Below are positions 1-64,000 of a stretch of DNA of 64,000 nucleotides, in pieces. Source of the stretch: Streptococcus oralis (GTDB lineage Bacteria; Bacillota; Bacilli; Lactobacillales; Streptococcaceae). Within the stretch, counting starts at the first letter, position 1; each line of letters opens with the position of its first letter. The stretch is taken from assembly GCF_001983955.1 (NCBI RefSeq), contig NZ_CP019562.1:62001-126000 (forward strand), read 5' to 3'. Below the pieces are notes generated by a model that was given only the letters and a program-made list of their open reading frames with translations, was not told where the DNA came from and did no database searches. A program made the position numbers and the translations under genes.

Positions 1-252
1 GATTTAAAGTCTAAGATTTTGGAAGCAGTGGAACGGTATTTAAAAAGCCATGAGAAAGTACCTCAAAAAAGATTAGATTTGATCAGTAAGGTGGAACTAA
101 AGGAAGAACTGGGCATAGGAGATAAAACCTTGATAAAATGGGAAGGTGCAGGACTACCGCAGTATATACCGCCTATTGAAGATACTAGAAAAGCGTATTA
201 TAAAATCTCAGACGTTTTAAAGTTTTTGGGGGTAGATGATGGCAAAGACTAA
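1..252 (+). CDS. Helix-turn-helix satellite/phage protein (5' end outside window)
   Basis: The frame is open to the left edge: codons 1-18 contain no stop before the first possible TTG at 19, so the true start lies outside the window. The C-terminal 83 residues visible include a helix-turn-helix-like stretch (VELKEELGIGDKTLIKWE) followed by a typical recognition-helix and wing context (AYYKISDVLKFLGV). This is the pattern of small MerR/excisionase-type DNA-binding proteins that precede replication genes in streptococcal phages and satellites. It overlaps the next gene by 14 bases, which suggests co-transcription with the replication module. Which DNA it binds cannot be seen. It could be an excisionase, a repressor-like regulator or an origin-binding accessory protein. 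Confidence 0.6.
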   Translation, partial: DLKSKILEAVERYLKSHEKVPQKRLDLISKVELKEELGIGDKTLIKWEGAGLPQYIPPIEDTRKAYYKISDVLKFLGVDDGKD

Positions 253-1096
253 AATATATTTTTGGTTAAAAGTTGATAAGAAGTTTTTTGATAATCTTTT
301 TATTAAACGACTTAAAAATATGCCTGGTGGCTACACTATGACAGTGATTTATATCCGTCTTATGTTGGAAAGTTTAGAAGATGATTGTATTTTGTACTAT
401 GAGGGGTATTTTGATAATTTGGTACAGGAGCTAGCCTTAAAATTGGATGTGTCCGAGGATGATATAAATATGACAGTTGCATATTTTACAAAATGCGGAC
501 TGATTCAGATAGACGATGATGGCCATGCTACATTATCGCAAGCAAAAGCCATGGTTGAGAGTGAAACAAACTGGGCGAAATATAAGCGAGACCAAAGAAA
601 AAATAGTCAAGATATACCAAAATTGGAGAATGTCCAAAATAAAAAGACTATTTCCAACTCATGTCCAACAGATATAGAGATAGATAAAGAGTCAGATAAA
701 GAGTTATATAAAGAATATATATTGTCAGGTAAACCTGACTTTACTTTCCCAAATTGGTTAACTCCGAGAATGATTGAGGAAATAACTAAAGGACATCCTG
801 AGAAGTATTTAATAAGAATCCCTCTAGCTTATCTGAATCATACAGTTGGGAAAAATTATAAATATTTGGACAAAAACTTGAAGCCGATAATGGCACGATT
901 CAAAGAAGGCTATACACTTGAAGATTTTAAACAGGTGATAGATATTAAAACGGCAGAATGGAAGGATAGTCCTGAGTTTTCTAAATATCTGAGACCAGAA
1001 ACACTTTTCGGAACTAAGTTTGACGGTTATTTGAATCAAAAGCCTAAAACCATAAAAGGGAAGTCCGAAGGCAACTTTCCAGATCTACCATTTTAG
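239..1096 (+). CDS. Phage-type replisome organiser (DnaD-like)
   Basis: A 285-residue protein with two recognisable parts. The N-terminal part (about 1-120, starting AKTKIYFWLKVDKKFF) resembles the phage replisome organiser N-terminal domain, a winged-helix origin-binding module. The C-terminal part (about 190-275) carries the motifs ARFKEGYTLEDFKQVID and LRPETLFGTKFDGYLN, which mark the conserved phage DnaD-like C-terminal domain. Such proteins bind the element's origin and recruit the helicase loader. The next gene is that loader, 11 bases downstream. ATGATG offers two starts, at 236 and 239. The G-rich ribosome site at 228-232 is better spaced for 239. The middle (about 125-170) is low-complexity and polar, a likely linker. 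The family assignment is firm; origin binding is inferred. Confidence 0.85.
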   Translation: MAKTKIYFWLKVDKKFFDNLFIKRLKNMPGGYTMTVIYIRLMLESLEDDCILYYEGYFDNLVQELALKLDVSEDDINMTVAYFTKCGLIQIDDDGHATLSQAKAMVESETNWAKYKRDQRKNSQDIPKLENVQNKKTISNSCPTDIEIDKESDKELYKEYILSGKPDFTFPNWLTPRMIEEITKGHPEKYLIRIPLAYLNHTVGKNYKYLDKNLKPIMARFKEGYTLEDFKQVIDIKTAEWKDSPEFSKYLRPETLFGTKFDGYLNQKPKTIKGKSEGNFPDLPF

Positions 1097-1107
1097 GAGT
1101 TGCAAAG

Positions 1108-1953
1108 ATGAAGGAACAATTTAAAGAATTTAATAACAGAAAAATATCGGATAAAGTTTGCGATATTCACCAGGTAAATTATTGGGAAATTTCTGTACCA
1201 GTGTTAGGGAGTTCAGAAAGAAAAGTACAAGCATTTTGCCCGGAGTGTGTAAAGGGAGAGATTAAACAAAAAGAACAAGACCTATTACAGCAGTTCGAGG
1301 ACAGACAGGCTTACTTTAAAACTTATGATGTCTTAATGCGTGATAGTACGATCCCTAACGAGTTGAAAGGAGCAACGTTTGATAATTTCTTTGTTAAGAC
1401 GACAGAAGAGCGTCAGATGTTAGAGTTTGTAAAGGGGCAAGTCCAGAAGTACCTTGCAGGTATGACGGGAAATACTTTAATCAGTGGTAGCACAGGAATA
1501 GGAAAAAGTCATTTATCTCTTGCCTTGGCTAAAGAAATCAATGAGAGTTTTAGGGAGAAGCACGAGCCTAAGAGTGTCTTGTTTGTCAGCTTAACCGAGA
1601 TTATCAAGCAGATAAAAGAAGGCTGGGCTTATGGAAGAAATGCAAACTTAACAGAGTATGAGGCGGTTAAAAAGCTTGTTGATGTAGATTTTCTAATCAT
1701 CGATGACCTGGGGGCAAAAAATGGGACGGTAACACCTAAGAGTGACTGGGAACAGGATTTCTTGTTTGATATTATCAACAATCGAGAAACTACGATTTTC
1801 AACACGAACCTAGATAGTAGCGAACTGCGGACTGTTTACAATGCTAGAAATTCAAGTAGAATTTTGAAAGGTTTAGAAGGGAACACTTTCAAGGCTTTTA
1901 CGATCAAAGACAAGAGATACACTATAAACACAGTGAGGGGAGAATTTCAATGA
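1108..1953 (+). CDS. DnaC/DnaI-type helicase loader ATPase
   Basis: A 281-residue AAA+ ATPase. The N-terminus has a His/Cys cluster (CDIHQVNYW then CPEC), probably a zinc-binding helicase-interaction region as in DnaI. Walker A is GSTGIGKSHL at about residue 126, Walker B is FLIIDDLGA at about 194, and a sensor-type segment is TTIFNTNL. The family loads replicative helicase on phage or chromosomal origins. It directly follows the replisome organiser and its stop overlaps the start of the next small ORF (ATGA), so it is part of one replication operon. Its presence with a dedicated organiser means the element replicates itself after induction rather than relying on passive replication. Confidence 0.88.
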   Translation: MKEQFKEFNNRKISDKVCDIHQVNYWEISVPVLGSSERKVQAFCPECVKGEIKQKEQDLLQQFEDRQAYFKTYDVLMRDSTIPNELKGATFDNFFVKTTEERQMLEFVKGQVQKYLAGMTGNTLISGSTGIGKSHLSLALAKEINESFREKHEPKSVLFVSLTEIIKQIKEGWAYGRNANLTEYEAVKKLVDVDFLIIDDLGAKNGTVTPKSDWEQDFLFDIINNRETTIFNTNLDSSELRTVYNARNSSRILKGLEGNTFKAFTIKDKRYTINTVRGEFQ

Positions 1954-2111
1954 ATGATGATAAAATGCGATTTGCAACAGAAAAAGGCTTTGTTGTCTAC
2001 GAAAAATGTGGTATAATAGAGATAGAAAAAGTTCCAAGGTTTGGAGAGATAACTTTATTCTACTCAGATGGGAAATTTACCCATCTAGTCAAAAAAGAAA
2101 CTAAAAAATAG
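1950..2111 (+). CDS. Small phage-type protein (XtrA-like?)
   Basis: A 53-codon ORF that starts in the ATGA overlapping the stop of the DnaC-like gene, so it is probably translated by coupling. The product is a small, beta-rich-looking protein with the central segment VPRFGEITLFYSDGKFTHL. That layout (short hydrophobic strands, a P-x-x-GE-I turn, lysine-rich end) recalls the small XtrA/YqaO phage proteins, but the resemblance is weak and from memory. No enzymatic motif is visible. The stop is followed 18 bases later by a strong terminator, so this closes the replication operon. Confidence 0.6.
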   Translation: MNDDKMRFATEKGFVVYEKCGIIEIEKVPRFGEITLFYSDGKFTHLVKKETKK

Positions 2112-2129
2112 GTCTATTGAGAACAACTC

Positions 2130-2175
2130 AGGGACATACCGTAAGCATATAATGCTAGTGGTATGTCCCTTTTTG
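2130..2175 (+). terminator. Terminator ending the replication operon
   Basis: An 11-bp stem (AGGGACATACC with GGTATGTCCCT) is closed by a 19-base loop that itself can fold (AGCAT/ATGCT), followed by TTTTTG. It separates the replication genes from the structural-type genes. Confidence 0.85.
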
Positions 2176-2200
2176 TTTGCATAGAAAGGGGGTGAGGAAG

Positions 2201-2431
2201 ATGTCAGGAGATACTTCTTTAGGGTATGTAGTAGCCAATAAGTTTTCTATGGATCCAGATAAAAGACAGAAAATCTTTTCTCAGTGTAAAAAAGAAGATG
2301 ATAGCTTAGAACAACGGAAACAAGAAATACTAGAAAAATATGCTAACAAACAAGACAAATCAAAATCTAGAAAAGATGATTCTAAAGGCTCGGAGAGTTC
2401 TAAAAGAAAAGCTAAAAGCAAAGAATTTTAG
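2201..2431 (+). CDS. Small charged protein of unknown function
   Basis: A 76-residue protein preceded by AAAGGGGGTGAGG. The ATG at 2201 is chosen over an upstream TTG at 2177. The N-terminal third looks folded (SGDTSLGYVVANKFSMDP); the rest is highly charged, rich in Lys, Ser, Asp and Glu, and likely helical then disordered. I do not recognise a family. It lies after a terminator and immediately before the capsid-like gene, a place where phages keep scaffold or head-assembly helpers, and its composition would suit a scaffold-like or nucleic-acid-associated protein. That is inference only. Confidence 0.6.
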   Translation: MSGDTSLGYVVANKFSMDPDKRQKIFSQCKKEDDSLEQRKQEILEKYANKQDKSKSRKDDSKGSESSKRKAKSKEF

Positions 2432-2480
2432 AAAAAATTATAAACAAAAATCAGATATTAAAAGATGAAGGAGCAAAAAA

Positions 2481-3341
2481 ATGACAACTAACTTAGCTAA
2501 ACAAAAAGAAAATCTAGAAGCTTATATCCGAAGTACGGGTTATAACACTAGAGGGATGAACGTAGAAAATAATCATGTACTCATTGAAAAACCAATCCTT
2601 GATAGTTACGAAAATGAACATCAACGTAAAGAACTGGTTGATCTAGTAAATGTTATTGAGACTCGTACCCGTGGTGGGAAGTATGAAGTAACTGACTTTG
2701 AATCTGATTCATTACAAGAAGTTAGCGAAAATTCGGTTGAGAGAACAGAAGCAGATAAAAAGAAAACTATCAGCGTTGATTACTTAGTTAAATTATTCAG
2801 TGGAAAACTTGATTTTTCACAGGAACAATTAGACGATGGTCAATATAATTTAACGGATTTTCTTGGTAAGAAGATTATTAAATTAAAACGTAGAACACGA
2901 AATAAAGAGATTGGGAAAATTCTCCAAACTGCGAAAGTGCAGACTGCTACAAGTATCGACGACTTGAAATCTATTGTTTCTTTAATCAATCCAGAGCGCA
3001 ATGTATCTATGGTTGTTAGTCAATCACTATTTAGTGTCTTAGAAAAAATGAAAGACACTTCAGGAAATTATCTTCTTAAGGTTGATAAAGAGACAGGGAC
3101 AAGTGAAACATTCTTTGTAGATAACTTTTTAATTGTAGATGATACAACATTAGGGAATAAAGGTGATAAAAAAGGCTTTATCGGAGATCTAGAAAACTTT
3201 GTTACTTTGTTTGATCGAAAGAAAGATACACTTAGTTGGGTGAATGCGAATGACTATTTTGGGAAACGGTTGATTTTACATACCCGATTTGATGTAAAAA
3301 AAATTGAAGAAGATTGTGGTTACTTTATTCAATGGAACTAG
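2481..3341 (+). CDS. HK97-fold major capsid-like protein
   Basis: A 286-residue protein that reads as an HK97-type major capsid protein. The N-terminal about 95 residues are helical and charged (LAKQKENLEAYIRS at the start), like the delta domain. The C-terminal half carries the family pattern: a segment of the form SMVVSQSLFSVLEKMKDTSG then YLLKV, a DNFLIVDD strand, then FIGDLENFVTLFDR, and near the end RFDVKKIEEDCGYFIQW. It shares an operon with the coiled-coil gene 9 bases downstream. At 286 residues it is near the lower end for the family. In a satellite context such a protein could build its own small capsid or modify a helper's. The fold call is good; the role is inference. Confidence 0.75.
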   Translation: MTTNLAKQKENLEAYIRSTGYNTRGMNVENNHVLIEKPILDSYENEHQRKELVDLVNVIETRTRGGKYEVTDFESDSLQEVSENSVERTEADKKKTISVDYLVKLFSGKLDFSQEQLDDGQYNLTDFLGKKIIKLKRRTRNKEIGKILQTAKVQTATSIDDLKSIVSLINPERNVSMVVSQSLFSVLEKMKDTSGNYLLKVDKETGTSETFFVDNFLIVDDTTLGNKGDKKGFIGDLENFVTLFDRKKDTLSWVNANDYFGKRLILHTRFDVKKIEEDCGYFIQWN

Positions 3342-3350
3342 GAGAAAGAA

Positions 3351-3899
3351 ATGGATATTAATCAAGTATTTGAAACACTGGATGATCTAGATAATAAAAA
3401 AAGTAAGATTAATTCAGCACGAGAACAGTTAAGCGAAAAAAGGAAGAGTCTTTTAGGCAATCAAACAGTTTCATTTGAGAATATAGATAATTTTTTATCT
3501 AACAACTTAGAGTCTTTGGAACAGCTTGAAAAGATGGAAAAAGCTATTAATTCTCTTCAGGAAAAATATAATAGTGATTTTTCAGAAGCTAAAGCAGTCA
3601 TCTTTGAATACATTTTTAAAGAAACTAAGCAACGGATGGAAACTAAGAAGATCTATAAACAATACCGAAAGAAACTTAGACGAATTCTGGACGCATATGA
3701 TGAAATTCAAGAACTAAAGAAGGATGTAGAAGAAATCCATACAGGTGTAGTCAGGGAAATAAGTCAGAAACATTCTCTATCGACGTATCGAACAGAAGTA
3801 AGTCCGCTTACTGTCCTACCATTCTTAAACCCTGATATTAGCGGGTGGATGGATTTTTCTAAGGAATATCGGGACATCAAAGTGTATTTAGAAAAATAG
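3351..3899 (+). CDS. Coiled-coil protein, unknown function
   Basis: A 182-residue protein dominated by heptad-like charged helices (for example QVFETLDDLDNKKSKINSAR and later LRRILDAYDEIQELKKDVEE), with a short non-helical C-terminus containing PLTVLPFLNPDISGWMDF. No enzymatic motif is seen. It begins 9 bases after the capsid-like gene with a GGAGAAAG ribosome site and ends before a hairpin, so it is the last gene of that two- or three-gene unit. Position and coiled-coil character would suit a scaffolding, size-determination or anti-helper protein. None of these is shown by the sequence. Confidence 0.65.
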   Translation: MDINQVFETLDDLDNKKSKINSAREQLSEKRKSLLGNQTVSFENIDNFLSNNLESLEQLEKMEKAINSLQEKYNSDFSEAKAVIFEYIFKETKQRMETKKIYKQYRKKLRRILDAYDEIQELKKDVEEIHTGVVREISQKHSLSTYRTEVSPLTVLPFLNPDISGWMDFSKEYRDIKVYLEK

Positions 3900-3915
3900 G
3901 GAACAAATTAAGTAA

Positions 3916-3969
3916 GGCTAGTGATATATGGCTGAAACAGAAGAGATATCGCTAGTCCTACTTTTATGC
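3916..3969 (+). terminator. Possible terminator after the coiled-coil gene
   Basis: GGCTAGTGATAT can pair with ATATCGCTAGTCC (one bulge, one G-T pair) around an 18-base loop, followed by TACTTTTATG. The T run is short, so termination may be partial. Confidence 0.5.
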
Positions 3970-4276
3970 TTTACTAAATTTCACATAACAAAGTAAGCAT
4001 AAACTGAAAAGAAGTAATAGCTTGAAAGCAAGGTATATCAGGGGGTTACAGAATGGAGTGAGTTTCACAGAATGTAAGATATGAGAAACTGAGGGGATAA
4101 ACTAAAGAAATTTCCCTTGAACTTGTCATACCGAAGAGTTGTCAAACTTAAAACAATGATACCTGGTAAGTGGAGTGTTGGAAGGCTTTTAGCGCTTTTT
4201 GTCAGTTTGACAGAATTTACAATTTGACAAATTGCAAGATAAAAAAATTTTTAAATTTAAGTGGAGGTACTTGCCT
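3970..4276 (+). other. Non-coding stretch before the late regulator
   Basis: About 300 bases with no supported gene. It contains three ACAGAAT motifs (near 4048, 4069 and 4210), an inverted repeat TGTCA-GTT-TGACA near 4200, and a perfect 15-base palindrome at 4220-4234. It then ends in the ribosome site of the next gene. It probably holds the promoter and operators for the late regulator. Confidence 0.5.
4220..4234. promoter_or_regulatory. Perfect palindrome upstream of late regulator
   Basis: CAATTTG-A-CAAATTG: seven-base arms around one central base, 43 bases before the start at 4277 and next to a second inverted repeat (TGTCAGTTTGACA). The spacing suits an operator for a dimeric regulator. 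Confidence 0.5.
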
Positions 4277-4687
4277 ATGTACGAGTTGAGTAACAGAGAC
4301 CTGGACGGGATAGATATTGAGTTAGGGCGATATAGAACGCTTGCTAATAAAATTTATTTGAGAAGACAGGAACTGATACATAATAAGAAACATAGCACTG
4401 AAGATTATACTGGTGGGAAAGGAAAGACAGTATCTAGTCCTACTGAAGCGACAATCATTAGAATTGAAGAAGACCAAACACTAAGATATTTAGAAGGTTT
4501 CAAACTAGTTGTAGATACCTTGATGGAAAACTTAATTGAAAGTGATCTAGTAATTTTTAAAATGAGATATTTAGAAGCTGGTGCGACTTGGGAAGACGTG
4601 GCAGAGAAACTAAATAAAACTACTCGTTATATAAATAGCCGTAGAAAGGTAATCGCTAAAAGATTTATAGAACTGAAAGGATATTGA
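4277..4687 (+). CDS. ArpU/RinA-type phage late transcriptional regulator
   Basis: A 136-residue protein. The start at 4277 is preferred over 4232 because GGAGG at 4263-4267 is nine bases upstream. The N-terminal half is a charged helical segment (IDIELGRYRTLANKIYLRRQ). The C-terminal half has a sigma-70-region-4-like helix-turn-helix: RYLEAGATWEDVAEKLNKTT then RYINSRRKVIAKRF. This is the layout of ArpU/RinA-family proteins that switch on packaging and structural genes in Gram-positive phages and their satellites. It is flanked by a palindrome-rich leader and by an unusual C-tract region. Family call moderate to good; target unknown. Confidence 0.75.
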   Translation: MYELSNRDLDGIDIELGRYRTLANKIYLRRQELIHNKKHSTEDYTGGKGKTVSSPTEATIIRIEEDQTLRYLEGFKLVVDTLMENLIESDLVIFKMRYLEAGATWEDVAEKLNKTTRYINSRRKVIAKRFIELKGY

Positions 4688-4691
4688 CACT

Positions 4692-4760
4692 CCCCCCCCC
4701 ACTTTGTAAAGCATTTTCGTTGATTTTAGGTACCGGGAGCGGTAACTTTTTCCAAGTCGG
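4692..4760 (+). other. C9 tract and inverted repeat, possible packaging-site region
   Basis: Immediately after the late regulator is a run of nine C (4692-4700). It is followed about 30 bases later by GGTACCG-GGAG-CGGTAAC, a near-perfect inverted repeat. In cos-type streptococcal phages and some satellites the packaging site lies just after the ArpU-type gene. The location fits but no cos sequence is demonstrated. Confidence 0.35.
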
Positions 4761-4825
4761 AAGCTGTCAACCAAAAAGGGGGTAAAAAGTTGATATTTAA
4801 AAAAAATAGAAGGAGTTTTTAGAAA

Positions 4826-5170
4826 ATGGATTTAGCAGCACAATTAGCAAATATTTTAGCAGAATATTGCGAAGAGGTTAATGAAGAAGTTGATAAAATT
4901 GCGGAGCAAGTCGCTAAAGAAACAGTTAAAGAATTAAAGGAAACTAGCCCTAAAAGAACAGGTAAATATTCAAAAGGATGGCGTAAGAAAAGAGTGAGAA
5001 ATGGAGTTTGGGTCGTATATAGTTTTAAATACGGATCTCTTACTCATTTACTTGAATTTGGACATATTAAACGAAATGGGGGGAGGACTAAGGCGTACCC
5101 TCATTTAAGACCTGCAGAACTGAATGCGATTCAAAAATTTACAGAAAGGATTAAGAACATTTCAAAGTAA
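4826..5170 (+). CDS. HK97 gp10-like head-tail/tail-completion protein
   Basis: A 114-residue protein with the HK97 gp10-like pattern. An N-terminal amphipathic helix (AEQVAKETVKELKETSPKR) is followed by TGKYSKGWR, basic strands, and the family signature LTHLLEFGHIKRNGGRTKAY then PHLRPAE. Proteins of this family form part of the neck or tail terminator in siphophages. Here it stands alone, without portal, connector or tail genes, 138 bases after the late regulator, with an AAGGAG ribosome site. A lone gp10 homologue in a satellite could redirect the helper's tail assembly or be a relic. The family call is strong; the role is open. Confidence 0.82.
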   Translation: MDLAAQLANILAEYCEEVNEEVDKIAEQVAKETVKELKETSPKRTGKYSKGWRKKRVRNGVWVVYSFKYGSLTHLLEFGHIKRNGGRTKAYPHLRPAELNAIQKFTERIKNISK

Positions 5171-5230
5171 ACTATAATTGAATAGTATTAAGTATACTAA
5201 TTAAGTGAGCGAACCAACACATCGTTATTT

Positions 5231-5264
5231 AAGTCCTTAGATTTATTTCTGAGGGCTTTTTATC
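5231..5264 (+). terminator. Terminator at the right end of the satellite
   Basis: AAG-CCTTAGA pairs with TCTGAGG-CTT around a short loop, followed by TTTTTAT. It ends the last recognisable element gene. Confidence 0.65.
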
Positions 5265-5384
5265 CTTGCTTCTCATATTGCTATTTGATAAAATAAAAGT
5301 GCGAGAGGCTTTCGCCCTATCCTCTATGCTTTTATCTTTTTCTTTTGCGGGATTCGGGTTATATATAAGTTTGAGAGGATATGC

Positions 5385-5390
5385 TATAAT
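5385..5390 (+). promoter_or_regulatory. Extended -10 promoter of the candidate small RNA
   Basis: TGC-TATAAT, an extended -10 element. No good -35 is visible at the usual spacing. It sits 7 bases before the structured stretch starting near 5397. Confidence 0.5.
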
Positions 5391-5396
5391 ATTAGC

Positions 5397-5481
5397 AGGT
5401 AATAAAAAAAGCACGTTTGACCGTGCTAGTTTCTTGCCTGCTGAACTCGTCAATATTACGCCCATTTTAGGGCTCTTTTTT
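5397..5481 (+). ncRNA. Candidate structured small RNA
   Basis: About 85 bases. An outer stem AGCAGG/CCTGCT encloses an inner hairpin AGCACG/CGTGCT, followed by a linker and an intrinsic terminator GCCC-ATTTTA-GGGC-TCTTTTTT ending at 5481. Its own extended -10 precedes it. The short, self-terminated layout recalls antisense RNAs of type I toxin-antitoxin loci, but no toxin ORF is found on either strand nearby. It could equally be a trans-acting regulator or an antitoxin left behind. Confidence 0.5.
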
Positions 5482-5579
5482 GTGCACTTTTTTAGGAACT
5501 TTCAAGAAAAACTAAGGCGATTTAATGCCTAATTGTTTTTGAAGAAAGTCAGTATTTCCAAGGGCTTAGCCCTAAAAAT

Positions 5580-5608
5580 TTGACTTATAGAGTGTTAAAT
5601 GATAGTAT
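5580..5608 (+). promoter_or_regulatory. ctsR-clpC promoter
   Basis: TTGACT (5580-5585), 17-base spacer, TAGTAT (5603-5608). Confidence 0.75.
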
Positions 5609-5626
5609 AGTCAAAGATAGTCAAGG
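5609..5626 (+). promoter_or_regulatory. CtsR operator
   Basis: AGTCAAAGATAGTCAA matches the tandem heptamer CtsR box (GGTCAAA-NAN-GGTCAAA type). It abuts the -10 element, so bound CtsR would block its own operon until heat or misfolded protein releases it. Confidence 0.8.
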
Positions 5627-5650
5627 TTCAAAGAAGGAGTTTGATTTACT

Positions 5651-6109
5651 ATGAGATTTAAAAATACATCAGATCATATCGAAGCCTATATCAAGGCTAT
5701 TTTAGACCAATCTGGTATCGTGGAATTGCAACGGAGCCAGTTAGCAGATACCTTCCAGGTTGTACCGAGTCAGATCAACTATGTCATCAAGACCCGCTTT
5801 ACGGAAAGCAGAGGTTACTTGGTTGAGAGCAAGCGTGGTGGTGGAGGCTACATTCGAATAGGCCGGATTGAGTTTTCCAATCATCATGAGATGCTCCGCG
5901 ATTTGCTTTACTCGGTTGGTGAGCGAGTTAGTCAGGAGATCTATGAGGATATTCTCCAGCTTTTGGTGGAGCAGGACTTGATGACCAAACAGGAGATGAC
6001 CTTGCTGACTTCAGTAGCAACAGATCGTGTCCTAGGGGAAGAATCCTCAGTTGTCCGTGCCAATATGCTCCGACAGCTATTACAAGAGGTAGATAGAAAA
6101 GAGAAGTAA
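5651..6109 (+). CDS. ctsR: CtsR, class III heat-shock repressor
   Basis: A 152-residue repressor of clp genes. The N-terminal winged helix-turn-helix (about 1-70) includes FKNTSDHIEAYIKAILDQSG and the glycine-rich wing RGGGGYIRI, the arginine-glycine loop that senses temperature in this family. The C-terminal half (about 75-150) is the helical dimerisation and McsB/ClpC-interaction domain. The strong AAGGAG ribosome site and a CtsR box right upstream show autoregulation. clpC follows with a one-base gap, so both are made from one mRNA. There are no mcsA or mcsB genes, as is usual in streptococci. Confidence 0.95.
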   Translation: MRFKNTSDHIEAYIKAILDQSGIVELQRSQLADTFQVVPSQINYVIKTRFTESRGYLVESKRGGGGYIRIGRIEFSNHHEMLRDLLYSVGERVSQEIYEDILQLLVEQDLMTKQEMTLLTSVATDRVLGEESSVVRANMLRQLLQEVDRKEK

Positions 6110-6110
6110 G

Positions 6111-8543
6111 ATGAACTATTCAAAAGCATTGAATGAATGTATCGAAAGTGCCTACATGGTTGCTGGCCATTTTGGAGCTCGTTATCTAGAGTCTTGGCAT
6201 TTATTGATTGCCATGTCCAATCACAGTTATAGTGTGGCAGGTACAACTCTAAATGATTATCCATACGAGATGGACCGTTTAGAAGAGGTTGCGTTGGAAC
6301 TGACTGAAACGGACTATAGCCAAGACGAAACCTTTACGGAATTGCCCTTTTCCCATCGTTTGGAAGTTCTCTTTGCAGAAGCAGAGTATGTGGCCTCAGT
6401 GGTCCACGCAAAGGTGCTAGGGACAGAGCATGTTCTCTATGCGATCTTGCATGATGGTAATGCCTTGGCAACTCGCATCTTGGAGAGAGCAGGCTTTTCT
6501 TATGAAGACCAGAAAGATCAGGTCAGAATTGCTGCTCTTCGTCGCAACCTAGAAGAGCGTGCTGGCTGGACTCGTGAAGACCTCAAGGCTTTGCGTCAAC
6601 GCCATCGCACAGTATCTGACAAGCAAAATTCCATGGCCAATATGATGGGCATGCCTCAAGCTCAAAGTGGTGGTCTAGAGGACTACACGCATGACCTGAC
6701 GGAGCAAGCGCGTTCTGGCAAGTTAGAGCCAGTTATCGGTCGAGACAAGGAAATCTCACGTATGATTCAAATCTTGAGCCGGAAGACCAAGAACAATCCG
6801 GTCTTGGTTGGAGATGCGGGTGTCGGGAAAACAGCTTTAGCACTTGGGCTTGCCCAGCGTATTGCTAGTGGGGACGTACCAGCTGAAATGGCCAAGATGC
6901 GCGTTTTGGAGCTTGATTTGATGAATGTCGTTGCAGGGACACGTTTCCGTGGAGATTTTGAAGAGCGCATGAACAATATCATCAAGGACATCGAGGAAGA
7001 CGGCAAAGTGATCCTCTTTATCGATGAACTCCACACCATCATTGGTTCTGGGAGTGGTATTGACTCGACTCTAGATGCGGCCAATATCTTGAAGCCAGCC
7101 TTGGCTCGTGGAACTTTGAGAACGGTTGGTGCCACCACTCAGGAAGAATACCAGAAACACATCGAAAAAGATGCTGCCCTTTCTCGTCGGTTTGCCAAAG
7201 TGACGATTGAAGAGCCAAGTCTAGCTGACAGTATGACCATTTTGCAAGGTTTGAAGGCCACCTATGAGAAACACCACCGTGTGCAAATCACAGATGAAGC
7301 TGTTGAAACAGCTGTTAAGATGGCGCATCGTTACTTGACCAGTCGTCACTTGCCAGACTCTGCTATCGACCTCTTAGATGAGGCGGCAGCAACAGTGCAA
7401 AACAAATCCAAGCATGTGAAAGCAGACGAATCCGACTTGACTCCAGCTGACAAGGCCCTGATGGATGGCAAGTGGGAACAAGCTGCCCAGCTAATCGCAA
7501 AAGAAGAGGAAGTTCCTGTCTATAAAGACTTGGTAACAGAATCTGATATTTTGACCACCTTGAGTCGCTTGTCGGGTATCCCAGTCCAAAAACTGACTCA
7601 AACGGATGCCAAGAAATACCTGAATTTGGAGGCTGAACTACACAAACGTGTCATTGGCCAAGATCAAGCTGTTTCAAGTATTAGCCGTGCCATTCGCCGC
7701 AATCAGTCAGGTATTCGTAGTCACAAGCGTCCGATTGGTTCCTTTATGTTCCTAGGGCCGACAGGAGTCGGTAAGACCGAATTGGCAAAGGCTCTGGCAG
7801 AAGTCCTCTTTGATGACGAATCAGCCCTTATCCGCTTTGATATGAGTGAGTATATGGAGAAATTTGCGGCTAGCCGTCTCAATGGAGCACCTCCTGGCTA
7901 TGTGGGCTACGAGGAAGGTGGGGAGTTGACTGAGAAGGTTCGCAACAAACCTTACTCAGTGCTTCTCTTTGACGAGGTAGAAAAGGCCCATCCAGACATC
8001 TTTAATGTCCTCTTGCAGGTTTTGGACGACGGTGTCTTGACAGATAGCAAGGGGCGCAAGGTTGATTTTTCAAATACCATTATCATCATGACGTCAAACC
8101 TTGGTGCGACGGCTCTTCGTGATGACAAGACTGTTGGCTTTGGCGCGAAAGACATTCGTTTTGACCAGGAAAATATGGAAAAACGCATCTTCGAAGAGTT
8201 GAAAAAAACTTATCGACCAGAGTTTATCAACCGTATTGATGAAAAGGTGGTCTTCCATAGCTTAGATAGCAAACACATGCAAGAAATTGTTAAGATCATG
8301 GTGAAACCATTGATTGCTAGCCTGGCAGAGAAAGGTATCGACTTGAAACTGCAAGCTTCGGCACTGAAGTTGCTAGCTAGTCACGGTTACAATCCAGAAA
8401 TGGGAGCTCGCCCACTTCGCAGAACCCTGCAAACAGAAGTGGAAGACAAGTTGGCAGAACTTCTTCTCAAGGGAGAATTGGTGGCAGGTAAGACACTTAA
8501 GATTGGTGTCAAAGCTGGACAATTGAAATTTGATATTGCTTAA
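6111..8543 (+). CDS. clpC: ClpC, AAA+ unfoldase of the Clp protease
   Basis: An 810-residue Hsp100 ATPase that unfolds substrates for ClpP. It has the N-terminal double Clp repeat (about 1-145), AAA-1 with Walker [14 protein letters not shown] and Walker [11 protein letters not shown], a middle domain of about 400-470 that is short as in ClpC, and AAA-2 with Walker [15 protein letters not shown] and Walker [14 protein letters not shown]. The C-terminal D2-small domain contains [10 protein letters not shown]. It is co-transcribed with ctsR and closed by a terminator at 8551. The ORF is full-length with no frame disruption. Confidence 0.96.
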
Positions 8544-8550
8544 AAATAGA

Positions 8551-8578
8551 GAATCAGGATTCCTCCTGATTCTTTTTT
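8551..8578 (+). terminator. clpC terminator
   Basis: GAATCAGGA-TTCC-TCCTGATTC followed by TTTTTT. Confidence 0.92.
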
Positions 8579-8610
8579 GCTACCTTTTTATAAAAAATGA
8601 TAAAAAACTA

Positions 8611-8638
8611 TTGACAAAACAAAAATATAGTGTATAAT
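8611..8638 (+). promoter_or_regulatory. nadR-pnuC-nrtR promoter
   Basis: TTGACA (8611-8616), 16-base spacer, TATAAT (8633-8638). The 50-base leader downstream is almost pure A/T with repeated A5 tracts and the pair TATAGT (8626) / ACTATA (8668). An NrtR operator may lie here. Confidence 0.75.
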
Positions 8639-8688
8639 AAAAACATAGAAAATAAAAATATCAAAAACTATAAAAAGATAAAACGTTT

Positions 8689-9747
8689 ATGAAAAAGAAA
8701 ACAGCAGTGGTATTTGGGACCTTTGCCCCTCTCCATCAAGGGCATATCGATCTGATCCAGCGAGCGAAGCGTCAGTGTGACCAGGTCTGGGTAGTCGTGT
8801 CAGGCTATGAGGGAGACCGAGGTGAGCAGGTAGGTTTAAGTCTTCAAAAACGATTTCGCTATATCCGAGAGGCTTTTCGTGATGACGAATTGACCTCTGT
8901 CTGCAAGCTGGATGAGACCAACCTTCCCCGTTACCCTTTGGGCTGGCAGGAGTGGTTGGACCAGATGTTTGCGGAGATTTCCTATGATGAAAACCAGCAA
9001 GGACTGACTTTCTTTGTAGGAGAAGAAGAATACCAACAGGAGCTAGCTAAACGTGGATTTGGCACTGTCTTGCAAGAAAGAAAGTTTGGTATCTCAGCGA
9101 CTATGATTAGAGAAAATCCAAGCAAATATTGGAAATACATCGCTCAACCCTTCCGTCGTCAGTTTACCCAGAAAGTCTTGATTATGGGAAGTGCTAGCAA
9201 TGGGAAGACCACTCTGGCCAAGGATTTGGCAAGGTATTACGATGCACCCGTTAGTCTGGAATACGCGCGTGAGTACCAGATCAAAAACAATGTCCGCGAC
9301 GATGAATTGACTCCAAAGGATTATTATTATCTCCTGTTGGGACAGTATGACCAGACCTCCAAGTTAATCGACAGCAATGCCAATCGAGGCCTAGTGATAG
9401 CCGATACCAACTCCTTGGTAACCAAGGGCTACTATGACTATTACATGGAGACTGAGGATCAAGGGGACTTATCAGGAGAGACCTTTGACAATCTCTTTGT
9501 TTCAATCTTGGCTAAGGAAAAATGGGACTTGATTCTCTTCGTGCAACCTGTCGGTTCCTATGTCAATGACGGATTTAGAGATATGACCATGGCAGAAGAC
9601 CACATTCGCTACAGTTTTTCCCAGCATTTGGACCAGATGAGGGAGCGATACTTAACGACTATTCCTTTAGTTTATCTAGCAGAGGATTATCTAGGCAATT
9701 ATGAAGCAGCAAAAGTGGCTATTGATGCCATTTACCAAGCAGATTAG
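8689..9747 (+). CDS. nadR: NadR-type NMN adenylyltransferase / nicotinamide riboside kinase
   Basis: A 352-residue bifunctional NAD salvage enzyme. The N-terminal nucleotidyltransferase domain (about 1-160) has GTFAPLHQGH (HxGH) and the distal ISATMIREN motif. The C-terminal kinase domain (about 165-350) has Walker A GSASNGKTTLA and the DTN segment IADTNSLVTKGYY. It phosphorylates nicotinamide riboside to NMN and adenylates NMN to NAD. It lacks the HTH domain of enterobacterial NadR; here regulation is by the separate nrtR gene two places downstream. No ribosome site is evident before the ATG (the leader reads AAAACGTTT), which is unusual. pnuC follows 9 bases later. Confidence 0.92.
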   Translation: MKKKTAVVFGTFAPLHQGHIDLIQRAKRQCDQVWVVVSGYEGDRGEQVGLSLQKRFRYIREAFRDDELTSVCKLDETNLPRYPLGWQEWLDQMFAEISYDENQQGLTFFVGEEEYQQELAKRGFGTVLQERKFGISATMIRENPSKYWKYIAQPFRRQFTQKVLIMGSASNGKTTLAKDLARYYDAPVSLEYAREYQIKNNVRDDELTPKDYYYLLLGQYDQTSKLIDSNANRGLVIADTNSLVTKGYYDYYMETEDQGDLSGETFDNLFVSILAKEKWDLILFVQPVGSYVNDGFRDMTMAEDHIRYSFSQHLDQMRERYLTTIPLVYLAEDYLGNYEAAKVAIDAIYQAD

Positions 9748-9756
9748 GAGAAAAAT

Positions 9757-10536
9757 ATGAAAAAACTAACTAAAAAAATCACACAATTTATCGAAAACTT
9801 TAAAAATGTCCATGCTGAAGCCCGCAAGATCGGTTTTGCAGGGATCATGCACCTGCTCTGGAAAGATCTCTTTGTCGGCCGTAGCCTTTTCCAGTGGTTG
9901 TATCTCATCGCCCTGTCAAGTGTCCCCTTGATCTTGGAGTTTACACAAAATACGGAAAGCCATGACTGGCTTAGCTTATTTGCATCCTGGACTGGGATTG
10001 TCTGTGTTATTTTGGTAGCAGAAGGTCGTGCAAGCAATTATCTCTTTGGGGCTATTAACTCGGCTATCTATTTGATTTTGGCCATGAATGCGACTTTTTA
10101 TGGCGAAGTCTTGACGACCGTTTACTTCTTTGTCATGCAGCCGATTGGTCTCTATGCTTGGTTGTCCAATCGTATCAATGACCAAGGAAAACCAGAAGAA
10201 TCTCACTTTGAAGCTAAGAAATTATCTGTTCTTGACTGGCTCAAGTACTTGGTCTTGACTGCCATTATCTGGATTGGCATGGGCTTGGCTTATCAAAGTA
10301 TCAATAGTGCTCGACCTTTCCGTGATAGTGTAACCGATGCGACCAATGGTGTTGGTCAGCTCTTGATGACACGTCTTTACCGCGAGCAATGGATTTTCTG
10401 GATTGCAACCAATCTCTTTAGTATCTACCTCTGGTGGGGTGAAAATATCCACATCCAAGGGATGTACTGGGTTTACACGCTCAATAGTCTAGTGGGATGG
10501 TACCAATGGACCAAGGCAGTTCGAAAGGAGGTTTAA
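9757..10536 (+). CDS. pnuC: PnuC nicotinamide riboside transporter
   Basis: A 259-residue integral membrane protein with about seven hydrophobic spans beginning near residue 48 (FQWLYLIALSSVPLILEF) and a polar N-terminal extension. The tail contains the tryptophan-rich segments IFWIATNLFSIYLWW and NSLVGWYQW typical of PnuC, where they line the substrate path. It is a facilitator of nicotinamide riboside, trapped inside by the NadR kinase encoded just upstream. A one-base gap separates it from nrtR, so the three genes form one operon: uptake, two-step conversion to NAD, and regulation. Confidence 0.9.
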   Translation: MKKLTKKITQFIENFKNVHAEARKIGFAGIMHLLWKDLFVGRSLFQWLYLIALSSVPLILEFTQNTESHDWLSLFASWTGIVCVILVAEGRASNYLFGAINSAIYLILAMNATFYGEVLTTVYFFVMQPIGLYAWLSNRINDQGKPEESHFEAKKLSVLDWLKYLVLTAIIWIGMGLAYQSINSARPFRDSVTDATNGVGQLLMTRLYREQWIFWIATNLFSIYLWWGENIHIQGMYWVYTLNSLVGWYQWTKAVRKEV

Positions 10537-10537
10537 A

Positions 10538-11311
10538 ATGGTAGATACGAAGATTCCAACAGGGATGACGGAAAAAGAATATTTTGAAATCCATGCCAGT
10601 CAGGAGGAGTTTTTGGATTGGTACTACAGACAGGAACTCCCTCAATATGAAAAACCAAGTGTGACAGTAGATATGGTAGCCTACTGCTTTGTTGAAGGAA
10701 AGATCAAACTCTTGCTGATCCGTCGCAAGGCTCACCCTTATCAAAACTGTTTGGCTCTGGTTGGAGGCTTTATGGATAAGGGAGAGGATGCTGCGCATGC
10801 CTGTCAACGCGAAGTGAGAGAAGAAGTCAATCTCGATCTACCTTTGGAAAAAATCGAGCAATTGATGACCGTATCGACTCCTGGTCGTGATCCACGTGGC
10901 TGGACGGTGACCATTGCCCACTTGGTGTACCTACCTAGTCGTGCCTTAGATCTCGTTCAGGCTGGAGATGATGCTAAGGATGTGGTTTTTGTAGATGTCG
11001 ATTTTCAGACGGGCAAGTGCTTCCTAGAGGGAGTAGAGTTGGAGGAGAGAGCCTTCGCCTTTGACCATTATGCCATAATCCAAGAATCCATCAAACGAAT
11101 CCAAGGCCGTCTCGATTGGAATCCGACCTTCCTTTATCTGCTGGAGGAAGAGTTCACTGTTTACGAAGGAACTGAACTGGTCAATCTCATCAACCCAGGT
11201 CGCCCAATCGTTAGCAATAACTTTCTCGTAAAATATGGCGAATATGTAGAAGAAGTCGGACTCAAACGAGTGCCCAAAAAGAAACCAAGAAAAACCTATC
11301 GATTGAAATAA
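10538..11311 (+). CDS. nrtR: NrtR, Nudix-fold regulator of NAD salvage
   Basis: A 257-residue protein: an N-terminal Nudix domain (about 40-180) and a C-terminal winged helix (about 190-257). The Nudix box reads GFMDKGEDAAHACQREVREE and keeps the E and REVREE residues; the usual Gly after it is Asn (VNL). The C-terminal segment SNNFLVKYGEYVEEVGLKR looks like the DNA-binding wing of NrtR. The family represses NAD-synthesis genes and is released by ADP-ribose. Because the box is nearly intact, residual hydrolase activity is possible. It lies at the end of the operon it most likely controls. A stand-alone Nudix hydrolase is less likely given the C-terminal domain and neighbours. Confidence 0.85.
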   Translation: MVDTKIPTGMTEKEYFEIHASQEEFLDWYYRQELPQYEKPSVTVDMVAYCFVEGKIKLLLIRRKAHPYQNCLALVGGFMDKGEDAAHACQREVREEVNLDLPLEKIEQLMTVSTPGRDPRGWTVTIAHLVYLPSRALDLVQAGDDAKDVVFVDVDFQTGKCFLEGVELEERAFAFDHYAIIQESIKRIQGRLDWNPTFLYLLEEEFTVYEGTELVNLINPGRPIVSNNFLVKYGEYVEEVGLKRVPKKKPRKTYRLK

Positions 11312-11316
11312 AAAAC

Positions 11317-11345
11317 GAGGCCGGGAACTTTTCCCGACCTTTTTA
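11317..11345 (+). terminator. nrtR terminator
   Basis: AGG-CCGGGAA pairs with TTCCCG-ACCT, then TTTTATTT. On the other strand it could also serve the convergent small membrane gene. Confidence 0.85.
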
Positions 11346-11359
11346 TTTATCATCATTTT

Positions 11360-11590
11360 TTATGAATGGCTATCTTTCTTAGGATTACTCAACATGTGAG
11401 TAAAGAAGTCTTTATATCGATACTTGAGATAGTTCTCGTGCAAAAATAACAAAGCGATATAAACAATCAAAAAGATTGCAGTCAGATAGAAGACATCAAA
11501 TGCAGTTCGCGCATAGTAAGTGGCTGATTGATAAGAGCCAATAGCTCCCAAAATCAACCAAGGAAGATACTTGTAATACTTATTTAGCAT
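11360..11590 (-). CDS. Small membrane protein, unknown function
   Basis: A 76-residue protein with two hydrophobic spans (about 10-20 with YLPWLILGAIG, and 32-50 with FYLTAIFLIVYIALLFLH) and a basic cytoplasmic tail (KYRYKDFFTHMLSNPKK). A good ribosome site AGAGGTG precedes the ATG. A consensus promoter with a perfect cre site on its -35 lies upstream, which argues that this is a real, carbon-regulated gene. I do not recognise a family. It is convergent with nrtR and divergent from the lipoprotein gene. Confidence 0.7.
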   Translation of the reverse strand: MLNKYYKYLPWLILGAIGSYQSATYYARTAFDVFYLTAIFLIVYIALLFLHENYLKYRYKDFFTHMLSNPKKDSHS

Positions 11591-11623
11591 AAGAGTGCAC
11601 CTCTTATATTCTATTTCAATGTT

Positions 11624-11652
11624 ATTATATTCCTTTATCTAATGCAATGCAA
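11624..11652 (-). promoter_or_regulatory. Promoter of the small membrane protein
   Basis: On the minus strand TTGCAT (11652-11647), 17-base spacer, TATAAT (11629-11624). Confidence 0.7.
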
Positions 11653-11661
11653 GCGATTACA
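11648..11661. promoter_or_regulatory. cre site (CcpA operator)
   Basis: TGCAAGCGATTACA matches TGNAANCGNWNNCA at every defined position on both strands. It overlaps the -35 of the minus-strand promoter, which predicts repression by CcpA. Confidence 0.75.
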
Positions 11662-11772
11662 CAAAGATGATGTAAAAAATAGGACTCTTATCTAAAAAAT
11701 TTTCTATTTTTTTGTTTCAATTACGAATAGAGATAGTAGAGAGAAATTTTTTAAAATAGTTTCTCTAAATAG

Positions 11773-11801
11773 TTGACAGATTCAAGGTCCAATGTTACAA
11801 T
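11773..11801 (+). promoter_or_regulatory. Promoter of the lipoprotein gene
   Basis: TTGACA (11773-11778), 17-base spacer, TACAAT (11796-11801). Confidence 0.8.
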
Positions 11802-11809
11802 TGTGTTAC
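11793..11809 (+). promoter_or_regulatory. WalR/VicR box
   Basis: TGTTAC-AATTG-TGTTAC fits the WalR consensus TGTWAH-N5-TGTWAH exactly and covers the -10 element. A third TGTTAC lies at 11836-11841 as part of the inverted repeat TAACATT/AATGTTA just before the ribosome site. Confidence 0.7.
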
Positions 11810-11855
11810 AAAAAGATTTCTTAACATTTCAAAAATGTTACAAAGGAGTAGAAAA

Positions 11856-12539
11856 ATGAAAAAGAAAACCTATATCAAATTGATGGCAGCGACTGTATTG
11901 GCTTCTACCTTGCTACTAGGAGCTTGTGGAAATAAAAACGAAACCACTCAAACCAGTAGCTCTGCCAAGACAAGTCAATCATCAAGTTCTAAAGCAGCTT
12001 CTTCTAGCAAAGAAAGTAAGACACAAAAATCTTCAAGCTCAGCTTCATCTGAAAAGGCTCAGGCATCTTCTGGTCAGTCTTCTACAACGGCAGATCAGTC
12101 ACAAGCGAAACCAGCACCTGAATCAAGACAAGAACAAGCAGCTCCTAGTCAACAAGCCCCTTCTCAGGCACCTTTAACTCAGCAAGACTCTCAAGCCCAG
12201 TCTAACCAGTCAGGCTATGATCCAACAACTGACCGCAAACTTCAAGACAAGCAAGCAGAACACAACAAACGCTACAAGGGTGTTTTAACCATGGTCGATG
12301 GTGACTTCTCAGCAGCTGCAGGCAACTGGAAGGGAGCGAATGGCGAAACTATTACAGTTTCATCAGGAGGCCAATTTACAGTAGAAACTGCAGATGGAAA
12401 GAAAGAAAACTATTCTATCAGAGGCTACTCTTACACCCTTGATGATGGCAAGTATAATGCCAAAATCGGTGGAGGAAAAATCATCCAAATTACAACAGGT
12501 GCGGATGGTAAAGTTTCAAGCGTTGCCTTGATTCAATAA
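11856..12539 (+). CDS. Ser/Gln-rich surface lipoprotein
   Basis: A 227-residue lipoprotein. The ATG at 11856 (AAAGGAG seven bases upstream) is chosen over 11835. The signal peptide ends in the lipobox LLLGAC, so Cys is lipidated. Residues about 30-130 are a low-complexity Ser/Ala/Gln/Lys linker. The C-terminal about 75 residues (GDFSAAAGNWKGANGETITV, later YTLDDGKYNAKIGGG) look like a small beta domain seen in streptococcal lipoproteins (DUF6287-like, from memory). An exact WalR box on the promoter suggests a link to cell-wall homeostasis. The gene is monocistronic, with its own promoter and terminator. Function unknown. Confidence 0.82.
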   Translation: MKKKTYIKLMAATVLASTLLLGACGNKNETTQTSSSAKTSQSSSSKAASSSKESKTQKSSSSASSEKAQASSGQSSTTADQSQAKPAPESRQEQAAPSQQAPSQAPLTQQDSQAQSNQSGYDPTTDRKLQDKQAEHNKRYKGVLTMVDGDFSAAAGNWKGANGETITVSSGGQFTVETADGKKENYSIRGYSYTLDDGKYNAKIGGGKIIQITTGADGKVSSVALIQ

Positions 12540-12567
12540 TAGTCTCTAGGTTTTCCTAGAATCTAAA

Positions 12568-12600
12568 AAACCGTAAACTCCAAGCGAGTTACGGTTTTTT
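12568..12600 (+). terminator. Bidirectional terminator, lipoprotein / dusB
   Basis: AAACCGTAA-CTC pairs with GAG-TTACGGTTT, with A and T runs on both sides. It lies between convergent genes. Confidence 0.85.
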
Positions 12601-12603
12601 CTA

Positions 12604-13584
12604 TTATGCTTTGTCTAATTGCAAGAGGGCTTCAATCTCTGCTAGGGTGCTAGCTTGCGAAATGGCTCCACGGAGTTTGGCAGCGCCAGATGTTCCCCGG
12701 AGGTAATGAGGAGCGAGGCCACGGAATTCACGAACTGCGACGTTTTCTCCTTTGAGGTTAATCAAGCGTTTCAAGTGTTCGTAGGCAATTTTCATCTTGT
12801 CTTCAAAGGTCAAATCAGGGAGAATTTCTCCTGTTTCAAAGTAATGGTTGATTTGGTTGAAGAGGTAAGGATTTCCCATGGCAGCACGGCCAATCATGAC
12901 TGCGTCAGCACCGACTTCTTCTATGCGTTGCTTGGCTTCTTGGACAGTACGGATATCACCGTTTGCGATGAAGGGAATCTTGGTCAAAGCTTGAGCAACC
13001 TTGTGAAGGGTCTCAAGGTCGGCATGACCAGTATACATTTGCTCACGTGTACGGCCATGCATGGCGAGGGCAGAGACACCGGCTGCCTCAGCTGCGAGAG
13101 CATTCTCCACGGCTAGGGATGGGTCAGACCAGCCAGTGCGCATTTTGACGGTGAGGGGGATATCAAGGACAGATTGGACCTTGTTGATAATAGAGTAGAT
13201 CTTATCTGGGTCCTTGAGCCACATAGCGCCAGCTTCGTTTTTCACGATTTTGTTAACTGGGCAGCCCATGTTGATATCGACGATATCGGTCTTAGTATTT
13301 TCTTGGATGAATTCTGCTGCGCGTGCTAGGCTATCTTCATCGCTACCAAAAAGTTGGATAGAAACAGGGTTCTCTCCTTCATCGATATGAAGCATATGCA
13401 GGGTTTTTTCATTGTTGTATTGGATTCCCTTGTCAGAGACCATTTCCATCACAACGAGCCCCGCTCCGAGCTCTTTTGCGATGGTACGAAAGGCTGAGTT
13501 TGTCACGCCAGCCATGGGTGCTAAAACAGTACGATTGGGAATCTCAACATTGCCAATCATAAAGGGTGTATTAAGATTTGTCAC
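12604..13584 (-). CDS. dusB: tRNA-dihydrouridine synthase DusB
   Basis: A 326-residue FMN-dependent tRNA uridine reductase. A GTG start at 13584 is chosen: GGAGG lies eight bases upstream and the product then begins with [17 protein letters not shown], whereas the longer ORF adds residues unlike the family. Motifs: [13 protein letters not shown] near the N-terminus, the catalytic cysteine in [33 protein letters not shown]-type [11 protein letters not shown] and [11 protein letters not shown] for FMN binding. It overlaps the 3' end of hslO by 14 bases, so the two are translated from one message; the same hslO-dusB pair is common in streptococci. Confidence 0.93.
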
Positions 13585-14443
13585 GAATGAGTTCCTCCAG
13601 GTCGTTTTCATCAAAGTTATAAGTAGTTTGGCAGAATTGACAAGTGATTTCTGCCCCGTGGTCTTCCTCTTTCATTTCCTCAAGGTCTGAATTTGGAAGG
13701 CTGGCAAGAGCGTTCATAAAACGGTCTTTGCTGCAGTCACATTGGAAACGGATTTCTTCTTCAGATAGACGTTTGTAGGATTCGTCACCATAGATGGCCT
13801 TGAGGAGGGCTTCGATATGGTCATCGCTTTCTAGAAGGGTTGAGATGGCTGGCATTTCTTGGATGCGTTTTTCAAAGCGGGCAATCTCTTCTTCCTTGGC
13901 TCCTGGCAATACTTGGAGAAGGAAACCTCCGGCAACTTTGACCTTGTCGTCTTTATCCAAAAGAACATTGAGGCCGACTGCTGAAGGGGTTTGTTGACTT
14001 TCAGTCAGGTAGTAGGCTAAGTCTTCACCGATTTCCCCAGAGATGAGGGGAGTCATGGAGTTGTAGGGATTTCCAGTACCATAGTCTGTGATAACGAGGA
14101 ATTGACCGTTTCCAACAAAAGGTCCAACAAGGACTTCACCCGTTGCAGTCTTTTTGATGTCAACACCTGGATTTTGAACGTAGCCTTTGACGTTTCCCTT
14201 GGTATCTGCGACCGTGATGATGGCACCGAGAGAGCTTGTTCCAAGAACTTTAACTGTTAGTTTGGTATTTCCTTTTTCATTGGCTGCGAGAATTTGGCTA
14301 GCGATAAGGGTGCGACCAAGTGCGACAGTTGAACTGGCTTGAGTTTGATGTTTTTCTTGAGCAGTGCGGACGGTTTCAGTGCTATCAAGGACAAAAGCAC
14401 GAAAGGCTCCGCTTTCTGATATTGTTTTAATAATTTTATCCAT
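13571..14443 (-). CDS. hslO: Hsp33, redox-regulated chaperone
   Basis: A 290-residue holdase activated by oxidation. The start at 14443 ([11 protein letters not shown]) is used; the upstream extension to 14689 is not Hsp33-like. The substrate-binding N-terminal domain contains [14 protein letters not shown] and the linker is followed by the C-terminal zinc centre CDC ([10 protein letters not shown]) and CxxC ([10 protein letters not shown]), the four cysteines that bind zinc when reduced. It is the first gene of the hslO-dusB pair and is divergent from the Mga-family regulator across 164 bases. Confidence 0.95.
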
Positions 14444-14607
14444 AGCTACTATTTTAGCATAAAAATGCCCAAAGGGGGAGTTGTGTGTTTGCTGTTTCTG
14501 TGGAATAATGACGAGGAAATCAACCTTAAAATAAAATGAGAAACAGATTATTTCAGCATTTGAAAGATTTATGCTATGCTTGTAGGAGAGAATGAAAGGG
14601 GTAACAA

Positions 14608-16035
14608 ATGTATTTAGGCGATTTGATGGAAAAAGCAGAATCTGGTCAATTTTTAGTCCTTTCCTTTCTATTACAAGATTCGCAGACAACAGTCAAGAAA
14701 GCCATGGAAGAAACAGGTTTTTCAAAGGCGACCTTAACCAAGTACATTTCTCTGATTAACGAAAATGCCTTGGAAAGAGGGCTAGAGCTGACCATTCACT
14801 TGGAAGATGAAAATCTGCGTTTGTCGATTAGTGCAGATACCAAGGGAAGAGAGATTCGGAGCTTGTTTTTAGACAATGCCATTAAGTACCAAATTTTGGT
14901 TTACCTTCTCTATCACCAACAGTTCCTAGCCCATCAACTGGCTCAAGAATTGATGATTAGCGAGGCCACGCTTGGTCGCCACTTAGCTAGTCTAAATCAG
15001 ATTTTGTCAGAGTTTGACTTATCCATCCAAAATGGCCGTTGGCGAGGTCCAGAGCATCAGATTCGCTATTTCTATTTCTGCCTTTTTCGCAAGATTTGGT
15101 CCAGTCAGGAGTGGGAAGGTCACATGCAGAAAGCTGAGAGAAAACAAGAGATTGCTACCCTAGAAGAAATCTGCGGTGCTAGCTTGTCTTCAGGTCAGAA
15201 ATTGGACTTGGTTCTCTGGGCTCACATCAGTCAACAGCGTCTTCGGGTCAATGCCTGTCAGTTTCAAGTCATAGAAGAAAAAATGCGGGGGTATTTTGAC
15301 AATATTTTCTACCTTCGTTTGCTTCGAAAGGCTCCGTCCTTTTTTGCTGGGCAACATATCCCTCTAGGAACTGAGGATGGTGAGATGATGGTATTCTTTT
15401 CATTTCTCCTTTCCCATCGTATTCTTCCTCTTCATACTATGGAGTATATTCTTGGTTTTGGAGGGCAATTAGCCGATTTGCTTACGCAATTGATTCAAGA
15501 GATGAAGAAAGAGGAGCTACTGGGGGACTACACAGAGGACCATGTCACCTATGAACTCAGTCAGCTTTGTGGTCAAGTTTATCTCTACAAGGGCTATATC
15601 TTGCAAGATCAGTACAGATACCAGACAGAGAATCGTCATCCCTATTTGCTGATGGAACATGATTTTAGAGGGACTGCAGAGAGAATTTTTCATGCTATAC
15701 CTGCCTTTCAGCAGGGGACGGATTTGGATAAGAAAATTCTCTGGGAATGGCTCCAGTTGATAGAATATATGGCTGAAAATGGTGGTCAACATATGAGGAT
15801 TGGTCTGGATTTGACATCTGGTTTCCTTGTCTTTTCTAGGATGGCTGCCATTTTGAAACGGTATTTGGAATACAATCGTTTTATTACTATTGAAGCCTAT
15901 GATCCCAGTCGACATTATGATTTGTTGATTACCAACAACCCTATTTATAAGAAAGAACAGACTCCGATCTATTATTTAAAAAATGATTTGGATATGGAAG
16001 ATTTGGCGAAGATTCGTCAGATGCTCTTTGCCTAA
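14608..16035 (+). CDS. Mga/RofA-family transcriptional regulator
   Basis: A 475-residue stand-alone regulator of the Mga/RALP type. The N-terminal HTH region has two parts: about 20-60 ([20 protein letters not shown]) and about 90-135 ([20 protein letters not shown]). The centre (about 170-370) resembles the PRD-like domains that are phosphorylated by the PTS in this family, and the C-terminus (about 375-475) is EIIB-like. Mga-family proteins link sugar status to surface and virulence genes. It is followed by the glp operon, which it might regulate, but it has its own terminator. It is a full-length protein; the targets are unknown. Confidence 0.82.
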
Positions 16036-16061
16036 AAGGCCTGAATTTTCAGGTCTTTTTT
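16035..16061 (+). terminator. Terminator after the Mga-family gene
   Basis: AAGGCCTGAA-TTTTCAGGTCTT followed by a T run. Confidence 0.85.
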
Positions 16062-16118
16062 GTGAAATTCGCACAATCTCCTCACATTTTTTTAAAATTT
16101 AAAAAAAATTGAGGAACA

Positions 16119-16132
16119 AGAAAGCGCTTTAT
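16119..16132. promoter_or_regulatory. cre-like site before glpK
   Basis: AGAAAGCGCTTTAT keeps the central AAAGCGCTTT palindrome of a cre but loses the outer T and CA. It lies just upstream of a likely -10 (TATACT, 16137-16142), where CcpA would hinder polymerase when preferred sugars are present. Confidence 0.6.
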
Positions 16133-16153
16133 TTTGTATACTAGTTACTGTAA

Positions 16154-17701
<1,548 letters not shown>

Positions 17702-17742
17702 TACTGAAAGAATAAAGTGACTCAGTTAGAAAGTGTGTAAAT

Positions 17743-19569
17743 ATGGAATTTTCAAAGAAAACACGAGAATTATCAATTAAAAAAATGCAGGAACGCACCC
17801 TGGACCTCCTGATTATTGGTGGTGGGATTACCGGTGCTGGGGTAGCCTTGCAAGCGGCAGCTAGTGGACTTGACACTGGATTGATTGAAATGCAGGACTT
17901 CGCAGAAGGAACATCTAGCCGTTCAACAAAATTGGTCCACGGAGGTCTGCGTTACCTCAAACAATTTGACGTGGAAGTAGTCTCAGATACAGTTTCTGAA
18001 CGTGCGGTGGTTCAACAAATCGCTCCACACATTCCAAAACCAGATCCAATGCTCTTGCCAGTTTACGATGAAGATGGAGCGACCTTTAGCCTTTTCCGTC
18101 TCAAAGTAGCCATGGACTTGTACGACCTTTTGGCAGGTGTTAGCAACACGCCAGCTGCTAACAAGGTCTTGAGTAAGGAAGAAGTCTTGGAACGCCAGCC
18201 AAACTTGAAGAAAGAAGGCTTGGTAGGAGGTGGAGTTTATCTTGACTTCCGTAACAACGATGCGCGTCTCGTGATTGAAAACATTAAACGTGCCAACCAA
18301 GACGGTGCCCTCATTGCCAACCACGTTAAGGCAGAAGGCTTCCTCTTTGATGAAAGTGGCAAGATTACAGGTGTTGTAGCTCGTGATTTGTTGACAGACC
18401 AAGTCTTTGAAATCAAGGCTCGCCTAGTTATTAACACAACTGGACCTTGGAGCGATAAGGTACGTAATTTGTCCAATAAGGGAACCCAATTCTCACAAAT
18501 GCGCCCAACTAAGGGAGTTCACTTGGTAGTGGATTCAAGCAAGATCAAGGTTTCACAGCCAGTTTACTTTGATACAGGTTTGGGAGACGGCCGGATGGTC
18601 TTTGTCCTCCCACGTGAAAACAAGACTTACTTTGGTACAACGGATACAGACTACACAGGCGATTTGGAACATCCAAAAGTGACGCAGGAAGATGTAGATT
18701 ATCTACTTGGCATTGTCAACAACCGCTTCCCAGAAGCAAATATTACCATTGATGATATCGAAAGCAGCTGGGCTGGTCTTCGTCCATTGATTGCAGGCAA
18801 TAGCGCTTCTGACTACAATGGAGGGAATAACGGAACCATTAGTGATGAGAGCTTCAATAGCTTGATTGCGACTGTCGAAGCTTATCTCTCGAAAGAAAAA
18901 ACGCGTGAAGATGTTGAATCTGCTGTCAGCAAGCTTGAAAGCAGCACATCTGAGAAACATTTGGACCCATCTGCAGTTTCTCGTGGTTCGAGCTTGGACC
19001 GTGATGACAATGGCCTGTTGACTCTTGCTGGTGGTAAAATCACAGACTACCGTAAGATGGCTGAAGGAGCTATGGAGCGTGTGGTTGACATCCTCAAAGC
19101 CGAATTTGACCGTAGCTTTAAACTCATCAACTCTAAGACTTACCCTGTTTCAGGTGGAGAATTGAACCCAGCAAATGTGGACTCAGAAATTGAAGCCTTT
19201 GCTCAACTTGGAGTTTCACGTGGCTTGGATAGCAAGGAAGCCCAGTATCTCGCAAATCTTTACGGTTCAAATGCACCGAAAGTCTTTGCACTTGCTCACA
19301 GCTTGGAACAAGCGCCAGGACTCAGCTTGGCAGATACCTTGTCCCTTCACTATGCAATGCGCAATGAGTTGGCTCTTAGCCCAGTTGACTTTCTTCTTCG
19401 TCGTACCAACCACATGCTCTTTATGCGTGATAGTTTAGATAGCATCGTTGAGCCAGTTCTGGATGAAATGGGACGATTCTATGATTGGACCGAAGAAGAA
19501 AAAGCAGCCTACCGTGCGGATGTCGAAGCAGCTCTTGCTCAAAACGATTTGGCAGAACTAAAAAATTAA
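17743..19569 (+). CDS. glpO: Alpha-glycerophosphate oxidase
   Basis: A 608-residue FAD enzyme that oxidises glycerol-3-phosphate to dihydroxyacetone phosphate with O2, releasing hydrogen peroxide. The FAD loop is LLIIGGGITGAGVALQAA; other marks are TSSRSTKLVHGGLRYL, ARLVINTTGPW and FGTTDTDYTGD. The extra stretch at about 355-410 (DYNGGNNGTISDESF onward) is the insertion that separates streptococcal GlpO oxidases from quinone-linked GlpD, so oxidase is preferred. It lies 42 bases after glpK. In mitis-group species this is a second source of peroxide besides SpxB. Confidence 0.95.
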   Translation: MEFSKKTRELSIKKMQERTLDLLIIGGGITGAGVALQAAASGLDTGLIEMQDFAEGTSSRSTKLVHGGLRYLKQFDVEVVSDTVSERAVVQQIAPHIPKPDPMLLPVYDEDGATFSLFRLKVAMDLYDLLAGVSNTPAANKVLSKEEVLERQPNLKKEGLVGGGVYLDFRNNDARLVIENIKRANQDGALIANHVKAEGFLFDESGKITGVVARDLLTDQVFEIKARLVINTTGPWSDKVRNLSNKGTQFSQMRPTKGVHLVVDSSKIKVSQPVYFDTGLGDGRMVFVLPRENKTYFGTTDTDYTGDLEHPKVTQEDVDYLLGIVNNRFPEANITIDDIESSWAGLRPLIAGNSASDYNGGNNGTISDESFNSLIATVEAYLSKEKTREDVESAVSKLESSTSEKHLDPSAVSRGSSLDRDDNGLLTLAGGKITDYRKMAEGAMERVVDILKAEFDRSFKLINSKTYPVSGGELNPANVDSEIEAFAQLGVSRGLDSKEAQYLANLYGSNAPKVFALAHSLEQAPGLSLADTLSLHYAMRNELALSPVDFLLRRTNHMLFMRDSLDSIVEPVLDEMGRFYDWTEEEKAAYRADVEAALAQNDLAELKN

Positions 19570-19639
19570 GAAAAACTAGAAGAGAGGGGAGGGCAGCATT
19601 CCTTGTCGCCAGCCCCTTCATTTAAATGGAGACAAAGAT

Positions 19640-20344
19640 ATGATGAAAGAATTATTTGGAGAATTTTTGGGGACCTTAATCCTGATCCTCCTAGGAAATG
19701 GTGTTGTTGCAGGTGTGGTTCTTCCCAAAACCAAGAGCAACAATTCAGGATGGATCGTGATTACTATGGGATGGGGAATTGCTGTAGCCGTTGCGGCCTT
19801 TGTATCTGGCACGCTCAGTCCAGCCCACCTAAATCCAGCTGTGACGTTTGCGATGGCCTTAAAAGGAACGCTCTCTTGGGCTTCTGTTTTCCCTTATATC
19901 CTAGCCCAATTCGCAGGAGCGATGGTGGCTCAGATTTTGGTTTGGTTGCAATTCAAACCGCATTATGAGGCAGAAGAAAATGCAGGCAATATCCTAGCGA
20001 CCTTTAGTACTGGACCAGCAATCAAGAACACAGTATCCAACTTGGTTAGCGAAATCCTTGGAACCTTTGTTTTGCTCTTGACAATCTTTGCCTTGGGACT
20101 CTATGACCTTCAAGCCGGTTTAGGGACCTTTGCAGTGGGAACGTTGATTGTCGGTATCGGTCTTTCACTAGGTGGGACAACGGGTTATGCCTTGAACCCA
20201 GCTCGTGACCTTGGACCTCGTATCATGCACAGCATCTTGCCAATTCCAAACAAGGGAGACGGGGACTGGTCTTATGCTTGGATTCCTGTTGTAGGACCTA
20301 TTGTTGGTGCGGCCCTAGCAGTTCTCGTATTTTCACTTTTCTAA
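19640..20344 (+). CDS. glpF: Glycerol uptake facilitator (aquaglyceroporin)
   Basis: A 234-residue MIP-family channel with six predicted membrane spans and the two NPA half-helix motifs: AHLNPAVTFAMA near residue 60 and YALNPARDLGPR near 185. The Asp after the second NPAR (NPARD) marks glycerol-conducting rather than water-only channels. ATGATG gives two possible starts; GGAG at 19628 favours either. The 70 bases separating it from glpO contain no terminator, so it completes the glp operon: entry, phosphorylation, oxidation. Confidence 0.95.
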   Translation: MMKELFGEFLGTLILILLGNGVVAGVVLPKTKSNNSGWIVITMGWGIAVAVAAFVSGTLSPAHLNPAVTFAMALKGTLSWASVFPYILAQFAGAMVAQILVWLQFKPHYEAEENAGNILATFSTGPAIKNTVSNLVSEILGTFVLLLTIFALGLYDLQAGLGTFAVGTLIVGIGLSLGGTTGYALNPARDLGPRIMHSILPIPNKGDGDWSYAWIPVVGPIVGAALAVLVFSLF

Positions 20345-20365
20345 GATAAAAGAGTGATTGGCAAC

Positions 20366-20398
20366 AGAGTTTGAGATGGAAATCTCAGGCTCTTTTTT
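20366..20398 (+). terminator. glp operon terminator
   Basis: GAG-TGAGAT pairs with ATCTCA-CTC (two-base internal bulges) around GGAA, then TTTTTT. Confidence 0.85.
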
Positions 20399-20417
20399 GA
20401 TGGGCAAAACCTTAATA

Positions 20418-20445
20418 TTTTAACTTATCTTAAAATAAGCTAAAA
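20418..20445. promoter_or_regulatory. 28-bp palindrome upstream of dlt
   Basis: TTTTA-A-CTTAT, a six-base centre CTTAAA, then ATAAG-C-TAAAA: ten of eleven positions in each arm pair. It lies 25 bases before the dlt -35 and contains TTAAG/CTTAA motifs in the minus orientation. A two-component response-regulator operator is likely, but the regulator is not identified. Confidence 0.6.
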
Positions 20446-20470
20446 CCAATTTTTAAGTTATGGTAAACAG

Positions 20471-20500
20471 TTGAAAAAAAGGTTGATAAAGTGGTAAAAT
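20471..20500 (+). promoter_or_regulatory. Likely dlt promoter
   Basis: TTGAAA (20471-20476), 18-base spacer, TAAAAT (20495-20500). Confidence 0.55.
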
Positions 20501-20568
20501 GTTAGGAAGATAAGATGCTAACAATACATACTGATAGTTAATAGAAATAATATATTAATGGATAGCTT

Positions 20569-20700
20569 ATGAAAAAACAACGGAATTTACATGTATTTTT
20601 AGGCCGGACGGCTCTATATTTTGTAATCTTGCTTGGTTTGCTTTATTTTTTTAGTTACCTTGGTCAGAGCCAAGGCACCTTTATTTATAATGAGTTCTAG
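20569..20700 (+). CDS. dltX: DltX, small membrane partner of the Dlt system
   Basis: A 43-residue ORF, too short for standard gene finding. It has one membrane span (ALYFVILLGLLYFFSYLG) and the C-terminal end TFIYNEF, which matches the DltX tail that enters the DltB/DltD centre and carries D-alanine across the membrane in current models. It sits directly before dltA, as in other Firmicutes. Only a weak ribosome site is seen before it; dltA follows after 20 bases. The call rests on position plus the conserved tail. Confidence 0.88.
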   Translation: MKKQRNLHVFLGRTALYFVILLGLLYFFSYLGQSQGTFIYNEF

Positions 20701-20720
20701 TTTAAAGGAGAAGAGGAACA

Positions 20721-22271
20721 GTGTCTAATAAACCGATAAAAGATATGATTGAAACGATTGAGCACTTTGCTCAAACGAAACCAACATATCCTGTCTACAA
20801 TGTTTTAGGTCAAGAACATACTTATGGTGAACTGAAGGCTGATTCGGATAGTTTGGCTGCAGCTATCGACCAACTAGGCTTGCCTGAGAAATCTCCAGTC
20901 GTCGTTTTTGGTGGTCAGGAATATGAGATGTTGGCTACCTTTGTAGCGCTAACTAAGTCAGGTCATGCCTACATTCCAATTGATAGCCATTCAGCCTTGG
21001 AACGAGTTTCTGCTATCGTAGAAGTTGCAGAGCCAAGCTTGATTATTGCTATCTCAGATTTTCCATTAGAGCAAACTAGCACACCAATGCTGAATTTAGA
21101 GCAAGTCCATGAAGCTTTTACTCAAGCTTCTAGCTACGAGATGACCCATCCAGTCAAGGGGGATGACAACTACTACATTATCTTTACTTCTGGTACGACT
21201 GGTAAGCCTAAGGGAGTGCAGATCTCCCATGATAATCTCCTCAGCTTTACCAACTGGATGATTACAGATAAGGAATTTGCGACGCCAAGTCGTCCGCAAA
21301 TGCTGGCTCAGCCGCCTTATTCTTTTGACCTATCTGTCATGTATTGGGCGCCAACCTTGGCACTGGGTGGCACGCTTTTCGCTCTTCCTTCAGCTATTAC
21401 TCAGGACTTCAAAAAACTCTTTGCGACAATTTTTTCCTTGCCAATTGCTATCTGGACCTCAACGCCGTCCTTTGCAGATATGGCCATGTTGTCAGAAGAC
21501 TTTAATAGTGAGAAAATGCCAGGAATCACGCATTTCTACTTTGATGGTGAAGAATTGACGGTCAAAACAGCTCAAAAACTACGTGAGCGATTCCCAAATG
21601 CTCGTATTATCAATGCCTACGGTCCAACAGAAGCGACAGTAGCCCTGTCAGCAGTTGCCGTGACAGACGAGATGTTGAAGACTCTCAAACGCCTGCCAAT
21701 CGGCTATACCAAGGCGGATTCTCCGACCTTTGTCATTGATGAGGAAGGTAAGAAAGTTCCAAATGGTGAACAGGGAGAAATTATCGTTTCAGGGCCAGCT
21801 GTTTCAAAAGGCTATATGAATAATCCTGAAAAAACGGCAGAAGCTTTCTTTGAGTTTGAAGGTCTGCCAGCCTACCACACAGGGGATGTAGGAACTATGA
21901 CAGATGAGGGCTTGCTTCTCTATGGTGGACGAATGGATTTCCAGATTAAGTTTAATGGTTATCGCATTGAGCTTGAAGATGTCTCTCAAAACCTCAACAA
22001 GTCTCGCTTTATCGAGTCGGCTGTTGCTGTCCCACGTTATAACAAGGACCACAAGGTACAAAATCTACTGGCCTATGTCATCCTAAAGGACGGTGTCCGT
22101 CAGCAGTTTGAGCGTGATATCGATATTACCAAGGCTATCAAAGAAGACCTAGCAGATATCATGATGTCTTATATGATGCCGTCTAAGTTTCTTTATCGAG
22201 ACAGTTTGCCGCTAACGCCTAATGGTAAAATTGATATCAAGGGCTTGATTAACGAGGTAAACAGTAGATGA
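20721..22271 (+). CDS. dltA: D-alanine--D-alanyl carrier protein ligase DltA
   Basis: A 516-residue adenylating enzyme with a GTG start behind AAAGGAGAAGAGG. Marks of the superfamily are [16 protein letters not shown] (P-loop-like), YGPTEATVA, and the C-terminal YHTGDVG and [15 protein letters not shown] with the catalytic lysine close to the end ([11 protein letters not shown]). It activates D-alanine with ATP and loads it on the DltC phosphopantetheine. Its last four bases overlap the first codon of dltB. D-alanylation of teichoic acids lowers surface negative charge and raises resistance to cationic peptides. Confidence 0.96.
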
Positions 22272-23512
22272 TGGAGCTTTATAAACAGCTACCTCATTTG
22301 GAACCTTATGGTGATCTTCAGTACTTTTTATACGTAATTGCTGCGACTTTACCTATCTTTATCGGTCTTTTTTTCAAGAAACGTTTTGCCTTATATGAGG
22401 TGCTCGTTAGTCTCTTCTTTATCGTCACCATGTTGGTCGGTGGAAAGACGAATCAAATAAGCGCTTTGATCCTTTATGTTATCTGGCAAGTGCTGCTTGT
22501 ATCTTTCTACAAAAGGTACAGGAAACAACGGGATAGTAAATGGATATTTTACCTGGTTAGCTTTCTATCCCTATTGCCAATCGTCTTTGTGAAAGTATCT
22601 CCTGCTATTCATGGACCTCAATCTTTGTTTGGATTTTTAGGGATTTCTTACTTGACCTTTCGTGCAGTTGGGGTTATCGTTGAGTTGAGAGACGGTGTCA
22701 TCAAGGAATTAACGATCTGGCAATTCTTACGTTTTCTTCTTTTTATGCCGACTTTCTCAAGTGGTCCCATTGATCGTTTTAAACGCTTCAATGAAAATTA
22801 CGAGACCATTCCTGAGCGGGATGAGCTGATGGATATGCTAGAAGAGGCTGTCAAATATATCATGCTTGGCTTCCTCTACAAGTTTATCTTGGCTCACATT
22901 TTAGGAGAGACATTATTGCCTCCGTTGAAAAATTTGGCCTTGCAGACAGGTGGTTTCTTTAACCTCTACGCTTTAGCGGTCATGTACACCTTTGGTCTGG
23001 AGCTCTTCTTTGACTTTGCGGGCTACTCTATGTTTGCCTTAGCTATTTCAAACTTGATGGGTATTCATAGTCCTATCAACTTTAACAAGCCCTTTTTGTC
23101 AAGGGATTTAAAAGAGTTTTGGAATCGCTGGCACATGAGTCTGTCTTTCTGGTTCCGTGACTTTGTCTTTATGCGGATGGTCATGGTGTTGACCAGAAAG
23201 AAGGTTTTTAAAAATCGCAATGTGACCTCAAGTGTAGCCTATATTCTCAATATGCTGATTATGGGATTTTGGCATGGTGTGACCTGGTACTACATCGCCT
23301 ATGGACTTTTTCATGGGATTGGATTGGTCATCAATGACGCTTGGGTTCGTAAGAAAAAAGCACTCAATAAAGAACGGAAAAAAGCTGGAAAGGGTTCCTT
23401 ACCTGAGAATCGCTGGATTCAGTTGCTTGGCATGGTTGTCACCTTCCATGTCGTGATGGTTTCATTCTTAATCTTTTCTGGATTTTTGAATGATTTATGG
23501 TTTAAAAAATAA
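22268..23512 (+). CDS. dltB: DltB, MBOAT-family D-alanyl transferase
   Basis: A 414-residue polytopic MBOAT protein with about eleven hydrophobic spans. The conserved family histidine is in the segment [18 protein letters not shown], preceded by [15 protein letters not shown], another MBOAT hallmark. It receives D-alanine from DltC on the inner face. The start ATGATG overlaps dltA and a downstream 13-base gap leads to dltC, so translation is coupled across the operon. Confidence 0.95.
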
Positions 23513-23522
23513 AAGGATATAA

Positions 23523-25026
<1,504 letters not shown>

Positions 25027-25034
25027 AACGAGCT

Positions 25035-25066
25035 AAAAGTTTGGGATTTGAACCCAAGCTTTTTTG
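25035..25066 (+). terminator. dlt operon terminator
   Basis: AAG-TTTGGG pairs with CCCAAG-CTT around ATTTGAA, followed by TTTTTG. Confidence 0.88.
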
Positions 25067-25168
25067 TTTAAATGGCGAATATTTAAGATACAAATGGGTC
25101 AAAAGTTTCAAAATTTTTAGAAATAGCGTATAATATAAAAGAGAAAAAGAAAAGAAAGGGATTTTAAA

Positions 25169-27220
25169 ATGAACAAACGTTCTTTGTTACCTGTCTTATC
25201 GACAGCCCTGTTAGCTCCAGCCTTCTTAGCTGGACAAGTCTATGCTGAAGAAGCAACGACTCCTGCAGAAAGTTCAGCTGTTGTAGCGACTCCTGCTACG
25301 TCGGCGACTCCAGCTCCTGTTGAGAACCCTGCGGTACCGGAAACTTCGGCGACTTCAGAAGCAGTTGCACCTACAGAAGCTCCGTCAGCTCCTGCTGAAT
25401 CTACTAAAAGCGAAGAAAAGGACACCGTTATCTTACACACCAATGATGTCCATGGTCGTATTGTAGAGGAAAAGGGAGTAATTGGAGATGCCAAGTTAGC
25501 GACAGTTATTGAGCAGGAACGTGCGAAATCAAATCAAAATACTCTGGTTGTTGATGCGGGAGACGCTTTTCAAGGTTTACCGATTTCCAACTCTACAAAG
25601 GGTGAAGCACGCGCTGAAATTCTCAATCAGATGCAGTATGATGCCATGGCAGTAGGAAACCATGAGTTTGACTTTGGTTTGGACGAAGCTAAGAAATACA
25701 AGGAAATCTTGAAATTCCCATTACTTAGTTCAAATACCTACGTCAATGGTGCTCGTCTCTTTGAAGCTTCTACAATCGTTGATAAAGATAAGACTGTGGA
25801 AGGTGATGAGTTTGTTGTAATCGGGGTGACAACACCTGAAACAGCAACCAAAACTCACCCTAAAAATGTCAAAGGGGTAACTTTTACAGATCCAATCTCT
25901 GAAGTCAATAAGGTCATCGAAGAAGTTCAAGCCAAGGCTCGTGCAGAAGGTAAGGACTACAAACACTATGTTGTGTTGGCTCACTTGGGTGTGGATACCA
26001 CAACCCCAGTTGAGTGGCGTGGTTCAACCTTGGCAGAAGCCTTGTCTAAAAATCCTCGTTTGAAAGGGAAACGCGTAACAGTAATCGACGGTCACTCTCA
26101 TACAGTAGAATCAACGACTTATGGCGACAATGTTACCTATAACCAGACAGGAAGCTACCTTCATAATGTAGGGAAAATCACCTACAAATCACGTCAGCTT
26201 TTGGGCAATCCAACTCAGATTCCGGCTGCAGATGCTAAAAAATTACCAGCCAATCCAACAGTTGAAAAACTAGTCAAAGACATTAAACAAAAATACGATG
26301 CTGAAAATGCGGTTGAGATTGTCTCAAACAGCCCTGTAGAACTCAACGGAGATCGTGAAAATGTTCGGGTTCGTGAAACTAACCTCGGAAACGTCGTAGC
26401 GGACTCTCTCTATCAGTATGGTCAAACAGGATTTAGCCATCCGACTGACATCGCTGTGACAAATGGCGGTGGCTTGCGTGAAACTATTGCAAAAGGCAAA
26501 CCGATCACTAAAGGAAATGTCATTGCCGTTCTTCCATTTGGAAATACCATCTCACAAATCCAAGTGACGGGGCAACAAGTTTTGGATATGTTTGAAAAAT
26601 CACTCGGATCTATCTTGCAGGTCGATAAGGATGGCAAGAAGGTCTTGGATGAGAACGGGCAACCATTGTTGGAGCCAAGTGGTGGTTTCTTGCAAGTTTC
26701 AGGTGTGAAGGTCTACTATGATACCAACCTACCATCAGGCAAACGTGTCTTGGCCATCCAGGTCAAAAACCGCACGACTGGTCGTTATGATCTTCTAGAC
26801 CTCGCAAAAACCTACTATCTTGCAACCAATGATTTCCTAGCTGCAGGTGGCGATGGCTATACGATGTTAGGTGGTGCGCGAGAAGAAGGTCCTTCTATGG
26901 ATGCAGCCTTTGAAGAGTATCTGAAAACCGCTGATTTGACCCAGTATGAAAAGATCAATCCGAACTCACGGACGATTTCTGTGGATTCTAAAAACTTTAG
27001 TCTACCAGTAGAAACGCCTCAAACGAATGCGCCTGCTAACGATGCGACTACAAATGTGCCATTGACTTATGAGGTGGCAGGTCAATTTAGCAAGAAGGCA
27101 GTTGTCTCAGAAAAAGCTCTCCCAAATACAGGAAGTGAACAATCCATCTTCTTGCTCTTGATGGGAATGGTAGCTGGTTTGGCAGGTATCTTATCGAGCC
27201 GAAAACCAAAGCTAAAATAG
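25169..27220 (+). CDS. LPxTG-anchored surface 5'-nucleotidase
   Basis: A 683-residue sorted surface protein. Signal peptide of about 26 residues ending VYAEE; an Ala/Pro/Thr/Ser-rich spacer to about 85; a calcineurin-like metallophosphatase domain (about 87-330) with HTNDVHGR, DAGDAFQG, GNHEFDFG and DGHSHT metal ligands; a 5'-nucleotidase C-terminal domain (about 370-570) with NLGNVVADS and TNGGGLRETI; then the sortase motif LPNTG with hydrophobic and basic tail. Such enzymes (NudP, S5nA) turn AMP into adenosine outside the cell, which dampens host immunity. The gene has its own transcription unit between dlt and adc. Substrate range is inferred. Confidence 0.93.
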   Translation: MNKRSLLPVLSTALLAPAFLAGQVYAEEATTPAESSAVVATPATSATPAPVENPAVPETSATSEAVAPTEAPSAPAESTKSEEKDTVILHTNDVHGRIVEEKGVIGDAKLATVIEQERAKSNQNTLVVDAGDAFQGLPISNSTKGEARAEILNQMQYDAMAVGNHEFDFGLDEAKKYKEILKFPLLSSNTYVNGARLFEASTIVDKDKTVEGDEFVVIGVTTPETATKTHPKNVKGVTFTDPISEVNKVIEEVQAKARAEGKDYKHYVVLAHLGVDTTTPVEWRGSTLAEALSKNPRLKGKRVTVIDGHSHTVESTTYGDNVTYNQTGSYLHNVGKITYKSRQLLGNPTQIPAADAKKLPANPTVEKLVKDIKQKYDAENAVEIVSNSPVELNGDRENVRVRETNLGNVVADSLYQYGQTGFSHPTDIAVTNGGGLRETIAKGKPITKGNVIAVLPFGNTISQIQVTGQQVLDMFEKSLGSILQVDKDGKKVLDENGQPLLEPSGGFLQVSGVKVYYDTNLPSGKRVLAIQVKNRTTGRYDLLDLAKTYYLATNDFLAAGGDGYTMLGGAREEGPSMDAAFEEYLKTADLTQYEKINPNSRTISVDSKNFSLPVETPQTNAPANDATTNVPLTYEVAGQFSKKAVVSEKALPNTGSEQSIFLLLMGMVAGLAGILSSRKPKLK

Positions 27221-27237
27221 GTTAAATTTCACATCTA

Positions 27238-27286
27238 GAAGAGTCTAGGGAAACGTTTTTACGCCTTTTTCCCTTGACTCTTTTTT
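27238..27286 (+). terminator. Terminator of the 5'-nucleotidase gene
   Basis: AAGAGTC-TAGGGAAA pairs with TTTCCC-TTGACTCTT around an about 16-base loop, then TTTTTT. The 3' arm contains the -35 of the adc promoter. Confidence 0.85.
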
Positions 27287-27301
27287 GGTTTATGATATAA
27301 T
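27274..27301 (+). promoter_or_regulatory. adc operon promoter
   Basis: TTGACT (27274-27279), 16-base spacer, TATAAT (27296-27301). The -35 is inside the terminator stem of the gene upstream. Confidence 0.8.
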
Positions 27302-27312
27302 TAACCAGTAAA
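27301..27312. promoter_or_regulatory. AdcR operator
   Basis: TTAACCAGTAAA differs at one position from TTAACNRGTTAA and overlaps the last base of the -10. Zinc-loaded AdcR would block the operon. Confidence 0.75.
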
Positions 27313-27367
27313 GAATCGGCGGCTATCTATGTTTTTTACGAAAAGATAGCTTGGGAAGGAGTAACAC

Positions 27368-27808
27368 ATGAGACAGCTTGCACAGGAAATCGATAACTTT
27401 TTAAACGAGGTGATCTTGAGATCTGAGAACCAGCATGAAATTCTAATCGGGCATTGCACGAGTGACGTAGCCTTGACCAACACTCAGGAACACATCCTCA
27501 TGCTCTTGTCGGAAGAATCCCTAACTAACTCGGAGCTAGCTCGTCGCCTTAATGTCAGTCAGGCAGCAGTGACCAAGGCTATCAAGTCTTTGGTCAAAGA
27601 GGGCATGTTAGAGACATCGAGAGACCCAAAAGATGCGCGTGTGATCTTTTACCAACTGACAGAACTAGCTCGACCAGTAGCGGCAGAACACCACCATCAT
27701 CATGAACACACGCTCTCAGCCTATGAACAAGTGGCAAGTCAGTTTACTCCAAATGAACAAGAAGTTATCCAGCGGTTTTTAACTGCTTTAGTAGGAGAAA
27801 TCAAATAA
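27368..27808 (+). CDS. adcR: AdcR, MarR-family zinc repressor
   Basis: A 146-residue MarR-type dimeric repressor. The winged helix has [20 protein letters not shown] followed by the wing [15 protein letters not shown]. Zinc ligands known for AdcR are present: Glu and Cys in the N-terminal helix region ([15 protein letters not shown]), and the His cluster HHHHHEH at about 107-113. It represses zinc uptake when zinc is sufficient. A near-consensus operator lies at its own promoter. The last base of the stop is also the first base of adcC, giving tight coupling. Confidence 0.96.
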
Positions 27809-28512
27809 TGCGGTATATTACAGTAGAGGACTTGTCTTTCTATTATGACAAGGAACCTGTCCTCGAGCATATCAACTACAGTGTTGATAGTGGGGAGTTT
27901 GTCACCCTGACTGGTGAAAATGGGGCTGCCAAGACGACTCTTATCAAGGCGAGTCTAGGCATCTTGCAGCCGAGATTTGGCAAGGTAACCATCTCAAAGA
28001 CAAATACTCATGGGAAAAAGCTTAGGATAGCCTATCTTCCCCAGCAGATAGCCAGTTTTAATGCTGGCTTTCCAAGTACGGTTTATGAATTTGTCAAGTC
28101 GGGTCGCTATCCGCGAAAGGGCTGGTTCCGTCGTTTGAATGCCCACGATGAGGAGCATATCAAGGCTAGTCTAGACTCAGTTGGTATGTGGGAACACCGT
28201 GATAAACGGATTGGTTCCCTCTCTGGTGGGCAAAAGCAACGAGCAGTGATTGCTCGGATGTTTGCTTCTGACCCAGATATCTTTGTCTTGGATGAGCCGA
28301 CAACAGGGATGGATGCAGGGAGCAAAAATGAATTTTACGAACTCATGCACCACAGTGCTCATCACCATGGCAAGGCTGTTTTGATGATTACCCATGACCC
28401 TGAGGAAGTCAAGGACTATGCGGATCGCAATATTCATCTAGTTCGTAACCAAGATTCGCCATGGCGTTGTTTCAACGTTCACGAAAGCGACCAGGAGGTG
28501 GAGCATGCTTAG
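27808..28512 (+). CDS. adcC: AdcC, ATPase of the zinc importer
   Basis: A 234-residue ABC ATPase. Walker A reads [10 protein letters not shown] with Ala in place of the usual second Gly (GAGKTT); this is also how I remember the pneumococcal homologue. The Q-loop is YLPQQI, signature LSGGQKQR, Walker [14 protein letters not shown], and the switch His is in MITHDPEEV. The C-terminus is Asp/His-rich. It powers AdcB with zinc delivered by AdcA. It overlaps adcB by 8 bases. Confidence 0.95.
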
Positions 28513-29311
28513 TTTGTTATCCTATGACTTTATGCAGCGAGCCTTTTTGGCTGTCATTGCCATGAGTCTCTTTTCTCCAGTTCTTGGGACCTTCCTTATC
28601 TTACGTCGTCAGAGTCTCATGAGCGACACCCTCAGTCACGTTTCTCTATCAGGGGTAGCCTTTGGTCTGGTTTTAGGAATTTCTCCAACGATTTCAACCA
28701 TTGCTATTGTCTTGATTGCAGCGGTTTTTCTGGAGTATCTCCGTACGGTTTACAAGAACTTTATGGAAATCGGGACTGCCATCCTCATGTCGACAGGGCT
28801 TGCAGTCTCCCTTATCGTGATGAGTAAGGGGAAAAGTTCGAGTTCCATGAGTCTGGATCAATACCTCTTTGGTTCGATTGTGACCATTAGCCAGGAGCAG
28901 GTGATATTCCTCTTTGCCATTGCTGCGGTCGTTTTGCTCTTGACTTTCTTATTCTTACGTCCCATGTACATCCTGACTTTTGATGAGGACACGGCCTTTG
29001 TGGATGGCTTGCCAGTTCGTACCATGTCTATCCTCTTTAACATGGTGACAGGGGTGGCGATTGCCCTTATGATTCCTGCAGCAGGAGCTCTTCTGGTGTC
29101 GACTATTATGGTCTTGCCGGCTAGTATTGCCCTTCGTCTGGGGAAAAACTTTAAATCCGTTATGTTACTAGCCAGCGCTATTGGTTTTTTGGGAATGGTG
29201 GCAGGACTTTATATTTCCTACTATGCGGAAACACCTGCCAGCGCTAGTATCACCATTATCTTTGTAGCTGTCTTTTTGTTAGTCAGTCTATTGAAACGTT
29301 TTATCAAATAG
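28505..29311 (+). CDS. adcB: AdcB, zinc ABC permease
   Basis: A 268-residue ABC-3 family permease with about eight membrane spans. Typical segments are [22 protein letters not shown] near the N-terminus, which in this family carries conserved Asp and His residues at the substrate path, and [20 protein letters not shown] in the second half. It begins inside the end of adcC and is followed 9 bases later by adcA, so the importer is encoded contiguously. Confidence 0.95.
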
Positions 29312-29320
29312 GAGAATGAA

Positions 29321-30826
29321 ATGAAAAAACTGAGCTTACTACTAGCTAGTCTATGTGCCTTGTTTTTAGTGGCTTGTTCCAATCAAAAACAGGCAGATGG
29401 GAAGCTAAATATCGTGACAACCTTTTACCCTGTCTACGAATTTACCAAGCAAGTCGCAGGAGATACTGCTAATGTAGAACTCCTCATCGGTGCTGGTACA
29501 GAACCTCATGAATACGAACCGTCTGCCAAGGCAGTTGCCAAAATCCAAGACGCAGATACCTTTGTCTATGAAAATGAAAATATGGAAACATGGGTTCCTA
29601 AATTGCTAGAATCCTTGGATAAGAAAAAGGTGAAAATCATCAAGGCGACAGGTGATATGCTCCTCTTGCCAGGTGGTGAGGAAGAAGAGGAAGGGCATGA
29701 TCATGACGGTGAGGGTCACCATCACGACTACGATCCCCATGTTTGGCTTTCACCAGCACGCGCCATCAAACTGGTAGAGCATATCCGTGACAGCTTGTCA
29801 GCAGATTATCCTGATAAAAAAGAGACTTTTGAGAAGAATGCAGCTGCCTATATTGAAAAATTGCAAGCATTGGATAAGGCCTACACAGATGGCTTGTCTC
29901 AAGCCAAACAAAAGAGCTTTGTGACCCAGCACGCTGCCTTTAACTACCTTGCCTTGGACTACGGTCTCAAGCAAGTATCCATCTCAGGTCTCTCACCAGA
30001 TGCAGAACCATCAGCAGCACGTTTGGCAGAATTGACCGAGTATATCAAGAAAAACAAGATTTCTTATATCTACTTTGAAGAAAATGCCTCACAAGCCCTC
30101 GCCAATACACTTTCAAAAGAAACAGGTGTCAAACTAGATGTGCTCAATCCGCTAGAAAGTCTGACAGAAGAAGCAACCAAGGCTGGTGAGGACTATATCT
30201 CCGTGATGGAGAAAAACCTCAAGGCTTTGAAACAAACAACGGACCAAGAAGGACCAGAAATCGAGCCAGAGAAGGAAGAAAACACCAAGACAGTTCACAA
30301 TGGTTACTTTGAGGATGCAGATGTCAAAGATCGTACCTTGAGTGACTATGTTGGCAACTGGCAGTCGGTCTATCCTTTCCTTGAGGATGGAACTTTTGAT
30401 CAAGTCTTTGACTACAAGGCTAAGTTGACTGGCAAGATGACCAAGGATGAGTACAAGGCCTACTATAGAAAAGGCTATCAGACAGATGTGACCAAAATCA
30501 ACATCACGGACAACACTATGGAATTTGTTCAAGGTGGCCAAAGCAAGAAATTCACCTATAAGTATGTCGGCAAGAAAATCTTGACTTATAAGAAAGGCAA
30601 TCGTGGCGTGCGCTTCCTCTTTGAAGCAACAGATGCGGACGCTGGACAGTTCAAGTACGTTCAGTTTAGTGACCACAATATCGCCCCAGTCAAGGCAGAA
30701 CATTTCCATATCTTCTTTGGAGGTACTAGCCAAGAAGCCCTCTTTGAAGAGATGGATAACTGGCCAACCTACTACCCAGATAACCTATCTGGCCAAGAAA
30801 TCGCCCAAGAAATGTTGGCGCATTGA
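29321..30826 (+). CDS. adcA: AdcA, zinc-binding lipoprotein with ZinT domain
   Basis: A 501-residue two-domain binding protein. Lipobox LFLVAC gives a lipidated Cys. The ZnuA-type domain (about 28-310) has GTEPHEYEPS, the His-rich loop with HDHDGEGHHHDYDPHVW and QHAAFNYLA, which supply the zinc ligands. A C-terminal ZinT/YodA domain (about 325-501) starts near YFEDADVKDRTLSDYVGNWQ and ends with the His motif AEHFHIFFGG. The two-domain form is usual for streptococcal AdcA. Captures zinc outside and hands it to AdcB. Last gene of the operon. Confidence 0.96.
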   Translation: MKKLSLLLASLCALFLVACSNQKQADGKLNIVTTFYPVYEFTKQVAGDTANVELLIGAGTEPHEYEPSAKAVAKIQDADTFVYENENMETWVPKLLESLDKKKVKIIKATGDMLLLPGGEEEEEGHDHDGEGHHHDYDPHVWLSPARAIKLVEHIRDSLSADYPDKKETFEKNAAAYIEKLQALDKAYTDGLSQAKQKSFVTQHAAFNYLALDYGLKQVSISGLSPDAEPSAARLAELTEYIKKNKISYIYFEENASQALANTLSKETGVKLDVLNPLESLTEEATKAGEDYISVMEKNLKALKQTTDQEGPEIEPEKEENTKTVHNGYFEDADVKDRTLSDYVGNWQSVYPFLEDGTFDQVFDYKAKLTGKMTKDEYKAYYRKGYQTDVTKINITDNTMEFVQGGQSKKFTYKYVGKKILTYKKGNRGVRFLFEATDADAGQFKYVQFSDHNIAPVKAEHFHIFFGGTSQEALFEEMDNWPTYYPDNLSGQEIAQEMLAH

Positions 30827-30836
30827 TGCAAGAGAG

Positions 30837-30862
30837 AATCCCGCAAATCTGCGGGATTTTTT
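30837..30862 (+). terminator. adc operon terminator
   Basis: AATCCCGCA-AATC-TGCGGGATT followed by TTTT. Confidence 0.92.
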
Positions 30863-31090
30863 ACTGGAAATGATTAGGTTGTTAGGTATTATAGTACCAC
30901 AGTTGTGCTGTTCACAATGTGATAAAAAGGTCATTTTCTACTGGCTGATTCTCACTAGCTGGCGAATGCAAAAGCTACGATTGTACAAATTATAGAATCT
31001 TTTCAGGGGATTTAGGAAGGGAGCTTAGTCATATTGACGCTGCTATCGCTTTTTGTTATAGTCAAAGAGAGAGCGGTCTGGAACAATAGT

Positions 31091-31111
31091 TTATTCACAG
31101 TCTGTGGATAA
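31091..31111. repeat. DnaA-box-like inverted pair, copy 1
   Basis: TTATTCACA and TGTGGATAA facing each other across GTC. Arms of ten bases pair with one mismatch. Same design as the copy at 31288. Confidence 0.6.
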
Positions 31112-31287
31112 GTCTAGGGGAAAATGACATACAACTCAGGGTGTTGAAGTATCCTGAAAATAGTTCCGTATGTTAGTGAATTTCTGGAAAGCTAGTATAA
31201 ACCTTAGTACAGAGCTATTTGACAAAGGGCTGTTTAGGGTGACAGGTGAGCTAGAGACTGAAAAAACTAGTTTTTAGGTATGTTTTC

Positions 31288-31308
31288 TTATCCACAAGTT
31301 GTGGATAA
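31288..31308. repeat. DnaA-box-like inverted pair, copy 2
   Basis: TTATCCACA and TGTGGATAA across AGT; perfect ten-base arms around a single central G. Each half is a consensus DnaA box. A weaker TGTGAACAA follows at 31312. Confidence 0.65.
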
Positions 31309-31336
31309 CTTTGTGAACAAGAGAAAGAGATACGAG

Positions 31337-33019
31337 ATGATGACGAACATAAAACCACATGGAGCATTACCAAGTCAGGCCCAGCTAGTTTATTTAGAGG
31401 ATAAACTAGCTGCCTTTATCCATTTTGGTCCCAATACCTTTTATGACCAAGAATGGGGAAGTGGGCAAGAGGATCCCAAGCGTTTTAACCCGACCAAGTT
31501 GGATGCGCGTGAATGGGTTCGAGTGCTTAAAGAAACGGGTTTTAAAAAGCTGATTTTGGTAGTTAAGCACCACGATGGTTTTGTGCTCTATCCGACAGCA
31601 CATACAGATTATTCGGTCAAGGCTAGCCCTTGGAGGGATGGAAAGGGGGACTTGCTCCTTGAAGTTTCCCAGGCTGCAACTGAGTTTGACATGGATATGG
31701 GGGTTTATTTATCTCCTTGGGATGTCCATAGTCCCTTCTATCATGTGGACCGAGAAGCAGACTACAATGCCTATTATCTGGCTCAGTTGAAGGAAATCTT
31801 ATCAAATCCTGACTATGGGAATGCTGGTAAGTTCGCTGAGGTTTGGATGGATGGTGCTCGAGGGGAAGGGGCCCAGCAGGTCAACTATGAGTTTGAGAAT
31901 TGGTTTGAAACCATTCGTGACTTGCAGGGCGATTGTTTGATTTTCTCAACTGAAGGAACTAGTATTCGCTGGATTGGGAATGAACGAGGCTATGCAGGGA
32001 ATCCCTTGTGGCAAAAGGTCAAGCCAGACCAGTTGGGGACAGAGGCGGAATTAGATTATCTACAGCACGGAGACCCCTTTGGGACGCTATTTTCAATCGG
32101 TGAGGCAGATGTTTCTCTTCGGCCGGGCTGGTTTTACCATGAGGATCAGGACCCCAAGTCTCTCGAGGAATTGGTCGAAATCTACTTTCACTCGGTGGGT
32201 CGGGGTACACCTCTCTTACTCAATATTCCGCCAAACCAAGATGGACTCTTTGACGAAAAGGATATCCAGCGTCTCTATGAATTTGCTGCCTACCGTGACG
32301 AGCTCTATAAAGAGGATTTGGCTTTGGGAGCCAAGGTATCTGGTCCTGCTCTATCACCAGACTATGCCTGTCATCATCTGACAGATGGGCTGGAGGCTAG
32401 TTCTTGGGCAAGTGATGCAGAGTTGCCAATCCAATTAGAGCTCGATTTAGGGGCACTTAAAACTTTTGATGTGATTGAGTTAAGAGAAGATTTGAAGTTG
32501 GGGCAACGCATCGCTGCTTTTCATGTTCAGGTAGAGTTGGATGGTGTCTGGCAGGAGTTTGGTTCTGGTTATACTGTTGGCTACAAACGTCTCTTACGAG
32601 GATCAGTCGTTGAGGCGCAGAAGATACGTGTGACCATTACAGAGGCACAGGCTTTGCCTTTGTTAACCAAGATTTCACTCTATAAAACACCTACCTTGTC
32701 GAAAAAAGAAGCTGTTCAGCAACTAGAGTTTTCAGAAAAAAGTCTGGCTGTGACCAAGGGAGAAAATGTCCACTTTACAGTGAAGCGCATAGAATTTAGC
32801 AGTCCTTTAGAAGCTAAGATTTCGATTCAACCAGGGACAGGTGTGCATGGTGTCGCCTATCGGGACGAGATTCAAGTCCTTACGTTTCAAGCTGGTGAGA
32901 CTGAAAAAAGGCTAACGCTACCAACCTTGTATTTTGCAGGAGATAAAAGCTTAGATTTTTATCTGAATTTGACAGTAGATGGTCAGCTGGTTGACCAGCT
33001 TCAGGTCCAAGTTTCATAA
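31337..33019 (+). CDS. Alpha-L-fucosidase, GH29
   Basis: A 560-residue glycoside hydrolase without a signal peptide. The start at 31337 (MMTNIKPHGALPSQAQ) is used; the extension to 31280 would run through the palindrome. Catalytic domain about 10-340: FIHFGPNTFYDQEWG, VVKHHDGFVLYPT and the nucleophile Asp in EVWMDGARGEG. The C-terminal region (about 345-560) is beta-rich and begins with a discoidin-like fold (DGLEASSWASDAELPIQLEL). GH29 enzymes of this type remove alpha-1,3/4-fucose from Lewis-type glycans. Cytoplasmic location and neighbours suggest it acts on imported oligosaccharides. Exact linkage is inferred. Confidence 0.9.
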   Translation: MMTNIKPHGALPSQAQLVYLEDKLAAFIHFGPNTFYDQEWGSGQEDPKRFNPTKLDAREWVRVLKETGFKKLILVVKHHDGFVLYPTAHTDYSVKASPWRDGKGDLLLEVSQAATEFDMDMGVYLSPWDVHSPFYHVDREADYNAYYLAQLKEILSNPDYGNAGKFAEVWMDGARGEGAQQVNYEFENWFETIRDLQGDCLIFSTEGTSIRWIGNERGYAGNPLWQKVKPDQLGTEAELDYLQHGDPFGTLFSIGEADVSLRPGWFYHEDQDPKSLEELVEIYFHSVGRGTPLLLNIPPNQDGLFDEKDIQRLYEFAAYRDELYKEDLALGAKVSGPALSPDYACHHLTDGLEASSWASDAELPIQLELDLGALKTFDVIELREDLKLGQRIAAFHVQVELDGVWQEFGSGYTVGYKRLLRGSVVEAQKIRVTITEAQALPLLTKISLYKTPTLSKKEAVQQLEFSEKSLAVTKGENVHFTVKRIEFSSPLEAKISIQPGTGVHGVAYRDEIQVLTFQAGETEKRLTLPTLYFAGDKSLDFYLNLTVDGQLVDQLQVQVS

Positions 33020-33022
33020 AAG

Positions 33023-33054
33023 AAGAACCTTTGCGCGATGCAAAGGTTCTTTTG
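33023..33054. terminator. Bidirectional terminator, GH29 / GH92
   Basis: AAGAACCTTTGC-GCGAT-GCAAAGGTTCTTTT between convergent genes; a 12-bp stem with runs on both sides. Confidence 0.9.
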
Positions 33055-33055
33055 G

Positions 33056-35143
33056 TTATGAGTGATTTGGCAACCAGCTAAGTGTAAAGGTTAGTTGCTC
33101 AGCTTTCAAGAGGTCTTGGTGTTGAATGCTAGATACTATGGTCTTGTCCAATCGGCATTCTTTGACAAAGTTGAAATGGCTGTGGTTTTGCTCGGCATGG
33201 ATATCCAGCCATTTATTTTTCTTAGCTAGGTAGATACGGAGATGGTCAAAGAGAGGAATTCCGAGATCGTAACTTGGTTTGCCTGGACAGGTCGGGTAGA
33301 ATCCAAGAGCTGACCAGATATACCAAGCAGAGAGACTGCCATTGTCCTCATCGCCAGGATAGGCTTCCCAGCTTGGGTGAAAGGCTTTCTGACGCAAGGT
33401 TTTGATGAGTAGAGCAGTGTAGTCAGGGTAGTCGCTGTAGCGAAAGAGATAAGGGATGTGGAAGCTCGGTTGGTTGGAAATGGCGATTTGCCCAAAAGGA
33501 GCGGTAGCCATCTCGCTCATCTCGTGAATCTCGTAACCATAGCCGGTGGTTTCAAAGAGAGGAGCGTCCTGACAGGCTTTCAATAGATAATTGCTGAAGG
33601 CTTCTTTTCCACCCATAAGCTGGATTAAGCCTGGGATGTCGTGGAGGACGCCTAAAGTCGCTTGAATGGCAGAGCATTCGGCGTAGTCGCGTCCCCAACT
33701 ATAAGGGGAGAAGTCAGGACGGAAGTTGCCTTGGCTGTCTCGCGCACGCATGTAACCTGTCTCAGCGTCAAATAGATGCTTGTAATTTTGTGACGAAGCC
33801 TTATAAGTCTGGGCGATGTCATTCTGATCAAGTTTTTCGGCACAGCTGGCGATACAAAAATCGCTATAGGCGTAGTCAAGGGTGTGACTGACACTTTCGT
33901 GGTGGTCGGTAGAGAGGTAGCCCAGTTCTTGGTATTGGGCTAGTCCGTGGCGGCCATTGATGCCGAGAGGGTCGGACTTGCTGGCTGTTTCAAGCATAGC
34001 CTGGAGGAGTTCTTCTTCTAGGTCGGGGGCCATGTCCTTGCAGGCGCTATCTGCGATAATGCCATCTAGCAGGGTACCAGGCATCATGCCACGTTCATCT
34101 GGGGCCAGCCATTTTGGCAGGAAACCAGTATCGCGGTAGCTATTGAGGAAACCTTCTAGAAAGCGGTGATAGTGTTCCGGTATGACAAGCGCAAAGAGGG
34201 GGAAGGTGGTGCGGAAGGTATCCCAGAAGCCATTGTTGCTAAAGAGGACGCCGGGCTTGACAGTACCAGTAGCCAGATCCATGTGGATGGCTTGCCCTGA
34301 CTCGTTCACTTCATAAAAAGTCTGCGGGAAGAGGAAGATTCTGTAGAGGCAGTGGTCAAAGAAGGTTCGGTCAGCTTCTCCTGTTTCTAGCACATCAAAA
34401 CGATGGAGGAGATTTTCCCAGTCCGCTTTCGCATTTACTTTACAGCTGTCAAAGTCCTTTTGAGATAGATTAAGCAGAGCTTGAGAAGGCGATATGAAAG
34501 AAGTTGCTAGTTGAATCTCTGCTTGACTGCTTGCTAAGTCAATTCGCCAGTCTTCACCTTCTTGGCTGACAGCAAGAATATCCGTATTTATTTGCAGGAC
34601 TGTGAACAGTATCAGTGGATTTTTGTTGGTCTCAGTTTTACCTTCTTGTCGCAGGGCAAGAGTTCGATTATCTACTTGCTCTACATTCAGTTCATCTGCT
34701 GCGTGAAGGTAGAGGGAGAGGGCTTTACCTTGCTTTTGCTCCAAACGAATAGAAGCACCGTAGCAAGTCGGAGTAAGCTGGCTTTCAATCTGATAGCGCA
34801 GAGAAAAGAGTTTCAAATAGTGAGGCTGGAAGCAAGCTTTATCTATATCATAAGAAGACTGGCGGTGAAAGAGACTATCTCCGCCCAGTTGACCGGTGAC
34901 AGGTGTCAGAAGCAGCCAAGAATAGTCGCCAATCCAAGGACTGGGCTGGTGGGTCAATCGAATCCCTTGAAAGATGGGCAGATGTGGTTCGAAAAACCAA
35001 GCTCCCTCCTGGTCACTGGTCTGGGGCACAAAATAATTCATCCCAAAAGGCACGCCCGTGTAAGGCAGGGTATTCCCCCGAGAAAAGGCATGCTTGCTAG
35101 CAGTCCCAAAGCGGGTATCAATGGTTTCAAGTAGTGGTTTCAT
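33056..35143 (-). CDS. Alpha-mannosidase, GH92
   Basis: A 695-residue calcium-dependent inverting exo-alpha-mannosidase. Family marks: FGTASKHAFSRGNTLPYTGV at the N-terminus, GFWDTFRTTFPLFALV, and the hallmark YPGDEDNGSLSAWYIWSALG followed by FYPTCPG near residue 600. No signal peptide, so it should act inside the cell on imported N-glycan fragments, probably alpha-1,2-linked mannose as in the pneumococcal homologue. A good ribosome site AAAGGAAAG precedes the start. It is divergent from the GH125 gene across 172 bases, which must carry both promoters. Confidence 0.93.
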   Translation of the reverse strand: MKPLLETIDTRFGTASKHAFSRGNTLPYTGVPFGMNYFVPQTSDQEGAWFFEPHLPIFQGIRLTHQPSPWIGDYSWLLLTPVTGQLGGDSLFHRQSSYDIDKACFQPHYLKLFSLRYQIESQLTPTCYGASIRLEQKQGKALSLYLHAADELNVEQVDNRTLALRQEGKTETNKNPLILFTVLQINTDILAVSQEGEDWRIDLASSQAEIQLATSFISPSQALLNLSQKDFDSCKVNAKADWENLLHRFDVLETGEADRTFFDHCLYRIFLFPQTFYEVNESGQAIHMDLATGTVKPGVLFSNNGFWDTFRTTFPLFALVIPEHYHRFLEGFLNSYRDTGFLPKWLAPDERGMMPGTLLDGIIADSACKDMAPDLEEELLQAMLETASKSDPLGINGRHGLAQYQELGYLSTDHHESVSHTLDYAYSDFCIASCAEKLDQNDIAQTYKASSQNYKHLFDAETGYMRARDSQGNFRPDFSPYSWGRDYAECSAIQATLGVLHDIPGLIQLMGGKEAFSNYLLKACQDAPLFETTGYGYEIHEMSEMATAPFGQIAISNQPSFHIPYLFRYSDYPDYTALLIKTLRQKAFHPSWEAYPGDEDNGSLSAWYIWSALGFYPTCPGKPSYDLGIPLFDHLRIYLAKKNKWLDIHAEQNHSHFNFVKECRLDKTIVSSIQHQDLLKAEQLTFTLSWLPNHS

Positions 35144-35315
35144 AGTCTTTCCTTTAGCTGTTTTCCTACATTATATCAGAAAAAGAGTGCCTTTAGATAT
35201 GGCGTTCGAAAGTAAGCAATTTTGTAGAAAAATGACTATCATTTGTGTATGTATTTTCTGTCTCAAAAACTATATACTGAAAATGAAAATCTGTTTGAAA
35301 GAGGCAAAATAGTTT

Positions 35316-36596
35316 ATGGTTTATTCGAAAGAAATTGTTAGAGAATGGCTGGATGAAGTAGCAGAGCGGGCTAAGGACCATCCAGAGTGGGTAGATGTTT
35401 TCGAGCGTTGCTACACAGACACCTTGGACAATACGGTTGAAATCCTAGAAGATGGCTCAACTTTTGTATTGACAGGGGATATTCCTGCGATGTGGCTTCG
35501 GGATTCGACAGCCCAACTCAGACCCTATCTTCATGTGGCTAAAAGAGATGCCCTCCTGCGTCAGACCATTGCTGGTTTGGTCAAGCGTCAGATGACCTTG
35601 GTGCTCAAGGATCCTTATGCCAACTCTTTTAACATTGAGGAAAACTGGAAGGGACACCACGAGACCGATCACACAGACCTGAATGGTTGGATTTGGGAAC
35701 GCAAGTATGAGGTGGACTCTCTTTGCTATCCTTTGCAGTTGGCTTATCTCCTCTGGAAAGAGACTGGTGAGACTAGTCAGTTTGATGAGACTTTTGTCGC
35801 AGCGACCAAGGAAATTCTTCATCTGTGGACGGTGGAACAAGACCACAAGAACTCTCCTTATCGTTTTGTTCGAGATACAGACCGCAAGGAAGATACTCTG
35901 GTAAATGATGGCTTTGGACCTGATTTTGCAGTGACTGGTATGACCTGGTCAGCCTTTCGCCCGAGTGATGACTGCTGCCAGTATAGCTACTTGATTCCGT
36001 CCAATATGTTTGTAGTAGTAGTCTTGGGTTATGTCCAAGAAATCTTTGCAGAACTAGACCTAGCTGATAGCGAGAGTGTCATTGCAGATGCTAAGCGTCT
36101 CCAGTCTGAAATCCAAGAAGGAATCGAAAACTACGCTTACACCACCAACAGCAAGGGTGAAAAGATTTACGCCTTTGAAGTGGATGGTTTAGGAAATGCC
36201 AGCATCATGGACGATCCAAATGTACCAAGTTTGCTGGCTGCGCCTTATCTGGGCTATTGCGACATTGAAGACGAAGTGTATCAAGCTACACGCCGCACTA
36301 TTCTGAGCCCTGAAAATCCATATTTCTACCAAGGGAAATACGCTAGCGGTCTCGGAAGTTCTCATACCTTCTATCGCTATATCTGGCCCATTGCCCTTTC
36401 TATCCAAGGCTTGACAACAAGAGATAAGGCAGAGAAAAAATTCTTGCTCGATCAGCTGGTTGCTTGCGATGGTGGTACAGGTGTTATGCACGAAAGCTTC
36501 CACGTGGACGACCCAACGCTTTACTCTCGTGAATGGTTCTCTTGGGCCAACATGATGTTCTGTGAATTGGTCTTGGATTACCTGGATATTCGCTAA
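35316..36596 (+). CDS. Exo-alpha-1,6-mannosidase, GH125
   Basis: A 426-residue GH125 enzyme. Conserved segments include FVLTGDIPAMWLRDSTAQLR, the general acid Asp in SAFRPSDDCCQYSY and the base Glu in GTGVMHESFHVDDP. GH125 removes non-reducing alpha-1,6-mannose. There is no secretion signal. GAAAGAGG serves as ribosome site. Its stop codon coincides with the first bases of a BOX repeat. With GH92 and GH38 it forms a complete mannose-trimming set. Confidence 0.93.
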   Translation: MVYSKEIVREWLDEVAERAKDHPEWVDVFERCYTDTLDNTVEILEDGSTFVLTGDIPAMWLRDSTAQLRPYLHVAKRDALLRQTIAGLVKRQMTLVLKDPYANSFNIEENWKGHHETDHTDLNGWIWERKYEVDSLCYPLQLAYLLWKETGETSQFDETFVAATKEILHLWTVEQDHKNSPYRFVRDTDRKEDTLVNDGFGPDFAVTGMTWSAFRPSDDCCQYSYLIPSNMFVVVVLGYVQEIFAELDLADSESVIADAKRLQSEIQEGIENYAYTTNSKGEKIYAFEVDGLGNASIMDDPNVPSLLAAPYLGYCDIEDEVYQATRRTILSPENPYFYQGKYASGLGSSHTFYRYIWPIALSIQGLTTRDKAEKKFLLDQLVACDGGTGVMHESFHVDDPTLYSREWFSWANMMFCELVLDYLDIR

Positions 36597-36746
36597 TACT
36601 CTTCGAAAATCTCTTCAAACCACGTCAGCTTCGCCTTGCCGTAGGTATGGTTACTGACTTCATCAGTTCTATCCACAACCTCAAAGCAGTGCTTTGAGCA
36701 GACTGCGGCTAGCTTCCTAGTTTGCTCTTTGATTTTCATTGAGTAT
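36596..36746 (+). repeat. BOX element (boxA-boxB-boxC)
   Basis: A 151-base copy of the pneumococcal/mitis-group BOX repeat. It starts ATACTCTTCGAAAATCTC, contains the complement of the well-known BOX-PCR target (CGTCAGCTTCGCCTTGCCGT), a boxB-like hairpin (CTCAAAGCAGTGCTTTGAG), and ends CATTGAGTAT. BOX is a non-autonomous mobile repeat that folds as RNA and can affect expression of neighbours. The first bases overlap the stop of the GH125 gene, and the element separates it from GH38. Confidence 0.92.
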
Positions 36747-36837
36747 AAGGAGCGCGCTTTAGTTTCACCGATTCGTGTCAGAATCACACCTTTACATTTA
36801 AAACGTTAAAATTTAAATTTAGAATGAGGTTTTACTC

Positions 36838-39483
36838 ATGGAAAATGTTGTTGTACATATTATCTCACACAGTCACTGGGACCGTGAGTGGTACTTACCT
36901 TTTGAAAGCCACCGTATGCAGTTGGTGGAATTATTTGACAATCTTTTTGATCTTTTTGAAAATGACCCTGAGTTCAAGAGCTTCCACTTGGATGGACAAA
37001 CCATTGTCCTAGATGACTACTTGGAAATTCGCCCTGAAAATCGCGACAAAGTCCAAGGTTACATCGACCAAGGCAAACTCAAAATTGGTCCCTTTTACAT
37101 CTTGCAGGATGATTACTTGATTTCTAGCGAAGCCAATGTCCGCAACACCTTGATTGGTCAAGCAGAATGTGCAAAATGGGGCAAATCAACCCAGATTGGT
37201 TACTTCCCAGATACCTTTGGAAATATGGGACAAGCGCCTCAAATCCTTCAAAAATCAGGCATTCACGTGGCAGCCTTTGGTCGTGGTGTCAAGCCGATTG
37301 GATTTGACAACCAAGTCCTCGAAGATGAGCAGTTTACATCCCAGTTTTCAGAAATGTACTGGCAGGGCGCGGACGGAAGTCGTGTTCTCGGTATCCTCTT
37401 TGCCAACTGGTATAGTAATGGGAATGAAATCCCAGTTGATAAGGATGAGGCCCTGGCCTTCTGGAAACAAAAATTGTCAGACGTGCGTGACTATGCTTCG
37501 ACCAATCAATGGTTGATGATGAACGGCTGTGACCACCAGCCTGTACAGCGAAATCTGAGTGAAGCCATTCGTGTGGCAAATGAACTCTTCCCAGATGTGA
37601 CTTTTGTTCATAGTTCCTTTGATGACTATGTCCACGCAGTAGAAAGTGCTCTACCAGAGCAGTTATCAACGGTTACAGGTGAGTTGACAAGTCAGGAAAC
37701 AGATGGTTGGTACACACTTGCCAACACTTCTTCATCACGCATTTACCTTAAACAAGCCTTCCAAGAAAATAGCAACCTCCTAGAACAAGTAGTGGAGCCA
37801 TTGACTGTCATCACTGGTGGCCACAACCATAAGGACCAGTTGACCTATGCTTGGAAAGTCCTTCTACAAAATGCGCCACATGACAGTATCTGTGGCTGTA
37901 GTGTGGACGAGGTTCATCGTGAGATGGAAACACGTTTTGCTAAGGTTAACCAAGTTGGAAACTTCGTTAAGACCAATCTTCTCAACGAGTGGAAGGGCAA
38001 AATCGCAACTCATGAAGCCCAAAGCGACTATCTCTTTACCGTCATTAACACAGGCTTGCATGACAAGGTTGATACAGTCAGCACCGTGATTGATGTAGCG
38101 ACTTGTGATTTCAAAGAATTGCACCCAACAGAAGGCTATAAGAAGATGGCAGCCTTGACCTTGCCAAGCTACCGTGTCGAAGACTTGGAAGGGCATGCTG
38201 TAGAAGCGAAAATCGAAGATCTGGGAGCTAATTTTGAGTATGATTTACCAAAAGACAAGTTCCGCCAGGCTCGTATCGCTCGTCAAGTGCGCGTGACAGT
38301 GCCTGTTCATCTAGCACCACTTTCCTGGACAACCTTCCAATTGCTCGAAGGAGAACAAGAACACCGTGACGGTATTTACCAAAATGGAGTGATTGATACG
38401 CCATTTGTAACGGTCAGTGTGGATGAAAATATCACAGTCTACGACAAGACAACTCATGAAGCTTATGAGGATGTTCTTCGTTTTGAAGACCGTGGTGACA
38501 TCGGAAATGAGTACATCTATTTCCAACCAAAAGGAACAGAGCCTATCTACGCAGAACTCAAAGGCTGTGAAGTCTTGGAAAATACAGCTCGTTTTGCCAA
38601 GATCTTGCTCAAGCATGAATTGACAATTCCAGTAAGTGCAGACGAAAAACTGGATGCGGAACAAAGAGGAATCATCGAGTTTATGACGCGCGAAGCTGGT
38701 CGCTCAGAAGAATTGACAATTCTTCCTCTTGAAACAGAGATGACCGTCTTTGTTGATAATCCACAAATTCGTTTCAAGACTCGCTTTACTAACACAGCCA
38801 AGGACCACCGTATCCGTCTCTTGGTTAAGACTCATAACACACGTCCAAGCAATGACTCTGAAAGCATCTATGAGGTGGTGACACGACCAAACAAACCAGC
38901 TGCTTCTTGGGAAAATCCTGAAAATCCACAACACCAACAAGCCTTTGTCAGCCTTTATGATGATGAAAAAGGAGTGACGGTGGCCAATAAAGGACTGCAC
39001 GAGTATGAAATCCTTGGCGACGATACCATTGCAGTGACCATCCTTCGTGCCTCAGGTGAGCTAGGTGACTGGGGTTACTTTCCGACACCAGAGGCTCAGT
39101 GCTTGCGTGAGTTTGAAGTCGAGTTTGCTCTTGAATGCCACCAAGCAGGGGAACGCTTCTCCGCTTTCCGTCGTGCCAAAGCCTTCCAAACACCATTCAC
39201 TAGTCTTCAAGTTGCTAAACAAGAAGGAAGTGTGGCAGCGACTGGTAGCCTCTTGAGTCATGCGGCACTCAGCTTACCACAAGTTTGCCCAACAGCCTTT
39301 AAAGTGGCGGAAAATGAAGAAGGATATGTCCTCCGTTACTACAATATGAGTCAAGAAAATGTTCGCATATCAGAACACCAACAAACCATTTTGGACTTAC
39401 TTGAGCGACCATATCCAGTTCATTCAGGACTATTAGCGCCACAAGAAATTCGCACAGAATTGATCAAAAAAGAAGACATTTAA
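36838..39483 (+). CDS. Alpha-mannosidase, GH38
   Basis: An 881-residue retaining alpha-mannosidase. The zinc site and nucleophile are seen in SHSHWDREWYLPFE and YFPDTFGNMGQAPQIL, plus HDSICGCSVDEVHREME near residue 345. The central helical domain and the large beta-rich C-terminal half match the family length. It lacks a signal peptide. It most likely trims alpha-1,3-linked mannose from imported glycans, as its homologue does in pneumococcus. The leader has a GAGG ribosome site; the BOX repeat lies 91 bases upstream. Confidence 0.94.
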   Translation: MENVVVHIISHSHWDREWYLPFESHRMQLVELFDNLFDLFENDPEFKSFHLDGQTIVLDDYLEIRPENRDKVQGYIDQGKLKIGPFYILQDDYLISSEANVRNTLIGQAECAKWGKSTQIGYFPDTFGNMGQAPQILQKSGIHVAAFGRGVKPIGFDNQVLEDEQFTSQFSEMYWQGADGSRVLGILFANWYSNGNEIPVDKDEALAFWKQKLSDVRDYASTNQWLMMNGCDHQPVQRNLSEAIRVANELFPDVTFVHSSFDDYVHAVESALPEQLSTVTGELTSQETDGWYTLANTSSSRIYLKQAFQENSNLLEQVVEPLTVITGGHNHKDQLTYAWKVLLQNAPHDSICGCSVDEVHREMETRFAKVNQVGNFVKTNLLNEWKGKIATHEAQSDYLFTVINTGLHDKVDTVSTVIDVATCDFKELHPTEGYKKMAALTLPSYRVEDLEGHAVEAKIEDLGANFEYDLPKDKFRQARIARQVRVTVPVHLAPLSWTTFQLLEGEQEHRDGIYQNGVIDTPFVTVSVDENITVYDKTTHEAYEDVLRFEDRGDIGNEYIYFQPKGTEPIYAELKGCEVLENTARFAKILLKHELTIPVSADEKLDAEQRGIIEFMTREAGRSEELTILPLETEMTVFVDNPQIRFKTRFTNTAKDHRIRLLVKTHNTRPSNDSESIYEVVTRPNKPAASWENPENPQHQQAFVSLYDDEKGVTVANKGLHEYEILGDDTIAVTILRASGELGDWGYFPTPEAQCLREFEVEFALECHQAGERFSAFRRAKAFQTPFTSLQVAKQEGSVAATGSLLSHAALSLPQVCPTAFKVAENEEGYVLRYYNMSQENVRISEHQQTILDLLERPYPVHSGLLAPQEIRTELIKKEDI

Positions 39484-39527
39484 CAGTTTTGAAGTGTTTG
39501 ATAACTAATACTATGAGATAGAAAGGA

Positions 39528-39570
39528 GGGGCGAAAGAGTAAGGATTAATTGCTGATTCGCCCCTTTTTT
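39528..39570 (+). terminator. Hairpin terminator/attenuator between GH38 and ROK
   Basis: GGGGCGAA pairs with TTCGCCCC across 21 bases, then TTTTTT. The 5' arm directly follows AAAGGAG, so pairing also touches a ribosome-site-like motif. Confidence 0.7.
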
Positions 39571-39579
39571 GGTGAAAAT

Positions 39580-40449
39580 ATGATCATTGCAACCATTGAT
39601 ATTGGAGGAACTGGGATTAAGTTTGCCAGTCTAACTCCTGATGGAAAAATACTAGATAAGACAAGTACTCCGACGCCAGAAACCCTAGAAGATTTACTGG
39701 CATGGCTAGACCAACGCTTGGCAGAACAAGATTATAGTGGGATCGCCATGAGCGTTCCAGGCGCGGTCAAACAAGAAACAGGTGTGATTGAGGGAATCAG
39801 TGCCGTGCCTTATATTCACGGTTTTTCTTGGTATGAAGCTCTTGCTCATCACAAGCTATCTGTCCATCTAGAAAATGATGCCAACTGTGTTGGACTTAGT
39901 GAACTGTTGGCTCACCCAGAGATTGAAAATGCAGCCTGTGTCGTGATTGGGACAGGAATTGGCGGAGCTATGATTATCAATGGCAAACTTCACCGTGGTC
40001 GCCACGGCTTAGGTGGTGAGTTTGGCTATATGACAACCATTGAACCAGCTGAAAAACTCAACAACTGGTCGCTACTAGCATCCACAGGAAACATGGTTCG
40101 CTACGTAATTGAAAAATCTGGTCAGACTGACTGGGATGGTCGCAAGATTTACCAAGAAGCTGCAGCAGGAAATGCTCTTTGTCAAGAAGCGATTGAGCGC
40201 ATGAATCGTAATCTGGCTCAAGGTTTGCTCAATATTCAGTATCTCATCGACACGGATGTCATTAGCCTGGGTGGGTCTATCAGCCAAAATCCAGACTTCA
40301 TCCAAGGTGTCAAGAAGGCTGTCGATAACTTTGTCGAAACCTACGAAGAATACACGGTCGCACCAGTTATCCAAGCTTGCACCTATCATGCAGATGCCAA
40401 TCTCTATGGTGCCCTTGTCAACTGGCTACAGGAGGAAAATCAGTGGTAA
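39580..40449 (+). CDS. ROK-family sugar kinase or regulator
   Basis: A 289-residue ROK protein. The start at 39580 gives the canonical N-terminus [16 protein letters not shown]; the longer frame from 39550 is rejected. Other marks: [25 protein letters not shown] and [15 protein letters not shown]. The zinc motif CxCGxxGC found in many ROK kinases is absent, and there is no HTH domain, so a kinase acting on a sugar released by the neighbouring enzymes (for example mannose or N-acetylmannosamine-like) is more likely than a repressor. It overlaps the GH20 gene by 7 bases, indicating coupled expression. Confidence 0.85.
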
Positions 40450-42323
40450 CATTTACAGGACTTAGTCTCAAACAAACTCAGGCAATCGACTTGCTGACAA
40501 AACATATCTCTTTACCAGATGTGGAAGTTGCAGTCGCTCAGTCTGACCAAACGTCTATCTCGATTATAGGTCAAGGTGGACACTATCAACTAACCTATCG
40601 CAAACCTCACCAACTCTACCGCGCCTTGTCAGTGCTAGCAACAGCTCTCGTAGAAGGTGATAAGGTAGCGATTGAGGAGCAGGCGGCTTATGAAGATTTA
40701 GCCTACATGGCAGACTGTTCTCGCAATGCAGTTTTGAATGTGGCTTCTGCCAAACAGATGATTGAAGTCTTGGCTCTCATGGGTTACTCAACCTTCGAGC
40801 TCTACATGGAAGATACCTACCAGATTGAGGGGCAACCTTATTTTGGCTATTTCCGTGGCGCCTATTCAGCTGAAGAGTTACAGGAAATCGAAGCCTACGC
40901 TCAGCAGTTTGACATGACCTTTGTGCCTTGCATCCAGACCTTGGCCCACTTGTCAGCCTTTGTCAAATGGGGTGTTAAGGAAGTGCAAGAACTCCGTGAT
41001 GTGGAGGACATTCTCCTTATCGGTGAAGAAAAAGTTTATGATTTGATTGACGGGATGTTTGCCACTCTGTCTAAACTGCAGACACGCAAGGTCAATATTG
41101 GGATGGACGAAGCTCACTTGGTTGGCTTGGGGCGCTACCTCATCTTGAACGGTGTTGTAGACCGTAGTCTCCTCATGTGTCAACACTTGGAGCGCGTGCT
41201 GGATATTGCCGATAAGTATGGTTTCCACTGCCAAATGTGGAGTGACATGTTCTTCAAACTCATGTCAGCAGATGGCCAGTACGATCGTGACGTGGAGATT
41301 CCAGAAGAAACTCGTGTCTACCTAGATCGTCTCAAAGACCGCGTAACCTTGGTTTACTGGGATTATTATCAGGACAGCGAGGAAAAATACAACCGCAATT
41401 TCCGCAATCACCACAAGATTAGCCAAGATATTGCCTTTGCAGGTGGTGCTTGGAAGTGGATCGGTTTTACGCCCAACAACCATTTCAGCCGTCTCATCGC
41501 TGTAGAAGCCAACAAAGCCTGCCGCGCCAATGATATCAAAGAAGTGATTGTGACGGGTTGGGGGGACAATGGTGGAGAAACTGCTCAGCTCTCTATTCTA
41601 CCAAGTCTGCAAATCTGGGCAGAACTCAGCTACCGCAATGACCTAGACCGTTTGTCTGCTCACTTCAAGACCAATACAGGTCTATCAGTTGAGGAATTCA
41701 TGCAGATCGACCTAGCCAACCTCTTGCCAGACCTGCCAGATAATCTCAGTGGTATCAATCCCAACCGCTATGTCTTTTATCAGGATGTTCTCTGTCCGAT
41801 TCTTGACAGACACATGACACCTGAACAGGACAAACCACACTTCGCTCAGGCAGCTGAGATTCTCTCTGACATTAAAGAAAAAGCTGGGAACTATGCTTAT
41901 CTCTTTGAAACTCAGGCCCAGTTGAACCAGATTTTAAGCAGTAAAGTGGATGTGGGACGACGCATTCGTCAGGCCTACCAAGTAAACGATAAAGAAAGTC
42001 TGAGAGAAATCGCAAGACAAGAATTACCAAAACTTAGAAGCGAGATTGAAAACTTCCATGCCCTCTTTAGCCACCAATGGTTGAAAGAAAACAAGGTCTT
42101 TGGTTTGGATACGGTTGATATCCGTATGGGCGGACTCTTGCAACGCATCAAGCGAGCAGAAAGCCGTATCGAAGCCTATCTGTCTGATCAGATTGACCGC
42201 ATCGACGAGCTAGAAGTTGAAATCCTACCATTTACTGATTTCTACGCAGACAAGGATTTCGCAGCAACTACGGCCAACCATTGGCATACTATTGCGACAG
42301 CTTCGACGATTTATACGACTTAG
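40443..42323 (+). CDS. Beta-N-acetylhexosaminidase, GH20
   Basis: A 626-residue GH20 enzyme. GTG at 40443 is the start: AGGAGG is six bases upstream and the length equals that of the pneumococcal cytoplasmic GH20C as I remember it. The catalytic Asp-Glu pair is in [13 protein letters not shown]. Other segments are [16 protein letters not shown] and the Trp residues of [11 protein letters not shown]. No signal peptide, so it acts on imported GlcNAc- or GalNAc-terminated sugars. Overlaps the ROK gene; followed by a terminator. Confidence 0.92.
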
Positions 42324-42378
42324 GCATTTTTTCCGAGTCAGAGTGTTTCTCGTGAAACCTATTTCTTATAAAAAACTT

Positions 42379-42408
42379 CTCCACAAAAAATAATTTGTGG
42401 AGTTTTTT
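42379..42408 (+). terminator. Terminator after GH20
   Basis: CTCCACAAA-AAATAA-TTTGTGGAG followed by TTTTTT. Confidence 0.92.
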
Positions 42409-42421
42409 CTATAATTAGTAG

Positions 42422-42451
42422 TTTAACCTAGCCTTCAAATAGGAGTATACT
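42422..42451 (+). promoter_or_regulatory. Promoter of the glycan ABC importer
   Basis: TTTAAC (42422-42427), 18-base spacer, TATACT (42446-42451). Confidence 0.6.
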
Positions 42452-42456
42452 AATAA

Positions 42457-42470
42457 TGTAATCGTTATCA
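42457..42470. promoter_or_regulatory. cre site before the glycan importer
   Basis: TGTAATCGTTATCA matches every defined position of TGNAANCGNWNNCA. Placed around the transcription start, so CcpA would act as a roadblock when glucose is present. Confidence 0.82.
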
Positions 42471-42521
42471 AACCTAAAAATTCGATGAAATCAGTTTTTA
42501 GGAATAAAAAGGGAGGAAATT

Positions 42522-43451
42522 ATGAAAAAGTTTTCAAAGACCTTGAGAGATAACTGGATCTTTCTCTTGATGGTTTTACCAGGGGCACTCTGGTTGATTC
42601 TATTCTTTTACATTCCAGTATTTGGGAATGTGGTCGCCTTTAAAGACTACCATATGACCAGTAATGGTTTCATAGATAGTATCGTGAATAGTAAATGGGT
42701 CGGGTTAGATAATTTCAGATTCTTGTTCAGTTCAAAAGATGCCTTTATCATCACTCGTAATACCGTTCTCTACAATCTCGGCTTTATCTTTATCGGTTTG
42801 ATTGTATCAGTAGGGATTGCCATCATCCTCAGCGAGCTTCGCTCTAAGAGAATGGTTAAGATTTTCCAAACGTCTATGTTGTTCCCTTACTTCCTGTCAT
42901 GGGTTATTATCAGTTTCTTTACAGATGCCTTCCTAAACATTGACAAAGGGGTCTTCAACCATTTCCTAACATCCATTGGCATGAAGGAAGTCAACTTCTA
43001 CGCTGACTTAGGCATTTGGCCATACCTTCTCCTTTTCCTAGGTATTTGGAAAGGCTTTGGATATAGCAGTGTCATGTACTATGCGACGATCATGGGAATT
43101 GACCCAACCTACTACGAAGCAGCAACAGTGGACGGGGCGAGCAAGTGGCAACGTATTCGCAACGTAACCATTCCTCAGTTGACTCCACTTGTGACAGTTT
43201 TGACTATCCTTGCAGTCGGAAATATCTTCCGTGCAGACTTTGGTCTCTTCTATCAAATCCCACACAATGCTGGTCAGCTTTACAATGTAACCAACGTTTT
43301 GGACGTATATGTCTTTAATGGTTTGACTCAGACAGCAGATATCGGTATGGCTTCAGCAGCCGGTCTTTACCAATCCGTTGTCGGTTTGATTCTGGTTATC
43401 CTATCAAACTTGCTTGCAAGACGAGTCGATCCAAACTCAGCTTTGTTCTAG
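42522..43451 (+). CDS. ABC permease 1, N-glycan type importer (NgtP1-like)
   Basis: A 309-residue permease of the CUT1/LplB type with six membrane spans. The cytoplasmic EAA loop reads YYEAATVDGASKWQRIRNVT then IPQL. It is the first gene of a three-gene importer behind a cre-controlled promoter, with GGGAGG as ribosome site. It pairs with the permease 14 bases downstream. No ATPase is encoded here, as with other streptococcal carbohydrate importers that use the shared MsmK-type ATPase (known of the family). Confidence 0.9.
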   Translation: MKKFSKTLRDNWIFLLMVLPGALWLILFFYIPVFGNVVAFKDYHMTSNGFIDSIVNSKWVGLDNFRFLFSSKDAFIITRNTVLYNLGFIFIGLIVSVGIAIILSELRSKRMVKIFQTSMLFPYFLSWVIISFFTDAFLNIDKGVFNHFLTSIGMKEVNFYADLGIWPYLLLFLGIWKGFGYSSVMYYATIMGIDPTYYEAATVDGASKWQRIRNVTIPQLTPLVTVLTILAVGNIFRADFGLFYQIPHNAGQLYNVTNVLDVYVFNGLTQTADIGMASAAGLYQSVVGLILVILSNLLARRVDPNSALF

Positions 43452-43464
43452 AAAGGAGGAGAAT

Positions 43465-44388
43465 ATGGCAGAAAAGAAAATTAAAAAAGAAAAAATCGAT
43501 AATGTCGGCATTCACTCCTTCAGTAAGAAAGCAGATATCTTCTTTAGTATCATCTCTGGTTTGATCGCTCTTTCTTGTATCTTGCCCTTTATCTTCGTTA
43601 TCATCATTTCGGTGACAGATGAAAAGAGCATCCTCCAGTATGGATATAGCTTTTTCCCTTCGAAATTTGGTGTAGATGGATTCCAGTTCCTAGCTCAGTT
43701 TAAAGATAAGATCCTCCAAGCGCTCTTTATCTCAGTTTTTGTAACCGTAGTCGGAACAGTGACCAACGTCTTCATTACAACCACTTATGCCTACGCCATC
43801 TCACGTACAACCTTTAAGTACCGCAGATTCTTCACGATTTTCGCTCTTCTCAGTATGTTGTTCAATGCTGGTTTGGTACCAGGCTATATCGTGGTCACTC
43901 GCCTGCTGCAACTTGGTGATACCGTTTGGGCCTTGATTGTTCCAATGCTTCTCTCACCATTCAACATCATCTTGATGCGTTCCTTCTTCAAGAAGACCAT
44001 TCCAGAAGCCATTCTCGAATCTGCTCGTATCGATGGTGCCAGTGAAGCTCGGATCTTCTTCCAGATTTGTTTGCCATTGTCACTTCCAGGTATCGCAACC
44101 ATTACGCTTTTGACAGCTCTTGGTTTCTGGAACGACTGGTTCAACGCCCTTCTTTACATCAAGAGTGATAACTTGTATCCATTGCAATATTTGCTTATGC
44201 AAATCCAGCAAAATATGGACTACATTGCAAAAGCAGTCGGCCTATCTGGCCAACTGGGAGTCGCTCTTCCAAAAGAAACAGGTCGTATGGCCATGGTTGT
44301 AGTTGCAACCCTTCCAATCGCGATTCTGTATCCATTCTTCCAACGCTACTTTGTTAAAGGTTTGACAATCGGTGGTGTGAAAGAATAG
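43465..44388 (+). CDS. ABC permease 2, N-glycan type importer (NgtP2-like)
   Basis: A 307-residue permease with six membrane spans. ATG at 43465 follows AAAGGAGGAG; the longer frame overlapping permease 1 is rejected. The EAA loop is AILESARIDGASEARIFFQI then CLPLSLPG. The C-terminus RYFVKGLTIGGVKE is typical of this subfamily. It forms the heterodimeric channel with permease 1. Confidence 0.9.
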   Translation: MAEKKIKKEKIDNVGIHSFSKKADIFFSIISGLIALSCILPFIFVIIISVTDEKSILQYGYSFFPSKFGVDGFQFLAQFKDKILQALFISVFVTVVGTVTNVFITTTYAYAISRTTFKYRRFFTIFALLSMLFNAGLVPGYIVVTRLLQLGDTVWALIVPMLLSPFNIILMRSFFKKTIPEAILESARIDGASEARIFFQICLPLSLPGIATITLLTALGFWNDWFNALLYIKSDNLYPLQYLLMQIQQNMDYIAKAVGLSGQLGVALPKETGRMAMVVVATLPIAILYPFFQRYFVKGLTIGGVKE

Positions 44389-44396
44389 CACTTACT

Positions 44397-44444
44397 GAGA
44401 AACACCGTTTCTCCCTTCTCAACTTCATCATAGCGATTGAAGTT
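44397..44444 (+). promoter_or_regulatory. Two intercistronic stem-loops
   Basis: GAGAAAC-ACC-GTTTCTC (44397-44413) and AACTTCA with TGAAGTT (44421-44444), neither followed by a T run. Between a permease gene and its binding-protein gene such hairpins usually protect or process mRNA so that the binding protein is made in excess. Confidence 0.6.
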
Positions 44445-44496
44445 AAAAATTATTAAATCGTTTATAAGTTTAAAAATAAAAAAAGGAGTTTTTATC

Positions 44497-45981
44497 ATGA
44501 AAAACTGGAAAAAATATGCTTTTGCATCTGCTAGCGTAGTCGCTTTGGCTGCTGGTCTCGCTGCTTGTGGAAACCTTACAGGTAATAACAAAAAAGCTGC
44601 GGACTCAGCTTCAGGTGAAAAAACTGTTATCAAAATGTACCAAATTGGTGACAAACCAGATAACTTGGATGAATTGCTAGAAAATGCTAACAAAATCATC
44701 GGTGAAAAAGTTGGTGCCAAATTGGATATCCAATACCTCGGATGGGGTGACTATGATAAGAAAATGTCTGTTATCACATCATCTGGTGAAAACTATGATA
44801 TCGCATTTGCATCTAACTATGTCGTAAATGCTCAAAAAGGTGCCTATGCTGACTTAACAGAATTGTATAAAAAAGAAGGAGCAGAGCTTTACAAAGCACT
44901 TGACCCAGCTTACATCAAAGGGAACACTGTAAACGGTAAGATCTATGCAGTACCAGTTGCAGCTAACGTTGCATCATCTCAAAACTTTGCCTTCAACGGA
45001 ACACTTCTTGCTAAATACGGTATCGATATTTCAGGTGTAACTTCATACGAAACACTTGAGCCAGTCTTGAAACAAATCAAAGAAAAAGCTCCAGATGTAG
45101 TACCATTTGCGGTTACGAAGAACTTTATCCCATCTGATAACTTTGACTACCCAGTACCAAATGGACTTCCATTTGTTATTGACCTTGAAGGAGACACTAC
45201 TAAGATCGTAAACCGTTACGAAGTACCTCGTTTCAAAGAACACTTGAAGACTCTTCACAAATTCTATGAAGAAGGATACATTCCAAAAGACGTAGCAACA
45301 AGCGACACTTCATTTGACCTTCAACAAGATACTTGGTTCGTTCGTGAAGAAACAGTAGGACCAGCTGACTACGGTAACAGCTTGCTTTCACGTGTTGCGA
45401 ACAAAGATATCCAAATCAAACCAATCACTAACTTTATTAAGAAAAACCAAACAACACAAGTTGCCAACTTTGTTATCTCAAACAACTCTAAGAACAAAGA
45501 AAAATCAATGGAAGTGTTGAACCTCTTGAACACGAACCCAGAACTCTTGAACGGTCTTGTTTACGGTCCAGAAGGCAAGAACTGGGAAAAAATTGAAGGT
45601 AAAGAAAACCGTGTACGCGTCCTTGATGGCTACAAAGGAAATACTCACATGGGTGGATGGAACACTGGTAACAACTGGATTCTTTACATCAACGAAAACG
45701 TTACAGACCAACAAATCGAAGATTCTAAGAAACAATTGGCAGAAGCTAAAGAATCTCCAGCACTTGGATTCATCTTTAACACTGACAATGTGAAATCTGA
45801 AATCTCAGCAATTTCTAACACAATGCAACAATTCGATACAGCTATCAACACTGGTACTGTAGACCCAGATAAAGCTATTCCAGAATTGATGGAAAAATTG
45901 AAATCTGAAGGTGCCTACGAAAAAGTATTGAACGAAATGCAAAAACAATACGACGAATTCTTGAAAAACAAAAAATCATAA
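44497..45981 (+). CDS. Solute-binding lipoprotein, N-glycan type (NgtS-like)
   Basis: A 494-residue extracytoplasmic binding protein. ATG at 44497 follows AAAAGGAG. The lipobox is AAGLAAC at about residue 24. The mature part is a large two-lobed binding protein (YLGWGDYDKKMSV, later WNTGNNWILYINENVT). It closely resembles, from memory, pneumococcal NgtS (SP_0092), which binds biantennary N-glycan pieces. Codon usage is strongly biased, as in a highly expressed gene, and clearly more so than in its permeases. The ligand is inferred from the homologue and the neighbouring hydrolases. Confidence 0.9.
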   Translation: MKNWKKYAFASASVVALAAGLAACGNLTGNNKKAADSASGEKTVIKMYQIGDKPDNLDELLENANKIIGEKVGAKLDIQYLGWGDYDKKMSVITSSGENYDIAFASNYVVNAQKGAYADLTELYKKEGAELYKALDPAYIKGNTVNGKIYAVPVAANVASSQNFAFNGTLLAKYGIDISGVTSYETLEPVLKQIKEKAPDVVPFAVTKNFIPSDNFDYPVPNGLPFVIDLEGDTTKIVNRYEVPRFKEHLKTLHKFYEEGYIPKDVATSDTSFDLQQDTWFVREETVGPADYGNSLLSRVANKDIQIKPITNFIKKNQTTQVANFVISNNSKNKEKSMEVLNLLNTNPELLNGLVYGPEGKNWEKIEGKENRVRVLDGYKGNTHMGGWNTGNNWILYINENVTDQQIEDSKKQLAEAKESPALGFIFNTDNVKSEISAISNTMQQFDTAINTGTVDPDKAIPELMEKLKSEGAYEKVLNEMQKQYDEFLKNKKS

Positions 45982-46025
45982 GAACGATTGATTTCGTGTA
46001 TTCATTCCTAATTCCTAAAAATGTG

Positions 46026-46067
46026 ATCACTGCCTTCCTTAGTTCTCTAGGGGAGGTAGTGATTTTT
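46026..46067 (+). terminator. Terminator of the glycan importer operon
   Basis: ATCACTGCCTTCC pairs with GGGAGGTAGTGAT (one bulge), then TTTTTA. Confidence 0.85.
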
Positions 46068-46141
46068 AGGATGTAAACATGAAAAGAGTGGTTCTGAGGG
46101 TTTATGCGGTGTGATACACATACATCTATAGAGGATTTATT

Positions 46142-46831
46142 ATGAAAAAATATCGCCTTCTTTTCAAAATGAGTGCTGTCTTCTCTTACCTATTTTTCGT
46201 ATTTGGCCTTTCCCAGCTGACGCTTATTGTCCAAAACTATTGGCAATTTTCTTCCCAGATAGGCAATTTCTTCTGGATTCAAAATATCCTGAGTTTGCTA
46301 TTTAGTGGAGTCATGATTTGGATTCTGGTTAAGACAGGGCACGGTTATCTCTTTCGTATTCCAAGAAAAAAATGGCTTTGGTATTCGATTTTGACAGTAT
46401 TAGTGGTAGTGCTCCAGATCTCTTTTAACGTTCAGACAGCTAAACATGTTCAGTCAACTGCTGAAGGTTGGGCTGTATTGATTGGTTATAGTGGGACTAA
46501 CTTTGCAGAGCTAGGTATTTATATAGCCCTGTTCTTTCTGGTTCCACTGATGGAAGAGTTAATCTATAGAGGATTACTGCAACATGCCTTTTTTAAAGAT
46601 TCGAGATTTGCTCTTGATTTGCTTCTTCCTTCTATTTTATTTGCTCTCCCTCATTTTTCAAGCCTGCCTAGTCTGTTAGATATCTTCGTCTTTGCAACAT
46701 CTGGAATCATTTTTGCTAGTTTGACCCGCTATACCAAGAGCATTTATCCTTCCTATGCGGTGCATGTGATCAATAATATTTTCGCAACATTACCATTTTT
46801 GCTGACTTTTTTACATAGGGTATTTGGATAA
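46142..46831 (+). CDS. CPBP-family intramembrane protease
   Basis: A 229-residue membrane protein with about seven spans. The CPBP/Abi catalytic motifs are all there: EELIYRGLLQHAF (EExxxR), ILFALPHFSS (FxxxH) and YAVHVINNIF (HxxxN). Members process CAAX-like or bacteriocin-related substrates, or confer bacteriocin self-immunity in streptococci. The next gene, 60 bases downstream, looks like a bacteriocin immunity protein, which favours an immunity or defence role. No bacteriocin is encoded next to them. Confidence 0.88.
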   Translation: MKKYRLLFKMSAVFSYLFFVFGLSQLTLIVQNYWQFSSQIGNFFWIQNILSLLFSGVMIWILVKTGHGYLFRIPRKKWLWYSILTVLVVVLQISFNVQTAKHVQSTAEGWAVLIGYSGTNFAELGIYIALFFLVPLMEELIYRGLLQHAFFKDSRFALDLLLPSILFALPHFSSLPSLLDIFVFATSGIIFASLTRYTKSIYPSYAVHVINNIFATLPFLLTFLHRVFG

Positions 46832-46890
46832 AATATTAGCATGAGAGCTAGGAATGATAGCTTTTCAAATATTTTAGGAGGAAAATGAGT

Positions 46891-47187
46891 ATGACACCAT
46901 TAAAATGGTTTGCTGGAGGAAGCGAAAGACGTAGTGAAGCCATGACCATCATAGATTATCTATTGGAAGATATAAAGGCTGCGCCTCAACTTACTCCCTT
47001 GAAAAATCAGTTAGTGATTTATCAAAAACGATTAGAGGATGATGGAACCTCTACTCCATTTATTCTGAGCCAAATGAACGTCGCCATCTCACGTGTATTA
47101 ATTGACAACAAGTTGTGTTTGTCAGAAAGTCAAGCTAAGCAAATCAAAAAATTGAGAGAATTATCTGCGATTCGCTATGGTTACTGA
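46891..47187 (+). CDS. Bacteriocin-immunity-like small helical protein
   Basis: A 98-residue protein. AGGAGG at 46876-46881 is nine bases from ATG 46891 but only three from ATG 46885, so 46891 is chosen. The protein is a helical bundle with the pattern of the enterocin A / pediocin immunity family: LLEDIKAAPQLTPLKNQLVI, then FILSQMNVAISRVLIDNKL and a C-terminal KKLRELSAIRYGY. Such proteins protect producers from class IIa-type peptides by blocking the Man-PTS receptor. It is orphaned here: no pediocin-like gene is seen nearby. Moderate confidence. Confidence 0.7.
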   Translation: MTPLKWFAGGSERRSEAMTIIDYLLEDIKAAPQLTPLKNQLVIYQKRLEDDGTSTPFILSQMNVAISRVLIDNKLCLSESQAKQIKKLRELSAIRYGY

Positions 47188-47318
47188 TAAAGTGCAGGGG
47201 TAGGACTCTTTCTACAATTTCCGGTCAAATAAATTGCATTCGTTTTCTCAAGTGGGTATACTAGTATAGTTGAATGAAAAATTCTGAAAATTTAAGAATA
47301 GAAAAGAGAACAAATCTT

Positions 47319-48305
47319 ATGGCAAAAGATATTCGTGTCTTACTTTACTACCTTTATACTCCAATTGAAAACGCAGAGCAATTTGCGGCAGATCACTTGG
47401 CTTTCTGTAAATCAATCGGTCTCAAAGGCCGTATCCTGGTCGCTGATGAGGGAATCAACGGAACAGTTTCAGGTGACTACGAAACAACTCAAAAATACAT
47501 GGACTACGTTCACAGCCTACCAGGCATGGAAGACCTCTGGTTCAAGATTGACGAAGAAAATGAACAAGCCTTCAAGAAGATGTTTGTTCGCTACAAGAAA
47601 GAGATTGTCCACCTTGGTTTGGAAGACAACGACTTTGACAACGACATCAACCCACTTGAAACAACAGGTGCTTACTTGTCTCCAAAAGAGTTCAAAGAGG
47701 CTCTTCTTGACGAAGATACAGTGGTCCTTGACACACGTAACGATTATGAGTACGACCTAGGACACTTCCGTGGGGCTATCCGCCCAGACATCCGCAACTT
47801 CCGTGAGTTGCCACAATGGGTCCGTGACAACAAGGAAAAATTCATGGACAAGCGTGTCGTGGTTTACTGTACAGGCGGCGTTCGCTGTGAGAAATTCTCA
47901 GGCTGGATGGTGCGTGAAGGCTACAAAGATGTTGGTCAATTGCACGGAGGAATCGCAACTTACGGTAAAGACCCAGAAGTCCAAGGTGAGCTTTGGGATG
48001 GGAAAATGTACGTCTTTGACGAGCGTATCGCCGTTGATGTTAACCATGTTAACCCAACCATCGTGGGGAAAGACTGGTTTGATGGAACACCATGTGAACG
48101 CTATGTCAACTGTGGCAACCCCTTCTGTAACCGTCGTATCCTAACATCAGAAGAAAATGAAGACAAGTACCTCCGTGGATGCTCACACGAGTGCCGTGTT
48201 CACCCTCGCAACCGCTATGTTTCAGAAAATGAATTGACACAAGCAGAAGTAATCGAGCGCCTAGCTGCTATCGGTGAAAGCTTGGATCAAGTTGCTACAG
48301 TATAA
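47319..48305 (+). CDS. trhO: tRNA uridine 5-hydroxylase TrhO (UPF0176)
   Basis: A 328-residue rhodanese-domain protein. Start at 47319 ([14 protein letters not shown]) with a weak GAAAAGAG ribosome site; the upstream extension is not conserved. It has an acylphosphatase-like N-terminal domain (about 1-100), a central rhodanese domain (about 120-220) with the active cysteine in [15 protein letters not shown], and a C-terminal cysteine cluster ([11 protein letters not shown] then [13 protein letters not shown]). TrhO hydroxylates U34 of certain tRNAs using prephenate-independent, O2-dependent chemistry (established for the family). Own terminator at 48309. Confidence 0.92.
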
Positions 48306-48307
48306 AG

Positions 48308-48334
48308 TAAACAGCCTTCAGGGGCTGTTTTTCT
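48308..48334 (+). terminator. trhO terminator
   Basis: AACAGCC-TTCA-GGGGCTGTT followed by TTTC. Confidence 0.85.
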
Positions 48335-48398
48335 ATGCTTTTTATCTAAAAATCTAAAGTTTGTTTCTGTATCTTTCAGGAAAATAGGGTATACTATG

Positions 48399-48412
48399 TG
48401 TAAACGATTTCA
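48399..48412. promoter_or_regulatory. cre site before the DUF4299-like gene
   Basis: TGTAAACGATTTCA is a full match to TGNAANCGNWNNCA, directly after a likely -10 (TATACT, 48390-48395) and before the AAAGGAGG ribosome site. Confidence 0.75.
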
Positions 48413-48425
48413 AAGGAGGCCGGTT

Positions 48426-49286
48426 ATGGCGAAAACATTTTTTATCCCAAATAAAGAAAGCATTCTAGGACAACAGGAGGTCTTGACTGCCAAGTCCATC
48501 TTGGCCTTGGTGGAGGGCTTGGAGTCGCATAGTTATGATGCAGTCTATCTCCGTCAGCCACTCAATCGTCTCGAGTATATCGAGTGTGGGATTGTAGGTC
48601 AGTCGCAATTTCTCTTCAAGGTGAACTATGCGGATAGCCGAAAAGGCTATCAAGTGGTGATTCCAGACTTCCTTACCAGAGCGGACTGGGAGATTGTAGA
48701 AGCTCTCCTCCAAGCCCTATCAAGCAAGTTGGGTGAGGCAGTAGAAGGGCTAGAAGGATTTGACTTTGAAGCTTATTTCCGACAAACAGTCAAGAATTAT
48801 CTAGCGGATAGGGCGGCTCGTCTGGTATACTGCCAAGGACTCTTGTCCCCTATCTATCTCAACAAGGAATACCTCGAGAGCTTTTTGGCTGAGGATGGAT
48901 TGGCACGTTTTGAAGATCTAGTCAAGAAGGTTCAAGGATCTGATGCCTACCTTGCCAGTGTGAGATTTTACCTAGACGCCCAAGGCAAGGTGCACGGTAT
49001 CTATCACCTAGCCCAGGGAGTCAAAACGATTTTACCAAAGGAACCCTTTGTACCAGCTCCTTATACCGAGCAGCTGGCAGGCAAGGAGCTTATTTGGGAG
49101 ATTGACCTAGTGACGATTTCTGGTGATGGCTCAAAAGCAGAAGACTATGAAGCCATCGCTCGCTTGGATTATGCAAGATTCCTAGAGTCATTACCAAAAG
49201 CATTTTACCACCAACTAGATGCTAATCAATTAGAAGTACAAGCCATCCTAGGACAAGATTTTGAAGGATTGGCAAGTATCGAGTAG
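48426..49286 (+). CDS. DUF4299-like protein, unknown function
   Basis: A 286-residue acidic cytoplasmic protein. ATG at 48426 with AAAGGAGG upstream is preferred over 48396, which lies inside the cre site. No enzyme motif is seen. Segments such as AKTFFIPNKESILGQQEVLT and YEAIARLDYARFLESLPKAF resemble a streptococcal family I remember as DUF4299. The cre site predicts carbon-catabolite repression. It is monocistronic and convergent with the next gene, sharing a terminator. Confidence 0.75.
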   Translation: MAKTFFIPNKESILGQQEVLTAKSILALVEGLESHSYDAVYLRQPLNRLEYIECGIVGQSQFLFKVNYADSRKGYQVVIPDFLTRADWEIVEALLQALSSKLGEAVEGLEGFDFEAYFRQTVKNYLADRAARLVYCQGLLSPIYLNKEYLESFLAEDGLARFEDLVKKVQGSDAYLASVRFYLDAQGKVHGIYHLAQGVKTILPKEPFVPAPYTEQLAGKELIWEIDLVTISGDGSKAEDYEAIARLDYARFLESLPKAFYHQLDANQLEVQAILGQDFEGLASIE

Positions 49287-49311
49287 ACATTGTTCAAAAA
49301 AGAGTAAGCAT

Positions 49312-49346
49312 AAAAATCCCTGTCATTAACAAATGGCAGGGATTTT
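49312..49346. terminator. Bidirectional terminator
   Basis: AAAATCCCTGTCATT pairs with AATGGCAGGGATTTT; it separates two convergent genes. Confidence 0.9.
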
Positions 49347-49348
49347 GG

Positions 49349-50311
49349 TTAAAAGAAGGTCAAGATGCGAAGGTAGTCAACTGTCAGCGCGAGCTCTGCA
49401 ATGAAGAAGGGTAAGAGAATAGCTCCATCAAGTAAGACAGCTAGCAAGAAACGATAAAATGGATCAAGGCTACTGGTCTTACTTGGCTTGCTAATCACAA
49501 AGAGATTTCCAAGGGCAAAGATGGCCATGCTTAGAAGAGTGAGGATGCCAGCAAATCGTAAGCCACCAAAGAGTGCAAAGAAACTTGCTAGAGCTGTTAA
49601 GACAAGCGGGATAGCAAAGAGTCGGCTATACCGATCAAAGGCTTCTTGGAATGTGAAGTCACTCTCCTGATCCAGCACACGTCGGACAGTAAAGCCTCCC
49701 AAAATGATGGAAAAGTAAAATAGAGCGCTAGCGACCAAGATAGAAAGGCCAGCAAAGAGATTTAAAGGAGGGAGCTGGTTAGGTAAACTATTGGCAATAG
49801 AGGCCATATAGCCATAGTAGAGGTGCTTGATATGATAGATACTAAAGAAAAGGTTAATCGAAGACAGCAAGGTGAGTAGGGCAAAGACACTGTAACGATG
49901 CTTTTGGTCCGTAGTCTTGCTGGCAGTTGGTTCTTGGATAGCATCCAGCAGCCAAGTCCAAAATAGTGCGATTTCTTCTTTGAATCTGGCTGTTTTACGA
50001 GGGTCAATATCTGGGATATAGGGGCTTTCTAAAGCCTTGCTGAGGATACTTTTCTCTTTTGTAGGGTTTTCTTGCTTGTGTTCCTCTTCAGCTTTCCCTT
50101 CTCCCTCTTCCTCGGTTTGGGTTTCCTCAATCATTTCGGGAGCTTCCTCCTCATGCGTTTCCGACTCTTTAGGTGAGATAGGAGTTTCTTGGCTTGCTTG
50201 TGGTTCGGTCTCCACAGTTTCCGAAGTCTCTGGTTGGTCGGGCTGAATTTCCGATTTCATCTGAGCTGATTTCTTCTCAAGATCGGCGCTTTCAAACCAT
50301 TCTTGTGTCAT
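49349..50311 (-). CDS. Membrane protein with acidic N-terminus (DUF6574-like)
   Basis: A 320-residue protein. The start at 50311 (MTQEWFESADLEKK) follows AAAGGAGG. Residues about 20-115 are a Glu/Pro/Thr-rich acidic, probably disordered region; residues about 125-320 have five to six membrane spans (for example LPPLNLFAGLSILVASALFY). It resembles a streptococcal DUF6574-type family from memory. It lies downstream of the PadR operon but has its own promoter inside the preceding gene's end, with a cre-like motif between -35 and -10. Function unknown. Confidence 0.72.
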   Translation of the reverse strand: MTQEWFESADLEKKSAQMKSEIQPDQPETSETVETEPQASQETPISPKESETHEEEAPEMIEETQTEEEGEGKAEEEHKQENPTKEKSILSKALESPYIPDIDPRKTARFKEEIALFWTWLLDAIQEPTASKTTDQKHRYSVFALLTLLSSINLFFSIYHIKHLYYGYMASIANSLPNQLPPLNLFAGLSILVASALFYFSIILGGFTVRRVLDQESDFTFQEAFDRYSRLFAIPLVLTALASFFALFGGLRFAGILTLLSMAIFALGNLFVISKPSKTSSLDPFYRFLLAVLLDGAILLPFFIAELALTVDYLRILTFF

Positions 50312-50348
50312 GGTGGAACCTCCTTTTTTATGGTCGTTTTCTATCTTT

Positions 50349-50377
50349 AGACTAGCAGATGAAAGCGTTTTTGTCAA
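50349..50377 (-). promoter_or_regulatory. Promoter with internal cre-like motif
   Basis: Minus strand: TTGACA (50377-50372), 17-base spacer, TAGTCT (50354-50349). The spacer holds TGAAAGCGTTTTTG (plus strand 50360-50373), a cre that differs only in the last two bases. Confidence 0.6.
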
Positions 50378-51306
50378 TGATTTCTAGGTGGAGCAGAGTA
50401 TTCTTCTTCCTTGGGTAGGTAGATATCCTGGTTGGCTTTTGCAATGAGCAGGTCCTTGACATCTGCTTTGTCTGTCTTGTATGGGTTGGCAAGTTCATTC
50501 TCTTTTTGTCCACGATGTTCTTCTTTGGGTTTATAATAGATACCACCATGCTGAGAAGAAAGATCTAGATTGATACGATCGAATTCTGTCTTAGAAAGAA
50601 AGAGTCTTAAGTCGTGATGAGAGTCTAGCTCTACCTTACCGCGGATCTTGATATTTTCAGCATAGATGTGCCCCTCCTCCGTCTTGACCTGGCTATCTGT
50701 CAATTCAGTATCAAAGATATTGATGATATGAGGTGTCGTTAGTGTGCTGTTTTTGATAGAACTTTCTGTTAGTCTTAAGAGATAGCCTTTTGTTTTGATT
50801 GTCGCATTTTCAAGATTGGCTTGGCGAATATTAGTTTGTCCACGATTGGCTGAGACGGTGATAGCTTGTAGTCTTCTTCCTTTAGGGAGGGAGAGTATGA
50901 CTTCGTCAAAACGACTAGAATAACTGCTAGCAATACGAAGTAGGCCTTCGATTCCTGAACCGAGAAAACGATGTTGGGAGGCTTGTTTGTCAGTGACGCT
51001 CAGTGTTTTGTCACTCATGCCAGTAGTCAGATCATGACGACCAGACACGGACGGATGATAGGTGATATGGATCTTGTCATCTACAGACTCTGTGATGGTT
51101 AGGCTATGTTCCTCAAGGGCTAAATCAAGTTTTTCCACTTCATTTCCAAAGGTCACTTCTTCGATACGATTGTCATAGACGGGATCTTTTGACATGGCAA
51201 GCAAACTTTGAATACCATTGGACTGGGCACCTACAATGATCATGATAAAACCAAGGATTGTAGAAACCACACCAAAGATGAGAAATCCTTTTGTCAATTT
51301 ACGCAT
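50374..51306 (-). CDS. DUF4097-family beta-helix membrane protein
   Basis: A 310-residue protein with an N-terminal membrane span (GFLIFGVVSTILGFIMIIVG) and an outside beta-repeat domain of the DUF4097 type: alternating short strands such as NSTLTTPHIINIFDTELTDS and HIYAENIKIRGKVELDSHHD. ATG at 51306 (AGAGGTG six bases upstream) is preferred over the GTG at 51315. It overlaps the DUF1700 gene by 8 bases. DUF1700 plus DUF4097 proteins behind PadR form envelope-related accessory systems in Firmicutes; the exact signal is unknown. Confidence 0.82.
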   Translation of the reverse strand: MRKLTKGFLIFGVVSTILGFIMIIVGAQSNGIQSLLAMSKDPVYDNRIEEVTFGNEVEKLDLALEEHSLTITESVDDKIHITYHPSVSGRHDLTTGMSDKTLSVTDKQASQHRFLGSGIEGLLRIASSYSSRFDEVILSLPKGRRLQAITVSANRGQTNIRQANLENATIKTKGYLLRLTESSIKNSTLTTPHIINIFDTELTDSQVKTEEGHIYAENIKIRGKVELDSHHDLRLFLSKTEFDRINLDLSSQHGGIYYKPKEEHRGQKENELANPYKTDKADVKDLLIAKANQDIYLPKEEEYSAPPRNH

Positions 51307-51892
51307 GTCTATCACCTCTCTTTCCTTTTTTAAGAATCCATTGTGCCAAGCGGACGATTAGGAGGCCAAAGAAACGAGCTACATAGGAGATACCCAGTAG
51401 AACAAGAGAAGAAGCACCGATAGAAAGCAAACCGGCCCCAAAAATCAAGATAAAGGCAGATTTGGCTTCGACTAGGACGCTAAAGCTCTCTATGATAAAG
51501 AGTCCGCCCAGTAGGATACCCGTCACCGAAACAGTGAAAAAGGCTAGAATGACGGAGACAGCCGCGATAAAAATACCGATGATGGCCATGAGGATGCCGA
51601 TCCCGACCGGAATTCCGATAGGAGCTACTAGCAGGGCCAGGAGGGCAATGTGTAGCAGTTGGCGATCATTCTTTTGAGCAGGTGCCTCATTGACTTTTTT
51701 ATCGAGAAGATCAGAGAGGATATCATGAGCTGCTTCTTTTGGTGTTCCTAGACTGGCGATGAGTTCCTCTTCGCCCTCTGAACCTGCATCGTCAAATAGT
51801 TCCTTAAAGTAGTCCATGGCTTCGATGCGGTCAGCTTCAGGCAGTTTATTGAGATAGGTTTCTAACTGAGTCAGATAGTCAGTTCTTGTCAT
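51299..51892 (-). CDS. DUF1700 (HAAS) membrane protein
   Basis: A 197-residue protein. The N-terminal HAAS segment (about 1-65) reads TRTDYLTQLETYLNKLPEAD then AMDYFKELFDDAG and LGTPKEAAHDIL. Four membrane spans follow (about 78-185). It overlaps padR at its start (14 bases) and the DUF4097 gene at its end (8 bases), so the three are translated together. HAAS proteins are thought to pair with PadR regulators in membrane stress sensing (inference from recurring context). Confidence 0.85.
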   Translation of the reverse strand: MTRTDYLTQLETYLNKLPEADRIEAMDYFKELFDDAGSEGEEELIASLGTPKEAAHDILSDLLDKKVNEAPAQKNDRQLLHIALLALLVAPIGIPVGIGILMAIIGIFIAAVSVILAFFTVSVTGILLGGLFIIESFSVLVEAKSAFILIFGAGLLSIGASSLVLLGISYVARFFGLLIVRLAQWILKKGKRGDRHA

Positions 51893-52205
51893 GGCGGATA
51901 CTCCCTTCTATAATGCCGTTGACGGTGTCGGTATAGAGCGTCCACTCTTCCTTTAGAGTAACGAGCTGCTCTACGCCCCGATTGGTCAAGGAGTAGTATT
52001 TGCGCATACGCCCCTGAAACTCTCTAGAGTAGGTGGTCAGAAAGCCACTGGCTTCCAATTTTTTGAGAATGGGGTAGAGCGTAGATTCTTTGATATTGGC
52101 GATGAGTTTAATGGTTTGGCTAATCTCATAACCATAAGAATCCCCCTGCTCCAGTACAGCCAAGATGAGAAATTCGATCAAGGCAGAGGATGTTGGGAAG
52201 TACAT
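51879..52205 (-). CDS. PadR-family transcriptional regulator
   Basis: A 108-residue PadR winged-helix protein. Marks: LIEFLILAVLEQGDSYGYEI, STLYPILKKLEASGFLTT and RKYYSLTNRGVEQLV. First gene of the padR-DUF1700-DUF4097 operon, with GGAGG before the start. A consensus promoter lies upstream, flanked by two copies of an A/T palindrome that are good candidates for its own operators, so autorepression is likely. Confidence 0.92.
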   Translation of the reverse strand: MYFPTSSALIEFLILAVLEQGDSYGYEISQTIKLIANIKESTLYPILKKLEASGFLTTYSREFQGRMRKYYSLTNRGVEQLVTLKEEWTLYTDTVNGIIEGSIRHDKN

Positions 52206-52223
52206 GGGAAACCTCCTTTATAT

Positions 52224-52242
52224 TATATAAAAATTTTATATA
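52224..52242. promoter_or_regulatory. Palindrome 1, candidate PadR operator
   Basis: TATATAAAA-A-TTTTATATA, a perfect 9-1-9 palindrome in the padR leader. Confidence 0.6.
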
Positions 52243-52258
52243 TACTCTTTTCAAATAT

Positions 52259-52287
52259 ATTGTATCTCAAGTTGAAAGCCCTGTCAA
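52259..52287 (-). promoter_or_regulatory. padR operon promoter
   Basis: Minus strand TTGACA (52287-52282), 17-base spacer, TACAAT (52264-52259). Confidence 0.85.
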
Positions 52288-52293
52288 GAAATA

Positions 52294-52312
52294 TGTGTAA
52301 AAATTTTATATA
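52294..52312. promoter_or_regulatory. Palindrome 2, candidate PadR operator
   Basis: TGTGTAAAA-A-TTTTATATA, one arm identical to palindrome 1, placed just upstream of the -35 and exactly 70 bases from the first copy. Confidence 0.55.
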
Positions 52313-52314
52313 TA

Positions 52315-52338
52315 AAAAACTTCTAGTAAAAACTAGAA
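52315..52338 (-). terminator. Terminator of the MFS gene
   Basis: AACTTCTAGT-AAAA-ACTAGAAGTT; on the minus strand it is followed by TTTTTT. Confidence 0.88.
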
Positions 52339-52340
52339 GT

Positions 52341-53507
52341 TTAGAGGATTTTATCCGCCCGATCGACCATAAAGAGTGAGATGGTCATGATGATATCAAC
52401 GGCTAGAAGGGCAAGGACAGCTGGAACCCAAGATTGGAAAAGGTCAAAGCTGTAACCAAACAAGGTAGGACCAAAGGCCGCTAAGATGTAACCCCCTGTT
52501 TGCGCCAGACCTGATAGTTGCGCAGTCTTTTCAGGCGAGCTGGTCTTAAGCGAGAAACAAACCATGAGATAAGGAAAGAGGGCGCTACATGCTGTCCCAA
52601 TCAAGAGGTGAGCGACTAGCCAGTAGAGGAAGTTGTCGCTTGGATACAAGAGCATGGCAATTCCTGTCATACCAGCGATAGAGATAATTGCCAGCATGAT
52701 TCGACGGTGACCATCTGACAAACGAGTTGTTAGACTTGGGATGGTCATGGAAAAAGGAATGCTGATCAGTGAGAAAATAGAAGCAAGGAGAGCCGCATCA
52801 CTATTAGAAATACCAGCACTAACAGCCATAGTTGGCAACCAGGTCATACTTGTATAAAAGAGCAATGACTGAAGCCCGCCAAAGATAATGATAGCCCAGA
52901 CATCTTTACTTTTTAGAATATTCTCTTTGACTTGCTTTTCTTTTTGGCTTTCTAGGTGGTGGTTGTGGTGATGATTTGGTAACCAGACTAGCAGAGTGAC
53001 CAGACAGAGAAAGCTGAGAACGAGGATGAGTCCCTTCCAAGAACTAGCTTGGGTGATAGGGACCGAAAGATAAGAAGCGATGGCTGTCGAAATTCCCATG
53101 GCAGTGACATAGAGCGTTGTTAGGAAACTAATCTTTTGAGGCTGATTTGCCTGGATCATACTTGGGAGGAGTACATTGAAGATCGCAATGCTCGCTCCGA
53201 CAATTAGGGTTCCTAGATAGAGAAGGGGAAGATTGAGAATCCGAATGACAGAGCCAACAGTTAAGAGGAGGAGACAGTAAGTAAAGAGATGTTCTAGTCC
53301 GATTTTTTGTGCCAAGCGGCTTGCAAAAGCAGAGAAAAGAGCAAACATCAAGAGAGGGAGACTGGTTAAAATCCCAAGAGAGCTAACCTCCACTCCTAGT
53401 CCCTGAGCGATATCTCCTAAAATGGTTGGAAGAGCAGTAAAAGGAGAGCGTAAAACAGTCCCGATTAAGACAATTCCTAGAACAAAAAAGAGTGATTGTT
53501 TTTTCAT
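52341..53507 (-). CDS. MFS transporter, CynX/NimT type
   Basis: A 388-residue transporter with twelve predicted spans and a cytoplasmic His-rich loop in the middle (LPNHHHNHHLESQKEKQ). The N-terminus (FVLGIVLIGTVLRSPFTALP) and the loop FASRLAQKIGLEH match the CynX/NimT family of anion or drug exporters. The substrate is unknown; the histidine cluster could bind metal but is not proof. It has its own promoter and terminator. Confidence 0.85.
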   Translation of the reverse strand: MKKQSLFFVLGIVLIGTVLRSPFTALPTILGDIAQGLGVEVSSLGILTSLPLLMFALFSAFASRLAQKIGLEHLFTYCLLLLTVGSVIRILNLPLLYLGTLIVGASIAIFNVLLPSMIQANQPQKISFLTTLYVTAMGISTAIASYLSVPITQASSWKGLILVLSFLCLVTLLVWLPNHHHNHHLESQKEKQVKENILKSKDVWAIIIFGGLQSLLFYTSMTWLPTMAVSAGISNSDAALLASIFSLISIPFSMTIPSLTTRLSDGHRRIMLAIISIAGMTGIAMLLYPSDNFLYWLVAHLLIGTACSALFPYLMVCFSLKTSSPEKTAQLSGLAQTGGYILAAFGPTLFGYSFDLFQSWVPAVLALLAVDIIMTISLFMVDRADKIL

Positions 53508-53541
53508 AAAAACCTCGATAGGATGATTTTAATAACAGCTT

Positions 53542-53570
53542 ATTTTAAGGTTTTTTCCTTATAATGTCAA
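53542..53570 (-). promoter_or_regulatory. Promoter of the MFS gene
   Basis: Minus strand TTGACA (53570-53565), 17-base spacer, TAAAAT (53547-53542). The spacer contains an inverted repeat AAGG-TTTTTT-CCTT. Confidence 0.7.
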
Positions 53571-53728
53571 GTAATGACAGCCAAGACAGTTCAATCAATG
53601 GAAGTGAAAATAAAGTGAAAAGAGACAGATTTCTTTACTAGAATTTTCCTTGATTTGATATAAAAATAGGAAACTAGGAGAATTTGTGATAAAATAGTGG
53701 AAGGAAATCTATACATTGGAGAAAAACT

Positions 53729-54559
53729 GTGCCTGAAAAGCAAAAAATCAGCGTCTTGATGTCGGTCTATGTAAAGGAAAATCCGACGTTTTTAAGAGAT
53801 GCTATCAAAAGTGTTCAAAACCAGACCTTGAAACCGAGCGAACTTGTTCTTGTTGAGGACGGGCCGCTCACACCCGAACTCTATCAGGTGCTAGATGAAG
53901 TGGAAGCTCAGTCAGACATTCCAGTGAAACGGTGCCCCTTAGAACAAAACCAAGGTTTAGGCTTGGCTCTTCGATACGGTGTTTTACAGTGCCAGTATGA
54001 CATTATTGCCCGCATGGATACGGATGATTTAGCCGTTCCGGATCGTTTTGAGAAACAGCTTCAGCTAATGGAGAAAGAAGATCTCGATCTCTTAGGCGGA
54101 CATATCGCAGAGTTCATTGACAATCCAGATGAGATTGTGTCTTATCGTCGTGTTCCAACTCAGCATGCAGACATTGTGGCTTATCAGAGAATGAGAAGCG
54201 CCTTTAACCATATGACCGTGATGTTCAAAAAGGACATGATCCTCAAAGCGGGCAACTATGAAGATGGCCTTTACATGGAGGATGACCTCCTTTGGCTCAA
54301 TATGATTGCTGCAGGTGCCAAGACTGGGAACCTAGATCAAATCTTGTGTAAGGTTCGTGTCGGTGCAGGGATGTTTGAGCGTCGAGGTGGCTTGCGTTAC
54401 CTTAAACTCTATCGTCAGGCTCGCCAAAGGATGCTTGAGCGAGGGCAAATTTCTTACATGGAATATGCTAAAAGTGTAGCCATTCAGGCAATTGTTGCAC
54501 TTTGTCCAGGCTTTGTACGTCAGTTTATCTTCGTCAAACTTTTAAGAAAGAGAAAGTAA
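53729..54559 (+). CDS. Glycosyltransferase family 2
   Basis: A 276-residue GT-A enzyme with a GTG start behind TTGGAG. The nucleotide-sugar site shows SVLMSVYVKENPTFLRDAIK, the DxD motif in IIARMDTDDLAVPDRF and an acceptor-side EDD in YMEDDLLWLNM. No membrane span except a weakly hydrophobic C-terminus. The neighbour is a CapD-like nucleotide-sugar dehydratase, so the pair may add an amino sugar to a surface polysaccharide or glycoprotein. Donor and acceptor are unknown. Confidence 0.88.
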   Translation: MPEKQKISVLMSVYVKENPTFLRDAIKSVQNQTLKPSELVLVEDGPLTPELYQVLDEVEAQSDIPVKRCPLEQNQGLGLALRYGVLQCQYDIIARMDTDDLAVPDRFEKQLQLMEKEDLDLLGGHIAEFIDNPDEIVSYRRVPTQHADIVAYQRMRSAFNHMTVMFKKDMILKAGNYEDGLYMEDDLLWLNMIAAGAKTGNLDQILCKVRVGAGMFERRGGLRYLKLYRQARQRMLERGQISYMEYAKSVAIQAIVALCPGFVRQFIFVKLLRKRK

Positions 54560-54634
54560 GCCCCGATAGACTGAATGATTTAGGCTATCATAACAACAGT
54601 ATCATCTGACTCTTTTAAGGGGGAGTAAATTCCT

Positions 54635-56485
54635 ATGAATAAAAAACTAACAGATTATGTGATTGATCTGGTTGAAATTTTAAATAAACAGCAAAAACAA
54701 GTGTTTTGGGGGATATTCGATATTCTGAGTATGGTGGTTTCTATCATCGTATCTTATATCTTGTTTTATGGCCTTATAAATCCTGCGCCTGTGGATTATG
54801 TAATCTACACTCTTTTAGCCTTCCTCCTCTATCAAATCATGATTGCGTTTTGGGGGCTAAATGCTAGTATTAGTCGTTATAGCAAGATTACGGATTTCAT
54901 GAAAATCTTTTTCGGAGTGATGCTCAGCAGTGTTCTTTCTTATGGGATCTGCTATGCCTTTCTTCCATTGTTTTCTATCCGTTTCATCGTACTCTTCATT
55001 TTGTTGAGTACCTTCCTCATCTTGCTTCCTCGTATCACTTGGCAGTTGATTTATTCTAAACGTAAAAAAGGTAGTGGAGATGGAGAGCATCGCCGTACCT
55101 TCTTGATTGGTGCTGGTGATGGTGGCGCCCTCTTTATGAACAGCTACCAACATCCAACTAGCGACCTTGAGCTAGTGGGGATTTTGGATAACGATGAAAA
55201 GAAAAAGGGACAAAAACTAGGTGGGATCCCAGTTCTGGGCTCTTATGATAATCTACCTGAATTGGCTAAACGTCACCAAATCGAGCGTGTTATCGTAGCG
55301 ATCCCTTCGCTTGACCCATCAGAGTACGAACGCATCTTACAGATGTGTAATAAGCTAGGCGTCAAATGTTACAAGATGCCTAAGGTTGAGACAGTCGTTC
55401 AAGGACTCCATCAACCAGGTAGTGGTTTCCAGAAAATTGATATCACAGACCTTTTGGGCCGTCAGGAAATTCGTCTTGACGAATCGCGTCTGGGTACAGA
55501 AATTACTGGAAAGACTATCTTGGTGACAGGGGCTGGTGGTTCGATTGGTTCGGAGATTTGTCGCCAGGTTAGTCGCTTTAATCCCGAGCGTATTGTCTTA
55601 CTTGGACATGGTGAAAACTCAATCTATCTCGTTTATCATGAATTGATCCGTACATTCCAAGGGATTGATTATGTTCCTGTTATTGCAGATATTCAGGACT
55701 ATGACCGTCTCTTGCAGGTGTTTGAGCAGTACAAACCAGCTATCGTTTACCATGCTGCAGCCCACAAACACGTTCCGATGATGGAGCGCAATCCAAAAGA
55801 AGCCTTCAAGAACAATATCCTCGGTACCTACAATGTTGCCAAGGCTGTTGATGAAGCCAAAGTACCTAAGATGGTCATGATTTCGACTGACAAGGCGGTC
55901 AATCCACCGAATGTTATGGGTGCGACTAAGCGCGTGGCAGAATTGATTGTCACTGGCTTTAACCAACGTAGTAAATCAACCTACTGTGCAGTTCGTTTTG
56001 GGAATGTTCTCGGTAGTCGTGGTAGCGTGATTCCTGTCTTTGAACATCAGATTGCTGAAGGCGGTCCTGTAACGGTGACAGACTTCCGTATGACACGTTA
56101 CTTCATGACCATTCCAGAGGCTAGCCGTTTAGTAATCCATGCTGGCGCTTATGCTAAGGACGGAGAAGTCTTTATCCTCGATATGGGCAAACCAGTTAAG
56201 ATCTATGACTTGGCTAAGAAAATGGTCCTTCTAAGTGGGCACACGGAAAGTGAAATTCCAATCGTTGAGGTCGGTATCCGACCAGGTGAAAAACTCTATG
56301 AAGAACTCTTAGTTTCGACCGAGTTGGTTGATAACCAAGTCATGGACAAAATTTTCGTTGGTAAGGTAAATGTCATGCCGCTAGAAGCTATTGATCAAAA
56401 GATTGAAGAGTTCCGTTCACTCAGTGGAGATGAGCTCAAAGAAGCCATCATTTCCTTTGCAAATGAGACAACTCATGCTGAGTAA
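54635..56485 (+). CDS. Membrane-bound nucleotide-sugar 4,6-dehydratase, CapD/WbpM type
   Basis: A 616-residue protein. Four N-terminal membrane spans (about 25-130), a first Rossmann domain with LIGAGDGGALFM, and a C-terminal short-chain dehydratase domain (about 285-590) with NAD motif VTGAGGSIGSEICRQ and the segments YHAAAHKHVPMMERN and STDKAVNPPNVMGATKR. The large WbpM/CapD type makes UDP-4-keto-6-deoxy-GlcNAc, the precursor of bacillosamine- or FucNAc-type sugars. The usual catalytic Tyr position appears changed to Met (NVMGATK), as is known for this subclass. Works with the GT2 upstream (inference). Confidence 0.9.
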   Translation: MNKKLTDYVIDLVEILNKQQKQVFWGIFDILSMVVSIIVSYILFYGLINPAPVDYVIYTLLAFLLYQIMIAFWGLNASISRYSKITDFMKIFFGVMLSSVLSYGICYAFLPLFSIRFIVLFILLSTFLILLPRITWQLIYSKRKKGSGDGEHRRTFLIGAGDGGALFMNSYQHPTSDLELVGILDNDEKKKGQKLGGIPVLGSYDNLPELAKRHQIERVIVAIPSLDPSEYERILQMCNKLGVKCYKMPKVETVVQGLHQPGSGFQKIDITDLLGRQEIRLDESRLGTEITGKTILVTGAGGSIGSEICRQVSRFNPERIVLLGHGENSIYLVYHELIRTFQGIDYVPVIADIQDYDRLLQVFEQYKPAIVYHAAAHKHVPMMERNPKEAFKNNILGTYNVAKAVDEAKVPKMVMISTDKAVNPPNVMGATKRVAELIVTGFNQRSKSTYCAVRFGNVLGSRGSVIPVFEHQIAEGGPVTVTDFRMTRYFMTIPEASRLVIHAGAYAKDGEVFILDMGKPVKIYDLAKKMVLLSGHTESEIPIVEVGIRPGEKLYEELLVSTELVDNQVMDKIFVGKVNVMPLEAIDQKIEEFRSLSGDELKEAIISFANETTHAE

Positions 56486-56521
56486 GAGTGTCCATCTACC
56501 TTCATAATGAAACAACTATCG

Positions 56522-56556
56522 CCAGTTTTCTGAGGGAATCAGAAAGCTGGTTTTTA
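56522..56556 (+). terminator. Terminator after the CapD-like gene
   Basis: CCAG-TTTTCTGA pairs with TCAGAAA-CTGG (one bulge), followed by TTTTT. The following 175 bases to the DUF805 gene show no other recognisable feature. Confidence 0.8.
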
Positions 56557-56733
56557 TAAATAGAGAGTAGAGAACATCGTCTCTTTCAAAGGTTTAATAA
56601 GCGCAACTATTCAAGGTACGATGTTATGTGATCTATCAGGAGAATGATTTCAGACAATCTAAAAACTACCTCTATTTTTAGCTAGTAATATAATTTTGCG
56701 AAATAAATATTAAAATCAAAAGGAGATTTTTGT

Positions 56734-57156
56734 ATGCTGAGTGCTATTAGGAGTTTTTTCAAAGGCTATGCAAATTTTTCTGGTCGTTCCACACGTCCAG
56801 AATTTTGGTGGATTTGGCTACTAAATATGGTGATTTTCTTGCCCGCCTACTACTCACTTTTTACTGGAGTAGAATCTGATAAAGCCATCAGGAATATTGC
56901 GGTCTTCAGTATGTGTATTATTTTGTTTATAGTAGAGTTTGTTCCTCTACTAGCACTGATAGTACGTCGCTTACGAGATGTGGGTATCCATTGGGCCTAT
57001 ATTTTTATTGTATTTGTTCCTTTGGGTGCAATAACACTGCTCGTTATGCTCGCTATGCCAAGTCAACGATTTGGAGAAAAAGTGATAGAGAATAGTGAAA
57101 AAGATAAAGAGAATACGGAAGACTCTCGGTTTGAAGAAATGGTACGAAAATATTAA
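56734..57156 (+). CDS. DUF805 membrane protein
   Basis: A 140-residue protein with the DUF805 signature at the N-terminus (YANFSGRSTRPEFWWIWL) and three to four membrane spans. The signature LIVRRLRDVGIHWAYIFI and a short charged tail follow. AAAGGAG precedes the start. DUF805 proteins are common, uncharacterised inner-membrane proteins. Directly downstream lies the decayed end of a second copy. Confidence 0.88.
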   Translation: MLSAIRSFFKGYANFSGRSTRPEFWWIWLLNMVIFLPAYYSLFTGVESDKAIRNIAVFSMCIILFIVEFVPLLALIVRRLRDVGIHWAYIFIVFVPLGAITLLVMLAMPSQRFGEKVIENSEKDKENTEDSRFEEMVRKY

Positions 57157-57169
57157 GATATTTCTACTC

Positions 57170-57346
57170 TATTTAAAAACGTCTGAGTCGCTTCGCAGCT
57201 TACGGGATGCTGGTTTCCACTGAGCCTTTATCTTCATTGATTTGGTTCCTATCGTTGGAGCGATTGCTCTTATTGTGATGCTTGCTTGGCCAAGTAAGAA
57301 GGATGAAGATACAGATACTGAAGAACAGGATCAAATTACTGCTTAA
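57170..57346 (+). pseudogene. Decayed DUF805 paralogue
   Basis: One reading frame from about 57170 to the TAA at 57344-57346 gives SLRSLRDAGFH, then a TGA at 57221-57223 where the family has Trp, then AFIFIDLVPIVGAIALIVML and an acidic tail (SKKDEDTDTEEQDQ). It matches the C-terminal half of DUF805 but has no N-terminal half, no start and an internal stop. It is a remnant of a tandem duplication or of recombination between two copies. Confidence 0.85.
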
Positions 57347-57384
57347 GCATGGAGTTGATTCCTTCTGATAGTAACAAGATATAA

Positions 57385-57428
57385 AAAAATACTCCTCAAC
57401 CTAGTTTACTAGTGTTAGGAGTATTTTT
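57385..57428. terminator. Bidirectional terminator
   Basis: AAAAATACTCCT-AAC pairs with GTT-AGGAGTATTTTT; it faces the HAD gene on the minus strand. Confidence 0.88.
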
Positions 57429-57434
57429 GTATGG

Positions 57435-58064
57435 TTAGAGCTGGCTAATGATATCATCAATGGTATGGGCAATCCAGTCAGGTTGATAGCTGAGCAAATC
57501 AGCCTCTTCTCCAAATCCCCAAGTAACAGCGAACTTTTTAATGCCAGTTTCTTGGGCTCCGATCATGTCAAACTTGGTATCCCCAATGATGAGGACTTGG
57601 TCTGCAGGGAGTTGATGTGTTTGCAAGGCGTAACGGATGACATCCGCCTTGTGTGGCGTTTCAGGACTAGAACCGTAAATGCCCTCAAAGAAATGATGGA
57701 TTCCCAGATTTTTAGTCATATCATGAGCAGTAGGAGTATTCTTTGTTGTAGTGATATAGAGAGGGTAGTTTTGTGAAAGTTCTTGAAGCAATTCCGTTAT
57801 TCGGGGGAAAAGCTCTGCTTCGTGGATCCCTCTTTCCTTGTAGTAAGAGCGGTAGATTTGCACAGCTTCTGAGATTTGCTCCTTGGGAAGACATGTTGCA
57901 AAACTACTTTCAAGGGGCGGTCCCATAAAACCACGAATGGTTTTGGCATCAGGGCTTGGAACTCCTAGCTCTTTAAAGGTATGGGTAAAGGCATTGTGGA
58001 TCCCGATGGAACTGTCAACCAGGGTTCCGTCTAGATCAAAAAAGATTGCTGAGATAGAGGGCAT
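57435..58064 (-). CDS. HAD-family phosphatase (phosphoglycolate phosphatase-like)
   Basis: A 209-residue HAD hydrolase. Motif I is FFDLDGTLVDS, motif II the Thr of YITTTKNTPT, motif III Lys in PHKADVIRY, and motif IV GDTKFDMIGAQ. The small helical cap domain (about 15-80) is of the PGP/Gph type. It probably dephosphorylates a small phosphometabolite; the substrate cannot be told from sequence. It follows sdaAA by 27 bases with AGGAG before its start, so it may be in the serine dehydratase operon. Confidence 0.88.
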   Translation of the reverse strand: MPSISAIFFDLDGTLVDSSIGIHNAFTHTFKELGVPSPDAKTIRGFMGPPLESSFATCLPKEQISEAVQIYRSYYKERGIHEAELFPRITELLQELSQNYPLYITTTKNTPTAHDMTKNLGIHHFFEGIYGSSPETPHKADVIRYALQTHQLPADQVLIIGDTKFDMIGAQETGIKKFAVTWGFGEEADLLSYQPDWIAHTIDDIISQL

Positions 58065-58091
58065 AGTTTCTCCTAATAGATATAGATAAGC

Positions 58092-58964
58092 TTATTCTCC
58101 GAAGATTTCTTTTTGTAGGCGGCGACCAGTAGGTGTAGCGGCGAGTCCACCCTCGGCCGTTTCACGAAAGGCAGTTGGAAGACTTGATCCGACTTGGTAC
58201 ATAGCATCGATGACTTCGTCAACAGGGATCTTAGACTCGATACCTGCCAAGGCCATGTCTGCTGCGATAAAGGCAAAGCTAGCTCCCATGGCATTTCGTT
58301 TGACACACGGAACTTCAACCAAACCGGCAACAGGGTCACAGATGAGGCCCAGCATATTTTTAATGACAAAGGCAATGGCTTGGCTAGCCTGATAGGGGCT
58401 TCCACCTGCAGCCAAGGTCAAGGCTGCGGCACTCATGGCAGAGGCAGAGCCGACTTCGGCCTGACAGCCACCTTCAGCACCTGAGATAGAGGCATTGTTT
58501 GCGATAACTAGTCCAAAGGCACCCGCAGCAAAGAGGAAATCTAGCTGTTCTTCGTGGGTAAGGTCTAATTTTTGGATAGCAGCAGTGAGAACGGCTGGCA
58601 GACAGCCGGCACTTCCTGCGGTTGGGGTGGCGCAGACCAAGCCCATCTTCGCATTGTGTTCATTGACCGCGATGGCATTACGGGCTGCTGATAGGATGGT
58701 AAAGTCCGACAAGGCCTTGCCACTTTTGAGATGACGGTCTAGTTTGGCCGCGTCTCCACCCGTTAAGCCACTACGGGATTTATTTTCACTGAGGCCGAGC
58801 TCGACAGAGGCTTTCATGACTTCTAGATTGCGTTCCATGAGGAGGAGAACTTCTGGGCGTTCCCGACCGGTTAGTTGATATTCTGTCGCAATCATGAGTT
58901 CTGCGACATTTCCTTGGAAGTCTAGATCTGCTTGCTCGACCAATTCTTTGATAGAATAAAACAT
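58092..58964 (-). CDS. sdaAA: L-serine dehydratase, alpha subunit (Fe-S)
   Basis: A 290-residue iron-sulfur L-serine deaminase subunit that makes pyruvate and ammonia from serine. Cysteines expected for the 4Fe-4S cluster are in VCATPTAGSAGCLPAVL, GGCQAEVGSAS and ICDPVAGLVEVPCVKRNA. GGAGG precedes the start. The beta subunit gene ends 8 bases upstream, so the pair is one transcription unit; two-subunit SdaA is the usual form in Firmicutes. Confidence 0.95.
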   Translation of the reverse strand: MFYSIKELVEQADLDFQGNVAELMIATEYQLTGRERPEVLLLMERNLEVMKASVELGLSENKSRSGLTGGDAAKLDRHLKSGKALSDFTILSAARNAIAVNEHNAKMGLVCATPTAGSAGCLPAVLTAAIQKLDLTHEEQLDFLFAAGAFGLVIANNASISGAEGGCQAEVGSASAMSAAALTLAAGGSPYQASQAIAFVIKNMLGLICDPVAGLVEVPCVKRNAMGASFAFIAADMALAGIESKIPVDEVIDAMYQVGSSLPTAFRETAEGGLAATPTGRRLQKEIFGE

Positions 58965-58972
58965 GTTTCCTC

Positions 58973-59644
58973 CTACTTAAAGAAATTGACATTGTGGAGA
59001 TGAGGGATTTTTCGGATTTCTTCAATCGCCTCTTCGCAACTTCGACTATCGACTTCGATAATCATGATGGCTTTTTCTCCAGCTTTTTCTCGAGTCACAT
59101 TCATCTGAGCGATGTTGATATCGAAACGAGAGAGGGCTTCAGTAACATGAGCAATCATACCTGGAACATCCTGATGCACGATGATAATGGTTGGTGTGTT
59201 CATGTTGAGAGAGACAGCAAAGCCGTTAAGTTCCGTAACCTGGATATTTCCTCCACCGATGGAAATTCCTGTCACACTGATGGACTTGTGTTCATTCTTC
59301 ACAGTAATTTTAGTGGTATTAGGATGAGGGGCATTGCTGTCCTTCTGAATGGTCCAGACAATCTTGATACCGCGTTTATGGGCAATCTCTAGGCTATTTG
59401 GAATGTCGGGATCGTCCGTATCCATACCTAATATACCAGCGACGAGAGCAAGGTCGGTTCCATGACCACGGTAGGTTTTGGCAAATGAATTAAATAATTG
59501 GAATTCGACTTCTGTCGGCGTATCATCAAAGATGGAAGAGACGATTTTCCCAATACGAACAGCACCAGCAGTATGGCTACTTGATGGGCCAATCATAACT
59601 GGTCCGATAATATCAAAGACAGATTGAAAACGAAGTGAGTGCAT
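58973..59644 (-). CDS. sdaAB: L-serine dehydratase, beta subunit (ACT domain)
   Basis: A 223-residue partner of SdaAA. The N-terminal part has SVFDIIGPVMIGPSSSHTAG, the conserved serine-rich site of the family. The C-terminal about 75 residues are an ACT domain (IIIVHQDVPGMIAHVTEALS) that probably binds serine or another effector. It is the first gene of the sda unit. A TATAAT lies on the minus strand near 59685, but no good -35 accompanies it. Confidence 0.94.
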   Translation of the reverse strand: MHSLRFQSVFDIIGPVMIGPSSSHTAGAVRIGKIVSSIFDDTPTEVEFQLFNSFAKTYRGHGTDLALVAGILGMDTDDPDIPNSLEIAHKRGIKIVWTIQKDSNAPHPNTTKITVKNEHKSISVTGISIGGGNIQVTELNGFAVSLNMNTPTIIIVHQDVPGMIAHVTEALSRFDINIAQMNVTREKAGEKAIMIIEVDSRSCEEAIEEIRKIPHLHNVNFFK

Positions 59645-59821
59645 CTGTTTCCCCTTACAAAGATTCTTATATCTATTATATCAAAGAATGGACCTCTGCG
59701 CTTATTTCCCTTATCAAAAGCTTAAAATGATTAAAGATAGTATAAAATAAGGTCTTTTGTGACAAAAACCTCCATAAAACGGTAAATATAAAACATTTTT
59801 GTAATATTTCTACATAAAACC

Positions 59822-59838
59822 GTTAAACAACGGTAACA
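59822..59838 (-). promoter_or_regulatory. WalR-like box and hairpin before the LysM gene
   Basis: On the minus strand TGTTAC-CGTTG-TTTAAC, one base off the WalR consensus, overlapping the perfect hairpin CCGTT-AAAC-AACGG (59820-59833). It lies about 50 bases before the LysM start codon. Moderate support only. Confidence 0.4.
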
Positions 59839-59885
59839 TTCGAGGAGTAGAATAGTATCATAGATAAAAAGGAGAATTTTTAGAT

Positions 59886-60506
59886 ATGTCATTAACAACT
59901 AAAAAAATTAAAACAACTATCGCAGGAGTAGCAGCTTTGCTTGCTTTCTTTGCTCCATCACTTGCATCTGCCCAAGAAACTGTAACTTACACAGTTAAAT
60001 CAGGTGATACTCTTTCAGAAATCGCTGAGAAGTACAACACAACTGTTGAAAAATTGGCGGCAAAAAACAACATCAAAGATATTCATCTTATCTATGTTGA
60101 CCAAGTTTTGGTTATTGAAGGAACAGCTTCTACTGCAGCTCCAGCAGCAACAACGGAAGAAACAGCTCCAGTAGCTACAGAAACAGTTGAAGAAGCTCCA
60201 GCAACAACAACTTATGAAGCACCAGCTGCACCAGCAGCTCCAGCAGCAGAAAGCAACACTGCATCAGCTTCTACTGTAAGCGGTTCTGAAGCAGAAGCCA
60301 AAGAATGGATCGCTCAAAAAGAATCAGGTGGTAGCTACACAGCTACAAACGGACGTTACATCGGACGTTACCAATTGACAGATTCATACTTGAACGGTGA
60401 CTACTCAGCTGAAAACCAAGAACGTGTTGCAGATGCCTACGTTGCAGGACGTTACGGTTCATGGACAGCTGCCAAGAACTTCTGGCTTAACAACGGTTGG
60501 TATTAA
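59886..60506 (+). CDS. Secreted LysM wall protein with lysozyme-like C-terminus
   Basis: A 206-residue exported protein. Signal peptide of about 30 residues ending ASAQE; a LysM domain (about 33-77) reading VTYTVKSGDTLSEIAEKYN; an Ala/Pro/Thr/Glu linker (about 80-135); and a C-terminal transglycosylase-like domain (about 138-206) with EWIAQKESGGSYTATNGRYI then GRYQL and ending WTAAKNFWLNNGWY. The Glu of AQKESGG sits where the catalytic Glu of this fold is expected. It probably binds and trims peptidoglycan during growth. The pneumococcal homologue belongs to the VicRK (WalRK) regulon as I recall, and a WalR-like motif is seen upstream. Confidence 0.9.
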   Translation: MSLTTKKIKTTIAGVAALLAFFAPSLASAQETVTYTVKSGDTLSEIAEKYNTTVEKLAAKNNIKDIHLIYVDQVLVIEGTASTAAPAATTEETAPVATETVEEAPATTTYEAPAAPAAPAAESNTASASTVSGSEAEAKEWIAQKESGGSYTATNGRYIGRYQLTDSYLNGDYSAENQERVADAYVAGRYGSWTAAKNFWLNNGWY

Positions 60507-60512
60507 GAATAC

Positions 60513-60536
60513 AAGAGTCCTTTAGGGCTCTTTTTT
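60513..60536. terminator. Terminator shared by LysM and rgg genes
   Basis: AAGAG-CC / GG-CTCTT stem with TTTTTT. The rgg stop codon (60522-60524) lies in the loop. Confidence 0.8.
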
Positions 60537-61385
60537 GTTTACAAAGATGTTAACTTCTCGCTCTAGCTCTGTTAGTAAGTGTTCATCTTCTACTAGTTTA
60601 GCTAAGGAGAGTCCATTCTGTATCAACTGAGCATCATTAGCACAAATGCCGATACGAATATAGGAAAACGCAAGTGTATCGTACTGTTTGCTTGCTTTTG
60701 CCTCCTCTAAGAGAGTGTAGCAAAGCTGTTTGCAAAGCAACTTATCACCATTGTAAAGATAAAGAGTTGAGAGATTCAGAAGCAACATCATACGAAGCTG
60801 AAAGACAGGACTATAGTGTTTATAAACCTCTAGTCGTTCGAGAATTTTTTCGGTAATCTGATGAATATACTCCATAGGAAAAGCAAAGAGAATGGTATTA
60901 AGGACTTTGAGGTCACTCTCATACCAAGTATCTTGTTTCTCAATCTTATCCCATAATCTGTTTACAATGTTGTCAACCTTACTTGACAATTTTTCTATCC
61001 CATTTTCACGGATGTAGATAACGATTTCGAGCATATCTTGCAACTGCTGGATGGGAAAATCATGATGTGTTTTTAGATAATGTTGGCATTTTTTGAGTAA
61101 TTTACTTAAGTCGCTCGTACCACTAATAGAAGCCATTTTTAGAAAAGTCTGCATGATAGTTGATCGTTCACTTGGGTGGTAGAGATGGCAAATATATTCA
61201 AACTCTTCAAAACTCATATTAATTTGCTGGAGAAGAAATTCCATATTCTCATATTTTGGAGTTGTCTTGCCACTTTCTATTTTTGATAGGCTGGTTCTTG
61301 AGAGAACACCCCCACAGACCTCTTCTTGAGTCAATCCTTTTGACTCACGGATTTCTTTATAAACATTTCCAAAATCGTAGCGCAT
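60522..61385 (-). CDS. Rgg-family peptide-responsive regulator
   Basis: A 287-residue regulator with the usual Rgg length. ATG at 61385 follows AAGGAGGG; the ORF to 61418 adds unrelated residues. The N-terminal XRE-type HTH (about 5-65) contains KEIRESKGLTQEEVCGG then LSRTSLSKIESGKTTPKYEN. The remaining about 220 residues are helical repeats (TPR-like) that bind short peptides in RRNPP regulators. Cys and Gly in EEVCGGVLSRTSLS match known Rggs. It is divergent from a tiny hydrophobic peptide gene and a bacteriocin operon, and a 21-base direct repeat stands before each transcription unit. It is likely the receptor of that peptide. Confidence 0.88.
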   Translation of the reverse strand: MRYDFGNVYKEIRESKGLTQEEVCGGVLSRTSLSKIESGKTTPKYENMEFLLQQINMSFEEFEYICHLYHPSERSTIMQTFLKMASISGTSDLSKLLKKCQHYLKTHHDFPIQQLQDMLEIVIYIRENGIEKLSSKVDNIVNRLWDKIEKQDTWYESDLKVLNTILFAFPMEYIHQITEKILERLEVYKHYSPVFQLRMMLLLNLSTLYLYNGDKLLCKQLCYTLLEEAKASKQYDTLAFSYIRIGICANDAQLIQNGLSLAKLVEDEHLLTELEREVNIFVNKKEP

Positions 61386-61397
61386 GATTCCCTCCTT

Positions 61398-61418
61398 ATT
61401 TGTGAAAAAAGTTAACAA
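61398..61418 (-). repeat. Rgg-operator-like direct repeat, copy 1
   Basis: TTTGTGAAAAA followed by AGTTAACAA, next to the rgg ribosome site. It matches copy 2 at 20 of 21 positions, same orientation. Confidence 0.7.
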
Positions 61419-61485
61419 TAAATTGAAACTGATTAAAAATATTGTATCATAGTAATATAAAAAGTAAAAAAGAAATCTAAAATAA

Positions 61486-61506
61486 ATTTGTGAAAAAGGT
61501 TAACAA
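61486..61506 (+). repeat. Rgg-operator-like direct repeat, copy 2
   Basis: TTTGTGAAAAA followed by GGTTAACAA, ending three bases before the -35 of the peptide gene. 88 bases from copy 1. Confidence 0.7.
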
Positions 61507-61509
61507 ATT

Positions 61510-61538
61510 TTACGACAAGGTATATTGTATTTTATAAT
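61510..61538 (+). promoter_or_regulatory. Promoter of the peptide-bacteriocin operon
   Basis: TTACGA (61510-61515), 17-base spacer, TATAAT (61533-61538). The -35 is poor, as expected for a promoter that needs an activator; the direct repeat lies immediately upstream. Confidence 0.7.
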
Positions 61539-61568
61539 CAAGATGATGAAGTACTAAGGGGGTACCAA

Positions 61569-61646
61569 ATGTATAAAAAAGTATATCATCTGTTGTTATT
61601 TATATTATGGCTGGCTATTTTCTTCCCTTGGGGATGGCTCTTATAA
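61569..61646 (+). CDS. Short hydrophobic signalling peptide (SHP-like), Trp-rich
   Basis: A 25-codon ORF, too short for usual gene calling, with an excellent ribosome site AAGGGGG. The product starts MYKKVYH, continues with LLLFILWLAIFF and ends PWGWLL. A basic N-terminus, hydrophobic middle and C-terminus of about eight residues that could be the mature pheromone is the design of the SHPs read by Rgg proteins. It lies divergent from an Rgg gene, directly behind the repeat-flanked promoter, and heads the bacteriocin operon. The W-G-W end resembles only in composition the tryptophan-rich XIP of ComR systems. Mature form unknown. Confidence 0.75.
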   Translation: MYKKVYHLLLFILWLAIFFPWGWLL

Positions 61647-61682
61647 AATTTTGATTAAGTAAAAGAAAGGAAGGTGAGTCCA

Positions 61683-61706
61683 ATGGACTTCGATGTTTAC
61701 AAATGA
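61683..61706 (+). CDS. Seven-codon leader ORF before the bacteriocin
   Basis: ATG to TGA encodes MDFDVYK with a strong ribosome site GGAAGGTGAG. Its stop overlaps an ATG at 61703 (ATGA), which opens an in-frame 20-codon N-terminal extension of the bacteriocin gene. Probably a translational leader; function inferred. Confidence 0.5.
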   Translation: MDFDVYK

Positions 61707-61762
61707 ATCAATTCATCTGTTTCTGTGAAACAGTTCAAGATATAAGATGTGAGGAAAATATC

Positions 61763-62047
61763 ATGAAAAAATTAGTAAAAATTGGTGTAGCAACCGTAAT
61801 GGCATGTGGTTTGCTTGCTACTACAAATGTTTTGGCAGTATGGGTAGGTGGTGGTCAATGGAACTATGGAGTAGGTTGGACAGGAACTTTTGGATATTCT
61901 GATTATTTACATTCTACTCGCTCTCATACAGCAACTGTCCGACATGGAGGTAGAATCTCTAGGGATCGTGAAACTCCCGGGGTTTGGGCTCAAGCTTCCC
62001 TTACTAAAATTCCGCCAACAGGATTAGAATATTTCTATGGATTTTAA
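61763..62047 (+). CDS. Lactococcin-972-family bacteriocin
   Basis: A 94-residue precursor. From ATG 61763 (GAGGAAAATATC upstream) a Sec signal peptide runs to about residue 25 (KIGVATVMACGLLATTNVLA). The mature part starts VWVGGGQWNYGVGW and has family marks SDYLHSTRSHTATVRHGG, ETPGVWAQASLTK and the aromatic end LEYFYGF. Lactococcin 972 is an unmodified, dimeric bacteriocin that binds lipid II and stops septum formation. An alternative start at 61703, coupled to the leader ORF, would add 20 residues (MNQFICFCETVQ onward) before the signal; it fits secretion less well. The gene downstream encodes the family's membrane partner. Confidence 0.9.
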   Translation: MKKLVKIGVATVMACGLLATTNVLAVWVGGGQWNYGVGWTGTFGYSDYLHSTRSHTATVRHGGRISRDRETPGVWAQASLTKIPPTGLEYFYGF

Positions 62048-62053
62048 GTGAAA

Positions 62054-62086
62054 TTTTCCCTCTCCTGTTAGGAGAGGGAGAACTTT
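62054..62086 (+). terminator. Hairpin between bacteriocin and immunity gene
   Basis: A 13-pair stem (62054-62066 with 62070-62082, core CCCTCTCCT/AGGAGAGGG) with a 3-base loop and only a weak T run (CTTTATT). Probably a partial terminator or mRNA-stabilising element giving more bacteriocin than membrane protein. Confidence 0.75.
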
Positions 62087-62101
62087 ATTGGAGGTATCTT
62101 T

Positions 62102-64000
62102 ATGAAAAAAATCAGTAATTTCTGTATGTTACTCCTGCTTCTCTGTACTACTTTTTTTGTTTTTAATGTAAACTACACACGAGAAGTGGTTCGGATTCAG
62201 GAAATGGGAAAGACAGCGAGTTCTTTGGATGTATACTTGAAAGATGTCAATGAACCTGCAGAATCTGTTCTTCGATTTTTTGAGGATGTATCAAAGGAGT
62301 ACAAAGTCTCCATCATCAAAACAGACAGTGGTGATGAGGTGATCAAGTCTGGTGTTTTTGATAAAGATACCTTCCCCTACCAAGAGTTTGGGATTTCTTC
62401 CCTTGGTTTTACCACAGATGGTGAAGGAGTCTACAGTAATAAAGAAATTTCCAATAAACTTGGTACGATTCCGACCTTTCTAAAAGCCAAGCCTATTCAG
62501 CTTATGACTTTTCAAGCCTACATCAAGGATACATCTCGTAGTTTAAATGGTCGCTACACGATTAGTTCGGCTCAAGAGATGGATAGAGATCAGATTTTAC
62601 AGAAGTGGAGTGATTTTTTCAAGACTGACCAGGCTACCTTGCTAGAGCCAAACTATAAAAGTGCAGTGGAAGTCTTAAATCGAGATTTGCTCTTATCTGC
62701 TATTATTTTTGTCTTGGCTATTTTGCTTCTTGTCTTAGTAACAGTGTATCAGCCGATGATGGAGATGAAAAGAGTTGGGGTACAAAAATTACTTGGTTTT
62801 CAAGATCGGGCTGTTTTAGCTGATGTTGTGAAAGGCAACCTCTACCTCCTCCTAGGTGGGGCGCTTGTGATCAATCTAGGAGTGTGTTTCTTGCTTGATT
62901 ATAAGCCGAAAGATTTGTTCCCTATGCTGTGGTTGTCTCATTTTTTGCTTTTGCAGCTTTATCTCTTTATCAGTTGGTTGACTTATCTCTTAATCCAAAA
63001 AATGACAATCAGCTCTCTGCTGAAAGGTTTTTCATCTTTCAAATTTGGTTTACTCTTTAATTATTTGATGAAAATTGGAACCACCATTTTACTGACAGTC
63101 TTGCTAGTTGGGGTGGGGAAAAGTTTGGAGCAAGAAAACAAAGAGTTGGATTACCAGAAACAGTGGATCAGTCAAGGAAATTATCTGACCTTAGAAACTT
63201 TCCAACTCAATGATAACCTGTGGCAAGAGCAGTTGGCAGGCTCAGGGCAAGCAGTGGATTATTTCTATCGATTTTATCTGGATTTGGTAGAAAAAACGCA
63301 GGCGGGCTATGTGCAAAGTAGCAGTCTTCCTGTAAAAAATTTTGTCAAATCAGAACAGATTCAGCAATATCAGTTAACAGATACGGTGGATGTGTACTAT
63401 GCTAATCGCAATTTTCTAAAGAGCAAGGGATTCAAGTTACCCGATACCGGCACTAAAAAAGTTATTTTGATGCCAGCAAGTACGAAAGGTGAAGAAGAGA
63501 AAAACCAGCTCTTGGGGAAGTTGATTACCTATCAATCAATGAAGTATGAAGAGCAGCAAAAACGAAGGATAGAGGAGGTGGATGTCGAGATTGCCTATTA
63601 TGAAGGAGATTGGTCATTTTTCCCTTATAACGAGAAGCGAAAGGAAAATCTCTACAATCCAATTATTAGCTTGGTCAATGATTCTGATATGATGTGGGAT
63701 GAAAAAGCTTCCCTGTCAACAACAGGTTTAAATAATCCCATTAAAATCGAAAATACAGCTCAACATCAAAAAGAGGTGACAGCGTTAGTTGAGAAATTAT
63801 CAGATGGGAATTATTTAAAATTTTCATCTATTCAAGCCATTCAACAAGAGAAAGTAGATTCTTATCGAGATGCTGTTCGGAATTTCAACATACTCTTTGC
63901 TTTGGTTGGTCTTCTTAGTATGATGATTTCCTACTTCTTACTAGTAACAACTTTCTTATTGAAGCGAACAGATATTATTACCAAGAAGTTTATGGGGTGG
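62102..64000 (+). CDS. Bacteriocin-associated integral membrane protein (DUF1430), 3' end outside window
   Basis: The frame is open for 633 codons to the window end. A signal-anchor (NFCMLLLLLCTTFFVFNV), an outside domain, then membrane spans at about 200-225 (LLSAIIFVLAILLLVLVTVY), 240-262, 280-300 and 322-342, a second outside domain, and a further span near 600-620 (LFALVGLLSMMISYFLLVTT). It repeats the FtsX-like plan of ABC permeases. This is the partner found next to lactococcin-972-type genes, usually followed by an ABC ATPase; together they are thought to give immunity. The TGGAGG ribosome site is five bases past the intergenic hairpin. Confidence 0.85.
   Translation, partial: MKKISNFCMLLLLLCTTFFVFNVNYTREVVRIQEMGKTASSLDVYLKDVNEPAESVLRFFEDVSKEYKVSIIKTDSGDEVIKSGVFDKDTFPYQEFGISSLGFTTDGEGVYSNKEISNKLGTIPTFLKAKPIQLMTFQAYIKDTSRSLNGRYTISSAQEMDRDQILQKWSDFFKTDQATLLEPNYKSAVEVLNRDLLLSAIIFVLAILLLVLVTVYQPMMEMKRVGVQKLLGFQDRAVLADVVKGNLYLLLGGALVINLGVCFLLDYKPKDLFPMLWLSHFLLLQLYLFISWLTYLLIQKMTISSLLKGFSSFKFGLLFNYLMKIGTTILLTVLLVGVGKSLEQENKELDYQKQWISQGNYLTLETFQLNDNLWQEQLAGSGQAVDYFYRFYLDLVEKTQAGYVQSSSLPVKNFVKSEQIQQYQLTDTVDVYYANRNFLKSKGFKLPDTGTKKVILMPASTKGEEEKNQLLGKLITYQSMKYEEQQKRRIEEVDVEIAYYEGDWSFFPYNEKRKENLYNPIISLVNDSDMMWDEKASLSTTGLNNPIKIENTAQHQKEVTALVEKLSDGNYLKFSSIQAIQQEKVDSYRDAVRNFNILFALVGLLSMMISYFLLVTTFLLKRTDIITKKFMGW

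Follow-up and report, generated by a model that had tools for sequence, protein, structure and literature searches.

A probable Rgg/WxW quorum-sensing switch in front of a streptococcin-A-type operon in Streptococcus oralis

Gene organization of the locus

The window, i.e. the whole stretch of 64,000 nucleotides of S. oralis DNA that was analyzed, ends in a locus where an rgg gene is divergent from a 25-codon ORF and a bacteriocin operon follows (Table 1). A sequence-only reading had described this gene order, a strong ribosome site ahead of the peptide ORF, a promoter with a poor −35 hexamer and a repeat upstream of it, and a lactococcin-972-like bacteriocin with its membrane partner; all of these were recovered here.

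Table 1. Features of the rgg-bacteriocin locus, in window coordinates unless indicated
Feature	Position	Strand	Remarks
rgg	60522-61385	-	RtgR-like (group A) Rgg/RRNPP regulator, 287 aa; ATG at 61385 behind TAAGGAGGG
Box 1, ATTTGTGAAAAAAGTTAACAA	61398-61418	+	Second copy of the 21-nt repeat, 88 nt upstream of the first; in likely rgg 5' UTR
Likely rgg promoter	61441-61468	-	TTTACT-16-TACAAT, TG ahead of second hexamer; overlaps P1
Possible promoter P1	downstream of box 1	+	TTGAAA-16-TATCAT; start perhaps near 61457
Box 2, AAATTTGTGAA-N5-TTAACAAATTT	61484-61510	+	Inverted repeat, candidate operator of the regulator; extends into −35
Promoter P2	61509-61538	+	TTTACG-18-TATAAT; weak −35; start expected near 61545
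Ribosome site of peptide ORF	61556-61562	+	AAGGGGG, six bases 5' of ATG
Putative pheromone precursor, MYKKVYHLLLFILWLAIFFPWGWLL	61569-61646	+	25 codons, ends FFPWGWLL; divergent from rgg
Conserved leader, GAAAGGAAGGTGAGTCCAATGGACT	61665-61689	+	
Mini-ORF	61683-61706	+	7 codons; overlaps conserved leader
scaA-type bacteriocin gene	61763-62047	+	Lactococcin-972 family, 94 aa; PF09683, TIGR01653
Terminator-like hairpin	62054-62082	+	Gap between bacteriocin and membrane-protein genes
scaB-type membrane-protein gene	62102-64000	+	Bacteriocin-associated; continues past window, ends in L006; TIGR01654, 616.6 bits
scaC-type ABC ATPase gene	L006:5208-5837		Beyond window, after membrane-protein gene; assigned from sequence reading, no profile scan

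The bacteriocin scored 74.4 bits against PF09683 (cut-off 22) and 77.2 bits against TIGR01653 (cut-off 32.1). Its N terminus carries a Sec-like signal as judged by eye, and translation probably starts at the ATG at 61763, not at 61703. With the TIGR01654 partner and the ABC ATPase, the components that define a lactococcin 972 operon are all present. The same order of bacteriocin, membrane protein and ABC genes is found in streptococcins A-E (PMC6120550, in excerpt), where the wording is bacteriocin, immunity and transporter genes, and for SP_0109 in oral streptococci (PMC6722419, in excerpt). An 86% identical bacteriocin is encoded in genome G219, to which locus L020 belongs and which also holds rtg beyond argH. 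We infer that SP_0109 is streptococcin A.

The regulator and the peptide

In profile searches, the rgg product matched HTH_3 above cut-off (39.6 bits) and Rgg_C under the cut-off of 27 (21.6 bits). Its structure model, which is of moderate confidence (pLDDT 80, pTM 0.54), resembles ComR, Rgg2/3, Rgg144 and PrgX (PDB matches with TM-scores of about 0.4-0.6). The protein shows the N-terminal HTH and the RRNPP repeat domain of the Rgg members of Rgg/WxW pairs, Rgg_C alone staying below its cut-off. A second copy of the circuit in the same genome was considered and rejected, the next-best Rgg matches being merely 21-26% identical.

Compared with the Rgg of L020/L093, which adjoins an RtgS, identity was 70% overall, 97% in the HTH and 60% in the sensor. 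The same pattern was seen between group A, which includes the window, and group B regulators, with mean identities of 92% in the HTH (residues 1-66) and 59% in the sensor (residues 67-287). Group A formed a single clade on sensor trees with support of 99 and 100, one of these trees being built without the three own-genome rows. On the HTH DNA tree the group A rows were still clustered more tightly than under label shuffling (3 changes versus a shuffled mean of 7.6); hence, exchange of the HTH has been only partial.

The 25-residue peptide is basic and then hydrophobic, carries WxW near its C terminus and is encoded divergently from rgg, as in Rgg/WxW pairs. It contains neither D nor E, whereas a conserved Asp/Glu characterizes Rgg/SHP systems, and the divergent orientation differs from ComR/ComS, where comS is non-divergent from comR (PMC7018657, in excerpt). 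When the gap between rgg and the bacteriocin gene was shuffled 20,000 times by a first-order Markov model, an ATG ORF of 20-40 aa with W.W within the last 7 residues arose 34 times, and 4 times with a ribosome site in addition. By analogy to RtgS, for which C8, C10 and C12 peptides are described (PMC7018657, in excerpt), the active form is likely to comprise the last 8-12 residues.

Three peptide alleles occur in group A; they differ mainly in the leader, with FFPWGW constant in all three, and the peptide of L020/L093 ends in AIIFPWGWPI. Peptide type switches once along the regulator tree, and the sensor type of the receptor and the type of the peptide change together. A 37-residue ORF (MFKNKELFRV...) occupying the peptide position in several group B loci was rejected as an alternative pheromone because in L112 and L114 it sits apart from the Rgg and precedes the same gene of 195-196 aa.

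Promoters, boxes and leader

The distance from the box core to the −10 hexamer is 43 nt at both P1 and P2. With up to two mismatches the core occurs twice in the window, and two or more matches arose in 16 of 100 shuffles; the candidate box therefore rests on position and conservation. A search of the genome with up to one mismatch returned three matches (one for a reversed control pattern), two of which were exact and represent boxes 1 and 2. The third lies inside a lipoprotein-looking ORF and was taken as chance, not as an extra regulon site.

The box 1 core (up to two substitutions) is present in 63 of 65 related loci, peptide-less ones included; its conservation may reflect the rgg promoter or P1, which overlap. 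A box 2 match at the same stringency is absent from three loci with a peptide (L076, L086 and L136), and four loci without a peptide have box 2 (L098, L099, L109 and L110). Judged by sequence, an inverted-repeat candidate operator in the peptide promoter is a further trait shared with Rgg/WxW pairs. The leader RNA fold was no stabler than shuffles (z −0.43), and an Rfam scan gave one hit only, beneath its gathering score.

Conservation among related loci

Eighty loci were fetched, and 65 related Rgg loci among the matches listed, with one genome per species, formed the comparison set; many Rgg matches of at most 47% lie outside the fetched set, as does a broken copy in G209 that contains three stops (75% over 193 residues). 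An intact peptide was found in all ten loci with scaA directly behind the Rgg (within 500 bp, window included) and in 11 of the remaining 55 (Fisher p 2e-6, kinship ignored). Kinship-aware pairs gave support in 3 or 6 cases, depending on direction, and opposed the association in none; these pairs are too few to give the test power, and the sign test was not significant. The sequence-only reading had named as evidence against it the loss of the peptide ORF from relatives in which rgg and the bacteriocin genes persist, and no such loss was seen in these ten loci.

Forty-four of the 65 loci lack an intact peptide adjoining the gene; the receptor thus often occurs without it. Two further loci lack the peptide, and their bacteriocin gene is more distant and follows a PlcR-like gene. 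Peptide and scaA are both retained in five group A loci, window included, and in seven group B loci, among them the RtgA-type L093, the peptide is present and scaA is missing from the fetched downstream stretch. Six relatives have apparently lost the peptide along with the bacteriocin and retain the presumed immunity gene. In relatives with presumed RBS-to-RBS deletions, the junction lies near AAGGGGG, the ribosome site of the peptide.

A scaA-like gene follows a PlcR-like RNPP regulator in 5 of the 28 genomes that bear one, including that of L020. Among four small proteins resembling lactococcin next to Rggs of 45-51% identity, only that of L143 was confirmed by Pfam and NCBIfam; the partners in L130 and L138 match TIGR01654 solely below cut-off, and a TIGR01654-matching partner was not found in L146.

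Comparison with known systems

The locus brings two known parts together in a new combination and is closely related to the RtgR/RtgS signalling already studied in pneumococcus. With RtgR/RtgS of Streptococcus pneumoniae it shares a divergent Rgg, a short basic-hydrophobic WGW peptide lacking the Asp/Glu of SHPs, an inverted repeat in two promoters and, with respect to the RtgR of L093, a nearly identical HTH (PMC7018657, in excerpt). Data from RtgS deletion, RtgR deletion and synthetic peptides exist for that system (same source), and the active RtgS peptide AIIFPWGWPI is listed as type A in a table of PMC13361665 (in excerpt). Differences concern the sensor, the peptide end (FFPWGWLL versus IFPWGWPI), the cargo, which consists of a lactococcin-972 bacteriocin, membrane protein and ABC ATPase instead of RtgAB and double-glycine peptides, and the site, which is flanked by lysM and the arg genes, whereas the rtg locus of L020 lies beyond argH.

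ScbR/ScbS, with a double-Trp peptide, precedes the lactococcin-972-like scb locus, and activation by the peptide was reported in 2024 (PMC11796350, in excerpt). This streptococcin B system, ScbR/ScbS-scbABC, likewise places a Rgg/ComR-family regulator and a Trp-rich peptide before a lactococcin-972 operon, and some strains hold the presumed immunity genes alone. Unlike the window, scb has a regulator of the ComR type, a GDWWHG peptide located downstream of the regulator and a ComR box, and is under ComE control in most pneumococci (PMC11796350, in excerpt). Rgg1518/SHP1518 with rio83 also shows a WxW pheromone, a 7-codon mini-ORF and then an operon, whereas peptide, mini-ORF sequence and cargo all differ (PMC9426450, in excerpt).

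The sequence-only reading had presented the locus as lacking a described precedent for an Rgg-controlled lactococcin 972 system with a Trp-rich signal. This was too strong, since PWGW is already present in RtgS, a group of Rgg/WxW pairs was put forward in 2020 and a report on ScbR/ScbS followed in 2024. A pairing of streptococcin A with an Rgg/Trp-peptide, or the present pherotype, was not found in the literature searched, which covered part of the matches.

Proposed mechanism and alternatives

As read from the sequence, the locus very probably represents a quorum-sensing switch in which an Rgg/WxW pair resembling RtgR/RtgS drives the streptococcin-A-type operon. The 25-residue precursor would be exported and trimmed (by PptAB in the known system), and a C-terminal peptide of about AIFFPWGWLL would be re-imported by Ami and bind the Rgg sensor domain. 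The complex would then bind the TTTGTGAAAAAGGTTAACAAA box beside the weak −35 and activate P2, perhaps P1 too. The transcript would carry the peptide ORF, creating positive feedback, and would also encode the Sec-secreted bacteriocin with its presumed immunity and transport partners; by analogy, the peptide would turn on the bacteriocin. Candidate transporter families in the genome comprise four SBP_bac_5 matches and one EcsB-family gene, which we take to be PptB-like.

Rgg3 of S. pyogenes acts as a dual regulator, and the Rgg studied here could be a repressor or dual regulator whose repression is relieved by the peptide. Repression would also fit the positions of box 2, which touches the −35, and of box 1, which lies within the likely 5' UTR of rgg; this reading is nevertheless unlikely, as the −35 of P2 is weak and the nearly identical HTH of L093 belongs to an RtgR, a regulator required for activation (PMC7018657, in excerpt). 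The locus might also be a silent or decaying relic with a non-functional regulator, and indeed many relatives are incomplete, as are sca loci in S. mitis isolates (PMC11921387, in excerpt). Open genes and intact promoter elements in the window, together with joint retention of peptide and scaA in group A, make decay improbable. That the peptide serves the operon as a leader or as a small membrane peptide and not as a signal, with the Rgg sensing something else, would agree with its hydrophobicity along most of its length and with the many peptide-less Rggs; it is very improbable given that the peptide occurs apart from the bacteriocin in group B, that its type tracks the sensor clade and that a similarly shaped peptide is a proven pheromone (PMC7018657, in excerpt).

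Significance

Beyond the proposed quorum-sensing switch itself, we tentatively suggest that the lysM-mnmA site of mitis-group streptococci may be a swappable pherotype cassette, in which HTH and operator stay constant and sensor and pheromone are exchanged jointly. Neighbours would then have one operator code in common and respond to different peptides, and each peptide would be linked to bacteriocin cargo that can itself be exchanged. Loss of the DNA between two similar ribosome sites would remove pheromone and bacteriocin in one step, leaving receptor and immunity gene, and translation might additionally be controlled through the conserved hairpin/mini-ORF after the pheromone, a role that rio83 may play in Rgg1518.

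Control of streptococcins A, C and D was called unclear in 2024 (PMC11796350, in excerpt), and the circuit provides a candidate control for the streptococcin-A-type operon. It also allows the joint divergence of receptor and signal above a conserved DNA-binding domain to be tested. Furthermore, the findings suggest that Rgg/Trp-peptide control of lactococcin-972 operons is recurrent among streptococci, and that a short deletion of signal and weapon together can give rise to immunity-only loci. Should the peptides have the specificity that their sequences suggest, a shared operator would not mean a shared language among oral streptococci.

Organization of the bacteriocin locus

The ORF, ribosome site, promoter, repeats and gene order described in the sequence-only reading are all present in the sequence. 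The Rgg protein matched HTH_3 above the cut-off and Rgg_C with 21.6 bits, under the cut-off of 27; its AlphaFold model (pLDDT 80.4, pTM 0.54) gave TM-scores of about 0.4-0.6 against Listeria 4ryk, ComR, Rgg2/Rgg3, Rgg144, PrgX and PlcR. The bacteriocin gene belongs to the lactococcin-972 family (PF09683, 74.4 bits; TIGR01653, 77.2 bits) and is followed by a TIGR01654 membrane protein gene (616.6 bits). Beyond the window lie ORFs whose sequences suggest an ABC ATPase and an amino-acid-binding protein, together with probable arg genes. A Trp-X-Trp ORF occurred by chance in the rgg-bacteriocin gap in 34 of 20,000 Markov shuffles, and together with a ribosome site in 4 of 20,000.

Features of the rgg-bacteriocin region (window positions)
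Feature	Position	Strand	Remark
LysM protein gene	59886-60506		NCBIfam aggregation-promoting factor match, 243 bits
Rgg gene	60522-61385	-	
Box 1	61398-61418		candidate operator copy
-10 downstream of box 1	61445		TATCAT
Box 2	61484-61510		candidate operator copy
-10 downstream of box 2	61533		TATAAT
25-codon peptide ORF	61569-61646		AAGGGGG 6 bases upstream of ATG
Leader element	61665-61689		GAAAGGAAGGTGAGTCCAATGGACT, between peptide and bacteriocin
Ribosome-site/ATG hairpin and mini-ORF	61665-61706		GGTGAGTCCAATGGACT; 7 codons, MDFDVYK; pheromone-bacteriocin interval
Bacteriocin start	61763		most likely start
Terminator-like hairpin	62054-62082		13 pairs

The terminator-like hairpin has the bacteriocin gene on one side and the membrane protein gene on the other, and could keep expression of the presumed immunity genes below that of the bacteriocin. 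At the other end, the LysM protein gene and sdhAB border the variable site on one side in the majority of retrieved loci with Rggs of the two sensor types, groups A and B. The window sdh genes share 95.4-96.1% identity with loci in records named S. oralis DD15 and S. pseudopneumoniae 843_SPSE, 91.6-92.9% with S. oralis BCC10 and DD24, and 86.7% with S. mitis SK667; these record names disagree among themselves, so that assignment to the S. oralis group is tentative.

Association of the peptide with the bacteriocin

A genus-wide search found matches to the Rgg at E ≤ 1e-10, many of them distant, in 162 of 284 genomes; a named scan gave 26 loci, of which three are C-terminal fragments, and the records bear the names S. 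oralis, S. mitis, S. pseudopneumoniae and S. infantis, among others. The best 80 among the Rgg matches listed were fetched, and 65 loci including the window had an Rgg of at least 64% identity: eight of group A (96-100% to the window, which is among them) and 57 of group B. A bacteriocin gene was present within 500 bp in 10 of the 65, and all 10 had an intact FPWxW peptide (five A, five B). Among the other 55 loci the peptide was found in 11 and was absent from 44, two of which have scaA, the streptococcin-A-type bacteriocin gene, more distantly after a PlcR-like gene. As counted, the association is strong (Fisher p 2e-6), although the loci are related to each other; a kinship-aware test gave three or six supported independent pairs and none against, too few for significance.

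In six loci (L069, L071, L078, L080, L082 and L085) the peptide leader continues directly into the membrane protein gene, scaB. The sequence 5' of GGNGGTA resembles the window peptide leader there and the 3' sequence resembles the scaB leader, as if recombination had occurred between two similar ribosome sites, with the apparent joint loss of peptide and bacteriocin. The -10 of the peptide promoter P2 is kept in L085, and a 22-bp stretch containing it is absent from the other five; box 2 was matched within two substitutions only in L069 and L085. Incomplete sca loci were reported for S. mitis, with a proposed defensive role, in PMC11921387, which also names RpoD sites at streptococcin promoters and has no occurrence of the term Rgg in its main text.

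Starting from the bacteriocin, the upstream regulator was classed in each of 28 genomes with a scaA-like match. A group A Rgg with FFPWGW was found in five; a group B Rgg with FPWxW lay directly upstream in five, with an intervening extra gene in three, and a group B Rgg lay about 4.6 kb away in one. An Rgg fragment preceded the gene in one genome, a PlcR-like regulator in five, and a distantly related Rgg (34-36%) plus a different short ORF, one shorter than the others, in four; the remaining four had no such Rgg upstream, one having another small HTH protein. Thus several peptide-regulator types precede one bacteriocin family.

Related arrangements were seen elsewhere. Related bacteriocins follow a PlcR-like RNPP regulator in L020 (11081-12650), L104 and L121; in the latter two a 47-aa hydrophobic ORF lies in between and might be the signal precursor for that regulator. 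The 34-36% identical Rggs (L167-L170) have divergent short ORFs with variable C-terminal ends, e.g. GGGWWSWPLPIINK and GGGWVIIWPVINK, with bacteriocins behind them that are 60-62% identical. Rggs of 45-51% identity (L143, L130, L138, L146) adjoin short Trp-containing ORFs followed by small secreted-looking proteins, confirmed as lactococcin-972 family in L143 and not in the other three.

Promoter boxes and leader element

The box, TTTGTGAAAAA[AG]GTTAACAA, occurs in two copies spaced 88 nt, and both cores begin 43 nt upstream of a -10. Box 1 (≤2 substitutions) is found in 63 of 65 loci, with or without the peptide; this conservation has two readings, because the probable promoter region of rgg, read from the opposite strand, overlaps with box 1. 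Box 2 was not matched at two substitutions in three loci with the peptide (L076, L086, L136), and it is present in four lacking it (L098, L099, L109, L110).

The hairpin/mini-ORF element is kept across loci with differing flanks, and also with a PlcR-like regulator. Its core GGNGAGTCCAATGGACT (≤1 mismatch) had 31 occurrences, spread over 28 of the 284 genomes, against 14 occurrences in 13 genomes for the reversed control pattern. By coordinates, the core adjoins an Rgg or scaA match in 25 of the 28 (exceptions G022, G160 and G283). RNA folding of the window leader element revealed nothing unusual. In the Rgg1518 system, a 7-codon mini-ORF at a like position, rio83, has a negative effect (PMC9426450).

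Divergence of receptor and peptide

Between groups A and B (8 A and 56 B; L118, being short, was omitted), mean Rgg identity was 92.0% in the HTH (1-66) and 59.4% in the sensor; within groups, sensor identity was 97.3% (A) and 85.9% (B). At the DNA level the window and L078 are 98-99% identical just below the gene, only 60-75% in the sensor, and again 87-92% in HTH and promoter. Group A sensors formed one clade in the protein tree (support 99) and required one change in the DNA tree (support 100). In the HTH protein tree, whose 66 columns give little resolution, group A was scattered (six changes; shuffled mean 5.8); the HTH DNA tree required three changes, two forced by well-supported branches, with a higher mean of 7.6 for shuffled labels. 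Intact group A peptides carry FFPWGW[LF]L (5/5, three alleles) and group B peptides FPW[NKQRG]W[PL][IM] (16/16). From these sequence comparisons, the pattern looks like pherotype exchange by recombination.

In L090 (genome G245) a group A-type peptide remnant, YKKVYHLLLLMAIFFPWG, lies upstream of a scaA gene, yet the adjoining Rgg is of group B with FPWKWLI; these features lie at +3744 and +4578 relative to the start of rgg. This genome has four leader-motif copies (≤1 mismatch).

Relation to known systems

The Rgg of L020/L093 (Streptococcus sp. LQJ-218) is 70% identical to the window Rgg; its divergent peptide ends in AIIFPWGWPI, listed as RtgS type A in a table of PMC13361665, and the locus also has a peptidase-type ABC transporter with double-glycine-like peptides after it. 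For the pneumococcal pair RtgR/RtgS, PMC7018657 reports that both partners are required for activation, that signalling requires PptAB and Ami, that synthetic RtgS C8, C10 and C12 induce with nanomolar EC50 in CDM+, and that two promoters, almost identical to each other, each contain an inverted repeat. The two box/-10 pairs of the window agree with the report of two promoters for rtgS1. RtgS pheromones are of three types, differing in the penultimate residue Pro, Ser or Leu (PMC7018657); the window peptide has Leu. In ScbR/ScbS-scbABC a six-residue double-Trp peptide switches on the scb promoters in an scbR-dependent manner, and the same report calls the regulation of streptococcins A, C and D unclear (PMC11796350). 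Among the open-licence papers listed on Rgg, RtgR/RtgS, streptococcin A, SP_0109 and lactococcin 972, no description of the window pairing was found, and no open-licence literature was found for S. oralis, Rgg and WxW combined. Precedents exist in the RtgR/S pair, in the proposed grouping of Rgg/WxW pairs and in ScbR/ScbS-scbABC; the pairing in the window is a variant of these, with the peptide as a putative activator.
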